The translations under genes were made by a program, and so were the position numbers. Below are positions 1 through 61,811 of a stretch of 61,811 bases of DNA, one piece after another (the first letter of the stretch is position 1; the number at the start of each line of letters is the position of its first letter). Source of the stretch: Bacillota bacterium (GTDB taxonomy: Bacteria > Bacillota_I > Bacilli_A > Acholeplasmatales > Acholeplasmataceae); the NCBI GenBank assembly GCA_018817915.1, contig JAHISX010000004.1:1-61811 (forward strand), in the 5' to 3' direction. Under the pieces are notes generated by a model. That model was not told the origin of the DNA. It ran no database searches and saw only the letters and a program-made list of their open reading frames with translations.

Positions 1-3000
1 AACACCAAACATATCAATAACTACACCATCTTTAGATAATGTTACAGCATCGTCACCATTCCAGTTTGGAACGCTTGGATAAGCTAATGCATCATCAGCA
101 AGATCCAAAATTGTTTGATTTGCTGAACTGTTAGCTAGAATAAATACAGCGCCTGAAGCTAATGTGCCAGTAAGGTCGTATGTTGAAGTTGCTGTAGCTG
201 AACCGTTAGAATATAATTCTAATGTGTAAAGAGTTAGGTCAACTGTACCATCAGTTGGATTATAAATTTCAATTGCTTTGTTACTGCTAGAACCTTCAAT
301 ATATTCAGAAATGAATAGGTCTCTAACAACAAATGGAATGACTTCTGCAACACCAACTGCTACATCAAATGTAACAACTGTTTCAGCTGCATTAAGTGTA
401 ACTGTAGCTGTTAAAGTAACAACTACTTGTCCGCTTACTGGAAGTACAACTGCGCCAGTAGTTGGATTAATAATTGCATCATCGCTTGAAGTCCAAGCAA
501 TCGTTGTTCCGTTAGTTCCAGCAACAGGAAGAGTAAGTGTAGTTGCTTCTAAAGCAGTAGCAACAACACTAAGAGCATCTGCATCTGTATCAGCAAACGC
601 TTGATCAACAGCTAATAGAGCTGCTGCGCTTGGAGAAGCAACGACAGTAATAATTGATGTGTCAGTATAGAATAAGTATGGTGCATTCTTCCAACCAAGT
701 GTAGTCGTTAGATCAATGACATCACCAAGAGCTATAGCATCGATTTGTGCTTGTGCTTCTGTTGATAGTACTTGTCTTGAATCCCACTTCATTTGTACAG
801 ATACATCAGATGATACATCAAGTAATGTTAACGTAATATTACCATAACTATCAACATCAACTTTAGTAACAACTAATTCCATCAATGAAACATTTTGGCT
901 TTGCATATTAATGAGTCCTACTAAATTGTAAGATTCGATATCTAATACAGCTGGTAGTGTTTGAGCAGTTGCAAGAACTGTCACTGCTGAAGGTTTAACT
1001 TCAACCAATGCGCTGTAGAAATCAAGTTCGCCAGTAACTTCAACTAAGTTACCAACAATAAGAGCAGCAGAGAATGTTGCATCACTTGTATAAATAGCAA
1101 CAGCACCTGAAGAATCTTGGATAAAGAATGTATTATAATATTCACCAGCAACAACAACACCTTGTACAGTAACGATTGTAGCATCGGCTGTAGTATAAAG
1201 TACTGAGATTAATTGTACTCCAACGATAAATTCCAATACAGCTGAATCTGTTTCAGTTCCTAAAGTAAGTGTCGCATTAACAGTAACTGTTTCACGTCCT
1301 ATAGTAGGAAGAGTCACAGCACCTGTAGTTACGTTGAAATATGTGCTAGCTGTATCATAAGCAATTGTTACACCGAATAATGATGTAGGTAAACTTAATG
1401 TAGTTTCTTCATTATATTCATCTGCAAAGAATGCCATAACTACAGCTTTAGCAAGAGCTACTCTTTCAGCATCTGTTAAGACAACTTGAGTAATAACTGT
1501 TGAATCTGTGAAATATAAGTATGGTCCGTTATTCCAAGCAAGTGGATTAACAACATCAATAACATCATTAACAGCGATTGTAGCTAATAAAGCTGCTGCT
1601 TCTGTTGATAATGTAACTCTTGAATCCCACTTCATAGTTACTTCGTTATCTGAATTTGCATCATATAACTTAATTGTAACATTACCATATGAATCAGTAT
1701 TAACTGCTGTAACAGCAAGACCAGTTAATTCAACAAGTTGACCTTGGTATGGTGCTATCGTAATGCTATCTAAGCCAGCTGCATCAACATTGACTGCTGT
1801 AGGCATTGTAGCATCACCAACTAAAGTGTTGATAACAACATTTGAAATCTGATTTAATCCGTTGTAAGCAGCTCTAGTACCAACTAGATCTACTTCTTTA
1901 CCGTAATTTGCAGTTAAGAATGCAATGAAATCTGCATTTGATGTGTAAATTGCAATACCGCCTGTAGCGTCTTGTACGAAGAATGTTCTATAGTATTGGC
2001 TTGCTGTAACAACACCAACGACATGAACTAATTCTCCAGCTTCAACTAGAAGAGCTTCAGCAACAGTTTGAACTGGTTTTTCACCAGCTTTGAATGAAAC
2101 CACTTGTTCTCCAGTAACATCACCTTTTGATAATGTTGCTGTAACAACGACATCTTCTTGACCAGTCAATGGCATAGTTAATACGCCTGTAGTTGCATCA
2201 AATAAGACATTGTCTGAAGCCCAAGTAACAGCTACACCTGCAAATTCTGTAGGTAATGTAATTGTTTGAGGAAGAACATATTCACTCTTGAAAGTAGATT
2301 GTACAGATGTTTTAGCAAGATTTACTAATTCTGTATCAGTGAGTGGAACAAGAGAAATATCATCTTCAGTTCCTGTGAAAATAACTGTATAAATCTTATT
2401 ATTTGAACGTTGTGCAAATAAGAATACATTTAGAATAACATCCATACCTGCGTATGATCTAACTGCATTGATATTTGATGGATAGTAAACCATCAATGCA
2501 TTTGTAATAAATGAACCTGCACCAGATGAATCAATATTAGTTCCTGCGAAATCAGTGTTAACTAAGAAAGTTTCATAATTTGCAAGTGGATCATCAACTT
2601 GTACTTGTGCAGTAATTTGAACATATTGATATGCAAGTGCGCCTACTAGAGGATAAGCAGGTAATGTAGCAATATAATCAGAGACTGAACCTGTAAGTAC
2701 AGTAGGAGATAATACTTCTGCTGTAGCAACTGAATCAATCAATACGATTGGCATATTCGCACTACCTGTAAGTTCCATAGAACCAAAGTAATTTGTAATG
2801 ATACCTCTAATTGTAAAGACTGCACCATCAACGACATCTTCTGTTGGAGCTTTGTATACCTGAAGGATAGTAGTTCCATCATAGACCATGAAGCCTGTGC
2901 TAAATGTTCCTACGACCGTTAAGTCAGGAATTTCAACATAACTTCCGTCTGTTAATGCTAATGCTGCAGCAATGTCAGCAACTGCTGTAAATGGTTCAAA

Positions 3001-3918
3001 TGTTAAGACAACAACTGCAAAATCTTTAGTTACAGTTTGGTCGCCCAAATGTAGGGTTGCTGTTAAAGTAACGTTTGCATTACCATCTAAAGGTCTCGTG
3101 ACAACACCTGCATCAGTAACTAAATCAGTATTGCTTGATGTCCAAGTAACTGTAACACCTTCAGTACCGACTGTTGTAGGTAATGTAAGATTAGCTGAAA
3201 CGCCATCACTTACGCCAGGTAACAGTAAAGCATCGCTAGCTTCTGAAAGAATTAATTCAGCTGGCTTTTCTGTAATTGCATAAACAGTAACATAGAATTC
3301 TTTAGTTTCAGTACCTATTGTAGCAGTAAGAATGACTAATGAATCAACTTGTCCATAAGCTGGTCTAGTGACAACACCTGCTGTAGTAATCAAAGCAGCA
3401 TTGCTTGATTCCCAAGAAACTGTTAATGTCATAGAAACTGTTGGTAATAAAATGTCACTCTTTGTGTTATAACGACCTGTTATTGCATCATAGCCTACAA
3501 GATCGCCTGTAAGTGCAATTGCATCTAATGCTTCGACTGGATCAATAACGACCACGACGACAGCTGCAAGAACCTTAACTGTGAAATCTTTTTCAGCAGT
3601 TGCATCACCAAGTGTTAGAGTTGCTGTTAAAACAACATTTGTATCTGCTGTTTGACGTGTAACAACACCAGCAGTAGTGATAACAGTTGGTTGATCAGAT
3701 GCCCAAGCAATTTGAACATCGCCAACAGTAGTTGGTAAGGTCAAGTTTTGTGTGACTGAAGTCGCACTATCGCCTGATGCGTATACTAAGCTTACTGCAT
3801 CTAACGCTTCATCAACTAGTGCTTGGTTATCATCACCACATGCAACCAGTGTGAAAGCAGTTAAGAAAATAACAGCAAACATGAGTATGCTTTTCATAAA
3901 CGTAAATCTTTTAATCAT
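1..3918 (-). CDS. Giant Ig/OB-fold/lamin-tail surface lipoprotein, probable ExeM/YhcR-type nuclease (C-terminus outside window)
   Basis: The frame is open from the ATG at 3918 (SD GGAGG, 8 nt upstream) to the window edge, 1306 codons, so the gene is partial. A signal peptide ends in the lipobox LVAC with Cys27, so the protein should be anchored on the outer face of the membrane. Three Ig-like beta domains (about 30-118, 125-215, 215-305) carry the repeated pattern LTLPTTVG...W(A/T)S...GVVTRP. OB-fold segments resembling the YhcR_OBF type follow (about 325-520). Two tandem copies of an Ig plus OB module lie at about 526-812 and 813-1095, each with an MKWDSR motif (762-767 and 1043-1048). Another Ig domain lies at about 1095-1190. 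A lamin-tail domain starts near 1195 with ISEYIEGSSSNKAIEIYN. In known proteins OB plus lamin-tail is typical of extracellular nucleases such as ExeM and YhcR. The catalytic domain is not visible here, so nuclease activity is inferred. It is the last visible gene of the operon starting at 11128. Confidence 0.85.
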   Translation of the reverse strand, partial: MIKRFTFMKSILMFAVIFLTAFTLVACGDDNQALVDEALDAVSLVYASGDSATSVTQNLTLPTTVGDVQIAWASDQPTVITTAGVVTRQTADTNVVLTATLTLGDATAEKDFTVKVLAAVVVVVIDPVEALDAIALTGDLVGYDAITGRYNTKSDILLPTVSMTLTVSWESSNAALITTAGVVTRPAYGQVDSLVILTATIGTETKEFYVTVYAITEKPAELILSEASDALLLPGVSDGVSANLTLPTTVGTEGVTVTWTSSNTDLVTDAGVVTRPLDGNANVTLTATLHLGDQTVTKDFAVVVLTFEPFTAVADIAAALALTDGSYVEIPDLTVVGTFSTGFMVYDGTTILQVYKAPTEDVVDGAVFTIRGIITNYFGSMELTGSANMPIVLIDSVATAEVLSPTVLTGSVSDYIATLPAYPLVGALAYQYVQITAQVQVDDPLANYETFLVNTDFAGTNIDSSGAGSFITNALMVYYPSNINAVRSYAGMDVILNVFLFAQRSNNKIYTVIFTGTEDDISLVPLTDTELVNLAKTSVQSTFKSEYVLPQTITLPTEFAGVAVTWASDNVLFDATTGVLTMPLTGQEDVVVTATLSKGDVTGEQVVSFKAGEKPVQTVAEALLVEAGELVHVVGVVTASQYYRTFFVQDATGGIAIYTSNADFIAFLTANYGKEVDLVGTRAAYNGLNQISNVVINTLVGDATMPTAVNVDAAGLDSITIAPYQGQLVELTGLAVTAVNTDSYGNVTIKLYDANSDNEVTMKWDSRVTLSTEAAALLATIAVNDVIDVVNPLAWNNGPYLYFTDSTVITQVVLTDAERVALAKAVVMAFFADEYNEETTLSLPTSLFGVTIAYDTASTYFNVTTGAVTLPTIGRETVTVNATLTLGTETDSAVLEFIVGVQLISVLYTTADATIVTVQGVVVAGEYYNTFFIQDSSGAVAIYTSDATFSAALIVGNLVEVTGELDFYSALVEVKPSAVTVLATAQTLPAVLDIESYNLVGLINMQSQNVSLMELVVTKVDVDSYGNITLTLLDVSSDVSVQMKWDSRQVLSTEAQAQIDAIALGDVIDLTTTLGWKNAPYLFYTDTSIITVVASPSAAALLAVDQAFADTDADALSVVATALEATTLTLPVAGTNGTTIAWTSSDDAIINPTTGAVVLPVSGQVVVTLTATVTLNAAETVVTFDVAVGVAEVIPFVVRDLFISEYIEGSSSNKAIEIYNPTDGTVDLTLYTLELYSNGSATATSTYDLTGTLASGAVFILANSSANQTILDLADDALAYPSVPNWNGDDAVTLSKDGVVIDMFGV

Positions 3919-3943
3919 TTGACTTTCCTCCGTTTTCTATTTT

Positions 3944-5608
3944 TTAATCCTTGAATACTATATTTCCTACACCTGGAACCATCATTTGAAATCCTTCATA
4001 GTATTGAGTCACAGGTCCAAAAACCGAAATGTGTTTGCCAGGTACAAAATTGTAACTTGGCAAGAATGAAGCCGTGTAGTTATCAACACGCAAACTGATC
4101 GTGTTGTCTTGATCGTCTGTTGCATAAATTGTATATGCAGCATCGCTTGGTGATTCACTAATACTTTGAATCGTTAAATTCTCGAAATTGACAACTCTAC
4201 CTACGTATGATCCGATTTGGTTACCCAAAATGGTTGTTATGATGACTATATTGTCAATCGATTCCAATTTCATATTTTCATATTTATAATTGGATAATTG
4301 CATGCTATTGAAATATACCGATGGAACAAGCCCTTGAATCGTAACTTCATAGCCCACAACTAATTCATTGTGTGGCTCATAGCCTCCATAAATATAAATG
4401 CCTCTACCATCTTGTTCAATGAATATGCTATTTCCTACTTTTGATGTGATAACGCCAGTAATTGTTACTTTACTTCCAACATAAGTATCGAAATTGTCAA
4501 TCAATGCTCCAATTTCAATCGGTGTGCCTGAAGTACTGTAATCATAATTAGGGTCAATTTCACCATAAATACGTCTTTGGGTAAGTTGTGTTTCAGCACC
4601 CGCAATTGTAAATTCATCTTCATATTGTGTGCCTACTGCTCCAGATGTCCACGCGTATGCCTGTTCTACCAATTCAAGATTAAGCAATCGAGTAACACCG
4701 TCTTTAACATACCAAACCCAAGCTAGATATCTACTATTACCATCTGTTCGATCGCCTTCAGCTTGTAAAATAATCTTTTCAGCACCACTTAGTTTTTCAC
4801 GAGCAAATGCTGCAGCTTCAATACCCCAAGGTTCATAAGTACTTGTTGCTTCAGGAGCATCAATACCTAGATAACGTACAGTAAACCTGTCTCCTGACAC
4901 AAGATCAATAAAGTTCGTTGTATCACCATCTGTAAATGTTGTTACTTCAACTTCACCAATACCATCATCAATGAATGATAATCCAGTATAAGATGCAGTA
5001 AGACGCAATTCATCTGTATGGTTGGTGTCAAATGGTGGAATAACAATGCTCACGTTACGAACAACAGATGTAGTAAATCCTGAGTTTTGTGCATAATAGG
5101 TCACTGTATAGTCACCTATTTTATAGTAATCAACATCCGATAAGAATTTTTCAGTACTATCTTGAACTGTATAGTAGAAGAAATTACCAAATGGAATATC
5201 ATTACCTAAGAAATCAGTTGCTATGATACCTTCCAATAAATCAAATTCTGGTGGATTACCTTGTACTGAAACATACAAGATGACATCTTCAACACCTTGA
5301 ATCGTTGGCGCAGATGGAGCAGGTGTAGCAATTTCAATACGAATGCTACTACCAAAATCTACTTGATCGCCAACATTTAAACCGACATATTGAATAAAAT
5401 ATCCATCTAATACATCATTTGTTTCAATGTATCTAAAAATAATTGTTAAATCTATACCTTCGAATAACTGTGTAATCTCTGCTTCTGTTTTTCCTGTTAA
5501 ATCAAGAAGTGTGTATTTTTCATCAATAGGTGTAACTTCGGGTTCTTGGCATGAAGCCACCAAGAATCCGATTGATACAACCAATAATGTTAAGAAAAAT
5601 TTTCTCAC
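3944..5608 (-). CDS. Surface lipoprotein with staphylococcal nuclease (SNase/thermonuclease) domain
   Basis: The 554-residue protein has a signal peptide with lipobox VASC (Cys20), so it is a membrane-anchored extracellular nuclease. A PASTA-like segment (about 31-95) and an Ig-like domain (about 100-192) come first. The SNase domain (about 218-345) keeps the calcium site region TDGDT (227-230), RYLGIDAPE with Arg245, Asp250 and Glu253, and SRYLAW with Arg293, matching the Arg/Glu/Arg catalytic set of staphylococcal nuclease. Two OB-like domains follow (about 364-440 and 455-554), similar to those of the giant lipoprotein next door. The start is GTG, and its GTGA overlaps the TGA of the binding-protein gene upstream, with SD-like AGGTGG, so the two are translationally coupled. 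Expected activity is calcium-dependent cleavage of DNA and RNA. Substrate and role in import are inferred. Confidence 0.9.
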   Translation of the reverse strand: MRKFFLTLLVVSIGFLVASCQEPEVTPIDEKYTLLDLTGKTEAEITQLFEGIDLTIIFRYIETNDVLDGYFIQYVGLNVGDQVDFGSSIRIEIATPAPSAPTIQGVEDVILYVSVQGNPPEFDLLEGIIATDFLGNDIPFGNFFYYTVQDSTEKFLSDVDYYKIGDYTVTYYAQNSGFTTSVVRNVSIVIPPFDTNHTDELRLTASYTGLSFIDDGIGEVEVTTFTDGDTTNFIDLVSGDRFTVRYLGIDAPEATSTYEPWGIEAAAFAREKLSGAEKIILQAEGDRTDGNSRYLAWVWYVKDGVTRLLNLELVEQAYAWTSGAVGTQYEDEFTIAGAETQLTQRRIYGEIDPNYDYSTSGTPIEIGALIDNFDTYVGSKVTITGVITSKVGNSIFIEQDGRGIYIYGGYEPHNELVVGYEVTIQGLVPSVYFNSMQLSNYKYENMKLESIDNIVIITTILGNQIGSYVGRVVNFENLTIQSISESPSDAAYTIYATDDQDNTISLRVDNYTASFLPSYNFVPGKHISVFGPVTQYYEGFQMMVPGVGNIVFKD

Positions 5609-7539
5609 GAACCACCTAAGTTTGCTTCAGTATAAGCTTCAAGAAGTGCTGCTGCAATATCTCCATCACCTAACATGATACGTTCTAACGCTAGACCTAC
5701 TTGAACACGTGCTCTTGATGAGCCAATGAACGCAGGATCATAGAACATATAGCCTGATTGTGTATATGCTGCATTTGAAGCCATTGAAACAGGAAGTTGA
5801 TTTGCAGTTGGAGAGTTTAAGAAGGTTTGATAAATTGTACTTTGATAAGCACTTGTTCTAACTGGTAAGTAACCTGTGTTCATTGCCCAGTCAGTAGTGT
5901 TTTCTGTGTTAATTAAGTATTTCAAGAATAACCATGATGCAAGTTGTTCTTGTGGAGTTCCCGTCTTCATCAAGGAAATATTAGTACCTTGTTGAATAGC
6001 TGCTTTATCATCAGGACGTGCTGAGTTGTAAGGAACTGGACCAACGCCAATTTGGAATATTGGTTGTTCTGTAGTTGGATCAGTTGCTGGAACATTATAT
6101 CTAACACCTGCTGAAGAACCAATCGTTACAAATGTTTGTTGGTTAATGAAAGGTGTAGATGCATATTGTTGATTCCAATATTCTGGTAATGTGATTACGT
6201 CGCTATTATCCTTAAGGAATTGCATAGCTGCTGTTGTTTGTACATTGTCATTCCATAAATATTGACCACTGAAATTGGTGTAATCAATACCTGTATAAGC
6301 ACCACCAAATTGTCTAGTAAATGTAATGAACGCATTACCTGTAGAATCATAAGCTGCTGGAACGATTAATAATTGTGCTGCTGCAATGAGTGGAGCTAAA
6401 TCAACATCATTCATCAAAGGATTAGCTGCTCTAACTTGAGCTTCAGCTAGGTCATCACCATAAGCCTTTAGGGCTGGTGCTGCTGCAATAATATCTTGCC
6501 ATGTTTGTGGTTCTGCTATTTCTAGTTCATCAAATACTGTCTTGTTATAAATCATGACTTCAGTTGATTTGTTGAATGGTAGTGAATAATATGTACCAAC
6601 TGAATCATATTGACTGTTTTCTTCTAAATAAGAAGTAATGATATCATCAATTGAATCATCACCATTTAAACCCCATAATTCACTATTGATATAAGGATTT
6701 AAATTGAGAACTGCTTTACCATTTAAATATTCTGCAACATGGTCAGGATATGCTTGAACTAAGTTTGGCATATCTTGTGCTGTAATCGCATTGATCATAT
6801 TTGTCTTCAATGTATCATAGTTACCAACGCCAGCAGGAATAATGACTGTTACATTTGGATATAATAATTGGAAATTATCAGCATATTTTTGTAGAAGTGC
6901 TTGGTTAGCAGCTCCCATTGCATGCCATAAAGTAATTTCAATTGGATCAGTTCCTAATGTTAATGGAATTGCACTGACTGCAACTGTTAATACAACAGAT
7001 GCGCTCGCTCTAATACCACCACTATTGGTAACACGAATCGTTAGATTGTATGTACCTGGAGTATCAAGGAAATAAGTACCTATAACTTCGATGTCTCCTG
7101 TAATATTGCCATCAACTGGGTCAATTGCTGTTACACCTGCTTTAGGATCGTAGTCTCCAGATCCAATGTAATAAGTTTGTGTAGGTTCTACACCACTTAA
7201 TACTGGTGGTTCTACATTAGTTACACCTTCAACAGTCAAATTGATAGTTGCGGTTGCAGTCAAATCACCACTGTCTGTTACTGTTAAAGTGATGGTATAA
7301 GTACCAGCAAAATTAACATCATCTGCTACGAAACCACTAACAACGATATCCGCAGTTAAATCACCGTCTTCTTCGTCACTAGCTGTTACACCAGTCAGTG
7401 GGTTGTATGCGTCACCTTGTTGAATGACTGGATTCAAATCTGCACCTGTAATTACGGGTGCTTGATTTCTTTTTGTCGCACATGCTGAAAGTGTTAAGAC
7501 TCCCAAAAGTACGAGTACTGTAAATAAGACTTTTTTCAT
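5605..7539 (-). CDS. ABC transporter substrate-binding lipoprotein (CUT1/UgpB-like) with two N-terminal Ig-like domains
   Basis: The 644-residue protein begins with a signal peptide and lipobox LSAC (Cys20). Two Ig-like domains (about 29-107 and 113-192) carry GVTASDEEDGDLT-type and GVTAIDPVDGNIT-type motifs, as in surface Ig repeats. A family 1 extracellular solute-binding domain follows from about 200, opening with ITLWHAMG and including the segment with PNLVQAYPDHVAEYL. Typical UgpB/MalE-type proteins are about 420-450 residues, so the extra length is the Ig spacer. SD AGGAGG precedes the ATG. It lies downstream of two permeases and the ATPase and overlaps the SNase lipoprotein gene, so it should capture the ligand at the surface. 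The fold family suggests an oligosaccharide or a glycerophosphodiester, but the neighbouring nucleases suggest a nucleic-acid product. The ligand cannot be read from the sequence. Confidence 0.9.
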   Translation of the reverse strand: MKKVLFTVLVLLGVLTLSACATKRNQAPVITGADLNPVIQQGDAYNPLTGVTASDEEDGDLTADIVVSGFVADDVNFAGTYTITLTVTDSGDLTATATINLTVEGVTNVEPPVLSGVEPTQTYYIGSGDYDPKAGVTAIDPVDGNITGDIEVIGTYFLDTPGTYNLTIRVTNSGGIRASASVVLTVAVSAIPLTLGTDPIEITLWHAMGAANQALLQKYADNFQLLYPNVTVIIPAGVGNYDTLKTNMINAITAQDMPNLVQAYPDHVAEYLNGKAVLNLNPYINSELWGLNGDDSIDDIITSYLEENSQYDSVGTYYSLPFNKSTEVMIYNKTVFDELEIAEPQTWQDIIAAAPALKAYGDDLAEAQVRAANPLMNDVDLAPLIAAAQLLIVPAAYDSTGNAFITFTRQFGGAYTGIDYTNFSGQYLWNDNVQTTAAMQFLKDNSDVITLPEYWNQQYASTPFINQQTFVTIGSSAGVRYNVPATDPTTEQPIFQIGVGPVPYNSARPDDKAAIQQGTNISLMKTGTPQEQLASWLFLKYLINTENTTDWAMNTGYLPVRTSAYQSTIYQTFLNSPTANQLPVSMASNAAYTQSGYMFYDPAFIGSSRARVQVGLALERIMLGDGDIAAALLEAYTEANLGGS

Positions 7540-7593
7540 TTCTTCCTCCTATATATTTATTTATCTATATTTTTTAAAACTAAAACTTAGAAA

Positions 7594-9003
7594 TTAACCT
7601 TTTGTTCCACTTCTACCAACACCAGAGATAATATATTTTTTCATTGAGAAGAAAATAATTAATAATGGTACGGTGACAAGAGCGGTTGCTGCAAGTTGTA
7701 AGTTGTATACTGGTCTTGCATCCGAACCTTCACCAGTTACGAAACTTGTACTTCTTAATGCGACTGATATCAACCAGTTTTCTTCTGATGGAGCTACTAG
7801 TTGTGGCCAGATGTATGCATCCCATGCACCAATAGCACTTAGGATGGTAATCGTAATGATTGTTGGTTTAGCAATCGGAATCATAACTCTTCTTAAATAT
7901 TTGAAATCGCTACATCCATCAACCTGTGCTGCACGATAAAGTGTATCAGGAATTTGTTTGAAGGACTGTCTTAAGAAGAATATGTAAAATACGCTTGTCA
8001 TAAATGGAAAGATCAAAGCGTAGAAACTATCATACCAACCAAGGTTTCTTACTGTAATATAATTGGTGATTGTATAAAGTTCACCAGGGATCATCATTGT
8101 CATCAATAGGATTGAGAAAATAAATTCACGGCCTTTAAAATCTAATCTTGAAAACGCAAATGACGCTAAGATTGTTGTTGTTACTGTACCAACCATTGAT
8201 AAGAGACCTACGATGATCGTGTTTCCAATGTATTTAGCAAAGTTAAACTGTGTAAGTGCTACTTTGAAATTTACCCATTGCATCTCAGATATACCAATAA
8301 ACATTCTAGGTGTTACAGCATAGGATAGCTCATAATGTGTTTTTAATGCTGTTATCATCATCCAATAGAATGGGATGAAGATGAATAGTGCAATCATGGT
8401 AAGGAATGTATAGGTAGCAACCATGACCAACACTTTGACAAATAGGTCGTGTCTACTTACGCGTTCTAAATCAGCTTGACTTTCAGTTTCTTGCTTTTTT
8501 AATTCTCTTCTAGCTTTAGCACGTTTAAATGTTTCTCCAGTGACTAATTCTTTAAGATCATGCATAACATTCAAGAAAGCTTGTTTTACGCCATAATCTT
8601 GAACGACAGTCAATATTTCAGATGCCATAATAAAGCGAACAACTGCACTAAATGGGTTGAGTGTGAATAAACTCATAAAGGAATATAAGAATTGCGTGCG
8701 GTAAGTCCATTGATCCATTTCAATAATATCTTTACTTCTTAAACGTTTAACGTGTGAGAAAAGTAAAGGGATAAAGACGATTAAGTATCCAATCAATAAA
8801 CTAATACCTGCATTTAATTGCGCCGATGTGATTGTAATACCTAAAACATTATAGGTTGTATCAATCACTTCAGTAATAAATTCCGGTTCTGCTAGAATAA
8901 TAAAGAAATACGAGAGTAGGGCAAGTGCGGCGATCACATAAACGAGATCAATCAGTGTAGCAATTAAATCAAGTTTTTTAATATTTTGAGTTATTCTTTT
9001 CAT
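7594..9003 (-). CDS. ABC transporter permease (MalG/UgpE family) with long N-terminal membrane extension
   Basis: The protein has 469 residues. From about residue 189 it is a standard CUT1 permease with six membrane segments and an EAA loop (AAQVDGCSDFKYLRRVMIP) that contacts the ATPase. The family is usually about 270-290 residues. Here about 185 residues precede the core, with two clear hydrophobic segments (about 12-38 and 62-84) and a charged stretch rich in Lys, Arg and Glu (about 155-185). SD GGAGGGG precedes the ATG. The gene lies 14 nt after the other permease gene, so the two form the membrane channel. The extension has no function I recognise; it could dock the Ig-bearing binding protein or a nuclease, but that is a guess. 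Confidence 0.9.
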   Translation of the reverse strand: MKRITQNIKKLDLIATLIDLVYVIAALALLSYFFIILAEPEFITEVIDTTYNVLGITITSAQLNAGISLLIGYLIVFIPLLFSHVKRLRSKDIIEMDQWTYRTQFLYSFMSLFTLNPFSAVVRFIMASEILTVVQDYGVKQAFLNVMHDLKELVTGETFKRAKARRELKKQETESQADLERVSRHDLFVKVLVMVATYTFLTMIALFIFIPFYWMMITALKTHYELSYAVTPRMFIGISEMQWVNFKVALTQFNFAKYIGNTIIVGLLSMVGTVTTTILASFAFSRLDFKGREFIFSILLMTMMIPGELYTITNYITVRNLGWYDSFYALIFPFMTSVFYIFFLRQSFKQIPDTLYRAAQVDGCSDFKYLRRVMIPIAKPTIITITILSAIGAWDAYIWPQLVAPSEENWLISVALRSTSFVTGEGSDARPVYNLQLAATALVTVPLLIIFFSMKKYIISGVGRSGTKG

Positions 9004-9017
9004 GTTGTTTTCCCCTC

Positions 9018-10076
9018 CTAGTAATGAACTCTACGTTTACCAACTTGTAGTTGGATCACTGTAAAGACCAATATAATTGCGAAGAGAATAATCGCAGCAG
9101 CAGATGCATAAGACATCACACCGTTAAGTGAGGCGCCTCCGATGTAATCATAAATATAGAAAACAATTGTTTTTAAATTGATTGAGCCTTCAGCACCGGT
9201 CGTAATCAAACCTTCTTTATTGATGATAGCAACAACAGAGGAATATGTTTTAAATGATCCAATAACTGATGTGATTAATATATAGAAAATCATTGGTGAA
9301 ATTAATGGTACGGTAATACGGGTGAATGATTTAGCACGGCTCGCTCCATCAATTTGTGCGGATTGATAATATTGTTTATCAATACCTTGAATACCAGCTA
9401 AGAAAACGATAATCTTAAATGCAAGACCATTCCATACGGAATAGACTAAGATGACAGACATCGCAGACCAATAGGTTGCTCCTGCTGCTACCCAAGCAAT
9501 GGGTTCACCACCAAACCAAGAAATAACCTGATTAGCTAGCCCTAATCCGACTGGATTAATAATTGTGTTTTGGTTTCCGCTAAATATGAAAGCAAAAACT
9601 AACCCAATGGCGATTGTATTGGTTACATAAGGTAGAAAGAATATTGTTTGATAAAAACTCTTTAAAGGTTTAATTGCATTGAGTGCAACAGCAATTAATA
9701 ACCCAACAATAATGGTAATTGGAACAGATACGAATACGATGATGGCAGTATTGAGTACTGCTTGTTTGAAATTAGCATGTTGCAAGACAACTGCATAGTT
9801 TCCTAAAAATGTGTATCCATCAAATTCTCCGGTTTGAATATTGTATCCAGTATAAAATGAGATTAGAAATGAATTAAAAATTGGGTAAAATGTAAAGATT
9901 GCTAGTAGAGTTAGTGCAGGCAATAGATAAAATATGGCTTTGAGCCATCCTGGCCAACGTGTGATAAACCCTAGATGATGCTTCTGAAAAAACTCACTGG
10001 TTCTAACAGAAGATACATGGATGGTATTTCGCACGTTCCATAAGAAATTTTTCAGTTTATGTTTAAAGTCGTTCAT
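9018..10076 (-). CDS. ABC transporter permease (MalF/UgpA family)
   Basis: The 352-residue membrane protein has a roughly 45-residue polar N-terminus, then six hydrophobic segments (the first around 47-68). The EAA loop reads YYQSAQIDGASRAKSFTRITV, cut here to its core SAQIDGASRAKSFTRITVP, which is the ATPase contact of CUT1 permeases. It pairs with the MalG/UgpE-like protein encoded next. The ATG overlaps the TGA of the ATPase gene upstream (ATGA at 10073-10076), so expression is coupled. Family membership is clear; the substrate is not. Confidence 0.92.
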   Translation of the reverse strand: MNDFKHKLKNFLWNVRNTIHVSSVRTSEFFQKHHLGFITRWPGWLKAIFYLLPALTLLAIFTFYPIFNSFLISFYTGYNIQTGEFDGYTFLGNYAVVLQHANFKQAVLNTAIIVFVSVPITIIVGLLIAVALNAIKPLKSFYQTIFFLPYVTNTIAIGLVFAFIFSGNQNTIINPVGLGLANQVISWFGGEPIAWVAAGATYWSAMSVILVYSVWNGLAFKIIVFLAGIQGIDKQYYQSAQIDGASRAKSFTRITVPLISPMIFYILITSVIGSFKTYSSVVAIINKEGLITTGAEGSINLKTIVFYIYDYIGGASLNGVMSYASAAAIILFAIILVFTVIQLQVGKRRVHY

Positions 10077-11128
10077 AGCACCACATGTCCCGTTTCTTTT
10101 TCAAATACATGAGTCTTTCCTTCTTTAACACTAAGCTTGATCGTTTTTTGACCTTGTACAGAGTCTGAATCCACAAGAGCTCTTAACACGATATCACCAA
10201 CCGCAAAACGAATCATCGTATCGCGACCAATATGGTCCATATCTTTAGTATCAACATCAAATCCATTGGGATCAAATCTAAAATCTTCAGGTCTAATACC
10301 TAAATCATAAACACCATCTTTAGCATTTTTTCTGGTTGAAACTTGGATATTGTCACCGATCATGACTTTACCATCAACAATTTTGCCTTCAACAATATTA
10401 ATAGGTGGATTTCCTAAAAATTTAGCAACAAATAAATTAATTGGTTTATTGTACATACTTTGTGGTTTATCCATTTGCTGTTGTACGCCATAATCTAAAA
10501 TGACCATTTGGTCACTAATGCTCATTGCTTCTTCTTGGTCATGTGTTACAAATATTGTAGTAATGCCTGTTTCTCTTTGAATACGTTTAATTTCTTCTCT
10601 TGTTTGCAAGCGAAGTCTAGCATCCAAATTTGATAGTGGTTCATCTAATAGTAAAACGCGTGGCTTTTTAACGAGTGCTCTAGCAATAGCAACACGTTGT
10701 TGTTGGCCACCTGATAGTTGCGCTGGTTTCTTATCTAGTTGATCTTCAATACCTACAAGTTTTGCCATTTCTACAACAAGTTTTGTAGCTTCATCACGAC
10801 CGATGTTTAAATTTTCAAGTGGAAACATGATGTTTTGTCGCACGGTCATGTGTGGATAAAGTGCGTAATTCTGAAAAACAAGTCCTATACCTCTTTTTTC
10901 AGGTGCTAATTTAGTTACATCATCATCTCCAAAAAAAATCTTTCCTCCGGAGGGTTTGTGTAATCCTGCAATCATAAAAAGAGTTGTTGATTTCCCGCAC
11001 CCTGATGGGCCAAGAAGTCCAACTAGTTTTCCCGATGGAATGGTAATGGTTAAGTCATCAACTGCTCTAGTTTCTTTCCCGGTTTTATCCGTAAAGACTT
11101 TTGTTAATTGTTCTAGTCTAATCTCCAT
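10073..11128 (-). CDS. ABC transporter ATPase, MsmK/UgpC/MalK family
   Basis: The 351-residue cytoplasmic ATPase has Walker A GPSGCGKST (40-48), Q-loop VFQNYALYPHMTV, signature LSGGQQQRVAIARAL, Walker B VLLLDEPLSNLDA and the switch His in TIFVTHDQEE. A C-terminal TOBE/OB region of about 110 residues identifies the MalK-type subfamily that energises CUT1 sugar importers. It is the first gene of the operon, with SD AAGGAGT before the ATG and a roughly 280-nt leader from the promoter at 11415-11443. MsmK-type ATPases can serve several importers. The adjacency to two permeases and a binding protein makes this one the dedicated partner. Confidence 0.95.
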   Translation of the reverse strand: MEIRLEQLTKVFTDKTGKETRAVDDLTITIPSGKLVGLLGPSGCGKSTTLFMIAGLHKPSGGKIFFGDDDVTKLAPEKRGIGLVFQNYALYPHMTVRQNIMFPLENLNIGRDEATKLVVEMAKLVGIEDQLDKKPAQLSGGQQQRVAIARALVKKPRVLLLDEPLSNLDARLRLQTREEIKRIQRETGITTIFVTHDQEEAMSISDQMVILDYGVQQQMDKPQSMYNKPINLFVAKFLGNPPINIVEGKIVDGKVMIGDNIQVSTRKNAKDGVYDLGIRPEDFRFDPNGFDVDTKDMDHIGRDTMIRFAVGDIVLRALVDSDSVQGQKTIKLSVKEGKTHVFEKETGHVVL

Positions 11129-11376
11129 GTAGTTTAATACTCCTTATGTAATTTATTTTACTTTTTATAAAAATAAAAGTACTAGTGGATATCCCAAAAG
11201 CACTCTAATGTTCGAATATGAAAAAAACGGTGGTTCTCGTTTCACATGTATTTGTTCGAATGGTAATTTGTAATGTTAACATACTCAATTCACCTCAACA
11301 CCAGTATTATATAATAATAAACTATAAAATACAATTGAGAGTCATGTGTTAAGGGCAAATTTTTACATATTTTTTT
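11129..11376 (-). other. Long untranslated leader of the importer-nuclease operon, no gene
   Basis: This AT-rich stretch lies between the operator and the ATPase start and would be transcribed as most of a leader of about 280 nt. No open frame, riboswitch class or terminator was recognised. The only notable content is a pair of TGTTCGAAT direct repeats, listed separately, and the SD AAGGAGT near 11137. Confidence 0.5.
11209..11262. repeat. Two TGTTCGAAT direct repeats, 44 bp apart
   Basis: TGTTCGAATA (11209-11218) and TGTTCGAATG (11253-11262) share nine bases with a palindromic TTCGAA core. Their spacing is 44 bp, close to four helical turns. They lie in the leader of the importer-nuclease operon and could be a pair of regulator sites. 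No regulator is identified. Confidence 0.4.
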
Positions 11377-11389
11377 CAAACAAATAGCG

Positions 11390-11403
11390 TGAAAGCGCTT
11401 TTA
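11390..11403. promoter_or_regulatory. cre-like catabolite operator
   Basis: TGAAAGCGCTTTTA differs at one base from the ideal palindrome TGAAAGCGCTTTCA bound by CcpA/LacI-family regulators. It lies at about +5 to +18 relative to the predicted start of the importer-nuclease operon, where binding would block transcription. No ccpA gene is in the window. Confidence 0.65.
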
Positions 11404-11414
11404 GGGGTAATTAA

Positions 11415-11443
11415 ATTATAGTATGTTAGAAATGCTTTGTCAA
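11415..11443 (-). promoter_or_regulatory. Consensus promoter of the importer-nuclease operon
   Basis: On the minus strand TTGACA (11443-11438), a 17-bp spacer and TATAAT (11420-11415) form an exact consensus housekeeping promoter. The predicted start is near 11408, and the cre-like site follows at once. So strong a promoter suggests control by repression. Confidence 0.85.
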
Positions 11444-11469
11444 TGAAAGAAATATGAAAATGCTCTTAT

Positions 11470-11498
11470 CTATAAAAAAACACCTTAAAAGGTGTTTT
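11470..11498 (-). terminator. Rho-independent terminator of asnS
   Basis: On the minus strand AAAACACCTT pairs with AAGGTGTTTT (11498-11477) and a T-run follows. It lies about 75 nt after the asnS stop and just upstream of the importer-operon promoter, insulating the two. Confidence 0.85.
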
Positions 11499-11570
11499 AG
11501 TCAAATTTTTTATAAAATAGGTTGATACTCTAACATAGTTAGGTAAATACTTTATTCTTCTACACCTTTT

Positions 11571-12962
11571 TTAAAACTCACAGTTCTTTGGAGTTCTTGG
11601 AAAAGGGATGACATCTCTAATGTTTTCCACACCTGTTAGATACATAACAAGTCTTTCAAATCCCAATCCAAACCCAGCATGAACGCATCCACCATATCTT
11701 CTTAGATCAATGTACCATTCCATGTCTTCCTTTGGAACATTCATTTCTTCCATACGCTTGAGAAGATAATCTAATCTTTCTTCTCTTTGTGACCCTCCAA
11801 TAAGTTCTCCAGATCCAGGAACAAGTAAATCCATTGCTGCTACGGTTTCATGATCATCATTCATTCTCATATAGAAGGCTTTAATATCTTTAGGCCAATC
11901 AATGACAAATACAGGACGTTTGAAATGTTTTTCTGTTAAGTACTTTTCGTGTTCTGTATTGATATCTTGACCTTGTTGAGGTTTATTCTCAAATTTCTCT
12001 TTGCTGTTGAGTAAAATATCGATAGCTTCTTTGTGAGTTACGTTAGCAAAAGGTTGTGTTAAGACACTAAGTAATCGATCTGTTAATCCCGGTTCAACAA
12101 ATTTATCAAAGAAAACCATTTCTTCAGGTGCCTTCTCAAAAACATATTTTATGATATATTTGACCATATCTTCAGCCACCGCCATATCTTTGCTAAGATC
12201 TGCAAATGCCATTTCAGGTTCAATCATCCAAAATTCAGATGCATGTCGTTGAGTATTAGAGTTTTCAGCTCTAAAGGTTGGTCCAAATGTGTAAACATTT
12301 TTGAATGCCATAGCAAAAGCTTCAGCTTCGAGTTGCCCAGTAACTGTTAAATTTGTTCTTTTACCAAAGAAATCCTTTTTAAAGTCTATTTTATGATCTT
12401 CGGTCATTGGTAGGTTATCTAAGGGGAGCGTTGTGACGCTAAACATTTGTCCAGCACCTTCGCCATCATTACCTGTAATTAAAGGTGTGTGGGTATAAAC
12501 AAAACCTTGACTTTGAAAAAACTCATGAACAGCAAATGCAGCAATGCTTCTCAATCTAAAAACAGCTTGAAAAAGGTTGGTTCTGGCACGCAAATGTGCA
12601 ACCTCTCTTAAAAACTCTCTTGAATGTCTTTTTGGTTGTATTGGATAGTCTTCAGATGAATCTCCTAAAAGCTCAATATGAGTTGCTTTAATTTCAAATG
12701 GTTGTTTGGCATCAGGTGTAAGTTTAAGTTGTCCTTTGACAAGAATAGAACTTCCGACTCTAATTTTTTGAATATCCTTGAAATTATCTGCTTTTGATTC
12801 CTCATAAACAACTTGAATGGTTTCAAAAAATGTGCCATCATGAAAGCTAATAAAACCAAACTCTTTTTGTGCTCGATTATTGCGTACCCAGCCGTAAAGA
12901 ATTAACTCTTTTTCGAGGTGTGATTCAGTTGTAGTGTAAATACTTTTTACTGTTGTTTCCAT
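11571..12962 (-). CDS. asnS: Asparaginyl-tRNA synthetase
   Basis: This 463-residue class IIb synthetase charges tRNA-Asn. An N-terminal OB anticodon-binding domain (about 15-105) is followed by the catalytic core. Motif 2 contains FRAENSNTQRHASEFW and motif 3 contains GFGLGFERLVMYLTG. The ending IRDVIPFPRTPKNCEF is typical of AsnRS, whereas AspRS has a large insertion that is absent here. SD AAGGAGT lies 7 nt before the ATG. An Asn-specific T-box leader lies directly upstream, so expression should rise when tRNA-Asn is uncharged. Confidence 0.97.
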   Translation of the reverse strand: METTVKSIYTTTESHLEKELILYGWVRNNRAQKEFGFISFHDGTFFETIQVVYEESKADNFKDIQKIRVGSSILVKGQLKLTPDAKQPFEIKATHIELLGDSSEDYPIQPKRHSREFLREVAHLRARTNLFQAVFRLRSIAAFAVHEFFQSQGFVYTHTPLITGNDGEGAGQMFSVTTLPLDNLPMTEDHKIDFKKDFFGKRTNLTVTGQLEAEAFAMAFKNVYTFGPTFRAENSNTQRHASEFWMIEPEMAFADLSKDMAVAEDMVKYIIKYVFEKAPEEMVFFDKFVEPGLTDRLLSVLTQPFANVTHKEAIDILLNSKEKFENKPQQGQDINTEHEKYLTEKHFKRPVFVIDWPKDIKAFYMRMNDDHETVAAMDLLVPGSGELIGGSQREERLDYLLKRMEEMNVPKEDMEWYIDLRRYGGCVHAGFGLGFERLVMYLTGVENIRDVIPFPRTPKNCEF

Positions 12963-13010
12963 GATAAACTCCTTATTATAAATCCTTTTGTAAGGCTCTC
13001 AAACCTATAT

Positions 13011-13247
13011 AAAAATAAAACGTCCTTAGAAAAACCTAAGGACGTAAAAATACGCGGTACCACCTTAGTTCTAGAAATAAATTTCTAGCCCTTGAATCCC
13101 TTAACGCAGGTATACGGATAGGTCTACTTTCTTGTTAGATTTCTTCTATCTCTCAGAGTGTTCTTCATTATCATTGTTTGACTGGACTCACACCATCTCC
13201 AGCTCGCTTTCAAATCATAAGATAATTACTCTCTCATCATCGATTTC
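13011..13247 (-). promoter_or_regulatory. T-box riboswitch controlling asnS (Asn specifier)
   Basis: On the minus strand the leader carries the T-box AAGGTGGTACCGCG (13066-13053) that pairs with the tRNA acceptor end. It is followed by a terminator hairpin, CGTCCTTAG with CTAAGGACG (13044-13021), and a T-rich tail. In stem I, AGAGT pairs with ACTCT and ATTATC with GATAAT, leaving GAAGAAC in the specifier loop. The codon AAC (13162-13160) is read by tRNA-Asn, which fits the downstream gene. Confidence 0.93.
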
Positions 13248-13253
13248 TCATTT

Positions 13254-13282
13254 ATTATATCTTTTTATCTAAGTTTTGTCAA
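13254..13282 (-). promoter_or_regulatory. Consensus promoter of the asnS T-box leader
   Basis: On the minus strand TTGACA (13282-13277), 17 bp and TATAAT (13259-13254) match consensus exactly. The -35 box shares bases with the rmuC stop codon (TGA at 13281-13279). Confidence 0.88.
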
Positions 13283-14442
13283 TCTATATCTTCTTCTACA
13301 GGTTCTTCAATTTCAGGTTCATCTTCTTCATCAATCTCATCAAATTTAGCTTCTGAAATATGTTTAAATTTAGAACTGATTTTACTACTTGTAATACCCA
13401 CTTGTTCTGCATTTTTAGATACGTTATCAATGGATTTTTTAAGTTTATCCCATCGATCGCTGTATCGTTTAAATTCATCCCCTAATTTGATAAGTTCTTG
13501 AATGATAACTTTAGCTTGTTCATCTCTTTGAATATTCTTAACAACCATTTGAATCATTGATAGTGTGGAAATGAGTGTTGTTGGTGAAACCATCCAAACC
13601 TTGTTTTTAGTGGCATATTCAATTAAATCTTCATGATATGCAGTAATTTCTGCAAATATAGCTTCAGCAGGAATAAACATAAATGCTTGATCCCCTGTTT
13701 CATGAGCAATAATGTATTTATCTTTAATTGCATTGATGTGTTTTTTTACATCACTTTTAAATTCTTTTGTTGCTGCTTTTCGATCAGCATCACCTAAAGC
13801 TCTATCAACCATACGCTTATAGTTATCTAAGGGGAATTTTGAGTCTATAGCAACAGTTCCAAGTGGTTCTGGGGCATGAATGACTGCATCAGCTATAAAC
13901 CCGTTAGAAAGGGTTTTTTGTTGCTCATATAGGCTTTTGTTATCGCCTAGAACAGCTGATAAGAGTTGATAAAGTTGTACTTCGCCAAATATACCTCTTG
14001 TTTTTTTGTCTGTAAGTAGTTCATTAAGTGAAACAACTTCTGACGAAAGATTTTCAATCTTTTTTTGTGCTTCATCGATTTTGCTTAATCTTTCAATGAC
14101 ATTCACGAATGTTTTGTTTGTTTTGTCAAATCCTTCACCTAATCTGAATTCCACTTTTTCATTGATCTGTTTCATTTGTGTATCGATATGTAACATCATA
14201 TTTTCTTTAAACGAGTTTAGATCAAATTGATTGGTTTTGTTAGACTCACTAAAAAGTTTTCCCATCTCAAACTTTAAGTCACCATATTCTTTTTGAAAAT
14301 ACAATTTTAATTCGTTTTGAGCATCTTTCTGTTGATTTAAATCCACAGGTTGATTATTCTTATATTTATAAAATATAAAAATAGTGTATAAGCCTGTTGC
14401 TATTAAAATAACTAATAAGCCAATAATAATATATTCTGTCAT
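13279..14442 (-). CDS. rmuC: RmuC family DNA recombination protein
   Basis: The 387-residue protein has one N-terminal membrane helix (about 4-25), a long coiled coil (about 40-145) and the RmuC core with RGIFGEVQLYQLLSAVLG and VAIDSKFPLDNYKRM. RmuC proteins have a PD-(D/E)XK-like nuclease fold and limit inversion-type rearrangements in E. coli; the exact biochemistry is poorly known. The C-terminus is strongly acidic. SD AAGGAGG precedes the ATG and the YiiX-like gene ends 10 nt upstream, so the two are probably co-transcribed. Confidence 0.88.
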   Translation of the reverse strand: MTEYIIIGLLVILIATGLYTIFIFYKYKNNQPVDLNQQKDAQNELKLYFQKEYGDLKFEMGKLFSESNKTNQFDLNSFKENMMLHIDTQMKQINEKVEFRLGEGFDKTNKTFVNVIERLSKIDEAQKKIENLSSEVVSLNELLTDKKTRGIFGEVQLYQLLSAVLGDNKSLYEQQKTLSNGFIADAVIHAPEPLGTVAIDSKFPLDNYKRMVDRALGDADRKAATKEFKSDVKKHINAIKDKYIIAHETGDQAFMFIPAEAIFAEITAYHEDLIEYATKNKVWMVSPTTLISTLSMIQMVVKNIQRDEQAKVIIQELIKLGDEFKRYSDRWDKLKKSIDNVSKNAEQVGITSSKISSKFKHISEAKFDEIDEEDEPEIEEPVEEDID

Positions 14443-14452
14443 ATTGTCCTCC

Positions 14453-15403
14453 TTAAATGTCTTCGAGATGGTAGATGTTCATAATACCATCAACAACCTC
14501 GACATAAAATATCATATATGTTTCTCTAGAAAGAATCATATCGTTAACCGATGTAATAAAACGATCATCATTGAGTGCTCTAGAGTAATCTCTTTGGTCT
14601 TCAGGATCCACCATTACATCTTGGTAGGCTCTACTGACTAAATCGGTACAATAATACTTATACTTTAAATCAAGGAAAAAAGTGAAGTTATAAAGTGATA
14701 AATCAACCTTTGATGTTGCAAAGTCGACAGCACTATCAATTTGATCACTTGTTATATCTTTAACTCTTAATCCTACAAAATCCTTGCGATAGTTCGGTCC
14801 AAAATATGGATATGCCTCATCTTCTGGAGTTCTATATTTAGGATTCAACCAATAATTTGTACTACTTAAATTAACGGTCGTACTGTAATCATTTGGTTCA
14901 TTACCTGGTTGCAATATAATTCCCAAGAGTGTCTCATCATCATCGGGAAATCCAGTAGCTTCAACAAATCGATTGTTTCCGTTATTAATAGCTGCGTGAC
15001 CACCAAAATAATATGAGATGAACTGGTGAATAACAGGTACATTGGGAAAAGGAGAGTCTTGTGCTACAAAAATATCGCCTTTTTGTCCTAAATACAGTTT
15101 ACTTGAGTCATAAAATACACTGCGTGTATCATTTAATTCATACGATGTTTCACGTGAAACCTCATAATATCTTCTAACTTGTGTTGTGCCAGAAAAATCA
15201 AGTGTTTCTTCTATATATTCATCGCCAGCTCTTTGTTTAAATTCTTCAATCAAACGATCTACTTTTGTATTTTCAACGACTGCAACTCCAAATCCATAAA
15301 CAAATAATCCGGGAATAATTAAAAGTAAAAAAATAACAACTCTAAGGACTGTAATTCTTTTCTTTCTCTTTGATTTAATGCGTACTTTAAGGAAGCTAAT
15401 CAT
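14453..15403 (-). CDS. YiiX-like permuted papain-fold amidase/peptidase, membrane-anchored
   Basis: The 316-residue protein has a very basic N-terminus, one membrane helix (about 20-44) and an extracytoplasmic domain. GDIFVAQDS, then FGGHAAINN with a candidate catalytic His, then YYCTDLVSRAY with a candidate nucleophile Cys, give the His-before-Cys order of the permuted NlpC/P60 group (YiiX/YaeF). Related enzymes cleave amide or acyl bonds in cell envelopes; since no peptidoglycan genes are seen here, the substrate is unclear. SD AGGTGG precedes the ATG. It lies upstream of rmuC in the same direction. Confidence 0.7.
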   Translation of the reverse strand: MISFLKVRIKSKRKKRITVLRVVIFLLLIIPGLFVYGFGVAVVENTKVDRLIEEFKQRAGDEYIEETLDFSGTTQVRRYYEVSRETSYELNDTRSVFYDSSKLYLGQKGDIFVAQDSPFPNVPVIHQFISYYFGGHAAINNGNNRFVEATGFPDDDETLLGIILQPGNEPNDYSTTVNLSSTNYWLNPKYRTPEDEAYPYFGPNYRKDFVGLRVKDITSDQIDSAVDFATSKVDLSLYNFTFFLDLKYKYYCTDLVSRAYQDVMVDPEDQRDYSRALNDDRFITSVNDMILSRETYMIFYVEVVDGIMNIYHLEDI

Positions 15404-15510
15404 GTTTCCACCTGTTATTTTTTCTTTAAACCATTATACCATTGAATAAACATATAGTCGAGAAGTCAAAAAAGAAAAAGCCAAAATAAATTTTTGACTT
15501 TTAAGTTTAT

Positions 15511-15975
15511 TTATTTACTATTATATAATCTAAACAATCCCAATAAACCACCTAATATAGATAATGATGCTGCAAATATAAGACCTATACCATATGTCCA
15601 TTCAACATCAATCGAATTGACATTGCCTAGAATTGTTACTGAAACAGCTGTAAATTGTGGAATCATGAAGATCAAAACTGCTGCTACTATAAATAATATT
15701 GTTGCTATAAAATGTGCTTTATTTGAGAACATCAAGATTATTGATCCTACTAAAGGTAGAATAAATGCCAGTAAAACAGTTGGATTAAACTCAATCTGTC
15801 CACTTGCCCATGATCCCAAACTTGCAAATTCATGACCAAATGCAACCTCTAATCCAGTAAATGATGTTTCAGAATCCTTTAATATCAATACTGGGAATAA
15901 AATCATTATTGCTGCTAAAAATCCAACAACAATACTGATAAGACTAATATCTCTATCGTGTATTTTTCTCATCAT
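15511..15975 (-). CDS. Four-helix membrane protein of unknown function
   Basis: The 154-residue hydrophobic protein has four predicted membrane helices (about 10-32, 66-84, 87-108 and 127-149) and an extracytoplasmic loop between the first two. No family was recognised. The start ATGATG follows the stop of the GlsB/YeaQ-like gene by one base, with only a weak SD (AGAAGA), so translation is probably coupled. A role in the envelope is likely from topology alone. Confidence 0.65.
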   Translation of the reverse strand: MMRKIHDRDISLISIVVGFLAAIMILFPVLILKDSETSFTGLEVAFGHEFASLGSWASGQIEFNPTVLLAFILPLVGSIILMFSNKAHFIATILFIVAAVLIFMIPQFTAVSVTILGNVNSIDVEWTYGIGLIFAASLSILGGLLGLFRLYNSK

Positions 15976-15976
15976 A

Positions 15977-16228
15977 TCATCTTCTATGAAATGCTGTTAA
16001 AACACCAATAAGTAATGCTGCACCACCAACAGAGACTAAAACGCCTGCTATTGAAAAGGTGTCAACTCTTCCAAATCCAAAAATATCCATTAACCACATG
16101 CCAAGTGCTGATCCAATTAAACCAATGATGATGTTTGCTATGAGTCCCATGCTTCGATTTGTATTCATGAATATGCTAGCTAGCCATCCAATAACTGCTC
16201 CAAATAATAACCATAATAATATATACAT
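15977..16228 (-). CDS. GlsB/YeaQ/YmgE family small membrane protein
   Basis: The 83-residue protein has three hydrophobic helices and the family pattern WLLFGAVIGWLASIFM followed by GLIANIIIGLIGSALGMWL. This group (also called transglycosylase-associated proteins) is often stress-induced; its function is not established. I chose the ATG at 16228 because CGGAGG lies 8 nt upstream; an in-frame ATG 45 nt earlier has no such site. The four-helix membrane protein follows directly. Confidence 0.85.
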   Translation of the reverse strand: MYILLWLLFGAVIGWLASIFMNTNRSMGLIANIIIGLIGSALGMWLMDIFGFGRVDTFSIAGVLVSVGGAALLIGVLTAFHRR

Positions 16229-16332
16229 TTTTTTATACCTCCGGTAATCTATTCCTTCTAATGGAAGCTTCAACTTCTTTATGATCTTCCTTTTATGAGT
16301 ATTATAGATAATACCTAGACAATATTCACTTA

Positions 16333-16376
16333 GTATCTACACTTATAATATACCACATTTTATGTTAAATAGATAC
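16333..16376. repeat. Inverted repeat GTATCTA / TAGATAC
   Basis: GTATCTA (16333-16339) and TAGATAC (16370-16376) face each other across 30 bp in the 267-bp divergent region between the GlsB-like gene and the HTH gene. It may be an operator. The remainder of this region is AT-rich with no gene. Confidence 0.3.
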
Positions 16377-16414
16377 CTTTATATGAAATTAGTGATATTT
16401 AAACGTAATTTGTA

Positions 16415-16443
16415 TTGTATTTATGAACATAATGTACTATAAT
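16415..16443 (+). promoter_or_regulatory. Promoter of the small HTH gene
   Basis: TTGTAT (16415-16420), a 17-bp spacer and TATAAT (16438-16443) lie about 50 bp before the HTH gene start. Confidence 0.65.
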
Positions 16444-16495
16444 AGATCTATAGAGCGATGTTTGTACATACAATATAAAGATAGAGGTGGCAGAT

Positions 16496-16681
16496 ATGCC
16501 AGATTATAAATTATACACAATTGATGAAATTGCAGAGATTTTAAAGGTTACACAAAGAACGATTTATAACTACATAAAAAGCGGTTCTCTTAAAGCGATT
16601 AAGATTGGAAAATACTGGCGCATCAAACAGTCAGATCTTGAATTGTTTTTAGAAACTGGAACCAATCTAAAGGTTGAATAA
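16496..16681 (+). CDS. Excisionase/MerR-type single helix-turn-helix DNA-binding protein
   Basis: The 61-residue protein is a single winged-HTH of the excisionase (HTH_17) type, with YTIDEIAEILKVTQRTIYNY and the wing IGKYWRIKQSDLELFL. Such proteins occur as phage or plasmid excision factors and as stand-alone regulators. No integrase or mobile element is nearby, so a chromosomal regulator is more likely. I chose the ATG at 16496 because AGAGGTGG lies just upstream; GTG at 16487 falls inside that site. It has its own promoter and terminator. Confidence 0.85.
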   Translation: MPDYKLYTIDEIAEILKVTQRTIYNYIKSGSLKAIKIGKYWRIKQSDLELFLETGTNLKVE

Positions 16682-16689
16682 ATGTTAAG

Positions 16690-16716
16690 CGCCCCATGCG
16701 ATGGGGCGTTTTTTTT
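16690..16716 (+). terminator. Terminator of the small HTH gene
   Basis: CGCCCCAT (16690-16697), loop GCG and ATGGGGCG (16701-16708) are followed by eight T. It is a strong GC-rich hairpin 8 nt after the stop. Confidence 0.95.
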
Positions 16717-16734
16717 ACTGCTAAAATGATATAA

Positions 16735-16767
16735 GAAAAACTGACTCCATTTTATTTTGGAATCAGT
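16735..16767 (-). terminator. Terminator of the DUF3494 gene
   Basis: On the minus strand ACTGATTCCA pairs with TGGAGTCAGT (one G-U pair) and TTTTT follows. It lies 29 nt after the stop of the leftward gene and converges with the HTH gene terminator. Confidence 0.8.
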
Positions 16768-16795
16768 CTTTTTTATATAAATTAAACCTTATTGT

Positions 16796-18106
16796 TTATG
16801 GTTTTACTACTGTTGTTGCATCAAGTGATATGCTTGTTTGAGCATAAATCATACCTGTAATCGATGATCCTGTATTCATACTAACATTTGTCATTGATAT
16901 GATGACACCTTGGAATTCTGCGCCAGCTTCTATTGCAACTGTACCAGCAACTACCCAGAAAATATTTTCAGGTAATATACCTCCAGTTAAGGTTACTTTG
17001 ACGTTAGCTGCCATGTTTAATGTGCCAGCAATTTGAAAGATAAATACGTCAGTTGAACTACCATCTAATGTTAAATCTGTGCTGATTAAAACATCATTAC
17101 TCCACATATAAACTGCACTTGTGAGTGTTTTACCACTTAAATCACCTGTATAAAGTTGAGTGTAATCAGCTGTTCTACTAGCTCCATCATTGTATGCGAT
17201 CATAACATCAGCTATTGCTGTTGTTAAATATGTTGGTGTATCAACTGCATAATCAGAAGCAAAGATTTGTCCTGTAACGAGTGATGAAGTTGAAAATTCA
17301 TTTCCGCTATCCATGATTAATCCGAATCCTGTAATATAGGTTGCTGAAACTGGGCTGACTCCGATATTACCTGTAACTGAAGTAGTTCCTGTTGTTGCTA
17401 CACCAGTCTTAGATAGAATAACAAAATCATCTGCAACTCCTAAATCAATTGCTTCAACAACTTTCGTTCCATTAAGCTTACTATCGTTAAATGCTTGTGT
17501 TGCTATAGCGAGTGTGTCAACTGCATCTGTAACTTCAGTATCTGTAAGTGGTGCTTCAGACAACGTGAGTTGTGCAGCTGCAATTGCAGTTGTGTATGTT
17601 GTTTGATCTGCTACCATGACCCATTGAACTGATGGAACAAATTGATTGGCAAGTGTTCCAGTCATAGTTTCATTCAAATTAACATTTGCTGCTGATATAG
17701 CTTCTGCTAATGGTGCACTATTATCTGTAACTTGGTTACTGATTGTAATGACTTTTTCAGCATTTAATGTTGAAGTACTTTGTGAAACGACTTTAACAGT
17801 AACCGTTCCGTTAGCAACAGCTGATAAAACGCCGTCTTGACTAATAATTGCAGAACCAGTACCATCGGTCACTGACCATGTGACAAGTTTATTTGTTGCA
17901 TCAGTAGGTGTGAGGGTTGTTGTTAATTGAAGCGTGCCCCCGTGTGTGGTAATTGTTGTTGCATCACCAGCACTTTGAATTGTAATCCCTGTGACGGGAA
18001 TAGAATTATCTGCGTCTTCAGTACATCCCATGATTGCAAAAAGCAATCCAATGGATAGTATGAGTGTTAGAATTTTCGATATTTTAAATCTTCTAAAAGT
18101 ATTCAT
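16796..18106 (-). CDS. DUF3494 (ice-binding-like) surface lipoprotein with Big_2 domain
   Basis: The 436-residue protein has a signal peptide with lipobox AIMGC (Cys28). A bacterial Ig-like group 2 domain (about 36-125) with VTGITIQ and VTWSV follows. A helical FIVAR-like segment (about 130-215) with AIAAAQLTLSEAPLTDTEV comes next. A beta-solenoid domain of the DUF3494 family (about 218-436) carries GDLSGKTLTSAVYMW, VFIFQIAGTLNMAANV and NIFWVVAGTVAIEAGA. Many proteins of this family bind ice, but others are adhesins of unknown ligand, so antifreeze activity is not proven here. I chose the ATG at 18106 because AGGAGA lies 9 nt upstream. The gene is monocistronic. Confidence 0.88.
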   Translation of the reverse strand: MNTFRRFKISKILTLILSIGLLFAIMGCTEDADNSIPVTGITIQSAGDATTITTHGGTLQLTTTLTPTDATNKLVTWSVTDGTGSAIISQDGVLSAVANGTVTVKVVSQSTSTLNAEKVITISNQVTDNSAPLAEAISAANVNLNETMTGTLANQFVPSVQWVMVADQTTYTTAIAAAQLTLSEAPLTDTEVTDAVDTLAIATQAFNDSKLNGTKVVEAIDLGVADDFVILSKTGVATTGTTSVTGNIGVSPVSATYITGFGLIMDSGNEFSTSSLVTGQIFASDYAVDTPTYLTTAIADVMIAYNDGASRTADYTQLYTGDLSGKTLTSAVYMWSNDVLISTDLTLDGSSTDVFIFQIAGTLNMAANVKVTLTGGILPENIFWVVAGTVAIEAGAEFQGVIISMTNVSMNTGSSITGMIYAQTSISLDATTVVKP

Positions 18107-18250
18107 ATAATATTTCTCCTTTGTGAACAATTATGAAAATAGTGTCTTTTGTATGTCCGTGTTTACTTTAACATGTATTTAATGATAAATGACAATCATA
18201 CCAAATGTGTTTTATTTCACTTAATAGAAAATATGTTTATATCTGTCCCT

Positions 18251-18281
18251 TTTTAAAAAAAAAGTAGTCGGTTGACTACTT
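18251..18281 (-). terminator. Terminator of the rpmH-rnpA-yidC-jag block
   Basis: On the minus strand AAGTAGTC pairs with GACTACTT (18281-18262), followed by a run of T. The hairpin includes the jag stop codon (18278-18276). Confidence 0.9.
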
Positions 18282-18896
18282 CTTAGGTTTAATAACTAAA
18301 GCTCTATGTTCGCCTTCACCTTCTGATTCGGTAACAACATCTCTCCACTCACTTAATTTTGTATGAACGATGCGACGATCATACGCGTTCATTGGGTCTA
18401 ATTTAACAGCGATTCTAGTTTGAGCAACTTCTTTAGCAGTTTTAGTAGCTAATATTTCAAGTTGCTTTCTGCGATTTTCATGATAGTTTCCAATATCAAG
18501 TGAAACGATCAAATGTCCATCAACGAATGTATTTAGATAATTGCGAAGCATGAATTGTAGGCTTAGAAGTGTTCTCCCTTCACGGCCAATCAATAATGCA
18601 TTCTCATCGCTTTCTACATGAAAATGAATTTCTTCAGCTTCAGAAAGTGTTCTAACTTCCATTCTTGTTTTAACTTCCATAGTCTTAAGAATATTTTCCA
18701 AATAGACTTTGCCTTCAACAGCTAAATTAATATTTGGTGTAGCCTCATAAACTGCAGCAGTTCCAATACCTAAAAAGCTTTTCTTTTCTTTAAGTACCGT
18801 TAATTTAATCTTTTCTTTTTGTATTCTTAATAATTCAACAGCTTGCTTTTCAGCATCTTGCTGAGATTTTGCTTCAAATTCTACTCTTTTTAACAT
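18276..18896 (-). CDS. khpB: RNA-binding protein KhpB/Jag
   Basis: The 206-residue cytoplasmic protein has a Jag-N domain (about 1-50, with KEKKSFLGIGTAAVYE), a KH domain with GREGR in the GxxG position, and a C-terminal R3H domain with AYDRRIVHTKL. In walled Firmicutes it acts with KhpA on RNAs linked to cell envelope and division; in a wall-less cell the targets are unknown. I chose the ATG at 18896, placed 6 nt after GGGGTGA; TTG at 18902 would be too close. It follows yidC, the usual neighbour. Confidence 0.93.
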   Translation of the reverse strand: MLKRVEFEAKSQQDAEKQAVELLRIQKEKIKLTVLKEKKSFLGIGTAAVYEATPNINLAVEGKVYLENILKTMEVKTRMEVRTLSEAEEIHFHVESDENALLIGREGRTLLSLQFMLRNYLNTFVDGHLIVSLDIGNYHENRRKQLEILATKTAKEVAQTRIAVKLDPMNAYDRRIVHTKLSEWRDVVTESEGEGEHRALVIKPKK

Positions 18897-18902
18897 ATTC
18901 AA

Positions 18903-20318
18903 TCACCCCATTAATTGTTTTTGTTGCAATTGTTCGTGTTTTTTCTCATTTAGTCTTCTATTGATTAGTGTTTGTCCTAAAGAATAAATATTACCAAATA
19001 TCCAATACAATGCTAAGGCGTTACTTTGATATGATGCAAATGCCATCATAATAACCATGAAGTAACTGACAAATTTCATTGTTTTTTCTGTTTGTGCAGC
19101 AGTAGCATTTGGATTATGAGAAACTGTCTTCTTAGCGTAACTAGGTTTCTTCATTGAAATCTTTTGAAGAAGGAACATCGTTGCACCAACTAAACCAGCT
19201 AAAACCATCCCAATGAGACCATCTTGTCTATTTGCTAGATTAATACCCATGAAATTTGTATTAATAACACTATCGGTATACATACCACCTTCGACTGTAA
19301 TACGTCTAACAACGTTATACATCGCAATAAAGATTGGCATTTGCAGGAATGGGAGTAAACAACCGAAAACATTAATACCATGTTTTTTATAAATCTGCAT
19401 CATTTCCATTTGCATCATTTGCTGTGATTGTGGGTCTTTTCTTGTAGCATATTTAGCTTGGACACGTTGCATATCAGGTTGAGCAACACTCATCTTAATC
19501 GATAAGTCATTACTCTTAGCGTAAATTGGCCAAGCAATTGAACGTACAACAATGGTTGTAAATAAAATTGCTAATGCGAATGACCCACCAAAGAATGTCC
19601 CAAAGAAATTCATAACAAATGCAACTGGAATAATTAAAATCTTATCAAAGAAACTTGCATCTGCTGATGAAATAGGATTTTCTCCTCCAGCAACATAGAC
19701 AGTAAATTCTTTAGTAAGTCCATCAGTTGAAGTATATATAACTGGATAACTAACGTTTTCTTTAAAACCATTTGCATCAACTGGATCATAATTATAATCA
19801 TTAAATTGATCAGCAACATCTTGACCAAGGTAGGTTGTGACATCACCATCACGTTGAACTTCATATACCATTAGACCCGTTGGATCAAATGTTCCACCTT
19901 TTTGATTTAACACATTATCTTTCTCATAGCGAAAAGCAATCATGACAACATCATTTGCATCGCCTACTAATACATCTGGTTTAACATAGATTTGAAAACT
20001 TGCTTCAATACCACCAACATCAAATGTATAAGTGCGCACGCCATCAACTTCAACCATTTGAGTTGGTAAAGAACCTTCATAATCAACTAAAGTTCCAACA
20101 CCAGCTTCTGTTAAAGTCCAATATGATAAACCTGCATCACCTTTGAATAGGATGCTGTCTCCTTCATCAGAAGAGAAAACTAATTTGTCAAAAACGACTG
20201 AGTCACCAATAGGATTGTTGACAGAAATAACTGCAACAGGGTCTTCTTTGGATCCACATGCAGACAAACTGAAGACAAGCATTATGATTAAACCAATAAA
20301 AAATAATCTCTTATTCAT
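18903..20318 (-). CDS. yidC: Membrane protein insertase YidC, lipoprotein type with large ectodomain
   Basis: The 471-residue protein inserts and folds membrane proteins. A signal peptide ends in SLSAC (Cys21). The conserved core begins near residue 225 and contains the hydrophilic-groove Arg in TTIVVRSIAWP, LLPFLQMPIFIAMYNVV and ALALYWIFGNIYS. About 200 residues of extracytoplasmic domain lie between the lipid anchor and the first core helix, whereas Gram-positive YidC proteins usually have only a few tens there. I chose the ATG at 20318 (SD GGAGAG); it overlaps the rnpA stop by 8 nt. Confidence 0.95.
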   Translation of the reverse strand: MNKRLFFIGLIIMLVFSLSACGSKEDPVAVISVNNPIGDSVVFDKLVFSSDEGDSILFKGDAGLSYWTLTEAGVGTLVDYEGSLPTQMVEVDGVRTYTFDVGGIEASFQIYVKPDVLVGDANDVVMIAFRYEKDNVLNQKGGTFDPTGLMVYEVQRDGDVTTYLGQDVADQFNDYNYDPVDANGFKENVSYPVIYTSTDGLTKEFTVYVAGGENPISSADASFFDKILIIPVAFVMNFFGTFFGGSFALAILFTTIVVRSIAWPIYAKSNDLSIKMSVAQPDMQRVQAKYATRKDPQSQQMMQMEMMQIYKKHGINVFGCLLPFLQMPIFIAMYNVVRRITVEGGMYTDSVINTNFMGINLANRQDGLIGMVLAGLVGATMFLLQKISMKKPSYAKKTVSHNPNATAAQTEKTMKFVSYFMVIMMAFASYQSNALALYWIFGNIYSLGQTLINRRLNEKKHEQLQQKQLMG

Positions 20319-20661
20319 TTGCACTCTCCATTAATTTTGATTTTTTAAATAGGATAATCAGCTTATCCATCATCTCTTGATATGACAAGTCATGAACAAG
20401 TGGTTTAACAACAACCACAAACAATTTATTTTTTATAAATTGAGTGCTCATTTCACTCACAATCATTCTAATTCTTCTCTTTGCTAAATTTCTTGCTACT
20501 GCATTTCCATATTTCTTCCCTATAGAAAGCGCAAAACGAAAATGATCTCCACTTGAATCTTCTGATTGATAGATTGCAAAATAACTGTCACTTTTAACTC
20601 TTTTCACTTTAAAAATCGCATCGATTTCGCTACTTTTCTTTATGCGATATCTCTTGTTCAT
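20311..20661 (-). CDS. rnpA: Ribonuclease P protein component
   Basis: The 116-residue basic protein is the protein subunit of RNase P, which trims tRNA 5' ends. It starts MNKRYRIKKSSEIDAIFK and carries the RNR-like motif RNLAKRRIRMIV. I chose the ATG at 20661 because the family starts with (K/N)KRYRIKK; an in-frame TTG at 20685 lies inside the upstream terminator stem. No SD is visible: the six bases before the ATG follow directly on the T-run of a strong hairpin, so the start is unusual. Confidence 0.92.
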   Translation of the reverse strand: MNKRYRIKKSSEIDAIFKVKRVKSDSYFAIYQSEDSSGDHFRFALSIGKKYGNAVARNLAKRRIRMIVSEMSTQFIKNKLFVVVVKPLVHDLSYQEMMDKLIILFKKSKLMESANE

Positions 20662-20667
20662 AGTTTT

Positions 20668-20721
20668 AAAAAAAGGACTACTCAAAAATAACGTGAAGTT
20701 ATTATTTTAACGAGTAGTCCT
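20668..20721 (-). terminator. Terminator/attenuator between rpmH and rnpA
   Basis: On the minus strand AGGACTACTC (20721-20712) pairs perfectly with GAGTAGTCCT (20683-20674). Inner pairing of AATAAC with GTTATT extends the stem, and seven T follow. It should stop most rpmH transcripts, and rnpA begins 6 nt after the T-run. Confidence 0.9.
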
Positions 20722-20742
20722 AGTGTTTTAAAATAATTTAAA

Positions 20743-20877
20743 TTATACAGTTAACTCTGCGCGGCCTTTCAATCTGCGACGAGCAAGTACGCGTCTACCA
20801 CCAGCAGTTGCCATTCTAGCTCTGAATCCATGTGTCTTTTGACGTTTGAGCTTACTTGGTTGATATGTTCTTTTCAC
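20743..20877 (-). CDS. rpmH: 50S ribosomal protein L34
   Basis: The 44-residue basic protein has the full L34 pattern: [20 protein letters not shown], then [12 protein letters not shown]. The start is GTG at 20877, fixed by family length and by AAAGGTGG upstream; a longer frame from 20943 is spurious. It is the first gene of the leftward origin-flanking block. Confidence 0.97.
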
Positions 20878-20914
20878 AAATAAAACCACCTTTCTTGCGA
20901 AACCATGCTTAATC

Positions 20915-20943
20915 ATTATATAAAAAGACCCTATTTTTGTCAA
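20915..20943 (-). promoter_or_regulatory. Consensus promoter of rpmH
   Basis: On the minus strand TTGACA (20943-20938), 17 bp and TATAAT (20920-20915) match consensus exactly, about 30 bp before the GTG. Confidence 0.9.
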
Positions 20944-21260
20944 CCTTAATCATTCTTTTTCTCTTATTTTTTTTTCTTTTGCAATTATTCTTTAAATGTC
21001 ATTAATTTTCATTTCATTTTCATTCTCAATAATCTATACCTTTTGTGGGAAACTTATACACATTTTTTTGTGTTTGTGGAAAAAGGGAGAAAGTAGATAA
21101 ATCTCTTTGTTACGCAAATTATATAGTTATTTTATACACATTCTTTCCACATTTTACAAAAGTGGGTTTAAAGTTATCCACAAATAATGTTGATAAGTTT
21201 TTATTATATATAATGGCATCTGTGTTATCCTATTCACACAAGAATTAAGGGGAAATTTAA
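20944..21260. other. Replication origin region (rpmH-dnaA intergenic) with DnaA boxes
   Basis: The 317-bp AT-rich gap between the divergent rpmH and dnaA genes holds no gene. A perfect DnaA box TTATCCACA lies at 21174-21182. Near-matches TTATACACA lie at 21054-21062 and 21132-21140, CTTTCCACA at 21143-21151, and an inverted TTTTCCACA at 21083-21075. A pure A/T stretch near 21198-21214 could be the unwinding element. With another perfect box after dnaA this is the standard Firmicute/Mollicute oriC layout. No clear dnaA promoter was resolved. Confidence 0.85.
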
Positions 21261-22625
21261 ATGAACATCTATGATCAATTGTGGCAAAAAATACTAAACG
21301 ATTTAGAACTAACATTCAGTGAAGAAACCTTTGCTGATGTTTTTGAGCCTTTAAAATCGACGCACAAGTATTCAAATGGCCATATTTATGTACTTGTTCC
21401 AAGTGAATTTATTAAAAATCGTATCAATCGACTCTATTTATCTAAAATAAATGAACTTGCTCTAAAATACCATCATGAACCTATTCGATTTAAATTTGTT
21501 GTTGAATCTGAGCTTGTACCTGAAGAAACATTAATAAGCCCTGAAAGAAACTTAGGTTTGAAGTATCGTCCTGGTAATTTGAATGCAACATATACTTTTG
21601 ATAACTTTGTTGTTGGTAAAAGTAACATGTTTGCTTTTAGAATGGCAATGAAGGTTGCTGATCAACCAGGTGCTGTAGCAAATCCATTATACATCTTTGG
21701 TGATGTCGGATTGGGTAAAACCCACTTAATGCAAGCAATTGGTAACTATATTCTCGATGAAGATATCAATCAAAAGGTTCTATATGTTAAAGCTGATGGA
21801 TTTATTGAAGATTTCGCTAACCTCTTAAAGAGAGAACGTATGGAAGATTTTAACGCTAAGTATCGTGAGATAGATATATTATTGGTAGATGATATCCAAA
21901 TTATGGGTGGTGCTACTAAAACACAGATGGAATTCTTTAAATTATTCGATTATTTATATCAACAAAATAAACAAATTATTATTACTAGTGATAAACCAGC
22001 ATCTGAATTAAAAAATATCATGACACGCTTAACATCTAGATTTGAAGTTGGTTTAACTGTAGATATTCAAGTGCCTGATTTAGAGCATAGAATTGAAATT
22101 CTTAAAAGAAAGCTCGCTACAGAGTCCTCTGATATCCATGATATACCAAATGATGTGTTAGAATTTATTGCTTCATCTTTTGTAACCAACATCAGAGAGC
22201 TTGAAGGTGCCCTTAAACGTGTTCTATTCTATTGTTTGACAAACAACCTTGATTTGACAGTTGAATCCGTTAATGAGGCTCTAGAACCTTTATTAAAGAC
22301 GAAACGTAAGAGTGATTCTCTCAATGAGAATAATTATGATAAGATACAAAGCATCGTCAGTGATTTTTATGGTATTTCATTAGAAGATTTAATTGGTAAA
22401 AAGAGACATTCAAAATATATATTACCTCGACATATTGCAATGTATTTAATAAAATCAAGATATAATATACCTTATAAAACAATAGGTACACTATTTGGAG
22501 ATCGTGATCATTCTACTGTTTTAGCTGCTTGTGAAAAAATCGATAACGATGTTAAACAAGATCCTACAATGAAACTTGCCGTCGAAACAATTATCAAAAA
22601 AATAGACAGTTTTAATAAAAATTAA
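21261..22625 (+). CDS. dnaA: Chromosomal replication initiator protein DnaA
   Basis: The 454-residue AAA+ protein binds DnaA boxes and opens the origin. It has an N-terminal domain (about 1-85), a short linker, the AAA+ core with Walker A GDVGLGKT (147-154) and Walker B DILLVDDIQ (205-213), and a C-terminal DNA-binding domain with GDRDHSTVLAACEKI. SD AAGGGGAA precedes the ATG. It lies beside oriC and upstream of dnaN. Confidence 0.98.
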   Translation: MNIYDQLWQKILNDLELTFSEETFADVFEPLKSTHKYSNGHIYVLVPSEFIKNRINRLYLSKINELALKYHHEPIRFKFVVESELVPEETLISPERNLGLKYRPGNLNATYTFDNFVVGKSNMFAFRMAMKVADQPGAVANPLYIFGDVGLGKTHLMQAIGNYILDEDINQKVLYVKADGFIEDFANLLKRERMEDFNAKYREIDILLVDDIQIMGGATKTQMEFFKLFDYLYQQNKQIIITSDKPASELKNIMTRLTSRFEVGLTVDIQVPDLEHRIEILKRKLATESSDIHDIPNDVLEFIASSFVTNIRELEGALKRVLFYCLTNNLDLTVESVNEALEPLLKTKRKSDSLNENNYDKIQSIVSDFYGISLEDLIGKKRHSKYILPRHIAMYLIKSRYNIPYKTIGTLFGDRDHSTVLAACEKIDNDVKQDPTMKLAVETIIKKIDSFNKN

Positions 22626-22756
22626 GTGTTTATAAAATGTTGGAAACATGATATAATAATAGCAGTACAAAGCCTTTCTGAGTTTTATCCACAAACCCAC
22701 AATTGTAACAACAATAAATAAAGATTTAAACTAAATAAATAAAAGGAGCTACCGCT
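22626..22756 (+). promoter_or_regulatory. dnaA-dnaN spacer with DnaA box and dnaN promoter
   Basis: A perfect TTATCCACA box lies at 22685-22693. An extended -10, TGATATAAT (22649-22657), with a weak -35 TTTATA, probably drives dnaN. SD AAGGAG precedes the dnaN start. The box downstream of the -10 would allow control by DnaA. Confidence 0.7.
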
Positions 22757-23887
22757 ATGATTTTCAGTATCGATCGAGACATCTTACTTAACCAATTACT
22801 TATCATTCAAAAAGGATTACCAAATAAAACACCACTACCAATTCTATATGCAATTAAATTTGAAGTCCATGAAGATCACATGTTATTAACTTCAAGTAAT
22901 ACAGATGTTGCAATCCAAGTTCTGATTGATGACCATTCATTAAGCATTAAAGAACCTGGTAAAGTTGCTATCCCTGGTCGTTATTTAATTGAGATTATGA
23001 GAAAAATTACTTCTCAACGTGCTGAGTTTGCGCTAATTGAAGATAAACTTATTGTGATTAAAGCAGATCGTTCAGAATTTAAACTTCGTTTAATGGATGT
23101 AGAAGATTATCCAGAAATAGATTTTTTAGATTTAGATGATCCAATCGTTTTAGATAGTCAATTGATCAAAACCATCATTAAAGAAACTAATTTTGCTACT
23201 GCAACTAGTGAAAAAAGACCTATTTTAACAGGTGTTAATTTTAAATATCACGACAATCATTTATACTGTGTTGCAACAGATAGTTATCGTTTAAGTCAAA
23301 AAAATGTTAAATTAAGAACTCATAGCAAGATGTTTGATATTGTCATTCCAAGCAAGAGCCTTGATGAATTAAATAAAATTTTAGACAACATTAGTGATGA
23401 TGTTGAATTATATATCAATCCAAATAAAGTTTTATTTAAGATGAATAAAATCTTATTTCAAACAAGACTTTTAGAAGGTACTTATCCAGATACAATGCGT
23501 ATTATTCCAACAGAATTTCCAGTTGTTATTCCATTTAACAAAGAGGAATTATTAGCAGCTGTTGAACGTGTTTCGTTGCTATCTCCAAGAGATCGCGAAA
23601 CAAATTATAATATCATTAAATTAAATTTACGTCCTGATTTTGTTGTTGAAATGAGTTCAACAAATAATGAAGTTGGGGATGCATTAGAAGAAATTATCCC
23701 CTCATCTGATGTTGTTGGGCCTCCAATTAAGATTGCATTTAGTTCAAGATATTTAGTAGAATCTCTAAAATCATTTAGTTCAAGTGAAGTTCTAATTCAA
23801 TTTGCTGGCGAAGTAAAACCATTTGTAATTAAAGGAAATTTGGATCAAGATCTACTACATCTTATTTTACCGGTTCGTATTGACTAG
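22757..23887 (+). CDS. dnaN: DNA polymerase III beta subunit (sliding clamp)
   Basis: The 376-residue protein has the three-fold repeated clamp domain. It includes VAIPGRYLIEIMRKI, the segment around ATSEKRPILTGVNF and the C-terminal PFVIKGNLDQDLLHLILPVR, which forms the partner-binding pocket of the family. It forms the ring that tethers the replicative polymerase. It lies between dnaA and the S4-recF pair and ends at a terminator. Confidence 0.98.
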   Translation: MIFSIDRDILLNQLLIIQKGLPNKTPLPILYAIKFEVHEDHMLLTSSNTDVAIQVLIDDHSLSIKEPGKVAIPGRYLIEIMRKITSQRAEFALIEDKLIVIKADRSEFKLRLMDVEDYPEIDFLDLDDPIVLDSQLIKTIIKETNFATATSEKRPILTGVNFKYHDNHLYCVATDSYRLSQKNVKLRTHSKMFDIVIPSKSLDELNKILDNISDDVELYINPNKVLFKMNKILFQTRLLEGTYPDTMRIIPTEFPVVIPFNKEELLAAVERVSLLSPRDRETNYNIIKLNLRPDFVVEMSSTNNEVGDALEEIIPSSDVVGPPIKIAFSSRYLVESLKSFSSSEVLIQFAGEVKPFVIKGNLDQDLLHLILPVRID

Positions 23888-23898
23888 TTAAATCTAAC

Positions 23899-23929
23899 AG
23901 CCTTAATTTCTAATTTAAGGCTTTTTTTT
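23899..23929 (+). terminator. Terminator of dnaN
   Basis: AGCCTTAA (23899-23906) pairs with TTAAGGCT (23915-23922), and a run of T follows. Confidence 0.92.
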
Positions 23930-23997
23930 ATGCCTACTTTCAATAGATGTTTTATCTTAAAAAAAACACGAAAAAAGGATGTTTTTTGCTTATATTA

Positions 23998-24006
23998 TGA
24001 TATAAT
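23998..24006 (+). promoter_or_regulatory. Extended -10 promoter of yaaA-recF
   Basis: TGATATAAT lies 26 bp before the yaaA start. No good -35 is seen, as is usual for extended -10 promoters. Confidence 0.5.
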
Positions 24007-24031
24007 ATAAAAGGATACAGAGGGTAAGCGA

Positions 24032-24259
24032 ATGAATAAATTCAAAATTAATACAGATTTTATCACTTTAGGACAATTTTTAAAAGCAACCGATCATATT
24101 GGTTCCGGAGGAGAAGCCAAGTTTTTTTTATTTGAAAACGAGGTTTTAGTCAATGGTGAAAAAAGGACTGAACGTGGAAAAAAATTATTTCATGGTGATA
24201 AAGTTTTTGTAGAAAATAAAGAATACTTCATTATATATGATTCAAAAGCTAACGCTTAA
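24032..24259 (+). CDS. yaaA: S4-domain RNA-binding protein YaaA (RlbA-like)
   Basis: The 75-residue protein is one S4 domain, with ITLGQFLKATDHIGSGGEAK and VLVNGEKRTERGKKL. The dnaN-yaaA-recF order is conserved in Firmicutes. In B. subtilis it has been linked to ribosome maturation; its RNA target here is unknown. Its last 23 nt overlap recF. Confidence 0.9.
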   Translation: MNKFKINTDFITLGQFLKATDHIGSGGEAKFFLFENEVLVNGEKRTERGKKLFHGDKVFVENKEYFIIYDSKANA

Positions 24260-25265
24260 AAATTTTAGAAATCATGAGTTTCTAGAAATAGAGTTCAAAA
24301 AACCTTTTGTTTATATCCACGGTGACAACGGAACAGGAAAAACAAGTATCTTAGAGAGTATCTACTTCTGTGCAACGACTAAATCTCACCGAACAAACGA
24401 AGAAAGAGAATTAATAAAAAGAAATGAACAGTTCACTCAAGTCAAAATTGTTACTGATGAAAACAAATATGATTTAGTTTTATCTAAACATGGGAAAAGA
24501 GCTTCAGTTGATGGTATCGAAAAAAGAAAGATCAGTGATTTTATCGGCCATTTAAGGGTAGTTATGTTTGCTCCAGAAGATCTAGATTTAATTAAAGGCT
24601 CACCGTTAAATCGAAGACAATTTCTTGATTTAGAATGGATGCAACTGAGTAAAGGATATTTAAAGCAATTAAATACCTATAAAAACGTATTAAAGCAACG
24701 CAATAGTTTACTCAAAAAAATAGGTATTGATGATGACTTTACATTTTTGGATATATTAGGAGATCAACTTTTTGAATCTGGTATTGAGATGATTCAACAA
24801 CGTAGCGCGTTTATTGATGAAATGAACCGATATTTATTAGAAATTTACCCTTTATTTAGTAATCACCAGGTCAAAATAGTTTATAAACCTGATGTTGATG
24901 AAAAAGCATTTAGAAATCACTTACAAAAACAGCAAAAGCAAGATATTATCTATCAAAACACACTTGCTGGACCTCACAGAGATGATTTCTATATCGATTT
25001 TAACGGGTTTGATGCCAAGAGTTATGCATCACAGGGTGAGCAGCGATTAATCGTTGTAGCGTTAAAATTAGCGCTTCTAAAGCTAATTGAGAACAAAACC
25101 AACAAGCAAGTTGTCTTGTTGTTAGATGATGTCTTAAGTGAACTTGATCTAGATAAGCAAAAGCTTTTCTTAAATCACTTACCTAAAGGACACCAAATAT
25201 TAATGAACAGTGCACAACCTATAGATGGTGAGCACATCCAGATGATACATTTGAAAAAGGAGTAG
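24237..25265 (+). CDS. recF: DNA repair and replication protein RecF
   Basis: The 342-residue SMC-like ATPase loads RecA at single-stranded gaps. Walker A is HGDNGTGKTSILE near the N-terminus, the signature region is SQGEQRLIVVALKLALLK, and Walker B is VVLLLDDVLSELDLDKQ. The ATG lies 23 nt inside yaaA with no clear SD, so translation is probably coupled. gyrB starts 3 nt after the stop. Confidence 0.97.
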   Translation: MIQKLTLKNFRNHEFLEIEFKKPFVYIHGDNGTGKTSILESIYFCATTKSHRTNEERELIKRNEQFTQVKIVTDENKYDLVLSKHGKRASVDGIEKRKISDFIGHLRVVMFAPEDLDLIKGSPLNRRQFLDLEWMQLSKGYLKQLNTYKNVLKQRNSLLKKIGIDDDFTFLDILGDQLFESGIEMIQQRSAFIDEMNRYLLEIYPLFSNHQVKIVYKPDVDEKAFRNHLQKQQKQDIIYQNTLAGPHRDDFYIDFNGFDAKSYASQGEQRLIVVALKLALLKLIENKTNKQVVLLLDDVLSELDLDKQKLFLNHLPKGHQILMNSAQPIDGEHIQMIHLKKE

Positions 25266-27164
<1,899 letters not shown>

Positions 27165-27179
27165 GAAGGGAGAATAAAG

Positions 27180-29783
27180 ATGGAAACAACCAGTTTAAAA
27201 ACAACTGAAGGTTATGTAAAAGAAATTAACATATCCACAGAAATGAAAACTTCATTCTTGAACTACGCGATGAGTGTTATTGTATCACGCGCACTTCCAG
27301 ATATTAGAGATGGCCTTAAGCCAGTTCAAAGACGTATTTTATACGCAATGAATGATTTAGGAATGTCAGCATCTACCGCACATAAAAAATCAGCGAGAAT
27401 CGTTGGGGAAGTTATTGGTAAATATCATCCACACGGTGACTTAAGTGTTTATGAAGCTATGGTACGTATGGCACAACCATTCTCCTATAGAATGCCTTTA
27501 ATTGACGGCCATGGTAACTTTGGTTCAGTCGATGGAGATGGTGCAGCAGCAATGCGTTATACTGAAGCAAGAATGTCTAAACTCGCAGGGGAACTTGTTA
27601 GAGACTTAGAAAAGAATACTGTAGATTTTGTCGATAACTACGATGGATCTGAACATGAGCCTAGTGTATTACCTGCAAGATATCCTAATTTACTAGTCAA
27701 CGGATCAACAGGTATTGCAGTTGGTATGGCAACAAATATTCCACCACATAATCTTGCTGAAGTTATTGATGGATTACTTGCCTATATGGATAATGAAGAA
27801 ATTACCATTGCAGAATTGATGGAATATATTAAAGGTCCTGATTTTCCAACTGGAGGACAAGTATTAGGTCTAACAGGCCTACGCCTAGCCTATGAAACAG
27901 GTAAAGGGATTATTGCCAATAGAGCAACTGCAGAAATCATTACACATAAAAACAAAAATAGTATTGTTGTCACAGCAATTCCTTACCAAGTGAATAAGAC
28001 AACATTAATTGAAAGAATCGCAGATATTGCTAAAGATAAAATTGTTGAAGGTATCACCGATTTAAGAGATGAATCAAACCGTAAAGGTATGCGTATTGTC
28101 ATTGAATTAAGAAGAGATGTTAACCCTCACGTCATGCTCAATAATCTCTATAAATACACACAACTTCAACAATCATTTGGTATTAATATGATTGCTCTTG
28201 TTAAAGGTCAACCTCAAATGGTAAACCTGAAAGAGATGCTTAAATATTACTTAGAACACCAAATAGAAGTTATCCAAAGAAGAACCATTTACGACCTAGA
28301 AAAAGCAGAAGCGAGACAACATATTTTGGATGGTTTAGTCATCGCACTTCACGACATTGATCGTGCGATTGAAATCATCAAACAAAATAGAACAGGTGAT
28401 GAAGCTAAAGAAGCTTTAATTGCTGAGTATAAATTTTCAGAAATTCAAGCAAGAGCAATTCTTGATATGCGTTTGCAACGTTTGACTGGTATGGAAATTG
28501 AAAAGATCGAATCCGAGCTCAATGATTTGGTAATTAAGATTACTGATTACAAGGAAATCATTGTGAGCCATATACGTAAGATAGAAATCATCAAAGAAGA
28601 ACTTACACAAATTAGAACTACTTACTACCAACCTCGCGAATCTGAAATCAATTTACATGAAGATTTAACAATTGAAAATGAAGATTTAATTCCAGTTGAA
28701 GATGTCATCATTACAGTCACTAATAATGGATATATCAAACGGATGAATGTTGATCATTATAAGACTCAAAATCGTGGTGGTGTTGGTATGTCTGGCATCA
28801 AGGTTCATGAAGATGATTATGTAGAACACATCCTCATGACATCAACGCATGATTACCATTTATTCTTTACAAACAAAGGTAGAGTCTATAAAATCAAGGG
28901 CTATCAAATTCCTGTAGGTTCAAGACAATCAAAAGGATTGCCAATTGTTAACTTATTAGACTTTGATGCTGATGAAACATTAACTTCATTTACAAGTGTA
29001 AAGAACTTCGAAGCTGAAAATGAATTCCTAACATTTATTACAAAACGTGGTGTTGTTAAACGCACACCGATTAGTGATTATCAAAATATTAGAACAAACG
29101 GGATCATCGCGATTAGCTTAAGAGAAAACGATGAATTATTAGGAGTTCGACTCACCGATGGAACCAAGGAAATCATTCTTGGCGCTTCCAATGGTAAAGC
29201 AATTAGATTTGCTGAAACCGATGTTAGATCTATGGGTAGAACAGCTGGTGGTGTTCGTGGAATGAGTATAGGTGCTGATGATGAAATTGTTGGTATTGCC
29301 ATCGTTGATAACGATCAAGAAGAAATTCTAGTTATTACCGAAAAGGGCTTTGGTAAGCGAACTATAGTTGATGAGTATCGTAAACAAATTCGTGGAGGTA
29401 AAGGTGTTAAGACCGTTAATGTTACTGAAAAGAATGGACGTTTATCAACACTTAGAACTGTATCAGATGATCAAGATTTAATTGTAGTTTCTGATAAAGG
29501 TGTTGTCATAAGAACTCACGTGGATCAAATTTCACAAACAAAACGTGCGACTCAAGGTGTTAGAATAATTAGACTTCGTCCAGATCATAAAGTATCGACC
29601 ATCGCTTTAGTTCCTAAGCAGGAAGAACTTGAAGAAGATGTTGTAGAAGAACAACAATTCACCCAAGAATCATTGCCTGTTGAACAAGAAAAGAAAATCT
29701 TAGGTGTTGTTGATTTAGCACCAGATGAAATTGAAGATGAAGATGAAGAAACAATTACGACTGATAGTTTATTTGATGAATAG
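27180..29783 (+). CDS. gyrA: DNA gyrase subunit A
   Basis: The 867-residue protein cuts and reseals DNA. The catalytic Tyr is Tyr127 in [12 protein letters not shown]. The C-terminal beta-pinwheel has the gyrase box as QIRGGKGV, which marks a true gyrase and not topoisomerase IV. An acidic tail of about 60 residues ends the protein. In the quinolone region [15 protein letters not shown], Leu88 stands where E. coli GyrA has Ser83. Confidence 0.97.
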
Positions 29784-29800
29784 TAAAAGATAATTAAAAG

Positions 29801-29828
29801 CCATTCCATGATTTGGAATGGTTTTTTT
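29801..29828 (+). terminator. Terminator of gyrA
   Basis: CCATTCCA (29801-29808) pairs with TGGAATGG (29814-29821), followed by seven T. Confidence 0.93.
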
Positions 29829-29855
29829 GCTATATAAAAAGTCTTGTTGTATAAT
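29827..29855 (+). promoter_or_regulatory. Promoter of the LtaS-like gene
   Basis: TTGCTA (29827-29832), a 17-bp spacer and TATAAT (29850-29855) start in the T-run of the gyrA terminator. Confidence 0.7.
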
Positions 29856-29891
29856 ATGGTATATGAACATGAATATATGGGGTAGTCAACA

Positions 29892-32018
29892 ATGAAAAAT
29901 AAGAACCAGTCACAACTTTATTTCTTCTACGTAGGTGCTTTTTTTATATTGAATGTAATGAATACATATATGCTTACAATCCAAGGCTTGAATCGATATA
30001 TTGCTCCATTTGAGCATACTTTTCAAGGTGAAATTAATGCTATTTTAGGTAATTTTGGAGTCCTTTTAATCATTGTTTTAATTGCTTTTATGTTCATTCG
30101 AAAAGCAAGAGGAAGAATGATTTTTCTATTAATTATCACGCTTATTTTGAATACATTCATTTTCGCTATGGGTGTTTTTAATCTCTATTTTGGAACCGCA
30201 TTTTCAATGTCGATGATCTCATTAATAAACAATCCATCGGATGGTTTTGCTGGTGGAGCAATTCTTTTAGCACTTGAAGAATTATTTACTTACTGGCGTA
30301 TTGTTGTCTTCTTTCCCTTTATTATTTTACTTGTTGGTTACTTCTTAACAAACCGGAAAGAAATGAAAATGATCTACTTTAATGTTCCACTTAAGCACTA
30401 TTTTATTGGATTTTTCTCATCTGTTTTGATTATGTTTGTTGCCATATTTTCATACTTCCAACAATACAAAATGATCTTGCCAGTCAGTGCCGTTGAGAGT
30501 ACGTTTGCAGTCCAAAATCTTGGTGTATATCCATATTATTTAGGAGAGTTTATTGGAACACCTTTTGATGTCAATCTAAGAACACTACTAGATTTAGAAG
30601 ATGACGAAGACTTGGCTAATGCTTTTCAAGAATATAATAAGAATCAAGATGAATACATTAATTTTTTTGATGGTAATACCTACTCTAACAGGTTAACGAT
30701 TGACCAAGCTGTAGATGACTTATATATTGATGATTCAATAGCTCTAGGTGATAGTCTTCAAGGTATTCTTGAAGGTAGAAATATGGTTTTAGTTCATATT
30801 GAATCTATGAACCATTTCCTTTTAGAAAACGAATATACGAATGAAAAATTAGTATTTTATAATCAGATTTTGAATCAAAGTTTTGTCTTTAATAACTTCT
30901 ATAATAACGTAGGTATGGGTGTAAGTTCTGATGCTGAACTTGCGATTCTTACCGGTTTATATCCAAAAGGTGACAGCACATTATACTGGGATTATAATGA
31001 TGTTAAATTTGATTTGAATTCCCTTCCTAAGTATTTTAATACAGAAGGATATTATACAGAAGCAATCCATGGTGACCAAGAAACTTTCTATAATAGAGAT
31101 GTTGTCTATCCAGATTTAATGGAGTTTGATAACTTTTATTCTCTAGAAGATTTTATTGATGATGGCTATAATGTCGAGGAAGGCTTTATATATGATACGA
31201 CGAATAACCTAACACACATCAGCCCCTGGGTTAGTGATTATTTTTTAGCTGATACGGTCAGTTTAGTTGGAAGTTCTCTTTCAGCAATGAATCAATCATT
31301 TATGTTGTTTCCTATAACAATGATGCCACATACACCTTTTGATCACGACCCAAATGGTGTTAGAACCGATGAGTATCCTCAGTATACAAACAACCTTCAA
31401 AATTTGACGATGAAATACATCAATTATGCAGATTATTATGATGAAACAATGAAACGTTTTTTCCTAAATGAAAATAACGAAGATCAAACATTAGATAATA
31501 CCGTCTACATTTTTTACAGTGATCACGGATCAGGACTTAAAAATGGGGATTTAAGTAAACTTTATGATAGAGACCTAAGTATTATGGAAGAAAGAAAAAT
31601 TCTTCAACAAATTGTATCATTTATTTATGTTCCTGGCGAAGAGTATATCGATTTAGGTGACTATCAAATTCGAAAAGGACTATTGACCGGAGAGCAAGAT
31701 TTAGTTAGAAGTGAAGTTGATCTTTATCGAACGATTATTGAGTTGTTTAATTTACCTGTAGGTAGTGACGCTTATTATGGTGTCCATGGAATGAGTACCG
31801 AACCTACATTTGCTTTGGATAACCGATTAATGGATGTCGTAACTGATGAAGTTTTCTTCTCAATGAGAAATAAAGTAAAGACATTCCCTGAAACAACTGT
31901 TGTTTCTGAAGATGTCTATGATTATATTGTTAGATTTAAGCTATTATCTGACCTTATTGTGTCTAGAGCAACCATGCAAACACAAATTGATGAAGCAATT
32001 TTAAGATATTATGGTTAA
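29892..32018 (+). CDS. LtaS-like phosphoglycerol transferase/sulfatase-family membrane enzyme
   Basis: The 708-residue protein has five N-terminal membrane helices (about 10-195) and an extracellular alkaline-phosphatase-superfamily domain (about 290-640), the layout of lipoteichoic acid synthases. Metal and active-site residues are visible: HIES with Glu304, MPHTPF with His480 and YSDHGSG with Asp544-His545. The usual nucleophile motif G-K-T-S-D reads G-V-S-S-D (343-347), so Ser345 replaces the conserved Thr. It would move glycerol phosphate or a similar head group onto a surface glycolipid. It overlaps the DUF1361 gene by 8 nt and heads an envelope-glycan operon. Confidence 0.83.
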   Translation: MKNKNQSQLYFFYVGAFFILNVMNTYMLTIQGLNRYIAPFEHTFQGEINAILGNFGVLLIIVLIAFMFIRKARGRMIFLLIITLILNTFIFAMGVFNLYFGTAFSMSMISLINNPSDGFAGGAILLALEELFTYWRIVVFFPFIILLVGYFLTNRKEMKMIYFNVPLKHYFIGFFSSVLIMFVAIFSYFQQYKMILPVSAVESTFAVQNLGVYPYYLGEFIGTPFDVNLRTLLDLEDDEDLANAFQEYNKNQDEYINFFDGNTYSNRLTIDQAVDDLYIDDSIALGDSLQGILEGRNMVLVHIESMNHFLLENEYTNEKLVFYNQILNQSFVFNNFYNNVGMGVSSDAELAILTGLYPKGDSTLYWDYNDVKFDLNSLPKYFNTEGYYTEAIHGDQETFYNRDVVYPDLMEFDNFYSLEDFIDDGYNVEEGFIYDTTNNLTHISPWVSDYFLADTVSLVGSSLSAMNQSFMLFPITMMPHTPFDHDPNGVRTDEYPQYTNNLQNLTMKYINYADYYDETMKRFFLNENNEDQTLDNTVYIFYSDHGSGLKNGDLSKLYDRDLSIMEERKILQQIVSFIYVPGEEYIDLGDYQIRKGLLTGEQDLVRSEVDLYRTIIELFNLPVGSDAYYGVHGMSTEPTFALDNRLMDVVTDEVFFSMRNKVKTFPETTVVSEDVYDYIVRFKLLSDLIVSRATMQTQIDEAILRYYG

Positions 32019-32706
32019 AATATTCAATATTAAGATTCATAAATTTTATATTGCTTCCTTGGGGTACATGATAGTTTCTCTTGTTTTAGGGAAATACTTA
32101 CAAGATGGGCTTATCGTCTTTTTAGCATGGAACATGTTTTTAGCAACTCTTGTCTATTTGTTAAGCACAATTCTTGCTTACCTTATCAATAAAAAAGCAA
32201 AATTATGGATGATTTTAGTGTTGTTAGCGCTGTGGGTCTTGTTTTTCCCTAATAGTTTATACATGTTAACTGATTTTATTCATTTCCAAGACAGTCACTA
32301 CTTTATTAGATATATGGATATTTATAATTACGATTTGTCAGAGTGGTGGGTGTTTGCACATATTACTATTGGTGCACTTTATGCAGCAAAATTGGGAGTT
32401 GAGTCCATAAAGAAGCTCGAACCTTTTGCTAAAAAGCACATGACAAAATATTACAATTATGCATTAACTTTCCTATTTTTACTTTCAAGTTTTGGCATAT
32501 TCGTTGGTCGTTTCTTGAGATTTAATTCTTGGAATATTTTCGGATTAATTACACAAATTGATGTAATCATCTCATATGGAGCATTCTTCATAGGATTTTT
32601 AGGCATCTTTATTGTTGTACATTGGGTTACCTATTTCTTATTTTCAAATGAAAAGAGTAATATATATAATATAGAAAACAAAAACGTTATGGAGGATAAA
32701 AAATGA
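32011..32706 (+). CDS. DUF1361 family membrane protein
   Basis: The 231-residue protein has about six membrane helices and the family pattern LFFPNSLYMLTDFIHFQD, later LFLLSSFGIFVGRFLRFNSW. The function of DUF1361 is unknown. The start overlaps the LtaS-like stop (ATGGTTAA) and the stop overlaps the galE start (ATGA), so all three are co-translated. A part in export or assembly of a surface glycolipid polymer is an inference from position. Confidence 0.8.
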   Translation: MVKIFNIKIHKFYIASLGYMIVSLVLGKYLQDGLIVFLAWNMFLATLVYLLSTILAYLINKKAKLWMILVLLALWVLFFPNSLYMLTDFIHFQDSHYFIRYMDIYNYDLSEWWVFAHITIGALYAAKLGVESIKKLEPFAKKHMTKYYNYALTFLFLLSSFGIFVGRFLRFNSWNIFGLITQIDVIISYGAFFIGFLGIFIVVHWVTYFLFSNEKSNIYNIENKNVMEDKK

Positions 32707-33671
32707 AAGTATTAGTCGTTGGTGGTGCAGGATATATCGGTTCCCACACAGTTTATGAATTAATTAAAGATAACCAAGAGGTTATTATTTTAGATAATCT
32801 TTCAAGTGGATACAAGGAATTGGTTCATCCTAAAGCTAAATTTTATTTAGGCGATATCAAAGTCAAATCAGATGTTGAAAATGTCTTTAAGCAAGAAAAA
32901 ATAGATGTTGTTATGCATTTTGCGGCTAAACTAATCGTACCCGAAAGTGTCAAAGAACCTCTTGCTTATTACTATAATAATGTCGAAGGTGTACGAGTTT
33001 TGTTAGAAGTGATGAACGAACATAACGTTAAGAAATTTGTCTTTTCTTCAACAGCTGCAGTCTATGGTGAAGCTAGTGGCGTTTGCCAAGAAGATATGAT
33101 TACTAAGCCAATTAATCCATATGGTGAAACCAAGTTAGCTTGTGAAAGAATGATTTCATGGGTGGCAAATGCACATGATTTCAAATTTGTCATATTCAGA
33201 TATTTCAATGTAGCTGGAGCAGATGAATCATTAAAAATTGGTCTTATGAAAGATCAACTAACTCACTTAATTCCTCTAGCTATTCAAGGAATCATCGGTA
33301 TTCGTGACCATTTAACTATCTATGGTAATGACTATCCTACAAAAGATGGTACATGCGTCCGAGATTATATTCACGTCAGCGACCTAGCTTCAGCTCATGT
33401 ACTTGGAGCTCATTATTTATTTGAAGGTGGAAAATCAGAAACAATTAATTTGGGTTCAAGTCAAGGATTTACAGTACTAGAAGTTGCTCAAGCAGTTAAT
33501 GAGATCGCACCACTTAAAGTAGTTATCGGACCAAGAAGAGATGGAGATCCAGCTGAACTTATCGCATCCAATGAAAAAGCACAACGTATCTTAAAATGGG
33601 TTCCTAAATATGAACTAAAAGATATTGTCTTATCTGATTATAATTATAGAAAAAAGATTTCAAATAGATAA
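32703..33671 (+). CDS. galE: UDP-glucose 4-epimerase
   Basis: The 322-residue short-chain dehydrogenase interconverts UDP-glucose and UDP-galactose. The NAD site is VVGGAGYIGSH at the N-terminus, and the catalytic set is the Ser/Thr of FSSTAAVYG and the Tyr-Lys of NPYGETK. SD TGGAGG precedes the ATG. With galU 3 kb downstream it supplies UDP-hexoses for glycolipids or a polysaccharide. Confidence 0.95.
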   Translation: MKVLVVGGAGYIGSHTVYELIKDNQEVIILDNLSSGYKELVHPKAKFYLGDIKVKSDVENVFKQEKIDVVMHFAAKLIVPESVKEPLAYYYNNVEGVRVLLEVMNEHNVKKFVFSSTAAVYGEASGVCQEDMITKPINPYGETKLACERMISWVANAHDFKFVIFRYFNVAGADESLKIGLMKDQLTHLIPLAIQGIIGIRDHLTIYGNDYPTKDGTCVRDYIHVSDLASAHVLGAHYLFEGGKSETINLGSSQGFTVLEVAQAVNEIAPLKVVIGPRRDGDPAELIASNEKAQRILKWVPKYELKDIVLSDYNYRKKISNR

Positions 33672-33694
33672 TTCATTGATTAAAGGGGAAATAG

Positions 33695-34453
33695 ATGAAG
33701 GATATAGCTAAAAATAATATATGGTATATTATTGGTCTTTTTCTTATTGGGTTAGGACTATTAACCCATTTTTTAATTACGCAATTATTTTTGGAAGGTG
33801 ATTTTTTCTATTTTCTTCGATATTATGCCGAACCATATATATTGTGGGGGTTTATAGGTATTGGATCAGCCATCATATTGTTTCACTTTACTAGAAGCCA
33901 AGTATTTAAAGAAACATTGATCATAATTAATCAACCAATAAGTTACTTTATTATGCTTTCGATTGTAACAACAATCATTTCTATTATTTTGAATGGGACA
34001 TTTAGCATTATATTTGTTGCTGCATATACGATTTTCTGCATTATTTTATCTATTATATCCAGTAAAAACTACATATATTTAGTCGTTTTAGCATCGATAC
34101 TCATCTTACCAATAGAAAAAATATATTCATTAATAAATGGATCATTTAGCTTAATTTTATTTGATATTATCTTTTTTGCATCTATAGGAACGGAATTATA
34201 TTTAATTGCTAGCACAGTTGTTAAAATGCTCAGAAAAGGTATAAAAAGAAAAGAATTGAATTTATTTTTTGATTTTACAGTTATCTTTTCTCTAGGAATT
34301 TTCTTCTTTACGACGTATAGTTTGCGAACATTTGGAACAGCTAGAGAAATTTTACGCGATTCTAGATTTCCTTATGCAGCATTTTTGTTGATAGGTTATT
34401 CTACATATATGATGTTTAGATTTTGGGAAAAACATAGATTACATATATCATAA
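33695..34453 (+). CDS. Multi-pass membrane protein of unknown function
   Basis: The 252-residue, very hydrophobic protein has about seven membrane helices and basic inner loops (KMLRKGIKRKELN). No family was recognised. SD AAGGGGAA precedes the ATG, 23 nt after galE, so it probably belongs to the same operon and serves the envelope. Confidence 0.7.
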   Translation: MKDIAKNNIWYIIGLFLIGLGLLTHFLITQLFLEGDFFYFLRYYAEPYILWGFIGIGSAIILFHFTRSQVFKETLIIINQPISYFIMLSIVTTIISIILNGTFSIIFVAAYTIFCIILSIISSKNYIYLVVLASILILPIEKIYSLINGSFSLILFDIIFFASIGTELYLIASTVVKMLRKGIKRKELNLFFDFTVIFSLGIFFFTTYSLRTFGTAREILRDSRFPYAAFLLIGYSTYMMFRFWEKHRLHIS

Positions 34454-34501
34454 CTGAATGTAATCATTAAAAAAATCAAAATTCAATTCAATATATACAT
34501 A

Positions 34502-34534
34502 TATGTAAAAAAAAACAACAAAAACTGTTGTTTT
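34502..34534 (-). terminator. Terminator of uppP
   Basis: On the minus strand AAAACAACA pairs with TGTTGTTTT (34534-34512) and a long T-run follows. It also separates uppP from the converging operon. Confidence 0.85.
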
Positions 34535-34553
34535 CATATATTAATGTGATTGA

Positions 34554-35363
34554 TTATATAAAATATAAAAGAATCGAAATAAAACCTACAAATAAGCAAT
34601 ATCCTGCAAAATAAATCAGATTCTTAACTTTAACATATTGGTACAGTACCTTAACTGCTAATAAACTGAATACAAAACTCATTATAAACGCTACAACGTA
34701 TCCAATAATATTAATATTTTCACTTACTGTAAAAGCTTCGTATATACCAAGAAGTGATACTGGAACTGAAACCACGATATAACTTAAGAAAGAAAATCTA
34801 AGTACTTTTTTGAGTTCAATTTTTTGCATTAACCCACCAGTCATTGTAATACCGCTTCGTGAAATACCAGGGAATACAGCAAACATTTGGAATGCTCCAA
34901 TGATTAATGCGTTTTTCCAAGTGATCTGATTTTTCCATTGAATGTCTTTAACTCGATAGACAAAATAGAGAAGTGCACCAGTCAAAATAAGTGCAAAACC
35001 TACAGACAATAAGTCATTGGGAAGATAATCCTTAAAGAAAAATCCAAAAATTCCGATTGGAATGACGGCAATGAGTAATTTAACCACATACTGAAAATCT
35101 TCTTTGCTCGTTTCTTCCCTAAGAATCAAATAATGCCAAGTGCCTTTAATGAGTTGACCAACATCTTTTCTGAAGAAATAGAGTAAGGCTAAAAAGGATC
35201 CTGTATTTGTGATCATCAAAAAAACAGTCAAATTAGATAAGTCAATATTAAACAAATGAGCAAACAATGTCAAATGTCCACTACTCGAAACTGGAAAGAC
35301 TTCAGTTATACCTTGGATAATTCCAAGGATAATGTACTTTAAAATTTCTAGAAATTCTATCAT
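34554..35363 (-). CDS. uppP: Undecaprenyl-diphosphatase UppP/BacA
   Basis: The 269-residue membrane enzyme converts undecaprenyl diphosphate to the monophosphate carrier. The motifs are GITEVFPVSSSGHL near the N-terminus and FPGISRSGITMTGG in the middle, the two halves of the active site. I chose the ATG at 35363 (MIEFLEIL), preceded by GGTGAT and matching family starts. It is divergent from the PopT gene, which acts on the same lipid. Confidence 0.95.
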   Translation of the reverse strand: MIEFLEILKYIILGIIQGITEVFPVSSSGHLTLFAHLFNIDLSNLTVFLMITNTGSFLALLYFFRKDVGQLIKGTWHYLILREETSKEDFQYVVKLLIAVIPIGIFGFFFKDYLPNDLLSVGFALILTGALLYFVYRVKDIQWKNQITWKNALIIGAFQMFAVFPGISRSGITMTGGLMQKIELKKVLRFSFLSYIVVSVPVSLLGIYEAFTVSENINIIGYVVAFIMSFVFSLLAVKVLYQYVKVKNLIYFAGYCLFVGFISILLYFI

Positions 35364-35448
35364 GTTATCACCATCATTATTATAGCATAGATAAACCATA
35401 TGAAATATGCTAAAATAGTAACAATCTTCAAATTTAATCTATGCGTCA

Positions 35449-35464
35449 AGGATATAAATATCCT
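35449..35464. repeat. Palindrome AGGATATAAATATCCT between uppP and popT
   Basis: A perfect 7-bp inverted repeat with a 2-bp centre lies about 10 bp upstream of a TATAAT (35474-35479) for the DUF368 gene, over the expected -35. It has the shape of a dimeric repressor site. Confidence 0.45.
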
Positions 35465-35507
35465 GAAATGCGTTATAATATATATAAGTTATCCATAAGG
35501 AGCATTC

Positions 35508-36395
35508 ATGAATCATTTAATAAAGATTATTAAAGGAAGTTTAGTAGGACTGGGAAGCATTCTTCCTGGAGTCAGCGGATCAATGATTGCTGCTATTTTA
35601 AATATATATCAAAATCTAATTACAGCACTGAATAATTTTACAAAACATCCTATCCAATCAATTATCAATGTTTGGCAATACATCGTTGGAGTATTTGTTG
35701 GATTGGGTATAGGATTCCTATTCATTAGTACATTTTTAGATGCAGCCCCAATTCCATTCACCCTTCTATTTATTGGTTTCATTTTAGGAGCTATTCCAGG
35801 ATTAAAAAAAGAAATTAAAGTTGAAAAATATCATTGGCATCATTTCTTCACAATGTTTATCGCAATGCTTGTGATGTTTGGATTCTTATTTATTCAAGAA
35901 CAAACTGCCGTTGTAGATAGTTGGACATATTACATCATTATTTTCTTTATTGGCGTAATTACAGCAATTTCAATTATCATTCCAGGTTTGAGTGGGGCTA
36001 CTATGCTCATGGCTTTGGGATACTATCAAACACTTATTACAATAGGTAGTGATTTCTTAAAAGATTTAGGAACTTTAAATTTTAGTTCTGTAGCTAGTCA
36101 ATTACCTATGGTAGGACTACTCGTAATTGGCATTATCTTCGGTATGCTTGTGATGGGGAAAGTCATGTATCAACTATTAAAACATTATAAAGCTCATTTC
36201 TATTTTGCGGTTTTAGGTATTGTTTTAATCTCTCCATTTAATATATTGTTCACCCTTCAATCAAATACAACCGATAATGTTTTTCAATCTCCATGGTATA
36301 TGTGGGTAATCGGAGCTGTATTATTCTTTATTGGTATTGCCGCAACCTATTTTATGTCTAAAAAAGATTTAGTAGAGGAGAATAAAAATGATTAA
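35508..36395 (+). CDS. popT: DUF368 polyprenyl-phosphate transporter PopT
   Basis: The 295-residue protein has eight to nine membrane helices and the family repeats GLGSILPGVSGSMIAAIL and, in the second half, SIIIPGLSGATMLMALG. DUF368 proteins have been shown to recycle undecaprenyl phosphate across the membrane. The divergent neighbour uppP makes that lipid. SD AAGGAG precedes the ATG; galU overlaps its end by 8 nt. Confidence 0.9.
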   Translation: MNHLIKIIKGSLVGLGSILPGVSGSMIAAILNIYQNLITALNNFTKHPIQSIINVWQYIVGVFVGLGIGFLFISTFLDAAPIPFTLLFIGFILGAIPGLKKEIKVEKYHWHHFFTMFIAMLVMFGFLFIQEQTAVVDSWTYYIIIFFIGVITAISIIIPGLSGATMLMALGYYQTLITIGSDFLKDLGTLNFSSVASQLPMVGLLVIGIIFGMLVMGKVMYQLLKHYKAHFYFAVLGIVLISPFNILFTLQSNTTDNVFQSPWYMWVIGAVLFFIGIAATYFMSKKDLVEENKND

Positions 36396-37254
36396 AAAAG
36401 CTGTTATTCCTGCTGCTGGGTATGGTACGCGTTTTTTACCTATCACCAAAGCTTTACCTAAGGAATTGTTACCCATCATTGATCATCCAACAATTGAATA
36501 TATTGTTAATGAGGCAATTGAAAGTGGGATTACGGATATTTTACTCATTGTCAGCAGCAACAAGAATGCAATTATTGACTACTTTGACTACAATCTTGAA
36601 CTAGAAACCATTCTTTTAAGCAAAAACAAGTTAGAAGAATATGGAATCATCCGCAATATCGCACAAGGTGTTAACATTCACTATATTAGACAAAGAGAAC
36701 AATTAGGATTAGGACATGCAGTTCTTCAAGCTGAAGCATTTATCGGAAACGATCCATTTGCTATTCTTCTTGGTGATGATATGTATGTTGGAAAAGATAA
36801 ACCAGCAATCAGACAAATGATGGATGCATACAATGAAGTACACACCAATGTTTTAGGAACTATTGAAGTTGATTATAAAGATACTTATAAATACGGTATT
36901 TGTATTCCTAAAGGCAAAAAAGAAGGCAAACTAACCGAGCTTAAAGGTGTAGTAGAAAAACCAAAAGTTGAGGATGCACCATCAAGATCCGCGATTGGTG
37001 GAAGATATGTACTCACACCAACAATCTTTAAGTACTTAAAAAATCAAACAAGAGGTGCAGGTAATGAAATTCAACTTACCGATGCAATCTTGCGTATGAT
37101 GGATGAAGAAAAAGTTTATTCATATGATATTGAAGGCAAACGTTATGATGTTGGAAATAAAGTTGATTATATTGAAGCAATCTTAGATTTTGGGCTTCAA
37201 AAACCAGAAATCAAAGAAGAATTACAAAAGCTAATCAACAAAAAAAGTAAATAA
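36388..37254 (+). CDS. galU: UTP-glucose-1-phosphate uridylyltransferase
   Basis: The 288-residue nucleotidyltransferase makes UDP-glucose. It has the nucleotide motif PAAGYGTRFLPITKALPKE, the substrate segment FAILLGDDMYV and VEKPKVEDAPS. SD AGAGGAG precedes the ATG, which overlaps the PopT gene. It works with galE in glycolipid or polysaccharide precursor supply. Confidence 0.96.
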   Translation: MIKKAVIPAAGYGTRFLPITKALPKELLPIIDHPTIEYIVNEAIESGITDILLIVSSNKNAIIDYFDYNLELETILLSKNKLEEYGIIRNIAQGVNIHYIRQREQLGLGHAVLQAEAFIGNDPFAILLGDDMYVGKDKPAIRQMMDAYNEVHTNVLGTIEVDYKDTYKYGICIPKGKKEGKLTELKGVVEKPKVEDAPSRSAIGGRYVLTPTIFKYLKNQTRGAGNEIQLTDAILRMMDEEKVYSYDIEGKRYDVGNKVDYIEAILDFGLQKPEIKEELQKLINKKSK

Positions 37255-37275
37255 TCGTTAGACATATGTGTCTAC

Positions 37276-37304
37276 TTTACATTTAAAGATAAAAAACATA
37301 TAAT
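37276..37304 (+). promoter_or_regulatory. Promoter of the serS T-box leader
   Basis: TTTACA (37276-37281), 17 bp and TATAAT (37299-37304) precede the T-box leader. Confidence 0.8.
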
Positions 37305-37310
37305 ATAGAT

Positions 37311-37525
37311 AACACGAAAAAGAGCATAGTAACTGATTGATTTTTAATTAGAGAGTTCGCGGGTGGTGCAAGCGAAAAAAGACAATCAATGAATCTCCTC
37401 TTGAGTGATGCTAATCCCATCCGTAAATCTGCGTTAAAGATGTTAAAGTGCTAGAGATTTTCTCTAGAACTAAGGTGGTACCGCGAAATTTCGTCCTTAG
37501 ATTTTAATCTAGGGACTTTTATTTT
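37311..37525 (+). promoter_or_regulatory. T-box riboswitch controlling serS
   Basis: The leader has a long stem I, the T-box AAGGTGGTACCGCG (37472-37485) and a terminator hairpin GTCCTTAGATT with AATCTAGGGAC (37493-37516) plus T-run. The stem I specifier region AATGAATCTCC offers UCU or UCC, both Ser codons; the exact register is uncertain. Uncharged tRNA-Ser should allow read-through into serS. Confidence 0.93.
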
Positions 37526-37543
37526 ATAAAGGAGGAATAAGAA

Positions 37544-38821
37544 ATGTTAGATTTAAAGTATGTAACAGAGCATATGGAACTGGTTGTAAAACAATTATCC
37601 AACCGCAATGGAGATTTTTCATATTTGTATGAATTAGTTGATTTACAAGAAACCAGAAAAAAAATCATTTATGATGTTGAAGCAAAAAAAGCATTAAGAA
37701 ACGAACAATCCAAAAAAATTGGTGAACTCAAACGAAATAAACAAGATGCATCGCATATCTTAAATGAGGTTGCTCATTTAGGTGATGAGATTAAGGCTTT
37801 AGATGAAGAACTTAAAGTCATTGAAGAAAAAGTCTTCAATATTTTAGCGATAACTCCAAATATTCCTGACAGTAGTGTACCCATTGGAAAAGATGATTCA
37901 GCAAATCTTGAAGTCAAAAAAGTTGGAACCCCAAGAGTATTTGATTTTCCTATTAAAGATCATATTGAGTTAGGAGAAAAGCTGAATATTCTTGATTTTG
38001 AACGTGCAGCTAAAATTACAGGAACTCGTTTTGTTGTAGATAAAGGATTAGGTGCTCGTCTTGAACGTTCTTTGATTCAATTCATGATGGACCTTCACGC
38101 ACTTGAGCATGGATATACAGAAATCATTCCTCCTTTTATTGTCAATGAAAAGAGTATGTTTGCTACCGGTCAATTTCCTAAGTTTAAAGATGATTCATTT
38201 AAGTTAGCTTTTGGCGATAACAACTGGTATCTAAATCCCACAGCGGAAGTGCCTACAATTAATCTATACCGAGATGAAATTCTCGATGGGGATCAACTCC
38301 CATATAAATATTGTTCATTTACAACTGCTTTCCGTTCTGAAGCTGGTTCTGCTGGTAGAGATACAAGAGGCATTTTGCGTCAACACCAATTTAATAAAGT
38401 AGAACTGATTAAATTTACAAAACCGGAAGAATCATATCAAGAATTGGAATCTATGCTACTCAATTCTGAAGAAGTTTTAAAAAGATTAGGTCTACCGTAT
38501 CGTGTTGTATGCCTATCAACAGGAGATATGGGATTTGGTATGGCTAAGACATATGATATAGAAGTTTGGTTACCTGGACAAAATATGTATCGCGAAATTG
38601 GATCTATTTCTAATGCAGAGGATTTTCAAGCCAGACGTGCTAATATTCGATTTAAAAGAACTAAAGACAGTAAAACAGAATATGTTCACACATTAAATGG
38701 CTCTGGTTTAGCTGTTGGTAGAACGATGATTGCAGTCCTTGAAAACTATCAAAATGCAGATGGAACAATCACTGTACCAAAGGTTTTAATTCCTTACATG
38801 AAGGTTGAAGTCATTAAATAA
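37544..38821 (+). CDS. serS: Seryl-tRNA synthetase
   Basis: The 425-residue class II synthetase has an N-terminal coiled-coil tRNA-binding arm (about 28-105), motif 2 with [14 protein letters not shown] and [13 protein letters not shown], and motif 3 with [29 protein letters not shown] precedes the ATG, and the T-box leader fits the product. Confidence 0.97.
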
Positions 38822-38911
38822 CACAATTTCACACTGAAAAAACATAGACATCACACAGTATTTTGTTATGATGTAGGTACTTCATTTTCTTTCTAAAGAA
38901 AGGCCCTATGG

Positions 38912-38917
38912 TATAAT
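38912..38917 (+). promoter_or_regulatory. Extended -10 promoter of the two-component system
   Basis: TGGTATAAT (TATAAT at 38912-38917) lies 50 bp before the regulator start. A CTTTC-TAAA-GAAAG palindrome covers the -35 area. Confidence 0.5.
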
Positions 38918-38966
38918 AAGTATGCTTAGCATGCTTATTTTACTTATAAAAAGGTGGTATAAAATA

Positions 38967-39623
38967 ATGAAAATATATTATGTTGAAGACGAAAGAGATT
39001 TATCAGAAATAATTAGAAAATACTTAGCTAGAGAAGGTTATGAAACGACTGTGTTTTATGATGGCGAAACGGCTATGGAGCACATTGAAGATCCCGTCGA
39101 TTTATGGATATTAGATATTATGCTCACAGGTGAAGTCAGCGGTTATGACTTGATTAAAGCAATCAAGGAAAGTCACAGTTCAGCAGCCGTTATTTTCACT
39201 TCAGCTAGAGATCAAGACTTAGATAAAATCATGGGTCTGGAATTAGGTAGTGACGATTATCTAGCAAAGCCATATTCACCAAGAGAACTGATCCTAAGAG
39301 TTAAAGCCGTTTTAAAAAGACACTTTCAAGGACAAGCTTCCGAAATGGTATCCTATGCAGATTATGAAATTAATTTGACAAAAAGAGAAATCAAATCAAA
39401 GAATCAAATGATTGACTTAACAAATAAAGAATTTGAATTATTGTTGTTTTTCTTAAAAAACCTAAATACCGCTTTTGGAAGAGAAGATATCTTGAAGCAT
39501 GTATGGGGAGAAAATTATTATGGAAGCGACCGCGTAGTTGATGATTTACTTCGCCGCCTCAGACATAAAATGCCCGAATTAAAAATTGAAACGATTTATG
39601 GTTATGGTTATAGATTACTATGA
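38967..39623 (+). CDS. OmpR/PhoB-family response regulator
   Basis: The 218-residue protein has a receiver domain (1-115) with phospho-acceptor Asp50 in LWILDIML, the Thr/Lys switch region and an acidic pocket in VEDERD. A winged-helix DNA-binding domain follows (about 125-218) with LTNKEFELLLFFLKN and RVVDDLLRRLRHK. I chose the ATG at 38967 (SD AAGGTGG); upstream frame is non-homologous. The stop overlaps the kinase start. The stimulus is unknown. Confidence 0.93.
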   Translation: MKIYYVEDERDLSEIIRKYLAREGYETTVFYDGETAMEHIEDPVDLWILDIMLTGEVSGYDLIKAIKESHSSAAVIFTSARDQDLDKIMGLELGSDDYLAKPYSPRELILRVKAVLKRHFQGQASEMVSYADYEINLTKREIKSKNQMIDLTNKEFELLLFFLKNLNTAFGREDILKHVWGENYYGSDRVVDDLLRRLRHKMPELKIETIYGYGYRLL

Positions 39624-40879
39624 AAGAGATTAAGTTAACAACACAACTCAATTTTATTTTTACTGTTGTGACTTTGTTAACGAGTCTTGTTTTTGTTATT
39701 GCACTAAATAGAGTTTTTGATGATTTCAGAGATGAACAAAATATTCAACAACTGGAACTATATTTCGATGAAGTCAAAGAACACCCCGCTTATCCGCAAG
39801 ACAATGAGTATAATGGCTATGTTATTGTTCAAAATGGTGTTGTTATATCCAGCAATAATATTGAAGTGCTCGATGGTAATTACACAGCAGCTCAACTTGC
39901 TGACTCACTCGAAGTTTGGCCTGGATTTACAAAAGAAGAAACACTTGATGGGGAAACTTATTATTATCGTATTGATCGTAGACCTGGAAATTTACTTATT
40001 ATCGTATTTACATCTGAAGATTACTTATATGCAGTTGGTAATTCATTTGGACTCTTAGTACGTGTTAGTTTTATTGCTCTCGTAGTTTTAGGAAATTTAA
40101 TTATTTTAATATGGTCAAGAATTACAGTCGAACGTGTCAAACGCCTCAGAGGTGAGGTTGAGTTGATGACGCGCAACAATTATATCGTACCTATAGCAAT
40201 CGATGGAAACGATGAAATCACAGAACTAGCACAAACCATCGAAAAAATGCGAAGAGAAATTCAATTAAGCGAAAAGTCTAAACAAGAGATGCTACAAAAT
40301 CTATCGCATGACTTTAAAACGCCTATTGCAGTGATTCAATCTTATGCTGAAGCTATCAGTGATGGCGTATCAGATGCATCAGAAGCTGATGTTATTGTCA
40401 AACAAGCTGACATTCTCAATCAGAAAGTTAAACAGCTCCTAGAGCTCAATAAGCTTGAATATTTAAAATCACAAGAGGAATATGTCAGTATTAAAATTAA
40501 AGATATTATTGATAATATTGTTAACAACCATAAATATAGAACAAATATTACCTTTGAAGTAGAGCTTGATGATTCTGTTTATTATGGTGTTAAAGAAAAT
40601 TTCTATACAGCATTTAATAACATTATAGATAATGCATTACGATATGCTCAAACGAAAATTGTTATCAAATTAAAAAACAAAAAGCTCACCTTCTTTAACG
40701 ATGGCGAGCCCATTAGTCAAAATTTCATTGATCAACTTTTCAGACCTTATGAAAAAGGACAAAAAGGACAATTTGGGTTAGGAATGAGTATTGTTCAAAA
40801 AACTTGTGCACATTTTAATTTATTGCTCAAGGTTGAAAACCTAACAGATGGTGTAATGTTTACTATAGAGCCGCTTTAA
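39620..40879 (+). CDS. Sensor histidine kinase
   Basis: The 419-residue protein has two membrane helices (about 10-30 and 147-170) flanking a sensor domain of about 115 residues, a HAMP linker, the phospho-acceptor His230 in NLSHDFKTPIAVIQ and an ATPase domain with NIIDNALRYA, FNDGEPI and GQFGLGMSIVQKTC. It overlaps the regulator gene (ATGA), and its last 17 nt overlap the converging HIT gene. The ligand is not evident. Confidence 0.93.
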   Translation: MKEIKLTTQLNFIFTVVTLLTSLVFVIALNRVFDDFRDEQNIQQLELYFDEVKEHPAYPQDNEYNGYVIVQNGVVISSNNIEVLDGNYTAAQLADSLEVWPGFTKEETLDGETYYYRIDRRPGNLLIIVFTSEDYLYAVGNSFGLLVRVSFIALVVLGNLIILIWSRITVERVKRLRGEVELMTRNNYIVPIAIDGNDEITELAQTIEKMRREIQLSEKSKQEMLQNLSHDFKTPIAVIQSYAEAISDGVSDASEADVIVKQADILNQKVKQLLELNKLEYLKSQEEYVSIKIKDIIDNIVNNHKYRTNITFEVELDDSVYYGVKENFYTAFNNIIDNALRYAQTKIVIKLKNKKLTFFNDGEPISQNFIDQLFRPYEKGQKGQFGLGMSIVQKTCAHFNLLLKVENLTDGVMFTIEPL

Positions 40880-41276
40880 TCAAGCGCGCTCTTTCTTTAT
40901 AATCATCTAAAGAAAGGTTACTCATATTATTTTTCAAACTAAACTTAGCCTCATCTTTTTCATAGCGAGGAATTAAGTGTAGATGAAAATGGAAAACAGA
41001 TTGACCAGATGCTTCCCCATTATTACTTAAAATATTGATTCCTTCTGGTTCAAAAGCCACTTTAAGTGCATTTGAAATTCGAACAGCTACACGCATGACA
41101 TGTGCTGCTAAATCTTCGGGGACTGAAAAAATGTCCTTATAAAAAGCCTTTGGAACAACTAACGTATGACCTTTGGTTGCTTGAGAAATATCAAGAAATG
41201 CAACAACCAAATCATCCTCATAGACAAAATGAGCGGGAATTTCTTTGGCAATAATTTTCGTAAATATAGATGACAT
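40863..41276 (-). CDS. HIT-family nucleotide hydrolase
   Basis: The 137-residue protein has the histidine triad HFHLHLIPR and the substrate strand GHTLVVPKAFYKDIF. Such enzymes split AMP-X bonds of nucleotide conjugates (Hint type). SD AAAGGGGTGAT precedes the ATG at 41276. The gene converges on the sensor kinase. Confidence 0.92.
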   Translation of the reverse strand: MSSIFTKIIAKEIPAHFVYEDDLVVAFLDISQATKGHTLVVPKAFYKDIFSVPEDLAAHVMRVAVRISNALKVAFEPEGINILSNNGEASGQSVFHFHLHLIPRYEKDEAKFSLKNNMSNLSLDDYKERARLIKAAL

Positions 41277-41316
41277 GAAATCACCCCTTTCTTGGCTTTA
41301 TTCTATCATAAACCAA

Positions 41317-41345
41317 TTGAAAACAAACATAAAAAATGATATAAT
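41317..41345 (+). promoter_or_regulatory. Promoter of pduL
   Basis: TTGAAA (41317-41322), 17 bp and TATAAT (41340-41345) with an extended TG lie before pduL. Confidence 0.75.
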
Positions 41346-41371
41346 CGTTTCGTATGTAGGAGGAAATAACA

Positions 41372-41962
41372 ATGAAAAAAGTACCAGTAGGCATTTCAGG
41401 ACGTCATCTCCATGTAACTCAGGAACATTTGGAAATACTTTTTGGAAAAGATTACAAGTTAAACGTATTAAAAGATTTAAGCCAACCGGGGCAATATGCA
41501 GCAGTTGAAAAGGTCGATGTTGTCAGTCCAGAAGGTAAACTTTTGGCAGGCGTTCGCATCTTAGGACCTGTTCGCCCAGCTTCGCAGGTTGAAATATCAA
41601 AAAGTGATGCAATTCGCTTTAAATTTGTTGCACCAGTAAGATCATCAGGTGATGTCAAAGGATCCGGACCAGCAACTCTGATTGGACCTAAAGGCCAAGT
41701 TGAAATTTCTGAAGGTGTTATCATTGCAGATCGTCATATTCACTTCTCTTTGGATGAAGCTAAAGAATATGGTGTTGCAGATCGTCAAATTGTTAGTTTA
41801 AGAGTTGGCGGAATTAAAGCTGGAATCTTAGATAACGTTTTATGTAGAGTACATGCTAATTTTAGATTAGACTGTCATTTAGATACTGATGATGGTAGTG
41901 CTTTTATGTTGAACACAGGCGACGAAGTAGAATTAGTTAAATCTTATACCATCAACGCATAG
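41372..41962 (+). CDS. pduL: Phosphate acyltransferase PduL
   Basis: The 196-residue enzyme has two PduL domains and the zinc His motifs GRHLHVT and ADRHIHFS. It exchanges acetyl- or propanoyl-CoA for the acyl phosphate. No microcompartment genes or N-terminal encapsulation peptide are seen, so it probably replaces Pta in acetate fermentation, yielding acetyl phosphate for ATP. The stop lies in a terminator hairpin. Confidence 0.93.
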   Translation: MKKVPVGISGRHLHVTQEHLEILFGKDYKLNVLKDLSQPGQYAAVEKVDVVSPEGKLLAGVRILGPVRPASQVEISKSDAIRFKFVAPVRSSGDVKGSGPATLIGPKGQVEISEGVIIADRHIHFSLDEAKEYGVADRQIVSLRVGGIKAGILDNVLCRVHANFRLDCHLDTDDGSAFMLNTGDEVELVKSYTINA

Positions 41963-41980
41963 TGCCTTTTGGCACTTTTT
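41961..41980 (+). terminator. Terminator after pduL
   Basis: AGTGCC (41961-41966) pairs with GGCACT (41971-41976), followed by T. It overlaps the pduL stop. Confidence 0.75.
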
Positions 41981-41999
41981 TACCAAAGGAGGTGCTTGA

Positions 42000-43205
42000 T
42001 TGAAAAAGCTCATCAAGCAACAGGTATATAAAGATCCTCTTTATGGATACATCCATGTGGATTATGAATTAATCAAGCAATTAATCAATTCGTTTCTTTT
42101 TCAAAGACTTAGAAGAATTCGTCAATTGAGTGGCGTTCAAATGGTTTTTCATGGTGCAGAACATTCTAGATTTAGTCATAGTTTAGGTGTTTATGAAATT
42201 GCCAACCGATTTCTAACTGTCCCAGATATTAAAAATGCTTTGAAAGAGCGAGAACAACTCGTTTTTTTGAGTGCAGCTTTATTACATGATATCGGTCATG
42301 GTGCATATTCACATGCATTCGAAGATATTTTCGGTGTTGATCATGAAGAAATTGGAGCTAAACTCATTATTGAAAATCAAGAGTTAAGAAATATATTAGA
42401 TACGATTGATGATTCGTTCGCTTTAGATGTGAGTTCTATATTGAGAAAAGAAAAGAAATTCCCACTCATAGAACAGCTCATTTCAAGTCAATTAGACGTA
42501 GATCGATTAGATTATCTTGAAAGAGATGCATATTTTACTGGCGCGGCCTATGGCCATATTGATTTAGATCGACTTATTCGTGTCCTCTATATTAAGAATG
42601 GACAGGTTGTTTTTAAGATAAGTGGTATCCACGCAATCGAAAACTATTTAATTAGTAGATATCATATGTACTGGCAAGTCTATTATCATCCAGTCTCAAG
42701 AGCATATGAAGTCGTACTAGAAAAGATATATCAAAGAGTTAAAGATCTACTCATTGCTGATTTTTCATTCAGTGGCAACGTAGAACCACTGAAAAATATC
42801 ATTGATAATCCAAATAATCTAGAAAGTTATGTAGAAATTGATGACTATTATATTAACGGTTTGATTTCAAGCTTTACAAAATCAACAGATTTTATTTTAA
42901 GAAATCTAGCATTAGATTTTATGAATAGACACATTTGGGGATATATTAACGATACAGAAGAAAATCAAAAAGAAATCCAAAAGATTAAGACACAATATAA
43001 ACCAGAAGAATTGAAATACTATACTACATATCGCACAGTTGAAAATAGTACATACAAAGATGACGATGTAAAATATGGAGATCAAATCCTTATTTTGCTA
43101 GAAAATGGAACTATTTCAACACTTAAAGAACAATCAAAGATAATTGAGAGTTTAATGCAAAGTGGTGTTAAAAAAGATCCTAAATTTTTCTACAGAAAGT
43201 CATGA
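42000..43205 (+). CDS. HD-domain phosphohydrolase, YwfO-like
   Basis: The 401-residue protein has the HD motifs HSRFSHSLGVYEIA, LLHDIGHGAYSHAFE and SSQLDVDRLDYLERD, typical of dNTPase-like or nucleotide phosphohydrolases related to YwfO and SAMHD1. The start is TTG at 42000, fixed by AAAGGAGGTG upstream. rnmV overlaps its end (ATGA), so it opens the rnmV-ksgA-ispE operon. Substrate is not certain. Confidence 0.88.
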   Translation: MKKLIKQQVYKDPLYGYIHVDYELIKQLINSFLFQRLRRIRQLSGVQMVFHGAEHSRFSHSLGVYEIANRFLTVPDIKNALKEREQLVFLSAALLHDIGHGAYSHAFEDIFGVDHEEIGAKLIIENQELRNILDTIDDSFALDVSSILRKEKKFPLIEQLISSQLDVDRLDYLERDAYFTGAAYGHIDLDRLIRVLYIKNGQVVFKISGIHAIENYLISRYHMYWQVYYHPVSRAYEVVLEKIYQRVKDLLIADFSFSGNVEPLKNIIDNPNNLESYVEIDDYYINGLISSFTKSTDFILRNLALDFMNRHIWGYINDTEENQKEIQKIKTQYKPEELKYYTTYRTVENSTYKDDDVKYGDQILILLENGTISTLKEQSKIIESLMQSGVKKDPKFFYRKS

Positions 43206-43747
43206 GACCTAAGATCTTTGTTGTAGAAGGTAGAAATGATTCATCAAGACTCAAACAAATTTACCCTGATTTACAAATTATAACGACAAACGGTAGTGCG
43301 CTTGATCCAGATAAAGTTGAAGTGCTAAAAGAACTTGACCAAACACATGATATCGTTTTGTTTCTAGATCCAGATCATGCAGGAGAGCGCATCAGAAGAT
43401 TATTAGGTAAATCATTAACAAATGTCTACCATGCGTTTTTAGATCAAGAACTGGCACATAGCAAAAATGGGAAAAAAATCGGAATTGAACATGCGTCTAC
43501 AGAAAACATAGTGCTTGCTCTTAAAGACATGCAAAATGTTGTCTACGATTCAAAAAGTGATGTTACTCATGCATTCTTACATGAAATGAAACTTACGGGT
43601 AATCCCGATAGCAAAAAACTGAGAGCTAAACTATCAAGTATTCTGAAAATAGGGCACGTCAACGGGAAAACGCTATATCAGCGATTAAAGATATTTAATA
43701 TATCCAAAGATAAAATTATAGAGGTACTTAGTGGAGCATCAAGCTAA
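43202..43747 (+). CDS. rnmV: Ribonuclease M5
   Basis: The 181-residue TOPRIM enzyme matures 5S rRNA. The metal residues lie in VVEGRNDSSRL and FLDPDHAGERIRR. It precedes ksgA, as in Bacillus, and overlaps it by 17 nt. Confidence 0.94.
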   Translation: MRPKIFVVEGRNDSSRLKQIYPDLQIITTNGSALDPDKVEVLKELDQTHDIVLFLDPDHAGERIRRLLGKSLTNVYHAFLDQELAHSKNGKKIGIEHASTENIVLALKDMQNVVYDSKSDVTHAFLHEMKLTGNPDSKKLRAKLSSILKIGHVNGKTLYQRLKIFNISKDKIIEVLSGASS

Positions 43748-44516
43748 AAAAAGATTTGGACAAAATTTTTTAAGAGATAAAAATCTTTTAATGAAAATTG
43801 TTAGAGAATCGAATATCACAAATAAACATGTTATAGAAGTAGGACCAGGCCAAGGGGCACTGACTACTTTTTTAGCTTTATCAGCACAAGATGTCGTAGC
43901 GTATGAAATTGATACCAGCTTAAAACCTATATTAGATAAATTTGAACAGCAATATGCTAACTTAAAAGTCATTTATGAAGATTTTTTAACAGCGGATTTA
44001 TCAGTTTATAAAGAAGAGCTCCACATCGTTGCAAACGTACCGTATTACATCACAACTCCAATCTTATTTAAAATTTTAGAGACACCAATGATTAAAACAG
44101 CTTCTTTAATGATACAAAAGGAAGTTTGTGATAGACTTTTGGCTACGCCTGATAGTAAGCAATACAATGCTTTATCCATTATTTTGCAATATCATGCAAA
44201 CGTTCATAAGATGATGGATGTAAAACGTCATATGTTTTATCCTGTACCAAATGTGGACAGCGCAGTTATTCGCATTGAAAAGCGAGATATACCTTTAATA
44301 GAAGTAGATAAAGAACGCATTTTTATTCAATTGGTTAAAGAAGCATTTAGACAAAAAAGAAAGACTTTAGTCAATAATTGGTACCAAGGATTTAATAGAC
44401 CAAAAGAAGAGTTAGAAGCGTTTTTAATGAAGAACGGGTTTCTATCCAATGTTAGAGCAGAAAGCTTAACTAAAGAAGACTTCATTCGTTTAGCGAAGGT
44501 GTGGAACAATGATTAA
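43731..44516 (+). CDS. ksgA: 16S rRNA dimethyladenosine transferase
   Basis: The 261-residue methyltransferase modifies the two adjacent adenines near the 3' end of 16S rRNA. It has KKRFGQNFLRDKNLL, the SAM motif VIEVGPGQGALT and the catalytic NVPYYITTPILFK. The start is GTG at 43731 with AGAGGT upstream. It overlaps ispE by 8 nt. Confidence 0.96.
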   Translation: MEHQAKKRFGQNFLRDKNLLMKIVRESNITNKHVIEVGPGQGALTTFLALSAQDVVAYEIDTSLKPILDKFEQQYANLKVIYEDFLTADLSVYKEELHIVANVPYYITTPILFKILETPMIKTASLMIQKEVCDRLLATPDSKQYNALSIILQYHANVHKMMDVKRHMFYPVPNVDSAVIRIEKRDIPLIEVDKERIFIQLVKEAFRQKRKTLVNNWYQGFNRPKEELEAFLMKNGFLSNVRAESLTKEDFIRLAKVWNND

Positions 44517-45330
44517 AGAAAATGCTCATGCCAAAATTAATCTAGCTTTAGATGTAGTCAAAAAGAGAACAGACGGATATCATGAATTACAAATGATTAT
44601 GATTCCTATTGATCTTCATGACTCACTTGTATTTGAAAATCATGAAGATATTATTTTAGAATCTAATGTTGAGATTGAAAACAACTCAATTATCAAAGCT
44701 GCACAACGCATGAAGTTACTCTATAATGTGAGTCAAGGAGCTAAGATTACGTTAGAAAAGAAGATTCCAATTGGTGCAGGATTAGGCGGTGGATCAGCTG
44801 ATATTGCAGCAACCTTAAGAGGATTAAACCAATTGTGGAAATTAAATCTACAATTAGAAGATCTCGAAGAACTCGCCTTAGAACTAGGCTCTGATACACT
44901 TTTTTGTTTATATGATAAACCAGCTCTTGTCTATGGGAGAGGTGAAAACCTCTTATATGTTGATATGCCACCCATTGAATCGATTTATTTGATCATATCT
45001 GATGTTAATGTGTCAACTGCAAATGTCTTTTCACACCATAAAATAAAGTATAGATCTAAACAATTTGACAAACTTTTTCGAAGTTATCTGAATCAGAAGT
45101 ATGATATCTTCTTTAAAAAAACATATAATAAATTGACTCAAACCACGTTACAATGCTATCCAACATTAAAACGTGTTTACAAAGAGGCAAAAAGTGTTGA
45201 TTCTCATGTATTAATGAGTGGAAGTGGTTCTACTTTCTTTATTTTGTCAATTAAGCAAAATGAAATGGTTTTGGAGAACAAATTCAATAAATATGGTATT
45301 CATTACCTCAAAACAAGACCAAAAACATAA
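44509..45330 (+). CDS. ispE: 4-diphosphocytidyl-2-C-methyl-D-erythritol kinase
   Basis: The 273-residue GHMP kinase has AHAKINLALDVVKKRTDGYH at the N-terminus, the ATP loop PIGAGLGGGSADIA and the C-terminal VLMSGSGSTFF. It indicates the MEP route to isoprenoids, hence to the undecaprenyl carrier used by uppP and popT. SD GAAGGTG precedes the ATG. Confidence 0.95.
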   Translation: MIKENAHAKINLALDVVKKRTDGYHELQMIMIPIDLHDSLVFENHEDIILESNVEIENNSIIKAAQRMKLLYNVSQGAKITLEKKIPIGAGLGGGSADIAATLRGLNQLWKLNLQLEDLEELALELGSDTLFCLYDKPALVYGRGENLLYVDMPPIESIYLIISDVNVSTANVFSHHKIKYRSKQFDKLFRSYLNQKYDIFFKKTYNKLTQTTLQCYPTLKRVYKEAKSVDSHVLMSGSGSTFFILSIKQNEMVLENKFNKYGIHYLKTRPKT

Positions 45331-45351
45331 AAAAACTTTATAATTAACTTT

Positions 45352-45365
45352 CTATATGCTATAAT
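45352..45365 (+). promoter_or_regulatory. Extended -10 promoter of spoVG
   Basis: TGCTATAAT (45357-45365) lies 32 bp before the spoVG start, with only a weak TTTATA at -35. Confidence 0.55.
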
Positions 45366-45397
45366 TTAGTTATAAAAAGGACGTCTCGGAGGGCAAA

Positions 45398-45679
45398 ATG
45401 AAAATTACTGATGTTAGAGTAAAACTTGTAAGTAGTGAAAGTAGACTTAGAGGGGTAGCAACTATTACTTTTGATGAGAGTTTTGTTGTTCATGATATTC
45501 GTATCATTGAAGGCGAAAACGGCATTTTCGTTGCCATGCCAAGCAAAAAGACTCCTAACGGAACATTTAGAGATATCGCACATCCAATTCATGGAGAAAT
45601 GCGCAAGGTTATCGAAGATGCTATTGTTGTAGCATATAACGAAGCTTTGGCTAACCCAACTTCTGGAGAAGAAGAATAA
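45398..45679 (+). CDS. spoVG: SpoVG-family nucleic-acid-binding protein
   Basis: The 93-residue protein matches SpoVG along its length, with FVVHDIRIIEG, FVAMPSKKTPNGTFRDIAHP and a C-terminal helix. SpoVG proteins bind DNA and RNA and regulate diverse genes; the sporulation name does not imply spores here. It has its own promoter and a terminator. Confidence 0.95.
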   Translation: MKITDVRVKLVSSESRLRGVATITFDESFVVHDIRIIEGENGIFVAMPSKKTPNGTFRDIAHPIHGEMRKVIEDAIVVAYNEALANPTSGEEE

Positions 45680-45704
45680 TCAAACCAACAGAATCGATAA
45701 AGAC

Positions 45705-45744
45705 AAAAATCTTTTTTGCAAATCTTGCAAAAAGATTTTTTTTT
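45705..45744 (+). terminator. Terminator of spoVG
   Basis: AAAATC...TTGCAA pairs with TTGCAA...GATTTT around a 3-nt loop (45722-45724), with one bulge, and a T-run follows. Confidence 0.85.
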
Positions 45745-45780
45745 GAGAAGAAATCAAGTTCAAAATAGCTGTTTTTGAGG

Positions 45781-45786
45781 TATAAT
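45781..45786 (+). promoter_or_regulatory. -10 element of the prs-pth-mfd operon
   Basis: TATAAT (45781-45786) lies 34 bp before prs. A poor -35, TTCAAA, lies at 45759-45764. Confidence 0.45.
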
Positions 45787-45819
45787 TAAATAGAGAAAGT
45801 TAAGGAGCTGTGAATAAAA

Positions 45820-46803
45820 ATGTCAATTGTCGATGGAAAGAAAATAAAACTCTTTGCACTGAGTTCAAATCGTGCTTTAGCTGATGAAATATCTAAGACT
45901 TCAGGTATAGAAATTAGTAATGTGGATGTCGTAAGATTTGCTGATGGTGAAATATCCATTAATATCGAAGAAAGTGTTCGTGGCCATGATGTCTTTGTTG
46001 TTCAGTCAACTTCATCACCCGCGAATGAGCATTTAATGGAATTACTCATTCTAGCTGATGCAATTAAGAGAGCATCCGCAAAAACATTGACAGTCATTAT
46101 GCCTTATTATGGATATTCAAGACAAGATAGAAAAGCAAAATCTAGACAACCTATTACAGCTAAACTGATAGCAGATATGCTTCAAGTTGCTGGTGTTGAT
46201 CGACTCATTTGTATCGATTTACATGCAGCTCAAATCCAAGGTTTCTTTAACGTTCCTATCGATAATTTTCCAGCCGCGCCTTTACTAGCAGATTATTTTT
46301 TATACACAAAACATTTAGATAATCTTGTTATTGTCTCACCAGATCATGGTGGTGTAACACGCGCTCGTGTTTTTGCCCGTATCTTAAATGCGCCTCTTGC
46401 GATTATTGACAAGCGTCGTCCTGAGCCAAACAAAGCCGAAGTTCAAAATATTATTGGCGATGTTTATGGCAAGATTGCAATTATGGTCGATGACATCATT
46501 GATACCGCAGGTACTCTAATAGCTGGAGCACAAGCATTAATGGATGCCGGTGCAATCAAAGTATATGCTGCAGCAACTCATCCTGTATTTTCAGGTGATG
46601 CCATTGAAAGAATTGAAAAATCAGCGCTTTGCGAGATTGTTGTTACAGATACAATCAGTAACCCTGACATTTCAAAATCAACTAAAATCACACAATTATC
46701 GATTGGACCACTTCTTGGACAAAGTATTTTACACATTGTCAAAGATGAACCAATCAGTCAAATATTTGATAAAATACATCATCCGGAAAAGAGTAATCAA
46801 TGA
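45820..46803 (+). CDS. prs: Ribose-phosphate pyrophosphokinase
   Basis: The 327-residue enzyme makes PRPP for nucleotide synthesis and salvage. It has [16 protein letters not shown], the ATP loop [20 protein letters not shown] and the PRPP-binding [19 protein letters not shown] precedes the ATG. pth overlaps the stop (ATGA). Confidence 0.97.
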
Positions 46804-47369
46804 AGCTTGTAGTAGGGTTAGGTAATCCAGGATTAAAATACCAAAAAACACGACATAATATCGGATTTAAGGTCATAGATGAAGTTTTACGCTTAATAGG
46901 TAGTCAAGCTAAGTTTGATTCAAAGTTTAATGCTGAGATATGTTTAACTCAATTGAATGGAGAAAAGCTCATTTTAGCTAAACCTTCTACATTTATGAAT
47001 CTTTCAGGTGAAGCAATATCAAAAATAATTAAATATTACGATGTTGACATCAAGGATTTACTCGTTATCGTTGATGATGTTAATTTGGAAACAGGAAAAC
47101 TCAGATTAAGAGAATTTGGTGGCCATGGTGGACATAATGGATTAAGAAATATTATTGGATTACTGCATAGTGAGGATTTCAAAAGAGTTCGCATAGGCAT
47201 TGATAATAGTGTTTCAATCCCACTGGATCAATATGTTTTAGGTCAGTTTACGCCTGAGCAACTTATCACTTTACAAAAAGCTGTGAAATTTTCCACAGAA
47301 ATTATCGAATTATTTGTACAAAACACTCCGTTTACTGACATTATGACAAAATATAACACCCAAACGTAG
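46800..47369 (+). CDS. pth: Peptidyl-tRNA hydrolase
   Basis: The 189-residue enzyme releases tRNA from stalled peptides. It has [20 protein letters not shown] with the catalytic His, [12 protein letters not shown] and [13 protein letters not shown] weak hairpin (47358-47377) covers its stop codon, and mfd follows 31 nt later. Confidence 0.96.
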
Positions 47370-47380
47370 GTTTGGGTTTT
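47358..47380 (+). terminator. Weak terminator-like hairpin at the pth end
   Basis: ACCCAAAC (47358-47365) pairs with GTTTGGGT (47370-47377), followed by TTTT only. It may reduce, not stop, transcription into mfd. Confidence 0.5.
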
Positions 47381-47400
47381 ACTATCTATGAGGCAAAAAG

Positions 47401-50400
47401 ATGATTGATTTTCTAAAAATGAAAACACAAATATCAAAAATCATTAAAAAGACATCTAAAATGGTGTCTTTTAAGTCGTCTACAGATACATATAATGCGT
47501 ATCTCGCTGCGCTCGACTATATAGAAAATCAAAAAACAATTTTTATCATCACGCCAAATTTATATGAATCTCAAAAATATTATGATAAGATGAGTCAAAT
47601 CATCGATGCTGACAATGTCTTGTTTTATCCATCAGATCAAACATTAACAAATATCATGGCACTTGGTAGCCCAGAGTTTAAAAGTGAAAGACTTTTTACA
47701 CTTAAACAACTTTTATCAGGCAAACCGTTTATTGTTGTTACAACTTTACAAGGATTATGTCAAAGACAATTAAAGCCAAAAGATTATATTAATAGTGTAA
47801 AAATATTAAAAAGAACAGATTCCTATGATTTACACGATCTCGTTCAATATTTAGTTTATAGTGGGTATTCCAGATCATATACAGTTGAAAAACCAGGTGA
47901 ATTTAGTTTACGTGGACATATTCTTGACCTCTATACTTTGAATAATGATCAACCTTATCGTCTGGATTTCTTTGATGATGTCTTAGATCAAATCAAAATA
48001 TTTGATGTCGAAACACAACGCTCTTTTGCTGAAGTAGAATCAATTGATGTTGCTCCAATGAATGAATTGTTCTATACAGATCAAATGAAACAAGAAGCAA
48101 TTCAAAGAATCCAAAAGTTTTTCTCAGATAAAACATTATCAGAAAGAGAACAAGAAAAACTAGACCAAGATATCGAATCTATTGAAATGCGCTTAAAGCT
48201 TGATGGACTAGGTATCTATATTCCTTTCTTTAATCAAGATGAGACAACAGTCATTGATTTCTGTCAAGATAAAAAGATCTATATGATTGATGTCTATAAG
48301 ATGATGATCAATGAACAGTCCATAGCAAGCGACTTAAATACATATGCTACAACGATGAATGGTTCTAATTTTTTAAGTATTCCATTTAGACTACCTTTAG
48401 AAAAACAACTTAAATTAACACATGTAGAAATTGACAATTTTGGATTAAATAGTCCCCTAGATAGTATTGATTTAGGTGTTACACAAACCAATAATTATCA
48501 AGGTAATCTACCATTACTTGAGCTTGATATCAAGGACATAGTGAAGAAATACCATGTCATTTTTTGTGTATCAACAAAGCATTTTTATGAAGAAGTAGAA
48601 CAATTTTTAAGTGAAAAAAAACTTGCATACAAAACTGAAATATCTGAGGAAAATGGTATATATTTATTGAACCAATCAAGCTATGGATCTTTTCTTTCTA
48701 GAGAAGATAAGATACTTTTACTTGATGAAATGCAATTATATTCTTATAAAGTAAGACCAGCAATCAGATATCGAAGTGTCTTGAATCAAGCAACGAAGAT
48801 TCGTAGAATAGAAGATCTAACTGTTGGTGATTTTGTTGTACATTATGATTACGGTATTGGACAATATGTAGGATTAAAGACAATGGTATTGAGCACTGAA
48901 AAACGTGATTATTTGCATATCATCTATGCAAATGAAGAGGCACTTTATGTACCAATGGATCAAATAGAAATGGTTTTAAAATATAGTTCTCATGATGGCA
49001 TGCATCCCAAATTATCAAAGCTTGGCGGAAAACAATGGACAAAAACTAAGGCAAGTGTTCGCATGCGGATCAAGGATTTAAGTGATAGACTCATTGCTTT
49101 GTATGCACAAAGACAACAAAGTGTTGGCTTTTCTTATGAAAAAGATAATGAAATGCAAGTGGCATTTGAAAGAGATTTTCAATACGAAACAACAAGAGAT
49201 CAACAAAAAGCGATCATAGATACGAAGTTCGATATGGAAAATGCAAGACCAATGGACCGCTTAATTTGTGGAGATGTTGGCTTTGGTAAAACAGAAGTTG
49301 CACTGCGTGCTGCATTTAAAGCAGTACTCAATCAGAAACAAGTATTATATTTAGTGCCTACAACAGTTCTTGCAAGACAACATTACTATACATTTAAAGA
49401 ACGCTTTGAGAAGTATGGTGCGAATGTCGCATTATTAAGCCGTTTCGTGACACCTAAAAAACAGAGAGAAACTTTGACTCAACTGGAAAAAGGATATGTA
49501 GATGTTGTCATTGGAACGCATAGATTATTATCAGGAGATGTGAAGTTCAAAGATTTAGGTTTGCTCATTATTGATGAAGAACAACGTTTCGGTGTTGAGC
49601 ACAAAGAAAAAATTAGAGAGTTTAAGGTGAATGTCGATACACTAACATTAAGTGCAACACCAATTCCTAGAACACTACAGATGTCCATGATGGGATTAAA
49701 AGATTTATCCATGATTGAAACACCACCTCTTAATAGATATCCAGTTCAAACCTATGTTGTTGAAAGACAAGAGGCTTTAATTAAAGAAGCAATCACAAGA
49801 GAATTAGCTCGAGGTGGACAGATTTTTTATCTTTTCAATAAAGTTCAAGGTATAGAAGGCATGGTTTATAAATTACAAAAGCTTGTTCCTGAAGCTCGTG
49901 TAGCTTATGCTCATGGAAAAATGAATCGAGATCAACTTGAAAATGTCTTAAGTGATTTTATTGATCACTCTTATGATGTCTTGGTTTCAACAACCATTAT
50001 TGAAACAGGTGTTGATATCCCAAATACAAATACACTGATTATCCATGATGCAGATAAATTAGGGTTATCACAACTCTATCAAATTCGTGGTCGTGTCGGA
50101 AGAAGCGATCGCATAGCTTATGCCTATCTTCTTTATGATACTTTTAGAAATATTAACGATGAAGCTAAGAAGAGATTGAATGCGATTCAAGATTTTACAG
50201 CATTAGGTAGTGGATTCAAGATCGCAATGCGTGATTTATCTATCAGAGGAGCAGGAGATATTTTAGGTTCAGAACAATCTGGATTTATTGATTCAGTAGG
50301 ATTAGAACTCTATATGAAATTATTAGAAGAGGCTGTTACTGGAATTTCATTGGATAAGCCTAAAGAAACAGCAATTGATGAGATTTATGCACCAAGACAT

Positions 50401-50817
50401 GTTGACCCTGAATATGTCAGCCAAGATAGTGTGAGAATAGAAATCCATAAACGGATTAGTGAATTAAATCGTATTAAAGATGTTGAGGATTTAAAAAATG
50501 AATTGACTGATCGCTTTGGAGCTATCGATGCAGATTTATTGCTTTACATGTATGAAAAATTATTTAAAAAATTCTCATCAATACTTGGAGTACACAAAAC
50601 AGTTGTAGAATCTAATCAGGTAACACTTGTTCTTTCAATTGATGCATCTTCAAAAGTAGATGGCAAAAAATTATTTGATAAGGCGAATGCATCAAAGACA
50701 CAAGTAAGACTTGCTTATATGAAAGGCCATGTACAAATCATCATGGTTACTAAGTTTGAAAAACAACACTGGCTGTATTTGTTTGATTTATTTTTAGATG
50801 ATTTGATTTATAATTGA
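47401..50817 (+). CDS. mfd: Transcription-repair coupling factor
   Basis: The 1138-residue helicase removes stalled RNA polymerase and recruits UvrA. It has the UvrB-like N-terminal part (about 20-300), the RNA polymerase-interacting domain with GDFVVHYDYGIGQYVGL, Walker A CGDVGFGKTEVALRAA, DEEQRFG, TLSATPIPRTLQ and QIRGRVGRSDRIAYAYL. The pth-mfd order is conserved in Firmicutes. Confidence 0.97.
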   Translation: MIDFLKMKTQISKIIKKTSKMVSFKSSTDTYNAYLAALDYIENQKTIFIITPNLYESQKYYDKMSQIIDADNVLFYPSDQTLTNIMALGSPEFKSERLFTLKQLLSGKPFIVVTTLQGLCQRQLKPKDYINSVKILKRTDSYDLHDLVQYLVYSGYSRSYTVEKPGEFSLRGHILDLYTLNNDQPYRLDFFDDVLDQIKIFDVETQRSFAEVESIDVAPMNELFYTDQMKQEAIQRIQKFFSDKTLSEREQEKLDQDIESIEMRLKLDGLGIYIPFFNQDETTVIDFCQDKKIYMIDVYKMMINEQSIASDLNTYATTMNGSNFLSIPFRLPLEKQLKLTHVEIDNFGLNSPLDSIDLGVTQTNNYQGNLPLLELDIKDIVKKYHVIFCVSTKHFYEEVEQFLSEKKLAYKTEISEENGIYLLNQSSYGSFLSREDKILLLDEMQLYSYKVRPAIRYRSVLNQATKIRRIEDLTVGDFVVHYDYGIGQYVGLKTMVLSTEKRDYLHIIYANEEALYVPMDQIEMVLKYSSHDGMHPKLSKLGGKQWTKTKASVRMRIKDLSDRLIALYAQRQQSVGFSYEKDNEMQVAFERDFQYETTRDQQKAIIDTKFDMENARPMDRLICGDVGFGKTEVALRAAFKAVLNQKQVLYLVPTTVLARQHYYTFKERFEKYGANVALLSRFVTPKKQRETLTQLEKGYVDVVIGTHRLLSGDVKFKDLGLLIIDEEQRFGVEHKEKIREFKVNVDTLTLSATPIPRTLQMSMMGLKDLSMIETPPLNRYPVQTYVVERQEALIKEAITRELARGGQIFYLFNKVQGIEGMVYKLQKLVPEARVAYAHGKMNRDQLENVLSDFIDHSYDVLVSTTIIETGVDIPNTNTLIIHDADKLGLSQLYQIRGRVGRSDRIAYAYLLYDTFRNINDEAKKRLNAIQDFTALGSGFKIAMRDLSIRGAGDILGSEQSGFIDSVGLELYMKLLEEAVTGISLDKPKETAIDEIYAPRHVDPEYVSQDSVRIEIHKRISELNRIKDVEDLKNELTDRFGAIDADLLLYMYEKLFKKFSSILGVHKTVVESNQVTLVLSIDASSKVDGKKLFDKANASKTQVRLAYMKGHVQIIMVTKFEKQHWLYLFDLFLDDLIYN

Positions 50818-50834
50818 TAATAGAGGTGATCGAT

Positions 50835-52016
50835 GTGAGTGTAGATATATTAAAGATTTCAAAGGATGCTCTTGCTGCGTCTAAAATTTATGATGATGTC
50901 ATCAATGCATCCATAGGTATGTTTTATGATGAAGATAAATCTATTGGGGGAATGCCTATTGTTTCTAAAGCAATTCGTTCATTACCCGATGAAAAAATAT
51001 TACCTTATCCAGCAGTGGATGGCGGGAAAGATTTTAAAAATAATGTAATCTCATGGGTTTTTGGTAAGTATGAAGAGACGATAAGAAAACAAATGTTTGT
51101 CGATGCTTGTGCAACCCCAGGTGGAAGTGGAGCAATCGCTTCTACATTTGCAATCTATTCTAAACCTGGTGAATCAATTTTTGTATCGGATATTAGATGG
51201 CAATATGAAAGATTTGCCGATCGCGCTAAACTTAATATTTTCGAGCACAAACTGTTTAAAGGTGACAGTTTTGATTTAGATAGCTTTAAAGAAAGACTTA
51301 CAGAGCTTTGTGCAATTCAAAAACAAGTCATTATTATCATCAATGATCCTTGTCATAACCCAACTGGTTATACACTCAGTGAACAAGAATTCCAACAAAT
51401 CATTCAAATCATGAATCAATTTGAACATAATGATCTTGTATTCCTATATGACTTAGCATATTTGGATTTTTCTCATGAAGAAGATAAAAGAAAGAAAATG
51501 ACATATCTTCCACAATTGAAAAACCATGTTATGACGATTTTATCTTTCAGTGGTTCTAAAACATTTGGGGCTTATGGGTTAAGATTAGGTGCAGCAATCG
51601 GTTTGTCACATGTTGAAGAAAAGGTCAAACAATTTCATCATAAATATGTCAATGAAGCTCGTGGCTCATGGTCAGCTACGCCAACTATTTCAATTGAACT
51701 CCTTAACCATTTCTCACTTAAAGAAAATAAAGAAGCATTTTTGAAAGGATTAAACCACATTACTACACTTGTTCAACAAAGAAGTGTGTCCTTCATTAGT
51801 CAAGCTCAAGAAGTCGGATTAAAGACACATCCATTTAGAAGTGGATTTTACACGGTGGTACTAACACCAAATCCAGAACAGGATTATTTAAAGCTTGCTG
51901 AACATCATATTTATGCTGTTCCAATGACTGGTGGTATTAGACTTGCATTATGTAGTTTATCCAAGCAAGACATCGTTGGTTTACCACAAAAAATTAAATC
52001 AATTCTTCATTTATAA
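50835..52016 (+). CDS. Aspartate/aromatic-type aminotransferase (PLP fold type I)
   Basis: The 393-residue enzyme has a glycine-rich PLP loop ATPGGSGAIAS, NDPCHNPTGYTLSEQ, LYDLAYLDF and the PLP lysine in SFSGSKTFGAYGLRLG (Lys242). The C-H-N-P-T-G and S-K-T-F-G-A-Y pattern resembles the AspC/TyrB group. I chose GTG at 50835, 6 nt after GAGGTG; a TTG at 50814 overlapping mfd lacks an SD. The substrate is uncertain. Confidence 0.85.
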   Translation: MSVDILKISKDALAASKIYDDVINASIGMFYDEDKSIGGMPIVSKAIRSLPDEKILPYPAVDGGKDFKNNVISWVFGKYEETIRKQMFVDACATPGGSGAIASTFAIYSKPGESIFVSDIRWQYERFADRAKLNIFEHKLFKGDSFDLDSFKERLTELCAIQKQVIIIINDPCHNPTGYTLSEQEFQQIIQIMNQFEHNDLVFLYDLAYLDFSHEEDKRKKMTYLPQLKNHVMTILSFSGSKTFGAYGLRLGAAIGLSHVEEKVKQFHHKYVNEARGSWSATPTISIELLNHFSLKENKEAFLKGLNHITTLVQQRSVSFISQAQEVGLKTHPFRSGFYTVVLTPNPEQDYLKLAEHHIYAVPMTGGIRLALCSLSKQDIVGLPQKIKSILHL

Positions 52017-52062
52017 GGATATTATCATAGATAGGTCAATCTTTAGAAGAAAGACATCTCAA

Positions 52063-52089
52063 TTGGTAATGTAAAAAATATGATATAAT
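52063..52089 (+). promoter_or_regulatory. Extended -10 promoter of fhs-folD
   Basis: TGATATAAT (52081-52089) with TTGGTA (52063-52068) at a short 15-bp spacing lies just before a terminator hairpin. The predicted start, near 52096, falls inside the hairpin's left arm. Confidence 0.6.
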
Positions 52090-52090
52090 T

Positions 52091-52119
52091 AAAGTATCTT
52101 TAAACGAGATACTTTTTTT
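52091..52119 (+). terminator. Terminator of the mfd-aminotransferase unit
   Basis: AAAGTATCT (52091-52099) pairs perfectly with AGATACTTT (52107-52115), and T continues to 52119. fhs begins 19 nt later. Confidence 0.85.
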
Positions 52120-52137
52120 GTGAACAGGGAGAAGCAT

Positions 52138-53724
52138 ATGAAAAAAATTACAGAATTATGTGAACAGATGGGCATAAGTTCAGAAGAGTGTTTACCTTAT
52201 GGTTTTGATAAAGCTAAAATTGATCTAAAAGTATTAAAAAGATTAGAAAACAAGACGGATGGCAAACTTGTCTTGGTTACAGCTATTAATCCAACACCAG
52301 CAGGTGAAGGAAAAACAACAGTTTCTATTGGTCTAGCACAAGGACTGAATTTCATTGGAAAACATCCTATGCTTGCACTTAGAGAACCAAGTTTAGGACC
52401 TGTATTTGGTCTTAAAGGTGGCGCTACAGGTGGTGGGAAATCAAGTATTACCCCAAATGATGATATCAATCTTCATTTTACAGGTGATATGCATGCGATA
52501 ACTTCAGCAAATAACCTTTTAAGTGCTTTGATTGACAATCATATTTACCAAGGTAACGAATTAGGTATTGAAACCGTCACTTGGAAACGTTGTATGGATA
52601 TGAATGATAGAGCACTTCGTGAAATTCAAACACCCACGCGTGAGGATGGATTTATTATCACTGCAGCTAGTGAAATTATGGCTATTCTTGCTTTATCTAA
52701 AAATCTTGATGATTTAAAACGTAGAATTAACAATATTTTAATCGGTTATGATAAAGAAGGAAAACCAATCAAGGTTTCACAATTAGGTGGAGCTGATGCG
52801 ATGACACTGCTCATGAAAAATGCAATGAATCCTAATTTAGTACAAACCCTTGATGGTGTTCCTACATTGGTTCATGCAGGTCCTTTTGCCAATATTGCTC
52901 ATGGATGTAATTCTATTGTAGCAACACAGTTGGCACTTAAATTAGGAGATTACACCATTACAGAAGCAGGCTTTGGCGCTGATTTAGGTATGGAAAAATT
53001 CTTAGATATAAAAATGCCTCAATTAGGAAAGCAAGTTGATGCTGTTGTTATTGTAGCAACATTAAGAGCTCTCAAAGCTCATGGTGGAGCTGAGGACTTC
53101 AATTTAGAAAATATTGACGCTCTTAAAGATGGCATACCTCATTTAAATAAACATTTACAAAATATTAAAAATTATGGATTAAACTATGTCATTGCTCTCA
53201 ACCACTTTTATTCTGATACTGATGCTGAAATTGAATTAATCATGAGTTGGGCAAAAGAAAATAATCATCCAATTGCATTATGTAAAGGATTTAGTATGGG
53301 TGGAGAAGGCATGGTCGATTTGGCTAATATTATTGTTGATATTACCAATAAACCTACAACTTTTAAGCGCTTATATGAATCAACCGATTCTACACAAACT
53401 AAGATTGAAAAAATTGCAAAAAATATTTATGGCGCTAAAGATGTTGAATTTAGCAAAAGAGCAACCAGACAACTACGTGAATACGAAGAATTAGGATGGA
53501 ATTTACCTGTTTGTATGGCTAAAACACCACTTTCGCTCACGGGTGATCCTAAAATCAAAGGACTTCCTGTTGATTTCACTTTAAGCATTTCAGAAATAAG
53601 ACCTTCATTAGGTGCAGGGTTCTTAGTAGCACTTACAAAAGGCATTATGGTTATGCCAGGTTTAAATAAAACACCTCGTGCACTAGAGATGGAAATCGAT
53701 AGTGAAGGAAACTTAATTAATTAA
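52138..53724 (+). CDS. fhs: Formate-tetrahydrofolate ligase
   Basis: The 528-residue enzyme makes 10-formyl-THF from formate and ATP. It has the P-loop PTPAGEGKTTVSIGLAQGL, LREPSLGPVFGLKGGATGGG and FGADLGMEKFLDIK. I chose the ATG at 52138 (SD AGGGAG); a GTG 18 nt earlier lies inside that region. It is paired with folD for one-carbon supply to purines. Confidence 0.96.
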   Translation: MKKITELCEQMGISSEECLPYGFDKAKIDLKVLKRLENKTDGKLVLVTAINPTPAGEGKTTVSIGLAQGLNFIGKHPMLALREPSLGPVFGLKGGATGGGKSSITPNDDINLHFTGDMHAITSANNLLSALIDNHIYQGNELGIETVTWKRCMDMNDRALREIQTPTREDGFIITAASEIMAILALSKNLDDLKRRINNILIGYDKEGKPIKVSQLGGADAMTLLMKNAMNPNLVQTLDGVPTLVHAGPFANIAHGCNSIVATQLALKLGDYTITEAGFGADLGMEKFLDIKMPQLGKQVDAVVIVATLRALKAHGGAEDFNLENIDALKDGIPHLNKHLQNIKNYGLNYVIALNHFYSDTDAEIELIMSWAKENNHPIALCKGFSMGGEGMVDLANIIVDITNKPTTFKRLYESTDSTQTKIEKIAKNIYGAKDVEFSKRATRQLREYEELGWNLPVCMAKTPLSLTGDPKIKGLPVDFTLSISEIRPSLGAGFLVALTKGIMVMPGLNKTPRALEMEIDSEGNLIN

Positions 53725-53736
53725 GGAAGTGAAAAT

Positions 53737-54585
53737 ATGATTTTATTAGATGGAGCAAAAGTGGCAAACGAACGAAATTTGATGCTTAAAGATATGATTG
53801 ATAAAGATTTAGTAAAATATCATAGAGCACCCAGTCTTTCCATTATTTTAGTTGGCGAAAATCCAGCGAGCCAATCCTATGTTAAGGGAAAAGGTAAAGC
53901 ATGCAAATTAGTTGGAATCAATCATCAATTATATAACTTAAAAGATGATGTCACTGAAGAGGAGCTTTCTAATCTTATTGAAAAACTTAATCAAGACGAA
54001 AGTGTTGATGGCATTTTATTGCAATTGCCCATTCCCAAACACTTAAATGAAGCAAAGTTGATTGATTTAATCTCTAAAGATAAAGATGCAGATGGATTTC
54101 ATGTAATTAATCAAGGATACTTATACCAAAAGAAGCCAACCATATATCCTGCAACACCCAAAGGTATTATGACTTTACTAAAGGCATATGATATTGATGT
54201 TTCAGGTATGGATGCAGTTATTATTGGTAGAAGTAATATCGTTGGTTTTCCAATCGCAAGATTACTTATGGATGCTGGTGCAACCATTACTGTTTGTCAT
54301 CGTCAAACAAAAGACCTAGCGTATCATACAAAAAATGCTGATATTTTAATTGCCTCAGCAGGTCGTGCTGAACTGGTGACTAAGGATATGGTTAAACCCG
54401 GAGCAATCGTTGTTGATGTAGGTGTTAATAGAGTTGATGGCAAACTCGTTGGCGATGTTCATTTTGAAGGTGTGAGCGAAGTTGCATCGTATCTTTCACC
54501 CGTTCCTAGAGGTGTTGGACCAATGACAATTAACGCACTCATGGAAAATACATACGAACTTTATTTGAAACACGTTCAAAAATAG
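53737..54585 (+). CDS. folD: Bifunctional methylene-THF dehydrogenase/cyclohydrolase
   Basis: The 282-residue enzyme has the catalytic region SYVKGKGKACKLVGI (Tyr and Lys), VDGILLQLPIPKHL and the nucleotide motif VIIGRSNIVGFPIARLL. It links methylene-THF and 10-formyl-THF. SD AAGGAAGTG lies before the ATG, 12 nt after fhs. No terminator is seen before the next promoter. Confidence 0.96.
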   Translation: MILLDGAKVANERNLMLKDMIDKDLVKYHRAPSLSIILVGENPASQSYVKGKGKACKLVGINHQLYNLKDDVTEEELSNLIEKLNQDESVDGILLQLPIPKHLNEAKLIDLISKDKDADGFHVINQGYLYQKKPTIYPATPKGIMTLLKAYDIDVSGMDAVIIGRSNIVGFPIARLLMDAGATITVCHRQTKDLAYHTKNADILIASAGRAELVTKDMVKPGAIVVDVGVNRVDGKLVGDVHFEGVSEVASYLSPVPRGVGPMTINALMENTYELYLKHVQK

Positions 54586-54631
54586 ATATAATTAAATCAG
54601 AAGAATGTCTTACAAAAAGAATAATTTTACC

Positions 54632-54661
54632 TTTACAAAGTAAAGTGTTGTTGCTATAATG
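54632..54661 (+). promoter_or_regulatory. Strong promoter of the purine-riboswitch-like leader
   Basis: TTTACA (54633-54638), 17 bp and TATAAT (54656-54661) with an extended TGC. A CTTTAC-AAA-GTAAAG palindrome (54632-54646) covers the -35. The predicted start is near 54668. Confidence 0.85.
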
Positions 54662-54676
54662 TTTATGTATTTAATT

Positions 54677-54742
54677 ATCGTATAAGCTTTCTAATTTGGT
54701 GAAAGTGTTTCTACTGTGGTGCCACAACACTACATCTACGAT
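54677..54742 (+). promoter_or_regulatory. Purine-riboswitch-class aptamer, variant
   Basis: The segment follows the purine aptamer pattern. P1 is ATCG (54677-54680) with CGAT (54739-54742). J1/2 is TATAAG. P2 is CTTTC/GAAAG with loop TAATTTGGT. J2/3 is TGTTTCTAC. P3 is TGTGGT/ACTACA with loop GCCACAAC, and J3/1 is TCTA. The loops can form the GG-CC kissing contact of the class. C at 54736 occupies the ligand-pairing position, predicting guanine-type specificity. Unusual points are the short P2, the altered L3 and T in place of the usual A just before that C. It starts about 9 nt from the predicted transcript start. Confidence 0.72.
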
Positions 54743-54866
54743 GGTTGAAGCATCAGGGGTTGTTTTAATCATTCGTAACCTTTATACGAGGTATTCAATA
54801 CACATTTAGGGGTAAATGGGGGATAGGTAGCATGTTTTTGTTACCGAATCACGTGTGGCAAAGAAG
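54743..54866 (+). ncRNA. Structured leader extension of unknown class, or independent ncRNA
   Basis: About 125 nt lie between the aptamer and its terminator, far more than a usual purine expression platform. Visible elements are TTATACGA (54782-54789), which can pair with the aptamer's TCGTATAA (54678-54685); CATTTA-GGGG-TAAATG (54802-54817); and ATTCGTAAC (54771-54779) with GTTACCGAAT (54840-54849), nine pairs with one bulge. TGTGGC (54854-54859) can pair with the aptamer's GCCACA (54721-54726). I know no RNA family that fits it. No open frame is present. Confidence 0.5.
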
Positions 54867-54892
54867 ACACCCAAAGCAATGGGTGTTTTTTT
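54867..54892 (+). terminator. Terminator of the riboswitch-like leader
   Basis: ACACCC (54867-54872) pairs with GGGTGT (54881-54886), followed by seven T. ppa begins 49 nt later without a clear promoter of its own. Confidence 0.92.
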
Positions 54893-54940
54893 GAGCATTA
54901 GTGATAAAATAGATTTGAATAGAAAAAGGAGAATGATCTA

Positions 54941-55471
54941 ATGAACATATGGCACGATATCAGCAAAGCAAGAATTCAACCCGAAAAATTTATTGCCTGC
55001 ATAGAAATTTCTAAAGGTAGTAAAAAGAAGTATGAGTTGGATAAAGAAACAGGCATGATTATTCTTGACCGCATACTATTTACATCTACACATTATCCCG
55101 CAAACTATGGTTTTATTCCTAGAACTTATGCTGGTGATAATGACCCCCTTGACGTTTTAGTTTTATGTCAAGAAGATATTGAACCTTTATCTATTGTTGA
55201 AGTTTATCCTATAGGTGTAATGAAGATGATTGATTCTGATGAAATTGATGAAAAGATCATCGCAATTCCATTTGGTGATCCATCACTAACACAGTATAAA
55301 GATATCAATGAATTGCCACAACATCTCTTAACAGAAATGGGACACTTCTTCGAAGTTTATAAATCATTAGAAGGTAAAAAGACATATATTTTAGATATTG
55401 AAGGTGCTGAATCAGCTAAGAAGATTATTGCTCAATGTATTAAGGTTTATGATGAAAAATTTGGTAAGTAA
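54941..55471 (+). CDS. ppa: Inorganic pyrophosphatase, soluble family I
   Basis: The 176-residue enzyme hydrolyses pyrophosphate. It has the motif DNDPLDVLVL with the metal aspartates and HYPANYGFIPRTYAGD. SD AAAAGGAG precedes the ATG. It is the first gene after the riboswitch-like leader and its terminator; yebC follows 12 nt downstream. Confidence 0.97.
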   Translation: MNIWHDISKARIQPEKFIACIEISKGSKKKYELDKETGMIILDRILFTSTHYPANYGFIPRTYAGDNDPLDVLVLCQEDIEPLSIVEVYPIGVMKMIDSDEIDEKIIAIPFGDPSLTQYKDINELPQHLLTEMGHFFEVYKSLEGKKTYILDIEGAESAKKIIAQCIKVYDEKFGK

Positions 55472-55483
55472 AGGAAGATAAAA

Positions 55484-56203
55484 ATGGGAAGAGCACATGA
55501 AGTAAGAAAAGTAGCAATGGAAAAGACCGCTGCTGCTAAAAGTAAACTCTATGCGAAATATGGTAAAGAAATATACATGGCAGCGAAATCAGGCACGCCT
55601 GATCCAGACACAAACCAAGCATTAAAGAAAATTATTGAAAAAGCAAAGAAAGAACAGGTTACAGCTGACATCATTAAAAGATCCATTGAAAAGGCAGTTG
55701 GTGGAAGTGATGAAAACTATACTGAAGTTCGTTATGAAGGATTTGGTCCTGGAACTTCTATGATCATTGTTGAATGCTTGACTGATAACGTCAACCGAAC
55801 AATTTCTGTCGTAAGAAATGCTTTTACAAAGACAGGTGGGAAATTAGGTGTTTCAGGTTCTACACTTCATCAATTTAACCATGTTTGTGTATTTACTTTA
55901 CCCGGTGTAACTGAAGATGAAATACTAGAAATACTCGTCATGAACGATTTAAATTTCTCTGATATTGAAGTAGAAGAAGATTCTGTTACAGTTTATGGAG
56001 AAGCAAACGATTACAACTTAATCCGCACTGCAATTACAGATGCAAAACCTGATTTTGATTTTGCAACTGATCAAATTATGTGGTTGCCTATTATGGAAGC
56101 TACATTTGACAATGACGAAGATCAAGGTAAGTTTGATCGACTACTTTCATTATTAGATGAACTTGATGATGTACAAGACGTATATCACAATATGAAACTA
56201 TAA
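55484..56203 (+). CDS. yebC: YebC/TACO1 family translation factor
   Basis: The 239-residue protein has the family start GRAHEVRKVAMEKT and YEGFGPGTSMIIVECLTDN. Members were long listed as transcriptional regulators; recent work links them to translation through proline-rich stretches. It is probably co-transcribed with ppa. Confidence 0.93.
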   Translation: MGRAHEVRKVAMEKTAAAKSKLYAKYGKEIYMAAKSGTPDPDTNQALKKIIEKAKKEQVTADIIKRSIEKAVGGSDENYTEVRYEGFGPGTSMIIVECLTDNVNRTISVVRNAFTKTGGKLGVSGSTLHQFNHVCVFTLPGVTEDEILEILVMNDLNFSDIEVEEDSVTVYGEANDYNLIRTAITDAKPDFDFATDQIMWLPIMEATFDNDEDQGKFDRLLSLLDELDDVQDVYHNMKL

Positions 56204-56243
56204 ATAATTATGATATATAAAGCGAATTAAAGTCATAATATAC

Positions 56244-56281
56244 ACAGAAAGACGGGTCTTTTATCCATGGATTCTGTCTTT
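56244..56281 (+). terminator. Terminator-like hairpin after yebC
   Basis: ACAGAA pairs with TTCTGT around an imperfect inner stem, and a T-rich tract follows. It lies in the 133-bp gap before glyA. Confidence 0.5.
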
Positions 56282-56298
56282 TATTTTGTCTTTTATTA

Positions 56299-56307
56299 TG
56301 ATATAAT
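56299..56307 (+). promoter_or_regulatory. Extended -10 promoter of glyA (and rnf)
   Basis: TGATATAAT lies 30 bp before glyA, with no good -35. Confidence 0.55.
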
Positions 56308-56336
56308 AATACGAGGGTTTTACCTAGGAGGAAAGA

Positions 56337-57584
56337 ATGAACTTAAAAATGTCCGATCCCATGATCGATGAAATCATTCTAAAAGAAAGAAACAGACAAG
56401 AGCAACACATTGAACTGATTGCATCAGAAAACTTTGTTTCAGATGCAGTATTAGAGGCTCAAGGATCTATTTTAACGAACAAGTATGCTGAGGGGTATCC
56501 GAAAAAAAGATACTATGGCGGCTGTGAATTTGTTGATGAAATAGAAACTTTGGCGATTGAAAGATTAAAGAAACTATTCAATGCAAACTATGTTAATGTT
56601 CAACCACATTCTGGATCTCAAGCGAATATGGCTGTTTATCAAGCATTGCTTAAACCTGGTGACACGATTTTAGGTATGTCTTTAAGTGAAGGTGGTCACC
56701 TAACACACGGTTTCCATTTAAATTTCTCAGGAAAATTTTATCATTCAGCTTTTTATGGTGTTGATGAAAAAACTGAAATGATTGATTATGATAAAGTGCT
56801 TGAAATTGCTAAAGAAATCAAACCACAATTAATTATTGCTGGGGCAAGTGCATATTCAAGAATCATTGATTTCAAAAGATTTAGAGAGATAGCTGATGAA
56901 GTAGGAGCTTATTTACTTGTTGATATGGCGCACATTGCAGGGTTAGTAGCTGCAGGTGTTCACCCTTCTCCAATGGCATATGCTCATGCAGTTTCATCAA
57001 CAACACATAAAACGTTAAGAGGTCCTCGTGGAGGGATCATACTTACAAACATTGAAGAAGTTGCAAAGAAAATAGATAAAGCAGTTTTCCCTGGAATTCA
57101 AGGTGGCCCATTAATGCATGTTATTGCAGCCAAAGCCGTGGCTTTTGAAGAAGCTTTGTCTGATTCATTTATTGAATATCAAAAACAAGTGGTTAAAAAT
57201 GCAAAAGTTTTATCTGATGAGATGACTAAATTAGGATTCAGAGTGATAAGCGGAGGTACCGACAATCATTTAATGCTTATTGATGTCAAAGGCCGTTATG
57301 GTATCACGGGACTTGATGCTGAAAATCTACTGCATAAAGTAAATATTACATGTAATAAAAATGGTGTTCCTTTTGATAAAGAAAAACCAGCGTATGCAAG
57401 TGGCATTCGTCTAGGGACTCCTGCAGTAACAACTAGAGGATTCAAAGAAAAAGAAATGTTACTTGTGGCTTCATTGATTAATCAAACCATGGCAAATAGA
57501 GACAATGAAGAAAAATTAGAAGAAATAAAGAATCAAGTGATTGAACTCACAAGAAGATTTCCATTATACACGAAGGGAGTATAA
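56337..57584 (+). CDS. glyA: Serine hydroxymethyltransferase
   Basis: The 415-residue PLP enzyme converts serine and THF to glycine and methylene-THF, the entry to the folD/fhs pool. It has [36 protein letters not shown] and the PLP lysine in [25 protein letters not shown] precedes the ATG. rnfC starts 3 nt after the stop, so the two are very likely co-transcribed. Confidence 0.97.
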
Positions 57585-57587
57585 CTG

Positions 57588-58883
57588 ATGATTGCAAAAA
57601 CGAAATATATTCCAGATGGTAAAAAAGAATTAAAAAAATTACCAATTTTACACTATTTAGACGCAAACTTTCTTTATTATCCAGTCACAAGCGCACGATG
57701 CCCAGAAGGCGAAACGTGCGTTAGAGGTGGACAATTTGTTAAAATAGGCGAAGTTATTGGAACAAGAAAAGGTGCATTTTTTGAGCAACCTATGCACGCT
57801 ACTGTGAGTGGCGAAGTCAAAGGTTATGAAAAAAGAATTGATCAAAGTGGTAAAGTTGTTGATTGTCTTATTGTAAAAAACGATAAAAAATATAACCTAC
57901 ATCCATCAGTCGTCGATAGAACTGATGCTGAAATTGATGCTTTAAGCAAAGAAGATTATATTGAAATTATAAAAGAAGCTGGTTTAGTTGGTCTTGGTGG
58001 TAGTGCCTTTCCATCATATATTAAACTACAAACAAAAGATCAGATTAACGTTGTTATTGCTAATGGTGTTGAATGTGAACCTTATTTAATTGCAGACTAT
58101 AGTTTAGTTATGAATCAACCACAAGAAGTCATTCAAGGTTTAATTTATGCGATGAAAGCGAGTGGAGCTGCTCGTGGGGTTATTGCAATTAAGAAAAAGT
58201 ACACCGAAATTAAAGAAAGACTTGAATTTAGTCTAAAACAATTTACACAATATCATATCGAAGTCATTTCTGTTGGTAACCATTATCCACAAGGATGGGA
58301 ACTAGATATGATTAATCGTGCCGTTGGCATCAAAATTCCCCAAGGCGAACTACTTTCAAAATATGGAGTCTTAAATTTTAATGTTTCAACATTACAAAGT
58401 ATATATAATGCTGTTAAAAAAAGATTACCTGTATTAGAAAGATTATTTACAATTAGCGGAAATGGTGTTCACAATTCTAGTTTTAGAGCAAGAATAGGCA
58501 CTCAAATTCCAGAACTTATTGAATTAGCTGGTGGTTATAAGGATGTTGAGATTCCTAAAGTACTTATTTTAGGTGGTCCAATGATGGGAACCAATGTTCA
58601 AAGAGATGACATTGTCATGACGCACACATCAACAAGTTTGATTGTTCTCAATGAAGAAGTTAGAATTGAAGAACCATGTATCCATTGTGCTTCATGTGTT
58701 TATTCATGCCCAGTATCAATTCAGCCAACTCAAATTATGAATGCTTATAAGGTCAAGGATAAAGATGCCTTGAAGATGTTAGAAGTCAATAAATGTATAG
58801 AATGTGGATTATGTTCATATGTATGTCCATCAAAGATTCATTTGACTGATTATATGCGTTTAGGCAAACGCTTAGTACGGTAG
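57588..58883 (+). CDS. rnfC: Rnf complex subunit C (NADH/ferredoxin-linked electron input)
   Basis: The 431-residue peripheral subunit has the barrel-like N-terminal domain, the nucleotide/flavin region GLVGLGGSAFPSYIKL and NGVECEPYL, and two 4Fe-4S ferredoxin motifs, CIHCASCVYSCP and CIECGLCSYVCPSK. It passes electrons between NAD(H) and the membrane part of the complex. rnfD follows 9 nt downstream. Confidence 0.96.
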   Translation: MIAKTKYIPDGKKELKKLPILHYLDANFLYYPVTSARCPEGETCVRGGQFVKIGEVIGTRKGAFFEQPMHATVSGEVKGYEKRIDQSGKVVDCLIVKNDKKYNLHPSVVDRTDAEIDALSKEDYIEIIKEAGLVGLGGSAFPSYIKLQTKDQINVVIANGVECEPYLIADYSLVMNQPQEVIQGLIYAMKASGAARGVIAIKKKYTEIKERLEFSLKQFTQYHIEVISVGNHYPQGWELDMINRAVGIKIPQGELLSKYGVLNFNVSTLQSIYNAVKKRLPVLERLFTISGNGVHNSSFRARIGTQIPELIELAGGYKDVEIPKVLILGGPMMGTNVQRDDIVMTHTSTSLIVLNEEVRIEEPCIHCASCVYSCPVSIQPTQIMNAYKVKDKDALKMLEVNKCIECGLCSYVCPSKIHLTDYMRLGKRLVR

Positions 58884-58892
58884 GAGGAAATT

Positions 58893-59975
58893 ATGCAAGC
58901 AATTAAACAAACTAGCCCGTATGTTCGCAAGAACGTGAGTACCAAACGCATGATGATCGATGTTCTAATCGCCTTAATTCCAGTCGTTGCCTTCTCGATT
59001 TATCGTTTTGGATGGGATGCAGTCATTAGAATACTTGTATCACTTGTATTAATGATTGGATTTGAAGCGTTAATCTTTGGAATGATGCAAAAGACAAAGA
59101 AAACAGATGTAACATTCAAAGATAGACTAAAATCAAAGTATAGTAATTATACAATTAATAATGTGACTGCTCCTGCAGTCAGTGCTGTTATATTTGCAAT
59201 GTTAATGCCATCAAAAATGCCAATTTATGCAGTTGCAGTTGGGGCTATATTTGCCATCGTTGTTGTCAAGATGATGTTTGGTGGATTAGGCGGCAACATT
59301 TTCAACGTTGCTGCAGCTGGTCGTAGATTCGTATCCCTCGCTTTAACTGGCATGTTTGCAGGTGTTTATGTAGGCGTTGATGCCATTGCTGGTGTAACAC
59401 CCTTGACTGCGTTAAAGAATGGTATGGAACTTCCTGCATTATTGCACAGCTATCCTATCATTGATCTTATTACGGGTAACATTCCTGGAACAATGGGTGA
59501 AATCAGTGCAATCGCTATCTTAATAGGTCTTGCTTATTTATTAATAAGAAGAACGGCGGATTATAGACTTGTTGTATCTACTTTAAGTACCTTCTTAATC
59601 TTAATAACTTTAATTGGCCTCAAGGTTTATCCTGACCAATGGTTTGAATTTGTATTATATAACCTATTTTCAGGTGGATTATTATTTGGTATTGCCTTCA
59701 TGGTTACTGATCCAGTAACTGCTCCAGTCACTAGACCTGGTCGTTGGTTATATGGACTATTGATTGGATCATTAATTGTTTTAATCAGAACATTTGGGGC
59801 TTATGCAGAAGGTGTAGCAGCTGGATTGTTATTTGCTAACATGTTTGTGCCATTGATTGATTATCCTAAATGGTCAACAAATAAAATTAGACCAAGATTC
59901 TTAATTGGGTATGCTGTAATCTTAATTATTATGGGACTCATTGTTTACTTTGGTGCAGGAGGTGTTGTTCTATGA
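58893..59975 (+). CDS. rnfD: Rnf complex subunit D
   Basis: The 360-residue membrane protein has about ten helices, with GGLGGNIFNVAAAGRRFVS and MVTDPVTAPVTRPGRWLYG. Family members carry covalent FMN on Thr of a S/T-G-A-T motif before P-L; here the site reads AIAGVTPLTAL. The Thr is kept but the surroundings differ. SD TAGGAGG precedes the ATG, and rnfG overlaps the end by 4 nt. Confidence 0.95.
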   Translation: MQAIKQTSPYVRKNVSTKRMMIDVLIALIPVVAFSIYRFGWDAVIRILVSLVLMIGFEALIFGMMQKTKKTDVTFKDRLKSKYSNYTINNVTAPAVSAVIFAMLMPSKMPIYAVAVGAIFAIVVVKMMFGGLGGNIFNVAAAGRRFVSLALTGMFAGVYVGVDAIAGVTPLTALKNGMELPALLHSYPIIDLITGNIPGTMGEISAIAILIGLAYLLIRRTADYRLVVSTLSTFLILITLIGLKVYPDQWFEFVLYNLFSGGLLFGIAFMVTDPVTAPVTRPGRWLYGLLIGSLIVLIRTFGAYAEGVAAGLLFANMFVPLIDYPKWSTNKIRPRFLIGYAVILIIMGLIVYFGAGGVVL

Positions 59976-60568
59976 GAAAATTATTAGAAAAACCACTTTT
60001 CCATTACACACTTGTCTTAGCAATGGTTTCTTTGGTTTGTGGATTTGCTATTGGCGGAGTTAATGCAATTACTCAACCTATTATTGAAAACAATGTCATA
60101 GAAGCTACCAATGCAGCTTATATTAGTGTATTACCTGGTTACGCAAGCTCAAATGAGTTAAGTATCATTGGAGATCCTGCGTCAATTCAAAATAAACTTG
60201 AAGGTAAGGATGCTTCTGGTCAAACAATTGGTTACATTTATAAAGCTTATGGAACAAATAGATTTGGATCTATGCTAATTGTTGTTGGCATTGATAATTC
60301 GGGGATTATTACTGGAGCAGAATTCATAACCATTAATCAAACATATCAAGTAAATGGTACAAGAACAAATTTATCATTATATATTGGATCGTCCATTACA
60401 GATCTTATACCAAATGGAGATATCATTACTGGAGCAACATTCAGTTTGGTTTTAGCTCAATCATTACTCGCTGATATTGCGACTGCATATGGAAATACAC
60501 AAATCAATTTAAATCATTCATTAGACATTGATTCTTCAATACTGCAAAGTGAGGTGGCTGTTCGATGA
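59972..60568 (+). CDS. rnfG: Rnf complex subunit G (FMN-binding)
   Basis: The 198-residue protein has one membrane helix (about 11-33) and an extracytoplasmic FMN-binding domain. The flavinylation motif DIITGATFS is canonical, with Thr in G-A-T. It carries electrons on the outer face. It overlaps rnfD and rnfE by 4 nt each. Confidence 0.94.
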   Translation: MRKLLEKPLFHYTLVLAMVSLVCGFAIGGVNAITQPIIENNVIEATNAAYISVLPGYASSNELSIIGDPASIQNKLEGKDASGQTIGYIYKAYGTNRFGSMLIVVGIDNSGIITGAEFITINQTYQVNGTRTNLSLYIGSSITDLIPNGDIITGATFSLVLAQSLLADIATAYGNTQINLNHSLDIDSSILQSEVAVR

Positions 60569-61257
60569 CAGAAACAAAAAAAGTTCCAGCTAAAAAAGCT
60601 GTTTTAGAAAACAGTGAACCATCACTTTGGGAAATATTCACAAAAGGTATTTTAAAAGAAAATGGATTGTTTGTCATGGTATTAGGAATGTGCCCTGCAC
60701 TTGCTGTCACAGCAACGTTTGAAGGAGCATTCGGTATGAGTGTACTTGTTGTTTTAGTGTTGACACTAACAAATATTACAATTTCTGCGATCAGAAAACT
60801 TATTCCAAATACTGTTCGTATTCCAGTATATGTCATCATCATTGCAACAGAAGTAACAATTCTTAAGATGTTAGTGAGTGCATTTGCACCAGCTTTAGAT
60901 AAAGAATTAGGTATCTTTATTGCTCTGATAACAGTGAACTGTATCATTTTAGGTAGAGCAGAATCATTTGCTTCCAAAAATAATGTTGTACGATCAGCAC
61001 TTGATGGCTTCGGTGTGGCACTAGGTTTTGGTCTTGCACTATCAGTGATTGGTCTCGTAAGAGAATTTTTAGGAACAGGCATGCTTGTTTTAGGCAAAAC
61101 ATTGCCTCTTGGATTTGAATATACAATATTTCAAAATGCTGGTTTAGATACATATGCATTTTCAATTTTAGTACAACCCCCAGGAGCATTTCTCGTCATT
61201 GGATTCCTACTTGCTGGCATCACTGCCTTCCGTCAAAGAAAGGAGGCTAAGAAATAA
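60565..61257 (+). CDS. rnfE: Rnf complex subunit E
   Basis: The 230-residue protein has six membrane helices, with GILKENGLFVMVLGMCPALAV at the start (one conserved Cys) and NCIILGRAESFASKN. RnfE and RnfA are inverted-topology relatives that hold an iron-sulfur centre in the membrane. SD GTGAGGTGG precedes the ATG. rnfA overlaps by 1 nt (TAATG). Confidence 0.95.
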   Translation: MTETKKVPAKKAVLENSEPSLWEIFTKGILKENGLFVMVLGMCPALAVTATFEGAFGMSVLVVLVLTLTNITISAIRKLIPNTVRIPVYVIIIATEVTILKMLVSAFAPALDKELGIFIALITVNCIILGRAESFASKNNVVRSALDGFGVALGFGLALSVIGLVREFLGTGMLVLGKTLPLGFEYTIFQNAGLDTYAFSILVQPPGAFLVIGFLLAGITAFRQRKEAKK

Positions 61258-61811
61258 TGAGCTTACTAGCAATATTAATTTCTGCAATGTTGATCAATAA
61301 CATTGTATTGATGCAGTTTTTAGGATTATGTTCATTCTTCGGAGTCTCAACCAAGATGAAATCTGTTGTTGGTATGGGTTTAGCTGTTATTGTTGTTACT
61401 TTATTAGCCGCAGTTATTACTTATCCATTATACAAATATGTATTAGTACCATTAAATATTCAATACATTGATACAATTGCCTTTATTTTAGTCATTGCAT
61501 CACTTGTTCAATTAACAGAACTAGTCATTAAGAAATTTAGTGAAAGTTTATATAAGGCATTAGGTGTTTATTTACCTTTAATCGCCAGTAATTGTGCTGT
61601 ATTAGGCGTTGCATTAACAAATGTTGCTACACCAAATACATATATTGAAGCTCTAACATTTGCATTAGGCTCAGGATTGGGTTATGCTTTAATTATCATA
61701 ACATTTACTGCAATGCGCATGAGATTAGATGCTGTTGCTGTACCTAAAGCACTTAAGGGAATGCCTATTGCTTTAATCACAGCAGGTCTTATGGCATTAG
61801 CATTTATGGGA
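61257..61811 (+). CDS. rnfA: Rnf complex subunit A (C-terminus outside window)
   Basis: The frame is open for 185 codons to the right edge; the family is about 190-195 residues, so only a few residues are missing. It has NNIVLMQFLGLCSFFGVS with the conserved Cys, and PLIASNCAVLGVAL. SD AAAGGAGG precedes the ATG. rnfB would be expected next, beyond the window. Confidence 0.95.
   Translation, partial: MSLLAILISAMLINNIVLMQFLGLCSFFGVSTKMKSVVGMGLAVIVVTLLAAVITYPLYKYVLVPLNIQYIDTIAFILVIASLVQLTELVIKKFSESLYKALGVYLPLIASNCAVLGVALTNVATPNTYIEALTFALGSGLGYALIIITFTAMRMRLDAVAVPKALKGMPIALITAGLMALAFMG

Follow-up and report, generated by a model that had tools for sequence, protein, structure and literature searches.

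The folD–ppa locus

The window, by which we mean the whole 61,811-nucleotide stretch of DNA analysed here, carries folD (53737–54585), a purine RNA, ppa, yebC and glyA, in that order. These gene names are the ones we take from reading the translated open reading frames; ppa (54941–55471, forward strand, 176 amino acids), presumably encoding an inorganic pyrophosphatase, was named from sequence knowledge. From its leader to the end of its terminator, the purine RNA spans approximately 226 nucleotides (54667–54892, forward strand), and its homologues also lie between folD and ppa. Just 5′ of it is the strong promoter described in the original prediction, TTTACA and TATAAT separated by 17 nucleotides with a TG before the −10 element (54632–54660, forward strand; 11/12 in a consensus scan). 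This predicted promoter ends a few bases 5′ of the RNA start, and its extended −10 form is kept in homologues, by consensus match. At the other end, the anticipated intrinsic terminator with its U-tract, AAGACACCCA..UGGGUGUUUUUUU (54864–54892, forward strand), again a consensus match, is present and kept in all homologues. Downstream of the terminator, a predicted extended −10 promoter of ppa, TGATAAAAT (54902–54910, forward strand), is conserved by eye both in the homologues and in relatives without the purine RNA (L028, L235 and L243). Elsewhere, the window contains two T-box leaders (RF00230), at 13035–13249 on the reverse strand (119 bits) and at 37308–37501 on the forward strand (108 bits).

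Almost every genome of the same genus carries the full RNA ahead of ppa, and it also occurs there in genera g4, g12, g13 and g15 of the family; judged by its named relatives, the group belongs to the Acholeplasmataceae. The ppa-side purine RNA of one g12 genome, G030 (L138/L242), has a different GGGGGAUAAAGUAUGCC hairpin and lacks the a:a′ fold described below; neither topA nor the partner small RNA was found in that genome, which is 86% complete.

The purine aptamer

The 5′ part of the RNA is a purine riboswitch aptamer (54675–54758, forward strand), as originally predicted: an Rfam covariance search matches RF00167 at 54658–54758 with 60.8 bits, where the gathering score is 37. Along with P1 (UCGUA/UACGA), P2 and P3, the window sequence keeps the guanine-riboswitch core, consisting of U51, C74 (at 54736), J1/2 UAUA and a J2/3 of the form GU(N)UCUAC (GUUUCUAC, 54707–54714), and comparison shows this core in every homologue whose genome carries the partner small RNA. 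The sequences for the GG/CC loop–loop contact between L2 and L3 are present as UUUGG and GCC. The variant features first noted, a short P2 with altered J3/1 and L3, are partly borne out: J3/1 carries an A73→U change, seen in the window species only, and L3 lacks one base relative to the Rfam consensus; however, C74 is unchanged, and several homologues share the short L3. Neither C51, the marker of the 2′-dG-I class, nor U74, that of the adenine class, occurs. Because U51, C74, J2/3 and the GG/CC sequences are kept and only A73 is changed, the sequence argues for an aptamer of the guanine class, with predicted binding of guanine or hypoxanthine, and against the changed ligand that had been offered as an option.

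One further purine aptamer is present in the window's own genome; it precedes an NCS2-type permease gene and has a short platform of the ordinary kind. Other purine aptamers, several of them low-scoring, lie ahead of unusual genes (L124, L125–L127, L128, L136 and L137), which we take from their N-termini to encode alanine dehydrogenase, an old-yellow-enzyme-like oxidoreductase and phosphonate-type binding lipoproteins.

The extension and the competing fold

The predicted fold of 218 nucleotides has a z-score of −4.7. The extension 3′ of the aptamer, rightly singled out as structured in the original prediction, reaches −3.9 alone and is conserved in homologues; against Rfam at E ≤ 10 it gives chance-level matches only, with no credible family. 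Comparison of the homologues shows a predicted fold in which both strands of P1 are captured within this extension. The 5′ leader, UGUAUUUAAU (54666–54675, forward strand), is the 5′ strand of helix P0/a and pairs with AUUCAAUACA (54793–54802), a helix that recurs across genera with compensatory changes. The 8-bp pairing noticed earlier, between TCGTATAA (54678–54685) and TTATACGA (54782–54789), is the core of this longer leader helix. In the predicted fold, strand a′ (UUAUACGA..GGUAUUCAAUACA, 54782–54802, forward strand) takes up the leader together with the 5′ strand of P1, and strand b′ (UGUUUUAAUCAUUCGUA, 54761–54777, forward strand) takes up strand b, the 3′ strand of P1 (54736–54752, forward strand), so that helices a:a′ and b:b′ are nested around P2 and P3. 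The switch strands vary by species yet stay complementary (for example GUAUUGAGUCGUAUAA, GUAUUUAAGUAUCG and GUAUAUGAUUAUCGUAUA, each with its own complement). It is this competing fold, not the aptamer, that is the predicted minimum in 25 of the 27 homologues, where P1 and the downstream structure are mutually exclusive, as had been suggested from the window alone. Forcing P1 to form without ligand costs 1–12 kcal/mol, which is plausibly within what ligand binding could pay. The second alternative pairing that had been proposed, between GCCACA of L3 and TGTGGC, has no counterpart in the homologues and appears to be fortuitous.

Two further elements complete the extension. Loop 1 (UCAGGGGUUGUUUU, 54753–54766, forward strand) is G-rich and is partly overlapped by b′ in the ligand-free fold. 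Hairpin H3 (54801–54857, forward strand) has a stem that differs completely between species and stays paired, and carries the near-invariant sequence AUAGGGGAUARGUARCAU. In the window species, the H3 stem (54801–54805/54853–54857) was drawn by eye, and an extra hairpin lies inside H3 at 54803–54818. A G-quadruplex was considered and dropped by eye, most homologues having just two GGGG runs.

A C-rich partner RNA

Across 61 genomes, the H3-derived pattern AGGGGATARGTARYA has 24 matches, whereas its reversed control has 1. Beyond the ppa-side RNA, these matches lie antisense to a small-RNA gene, and it is this recurrence of the H3 motif opposite a gene with the order promoter, hairpin, CCCC, hairpin, CCCC, terminator that identified the partner. 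The layout comprises a promoter, a 5′ hairpin (GCAUCC..GGAUGC), an exposed UACUUAUCCCCUAUU, a second hairpin (GUGUAC..GUACAC), an exposed AAAUCCCCUU and a terminator. In the window's own genome, the small RNA is approximately 100 nucleotides long and C-rich, has a predicted promoter and terminator, and sits between topA and a peroxiredoxin-like gene (G000:C12:18930–19030; L071 1531–1628, L087); further loci are L063–L067 and L072–L109. Of 160 genomes of the order searched with a covariance model, 46 contain it, nearly always in one copy, among them those of Acholeplasma laidlawii, A. oculi, A. granularum and A. equifetale. A diverged second copy, GCGACAUAGUCGCAACUUAUCCCUUACAUAGC...ACAUCCCCUUCC, occurs in genus g15 (L117, G073:C2:14983–15077; L120, G033:C2:39014–39108). 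Searched against Rfam, the small RNA reaches the gathering score of no family, the best E values (1.4–9) being to unrelated families, and it does not match the RsaE/RoxS model. It is thus a family absent from Rfam and conserved in the Acholeplasmataceae, including cultured Acholeplasma species. A literature search returned no report of either the purine RNA or the small RNA.

The small RNA is also present in genera without the purine RNA and therefore must have other partners. A search for mRNA targets by pattern and by comparison across genomes established none, and no other conserved long partner was found in Acholeplasma. The own genome is enriched in the pattern AGGGGATA-N(0–8)-ATG, with 20 occurrences versus 3 for the reversed control, and these sites may be targets of the small RNA or ordinary Shine–Dalgarno sequence; the longer pattern AGGGGATAAG also precedes ATG in genomes of the order where the small RNA was not found. 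Several of the AGGGGATA sites read AGGGGATAATG (for example, C56:33281 and C81:67375 of G000). guaC (L185) was an attractive candidate target but lacks a clear homologue in most relatives.

Trans pairing and covariation

The pairing site presented by H3, AUGGGGGAUAGGUAGCAU (54816–54833, forward strand), forms 18 contiguous predicted pairs, 3 of them G–U, with the own-genome small RNA by base-by-base reading, with a duplex energy of −31.7 kcal/mol. Across genomes, the pairing spans 14–19 positions and, on the small RNA, involves the first CCCC motif together with the 3′ arm of the 5′ stem-loop, a specific and conserved complementarity of the kind expected of a RosA-type sponge. In 20 genomes, cognate duplexes have a mean energy of −29.2 kcal/mol, compared with −26.6 (s.d. 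0.48) for permuted partners; 0 of 100,000 permutations, which take no account of phylogeny, matched the cognate mean. Other windows of the purine RNA give a mean of −7.5 against the small RNA.

When a single 19-pair helix is laid over 18 genome types, 91% of cells are paired, and in six pairs both bases have changed. Covariation scores 0.206, versus 0.149 when shuffled (0/500, without phylogeny correction) and 0.04–0.08 for slid partners. Double changes include C–G to U–A in G001/G012, and also in g4 and g15, and U–A to C–G in G015; in G011, A–U has become U–A and U–A has become G–U. Between G072 and G074, which belong to the same genus, several bases have changed together, the small RNA from UUACUUAUCCCC to UUACAUACCCCC and the purine RNA from GGGAUAAGUAA to GGGUAAUGUAA. 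These repeated double changes, like the four independent losses described below, do not depend on phylogeny correction of the permutation and shuffle tests. On comparative grounds, it is near-certain that the site pairs with the small RNA in trans. The homologues yield the covariation that the original prediction called for, within the switch helices as well as between the site and a second RNA gene.

This result bears on the earlier suggestion of a tandem switch, in which the extension would be the aptamer for a second ligand. Conserved unpaired nucleotides enclosed by a stem that varies but stays paired would suit such an aptamer, but the conserved nucleotides are exactly those that complement the small RNA, change together with it and decay upon its loss; given also that Rfam offers nothing beyond chance, we regard a second aptamer as very improbable.

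Natural losses of the small RNA

On a folD+ppa tree, the small RNA has been lost four times independently: in G009, in G010, in G004 together with G006, and in G033. By synteny, the gene is deleted in G009, G004 and G006, where the topA stop is followed by a bare terminator, and in G010 it is reduced to a 3′ remnant. These four are exactly the genomes of the genus in which the site has been lost from the ppa-side RNA; the window species, to which G009 is sister, carries both RNAs. In the fifth genome, G033 of g15, the main small RNA finds no match and the purine RNA is gone in its entirety, with folD, a terminator and the ppa promoter remaining. Comparison thus shows each loss of the small RNA accompanied by decay of the site or disappearance of the purine RNA, and site loss was found in no genome that retains the small RNA.

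Of the four genomes that retain the purine RNA but not its site, three also show decay of the ligand-binding core. J2/3 is mutated to GUUUAUUC, GUAUUUAU and GUUUCUAU in G009, G004 and G006, respectively, and P1 is additionally changed in G004; core mutations are confined to lineages without the small RNA, and J2/3 is intact in all partner-positive genomes. Since both site and core decay after loss of the small RNA, the simplest inference from these sequences is that the purine sensor is useful mainly alongside the small RNA. The fate of the purine RNA, as read from the genomes, tracks the small RNA and not ppa.

An ordinary purine riboswitch with a long platform, whose complementarity to another gene is coincidental or left by an old inverted duplication, would account for membership of RF00167. 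The permutation, slid-pair and co-loss results are not expected from coincidence, however, and a relic would not be kept up by compensatory change, which leaves this explanation with very little probability.

A candidate riboswitch-gated sponge

The explanation that we favour, with some confidence, is that of a purine-gated sponge: a separate RNA of approximately 226 nucleotides that would combine a guanine-type aptamer, an anti-aptamer switch and an antisense hairpin for the small RNA. The original prediction had listed a free small RNA among its options, and this one is supported. RosA sequesters RoxS and has been proposed to unfold the 5′ stem-loop of that small RNA (PMC8216469); by analogy, the purine RNA probably acts as a sponge. 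H3 would pair over 14–19 nucleotides with the small RNA, masking its first CCCC motif and probably opening its 5′ stem-loop. Loop 1, which contains AGGGG (AGGGGUUG), may also bind the second CCCC motif, though more weakly (−7 to −14 kcal/mol) and with no covariation; the antiparallel order allows both contacts. Without ligand, the leader and the P1 5′ strand would lie on a′ and the P1 3′ strand on b′; with purine bound, P1 would form, releasing b′ and a′ and freeing the G-rich loop 1 for the small RNA or for the terminator arm. We infer the direction of this control, with the small RNA as the controlled party, and its gating by the ligand, which would change sponge activity or termination. The computed opening energy of the H3 pairing site shows no consistent difference between the two folds. 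Support for this reading is comparative throughout, with promoters and terminators being consensus matches, and the unusual A73U of the window's own aptamer counts against it.

Because a freed loop 1 could bind the terminator arm as well as the small RNA, a cis riboswitch for ppa–yebC has to be weighed, in which purine would free loop 1 as an antiterminator and the small RNA would tune the switch by binding loop and hairpin. In 19 of 20 genomes, no other window of the RNA complements the terminator 5′ arm as well as loop 1 does; the loop is covered in part by b′ in the ligand-free fold, and the purine RNA always stands ahead of ppa. These observations fit cis control and speak against a sponge. 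Yet the antiterminator (−7 to −13 kcal/mol) contains bulges and shows no covariation, ppa has its own conserved promoter past the terminator even where the purine RNA is absent, and core, loop and site decay in lineages without the small RNA though ppa stays. Cis control would also leave the 14–19-bp trans site unexplained, and we consider it unlikely, though a serious competitor. The neighbouring ppa, folD and glyA, read at first as a sign of purine or one-carbon sensing, are probably not the main clue, because ppa has its own promoter and the fate of the RNA follows the small RNA.

The pairing data are symmetric as to who controls whom, and the small RNA is more widespread in the order than the purine RNA; it could itself be the regulator, silencing a purine-sensing RNA whose own output lies elsewhere. 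We see no further output for the purine RNA, and its decay or deletion upon loss of the small RNA points to a function that relies on this partner, which makes this arrangement rather improbable.

Returning to the purine-gated sponge, we hold it a little more likely than not that this is a natural system in which the purine aptamer of one molecule directly controls capture of a dedicated C-rich small RNA, two co-evolving non-coding RNAs of the Acholeplasmataceae thereby forming a metabolite-to-sRNA circuit. If true, a metabolite aptamer would steer a small-RNA regulon instead of the adjacent gene, with a single molecule joining two levels of RNA regulation; the four independent losses amount to a natural experiment and make the circuit directly testable. 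A further outcome is a small-RNA family that Rfam does not contain.

Relation to known systems

RosA of Bacillus subtilis, a sponge of RoxS and FsrA, is a close parallel by description: it is a stand-alone, G-rich RNA of 229 nucleotides whose G-rich regions pair with C-rich motifs of small RNAs (PMC8216469). Its transcription is under CcpA, and the parts of that report available to us mention no riboswitch (PMC8216469), whereas here a purine aptamer is built into the RNA. RsaI (RsaOG) of Staphylococcus aureus is likewise a G-rich RNA that binds C-rich small RNAs, RsaE among others, as the purine RNA is predicted to do, although its role as a sponge is described as not definitively proven (PMC8216469). 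The partner small RNA shares two exposed CCCC motifs and a Rho-independent terminator with RoxS/RsaE; unlike them, it has no Rfam match.

We know of no aptamer in RsaI. In EutX/Rli55, an AdoCbl riboswitch RNA sequesters EutV through antiterminator-like hairpins; there, too, a riboswitch determines which form is taken by an RNA that acts in trans by titrating a regulator, but the regulator is a protein, not a small RNA, and the ligand class is different. SreA, a SAM-riboswitch RNA of Listeria that acts in trans on an mRNA, offers the likeness of a terminated riboswitch RNA that base-pairs in trans; its target is an mRNA, and to our knowledge it has no dedicated partner small RNA with matching co-loss. 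With the guanine riboswitches of RF00167 themselves, the purine RNA shares the three-way junction, the J2/3 core, the GG of L2 and CC of L3, U51 and C74, and a P1 that competes with alternative pairings. It differs from them in that both P1 strands are predicted to be captured downstream, the output hairpin would be an antisense site, and the promoter of ppa lies past the terminator.
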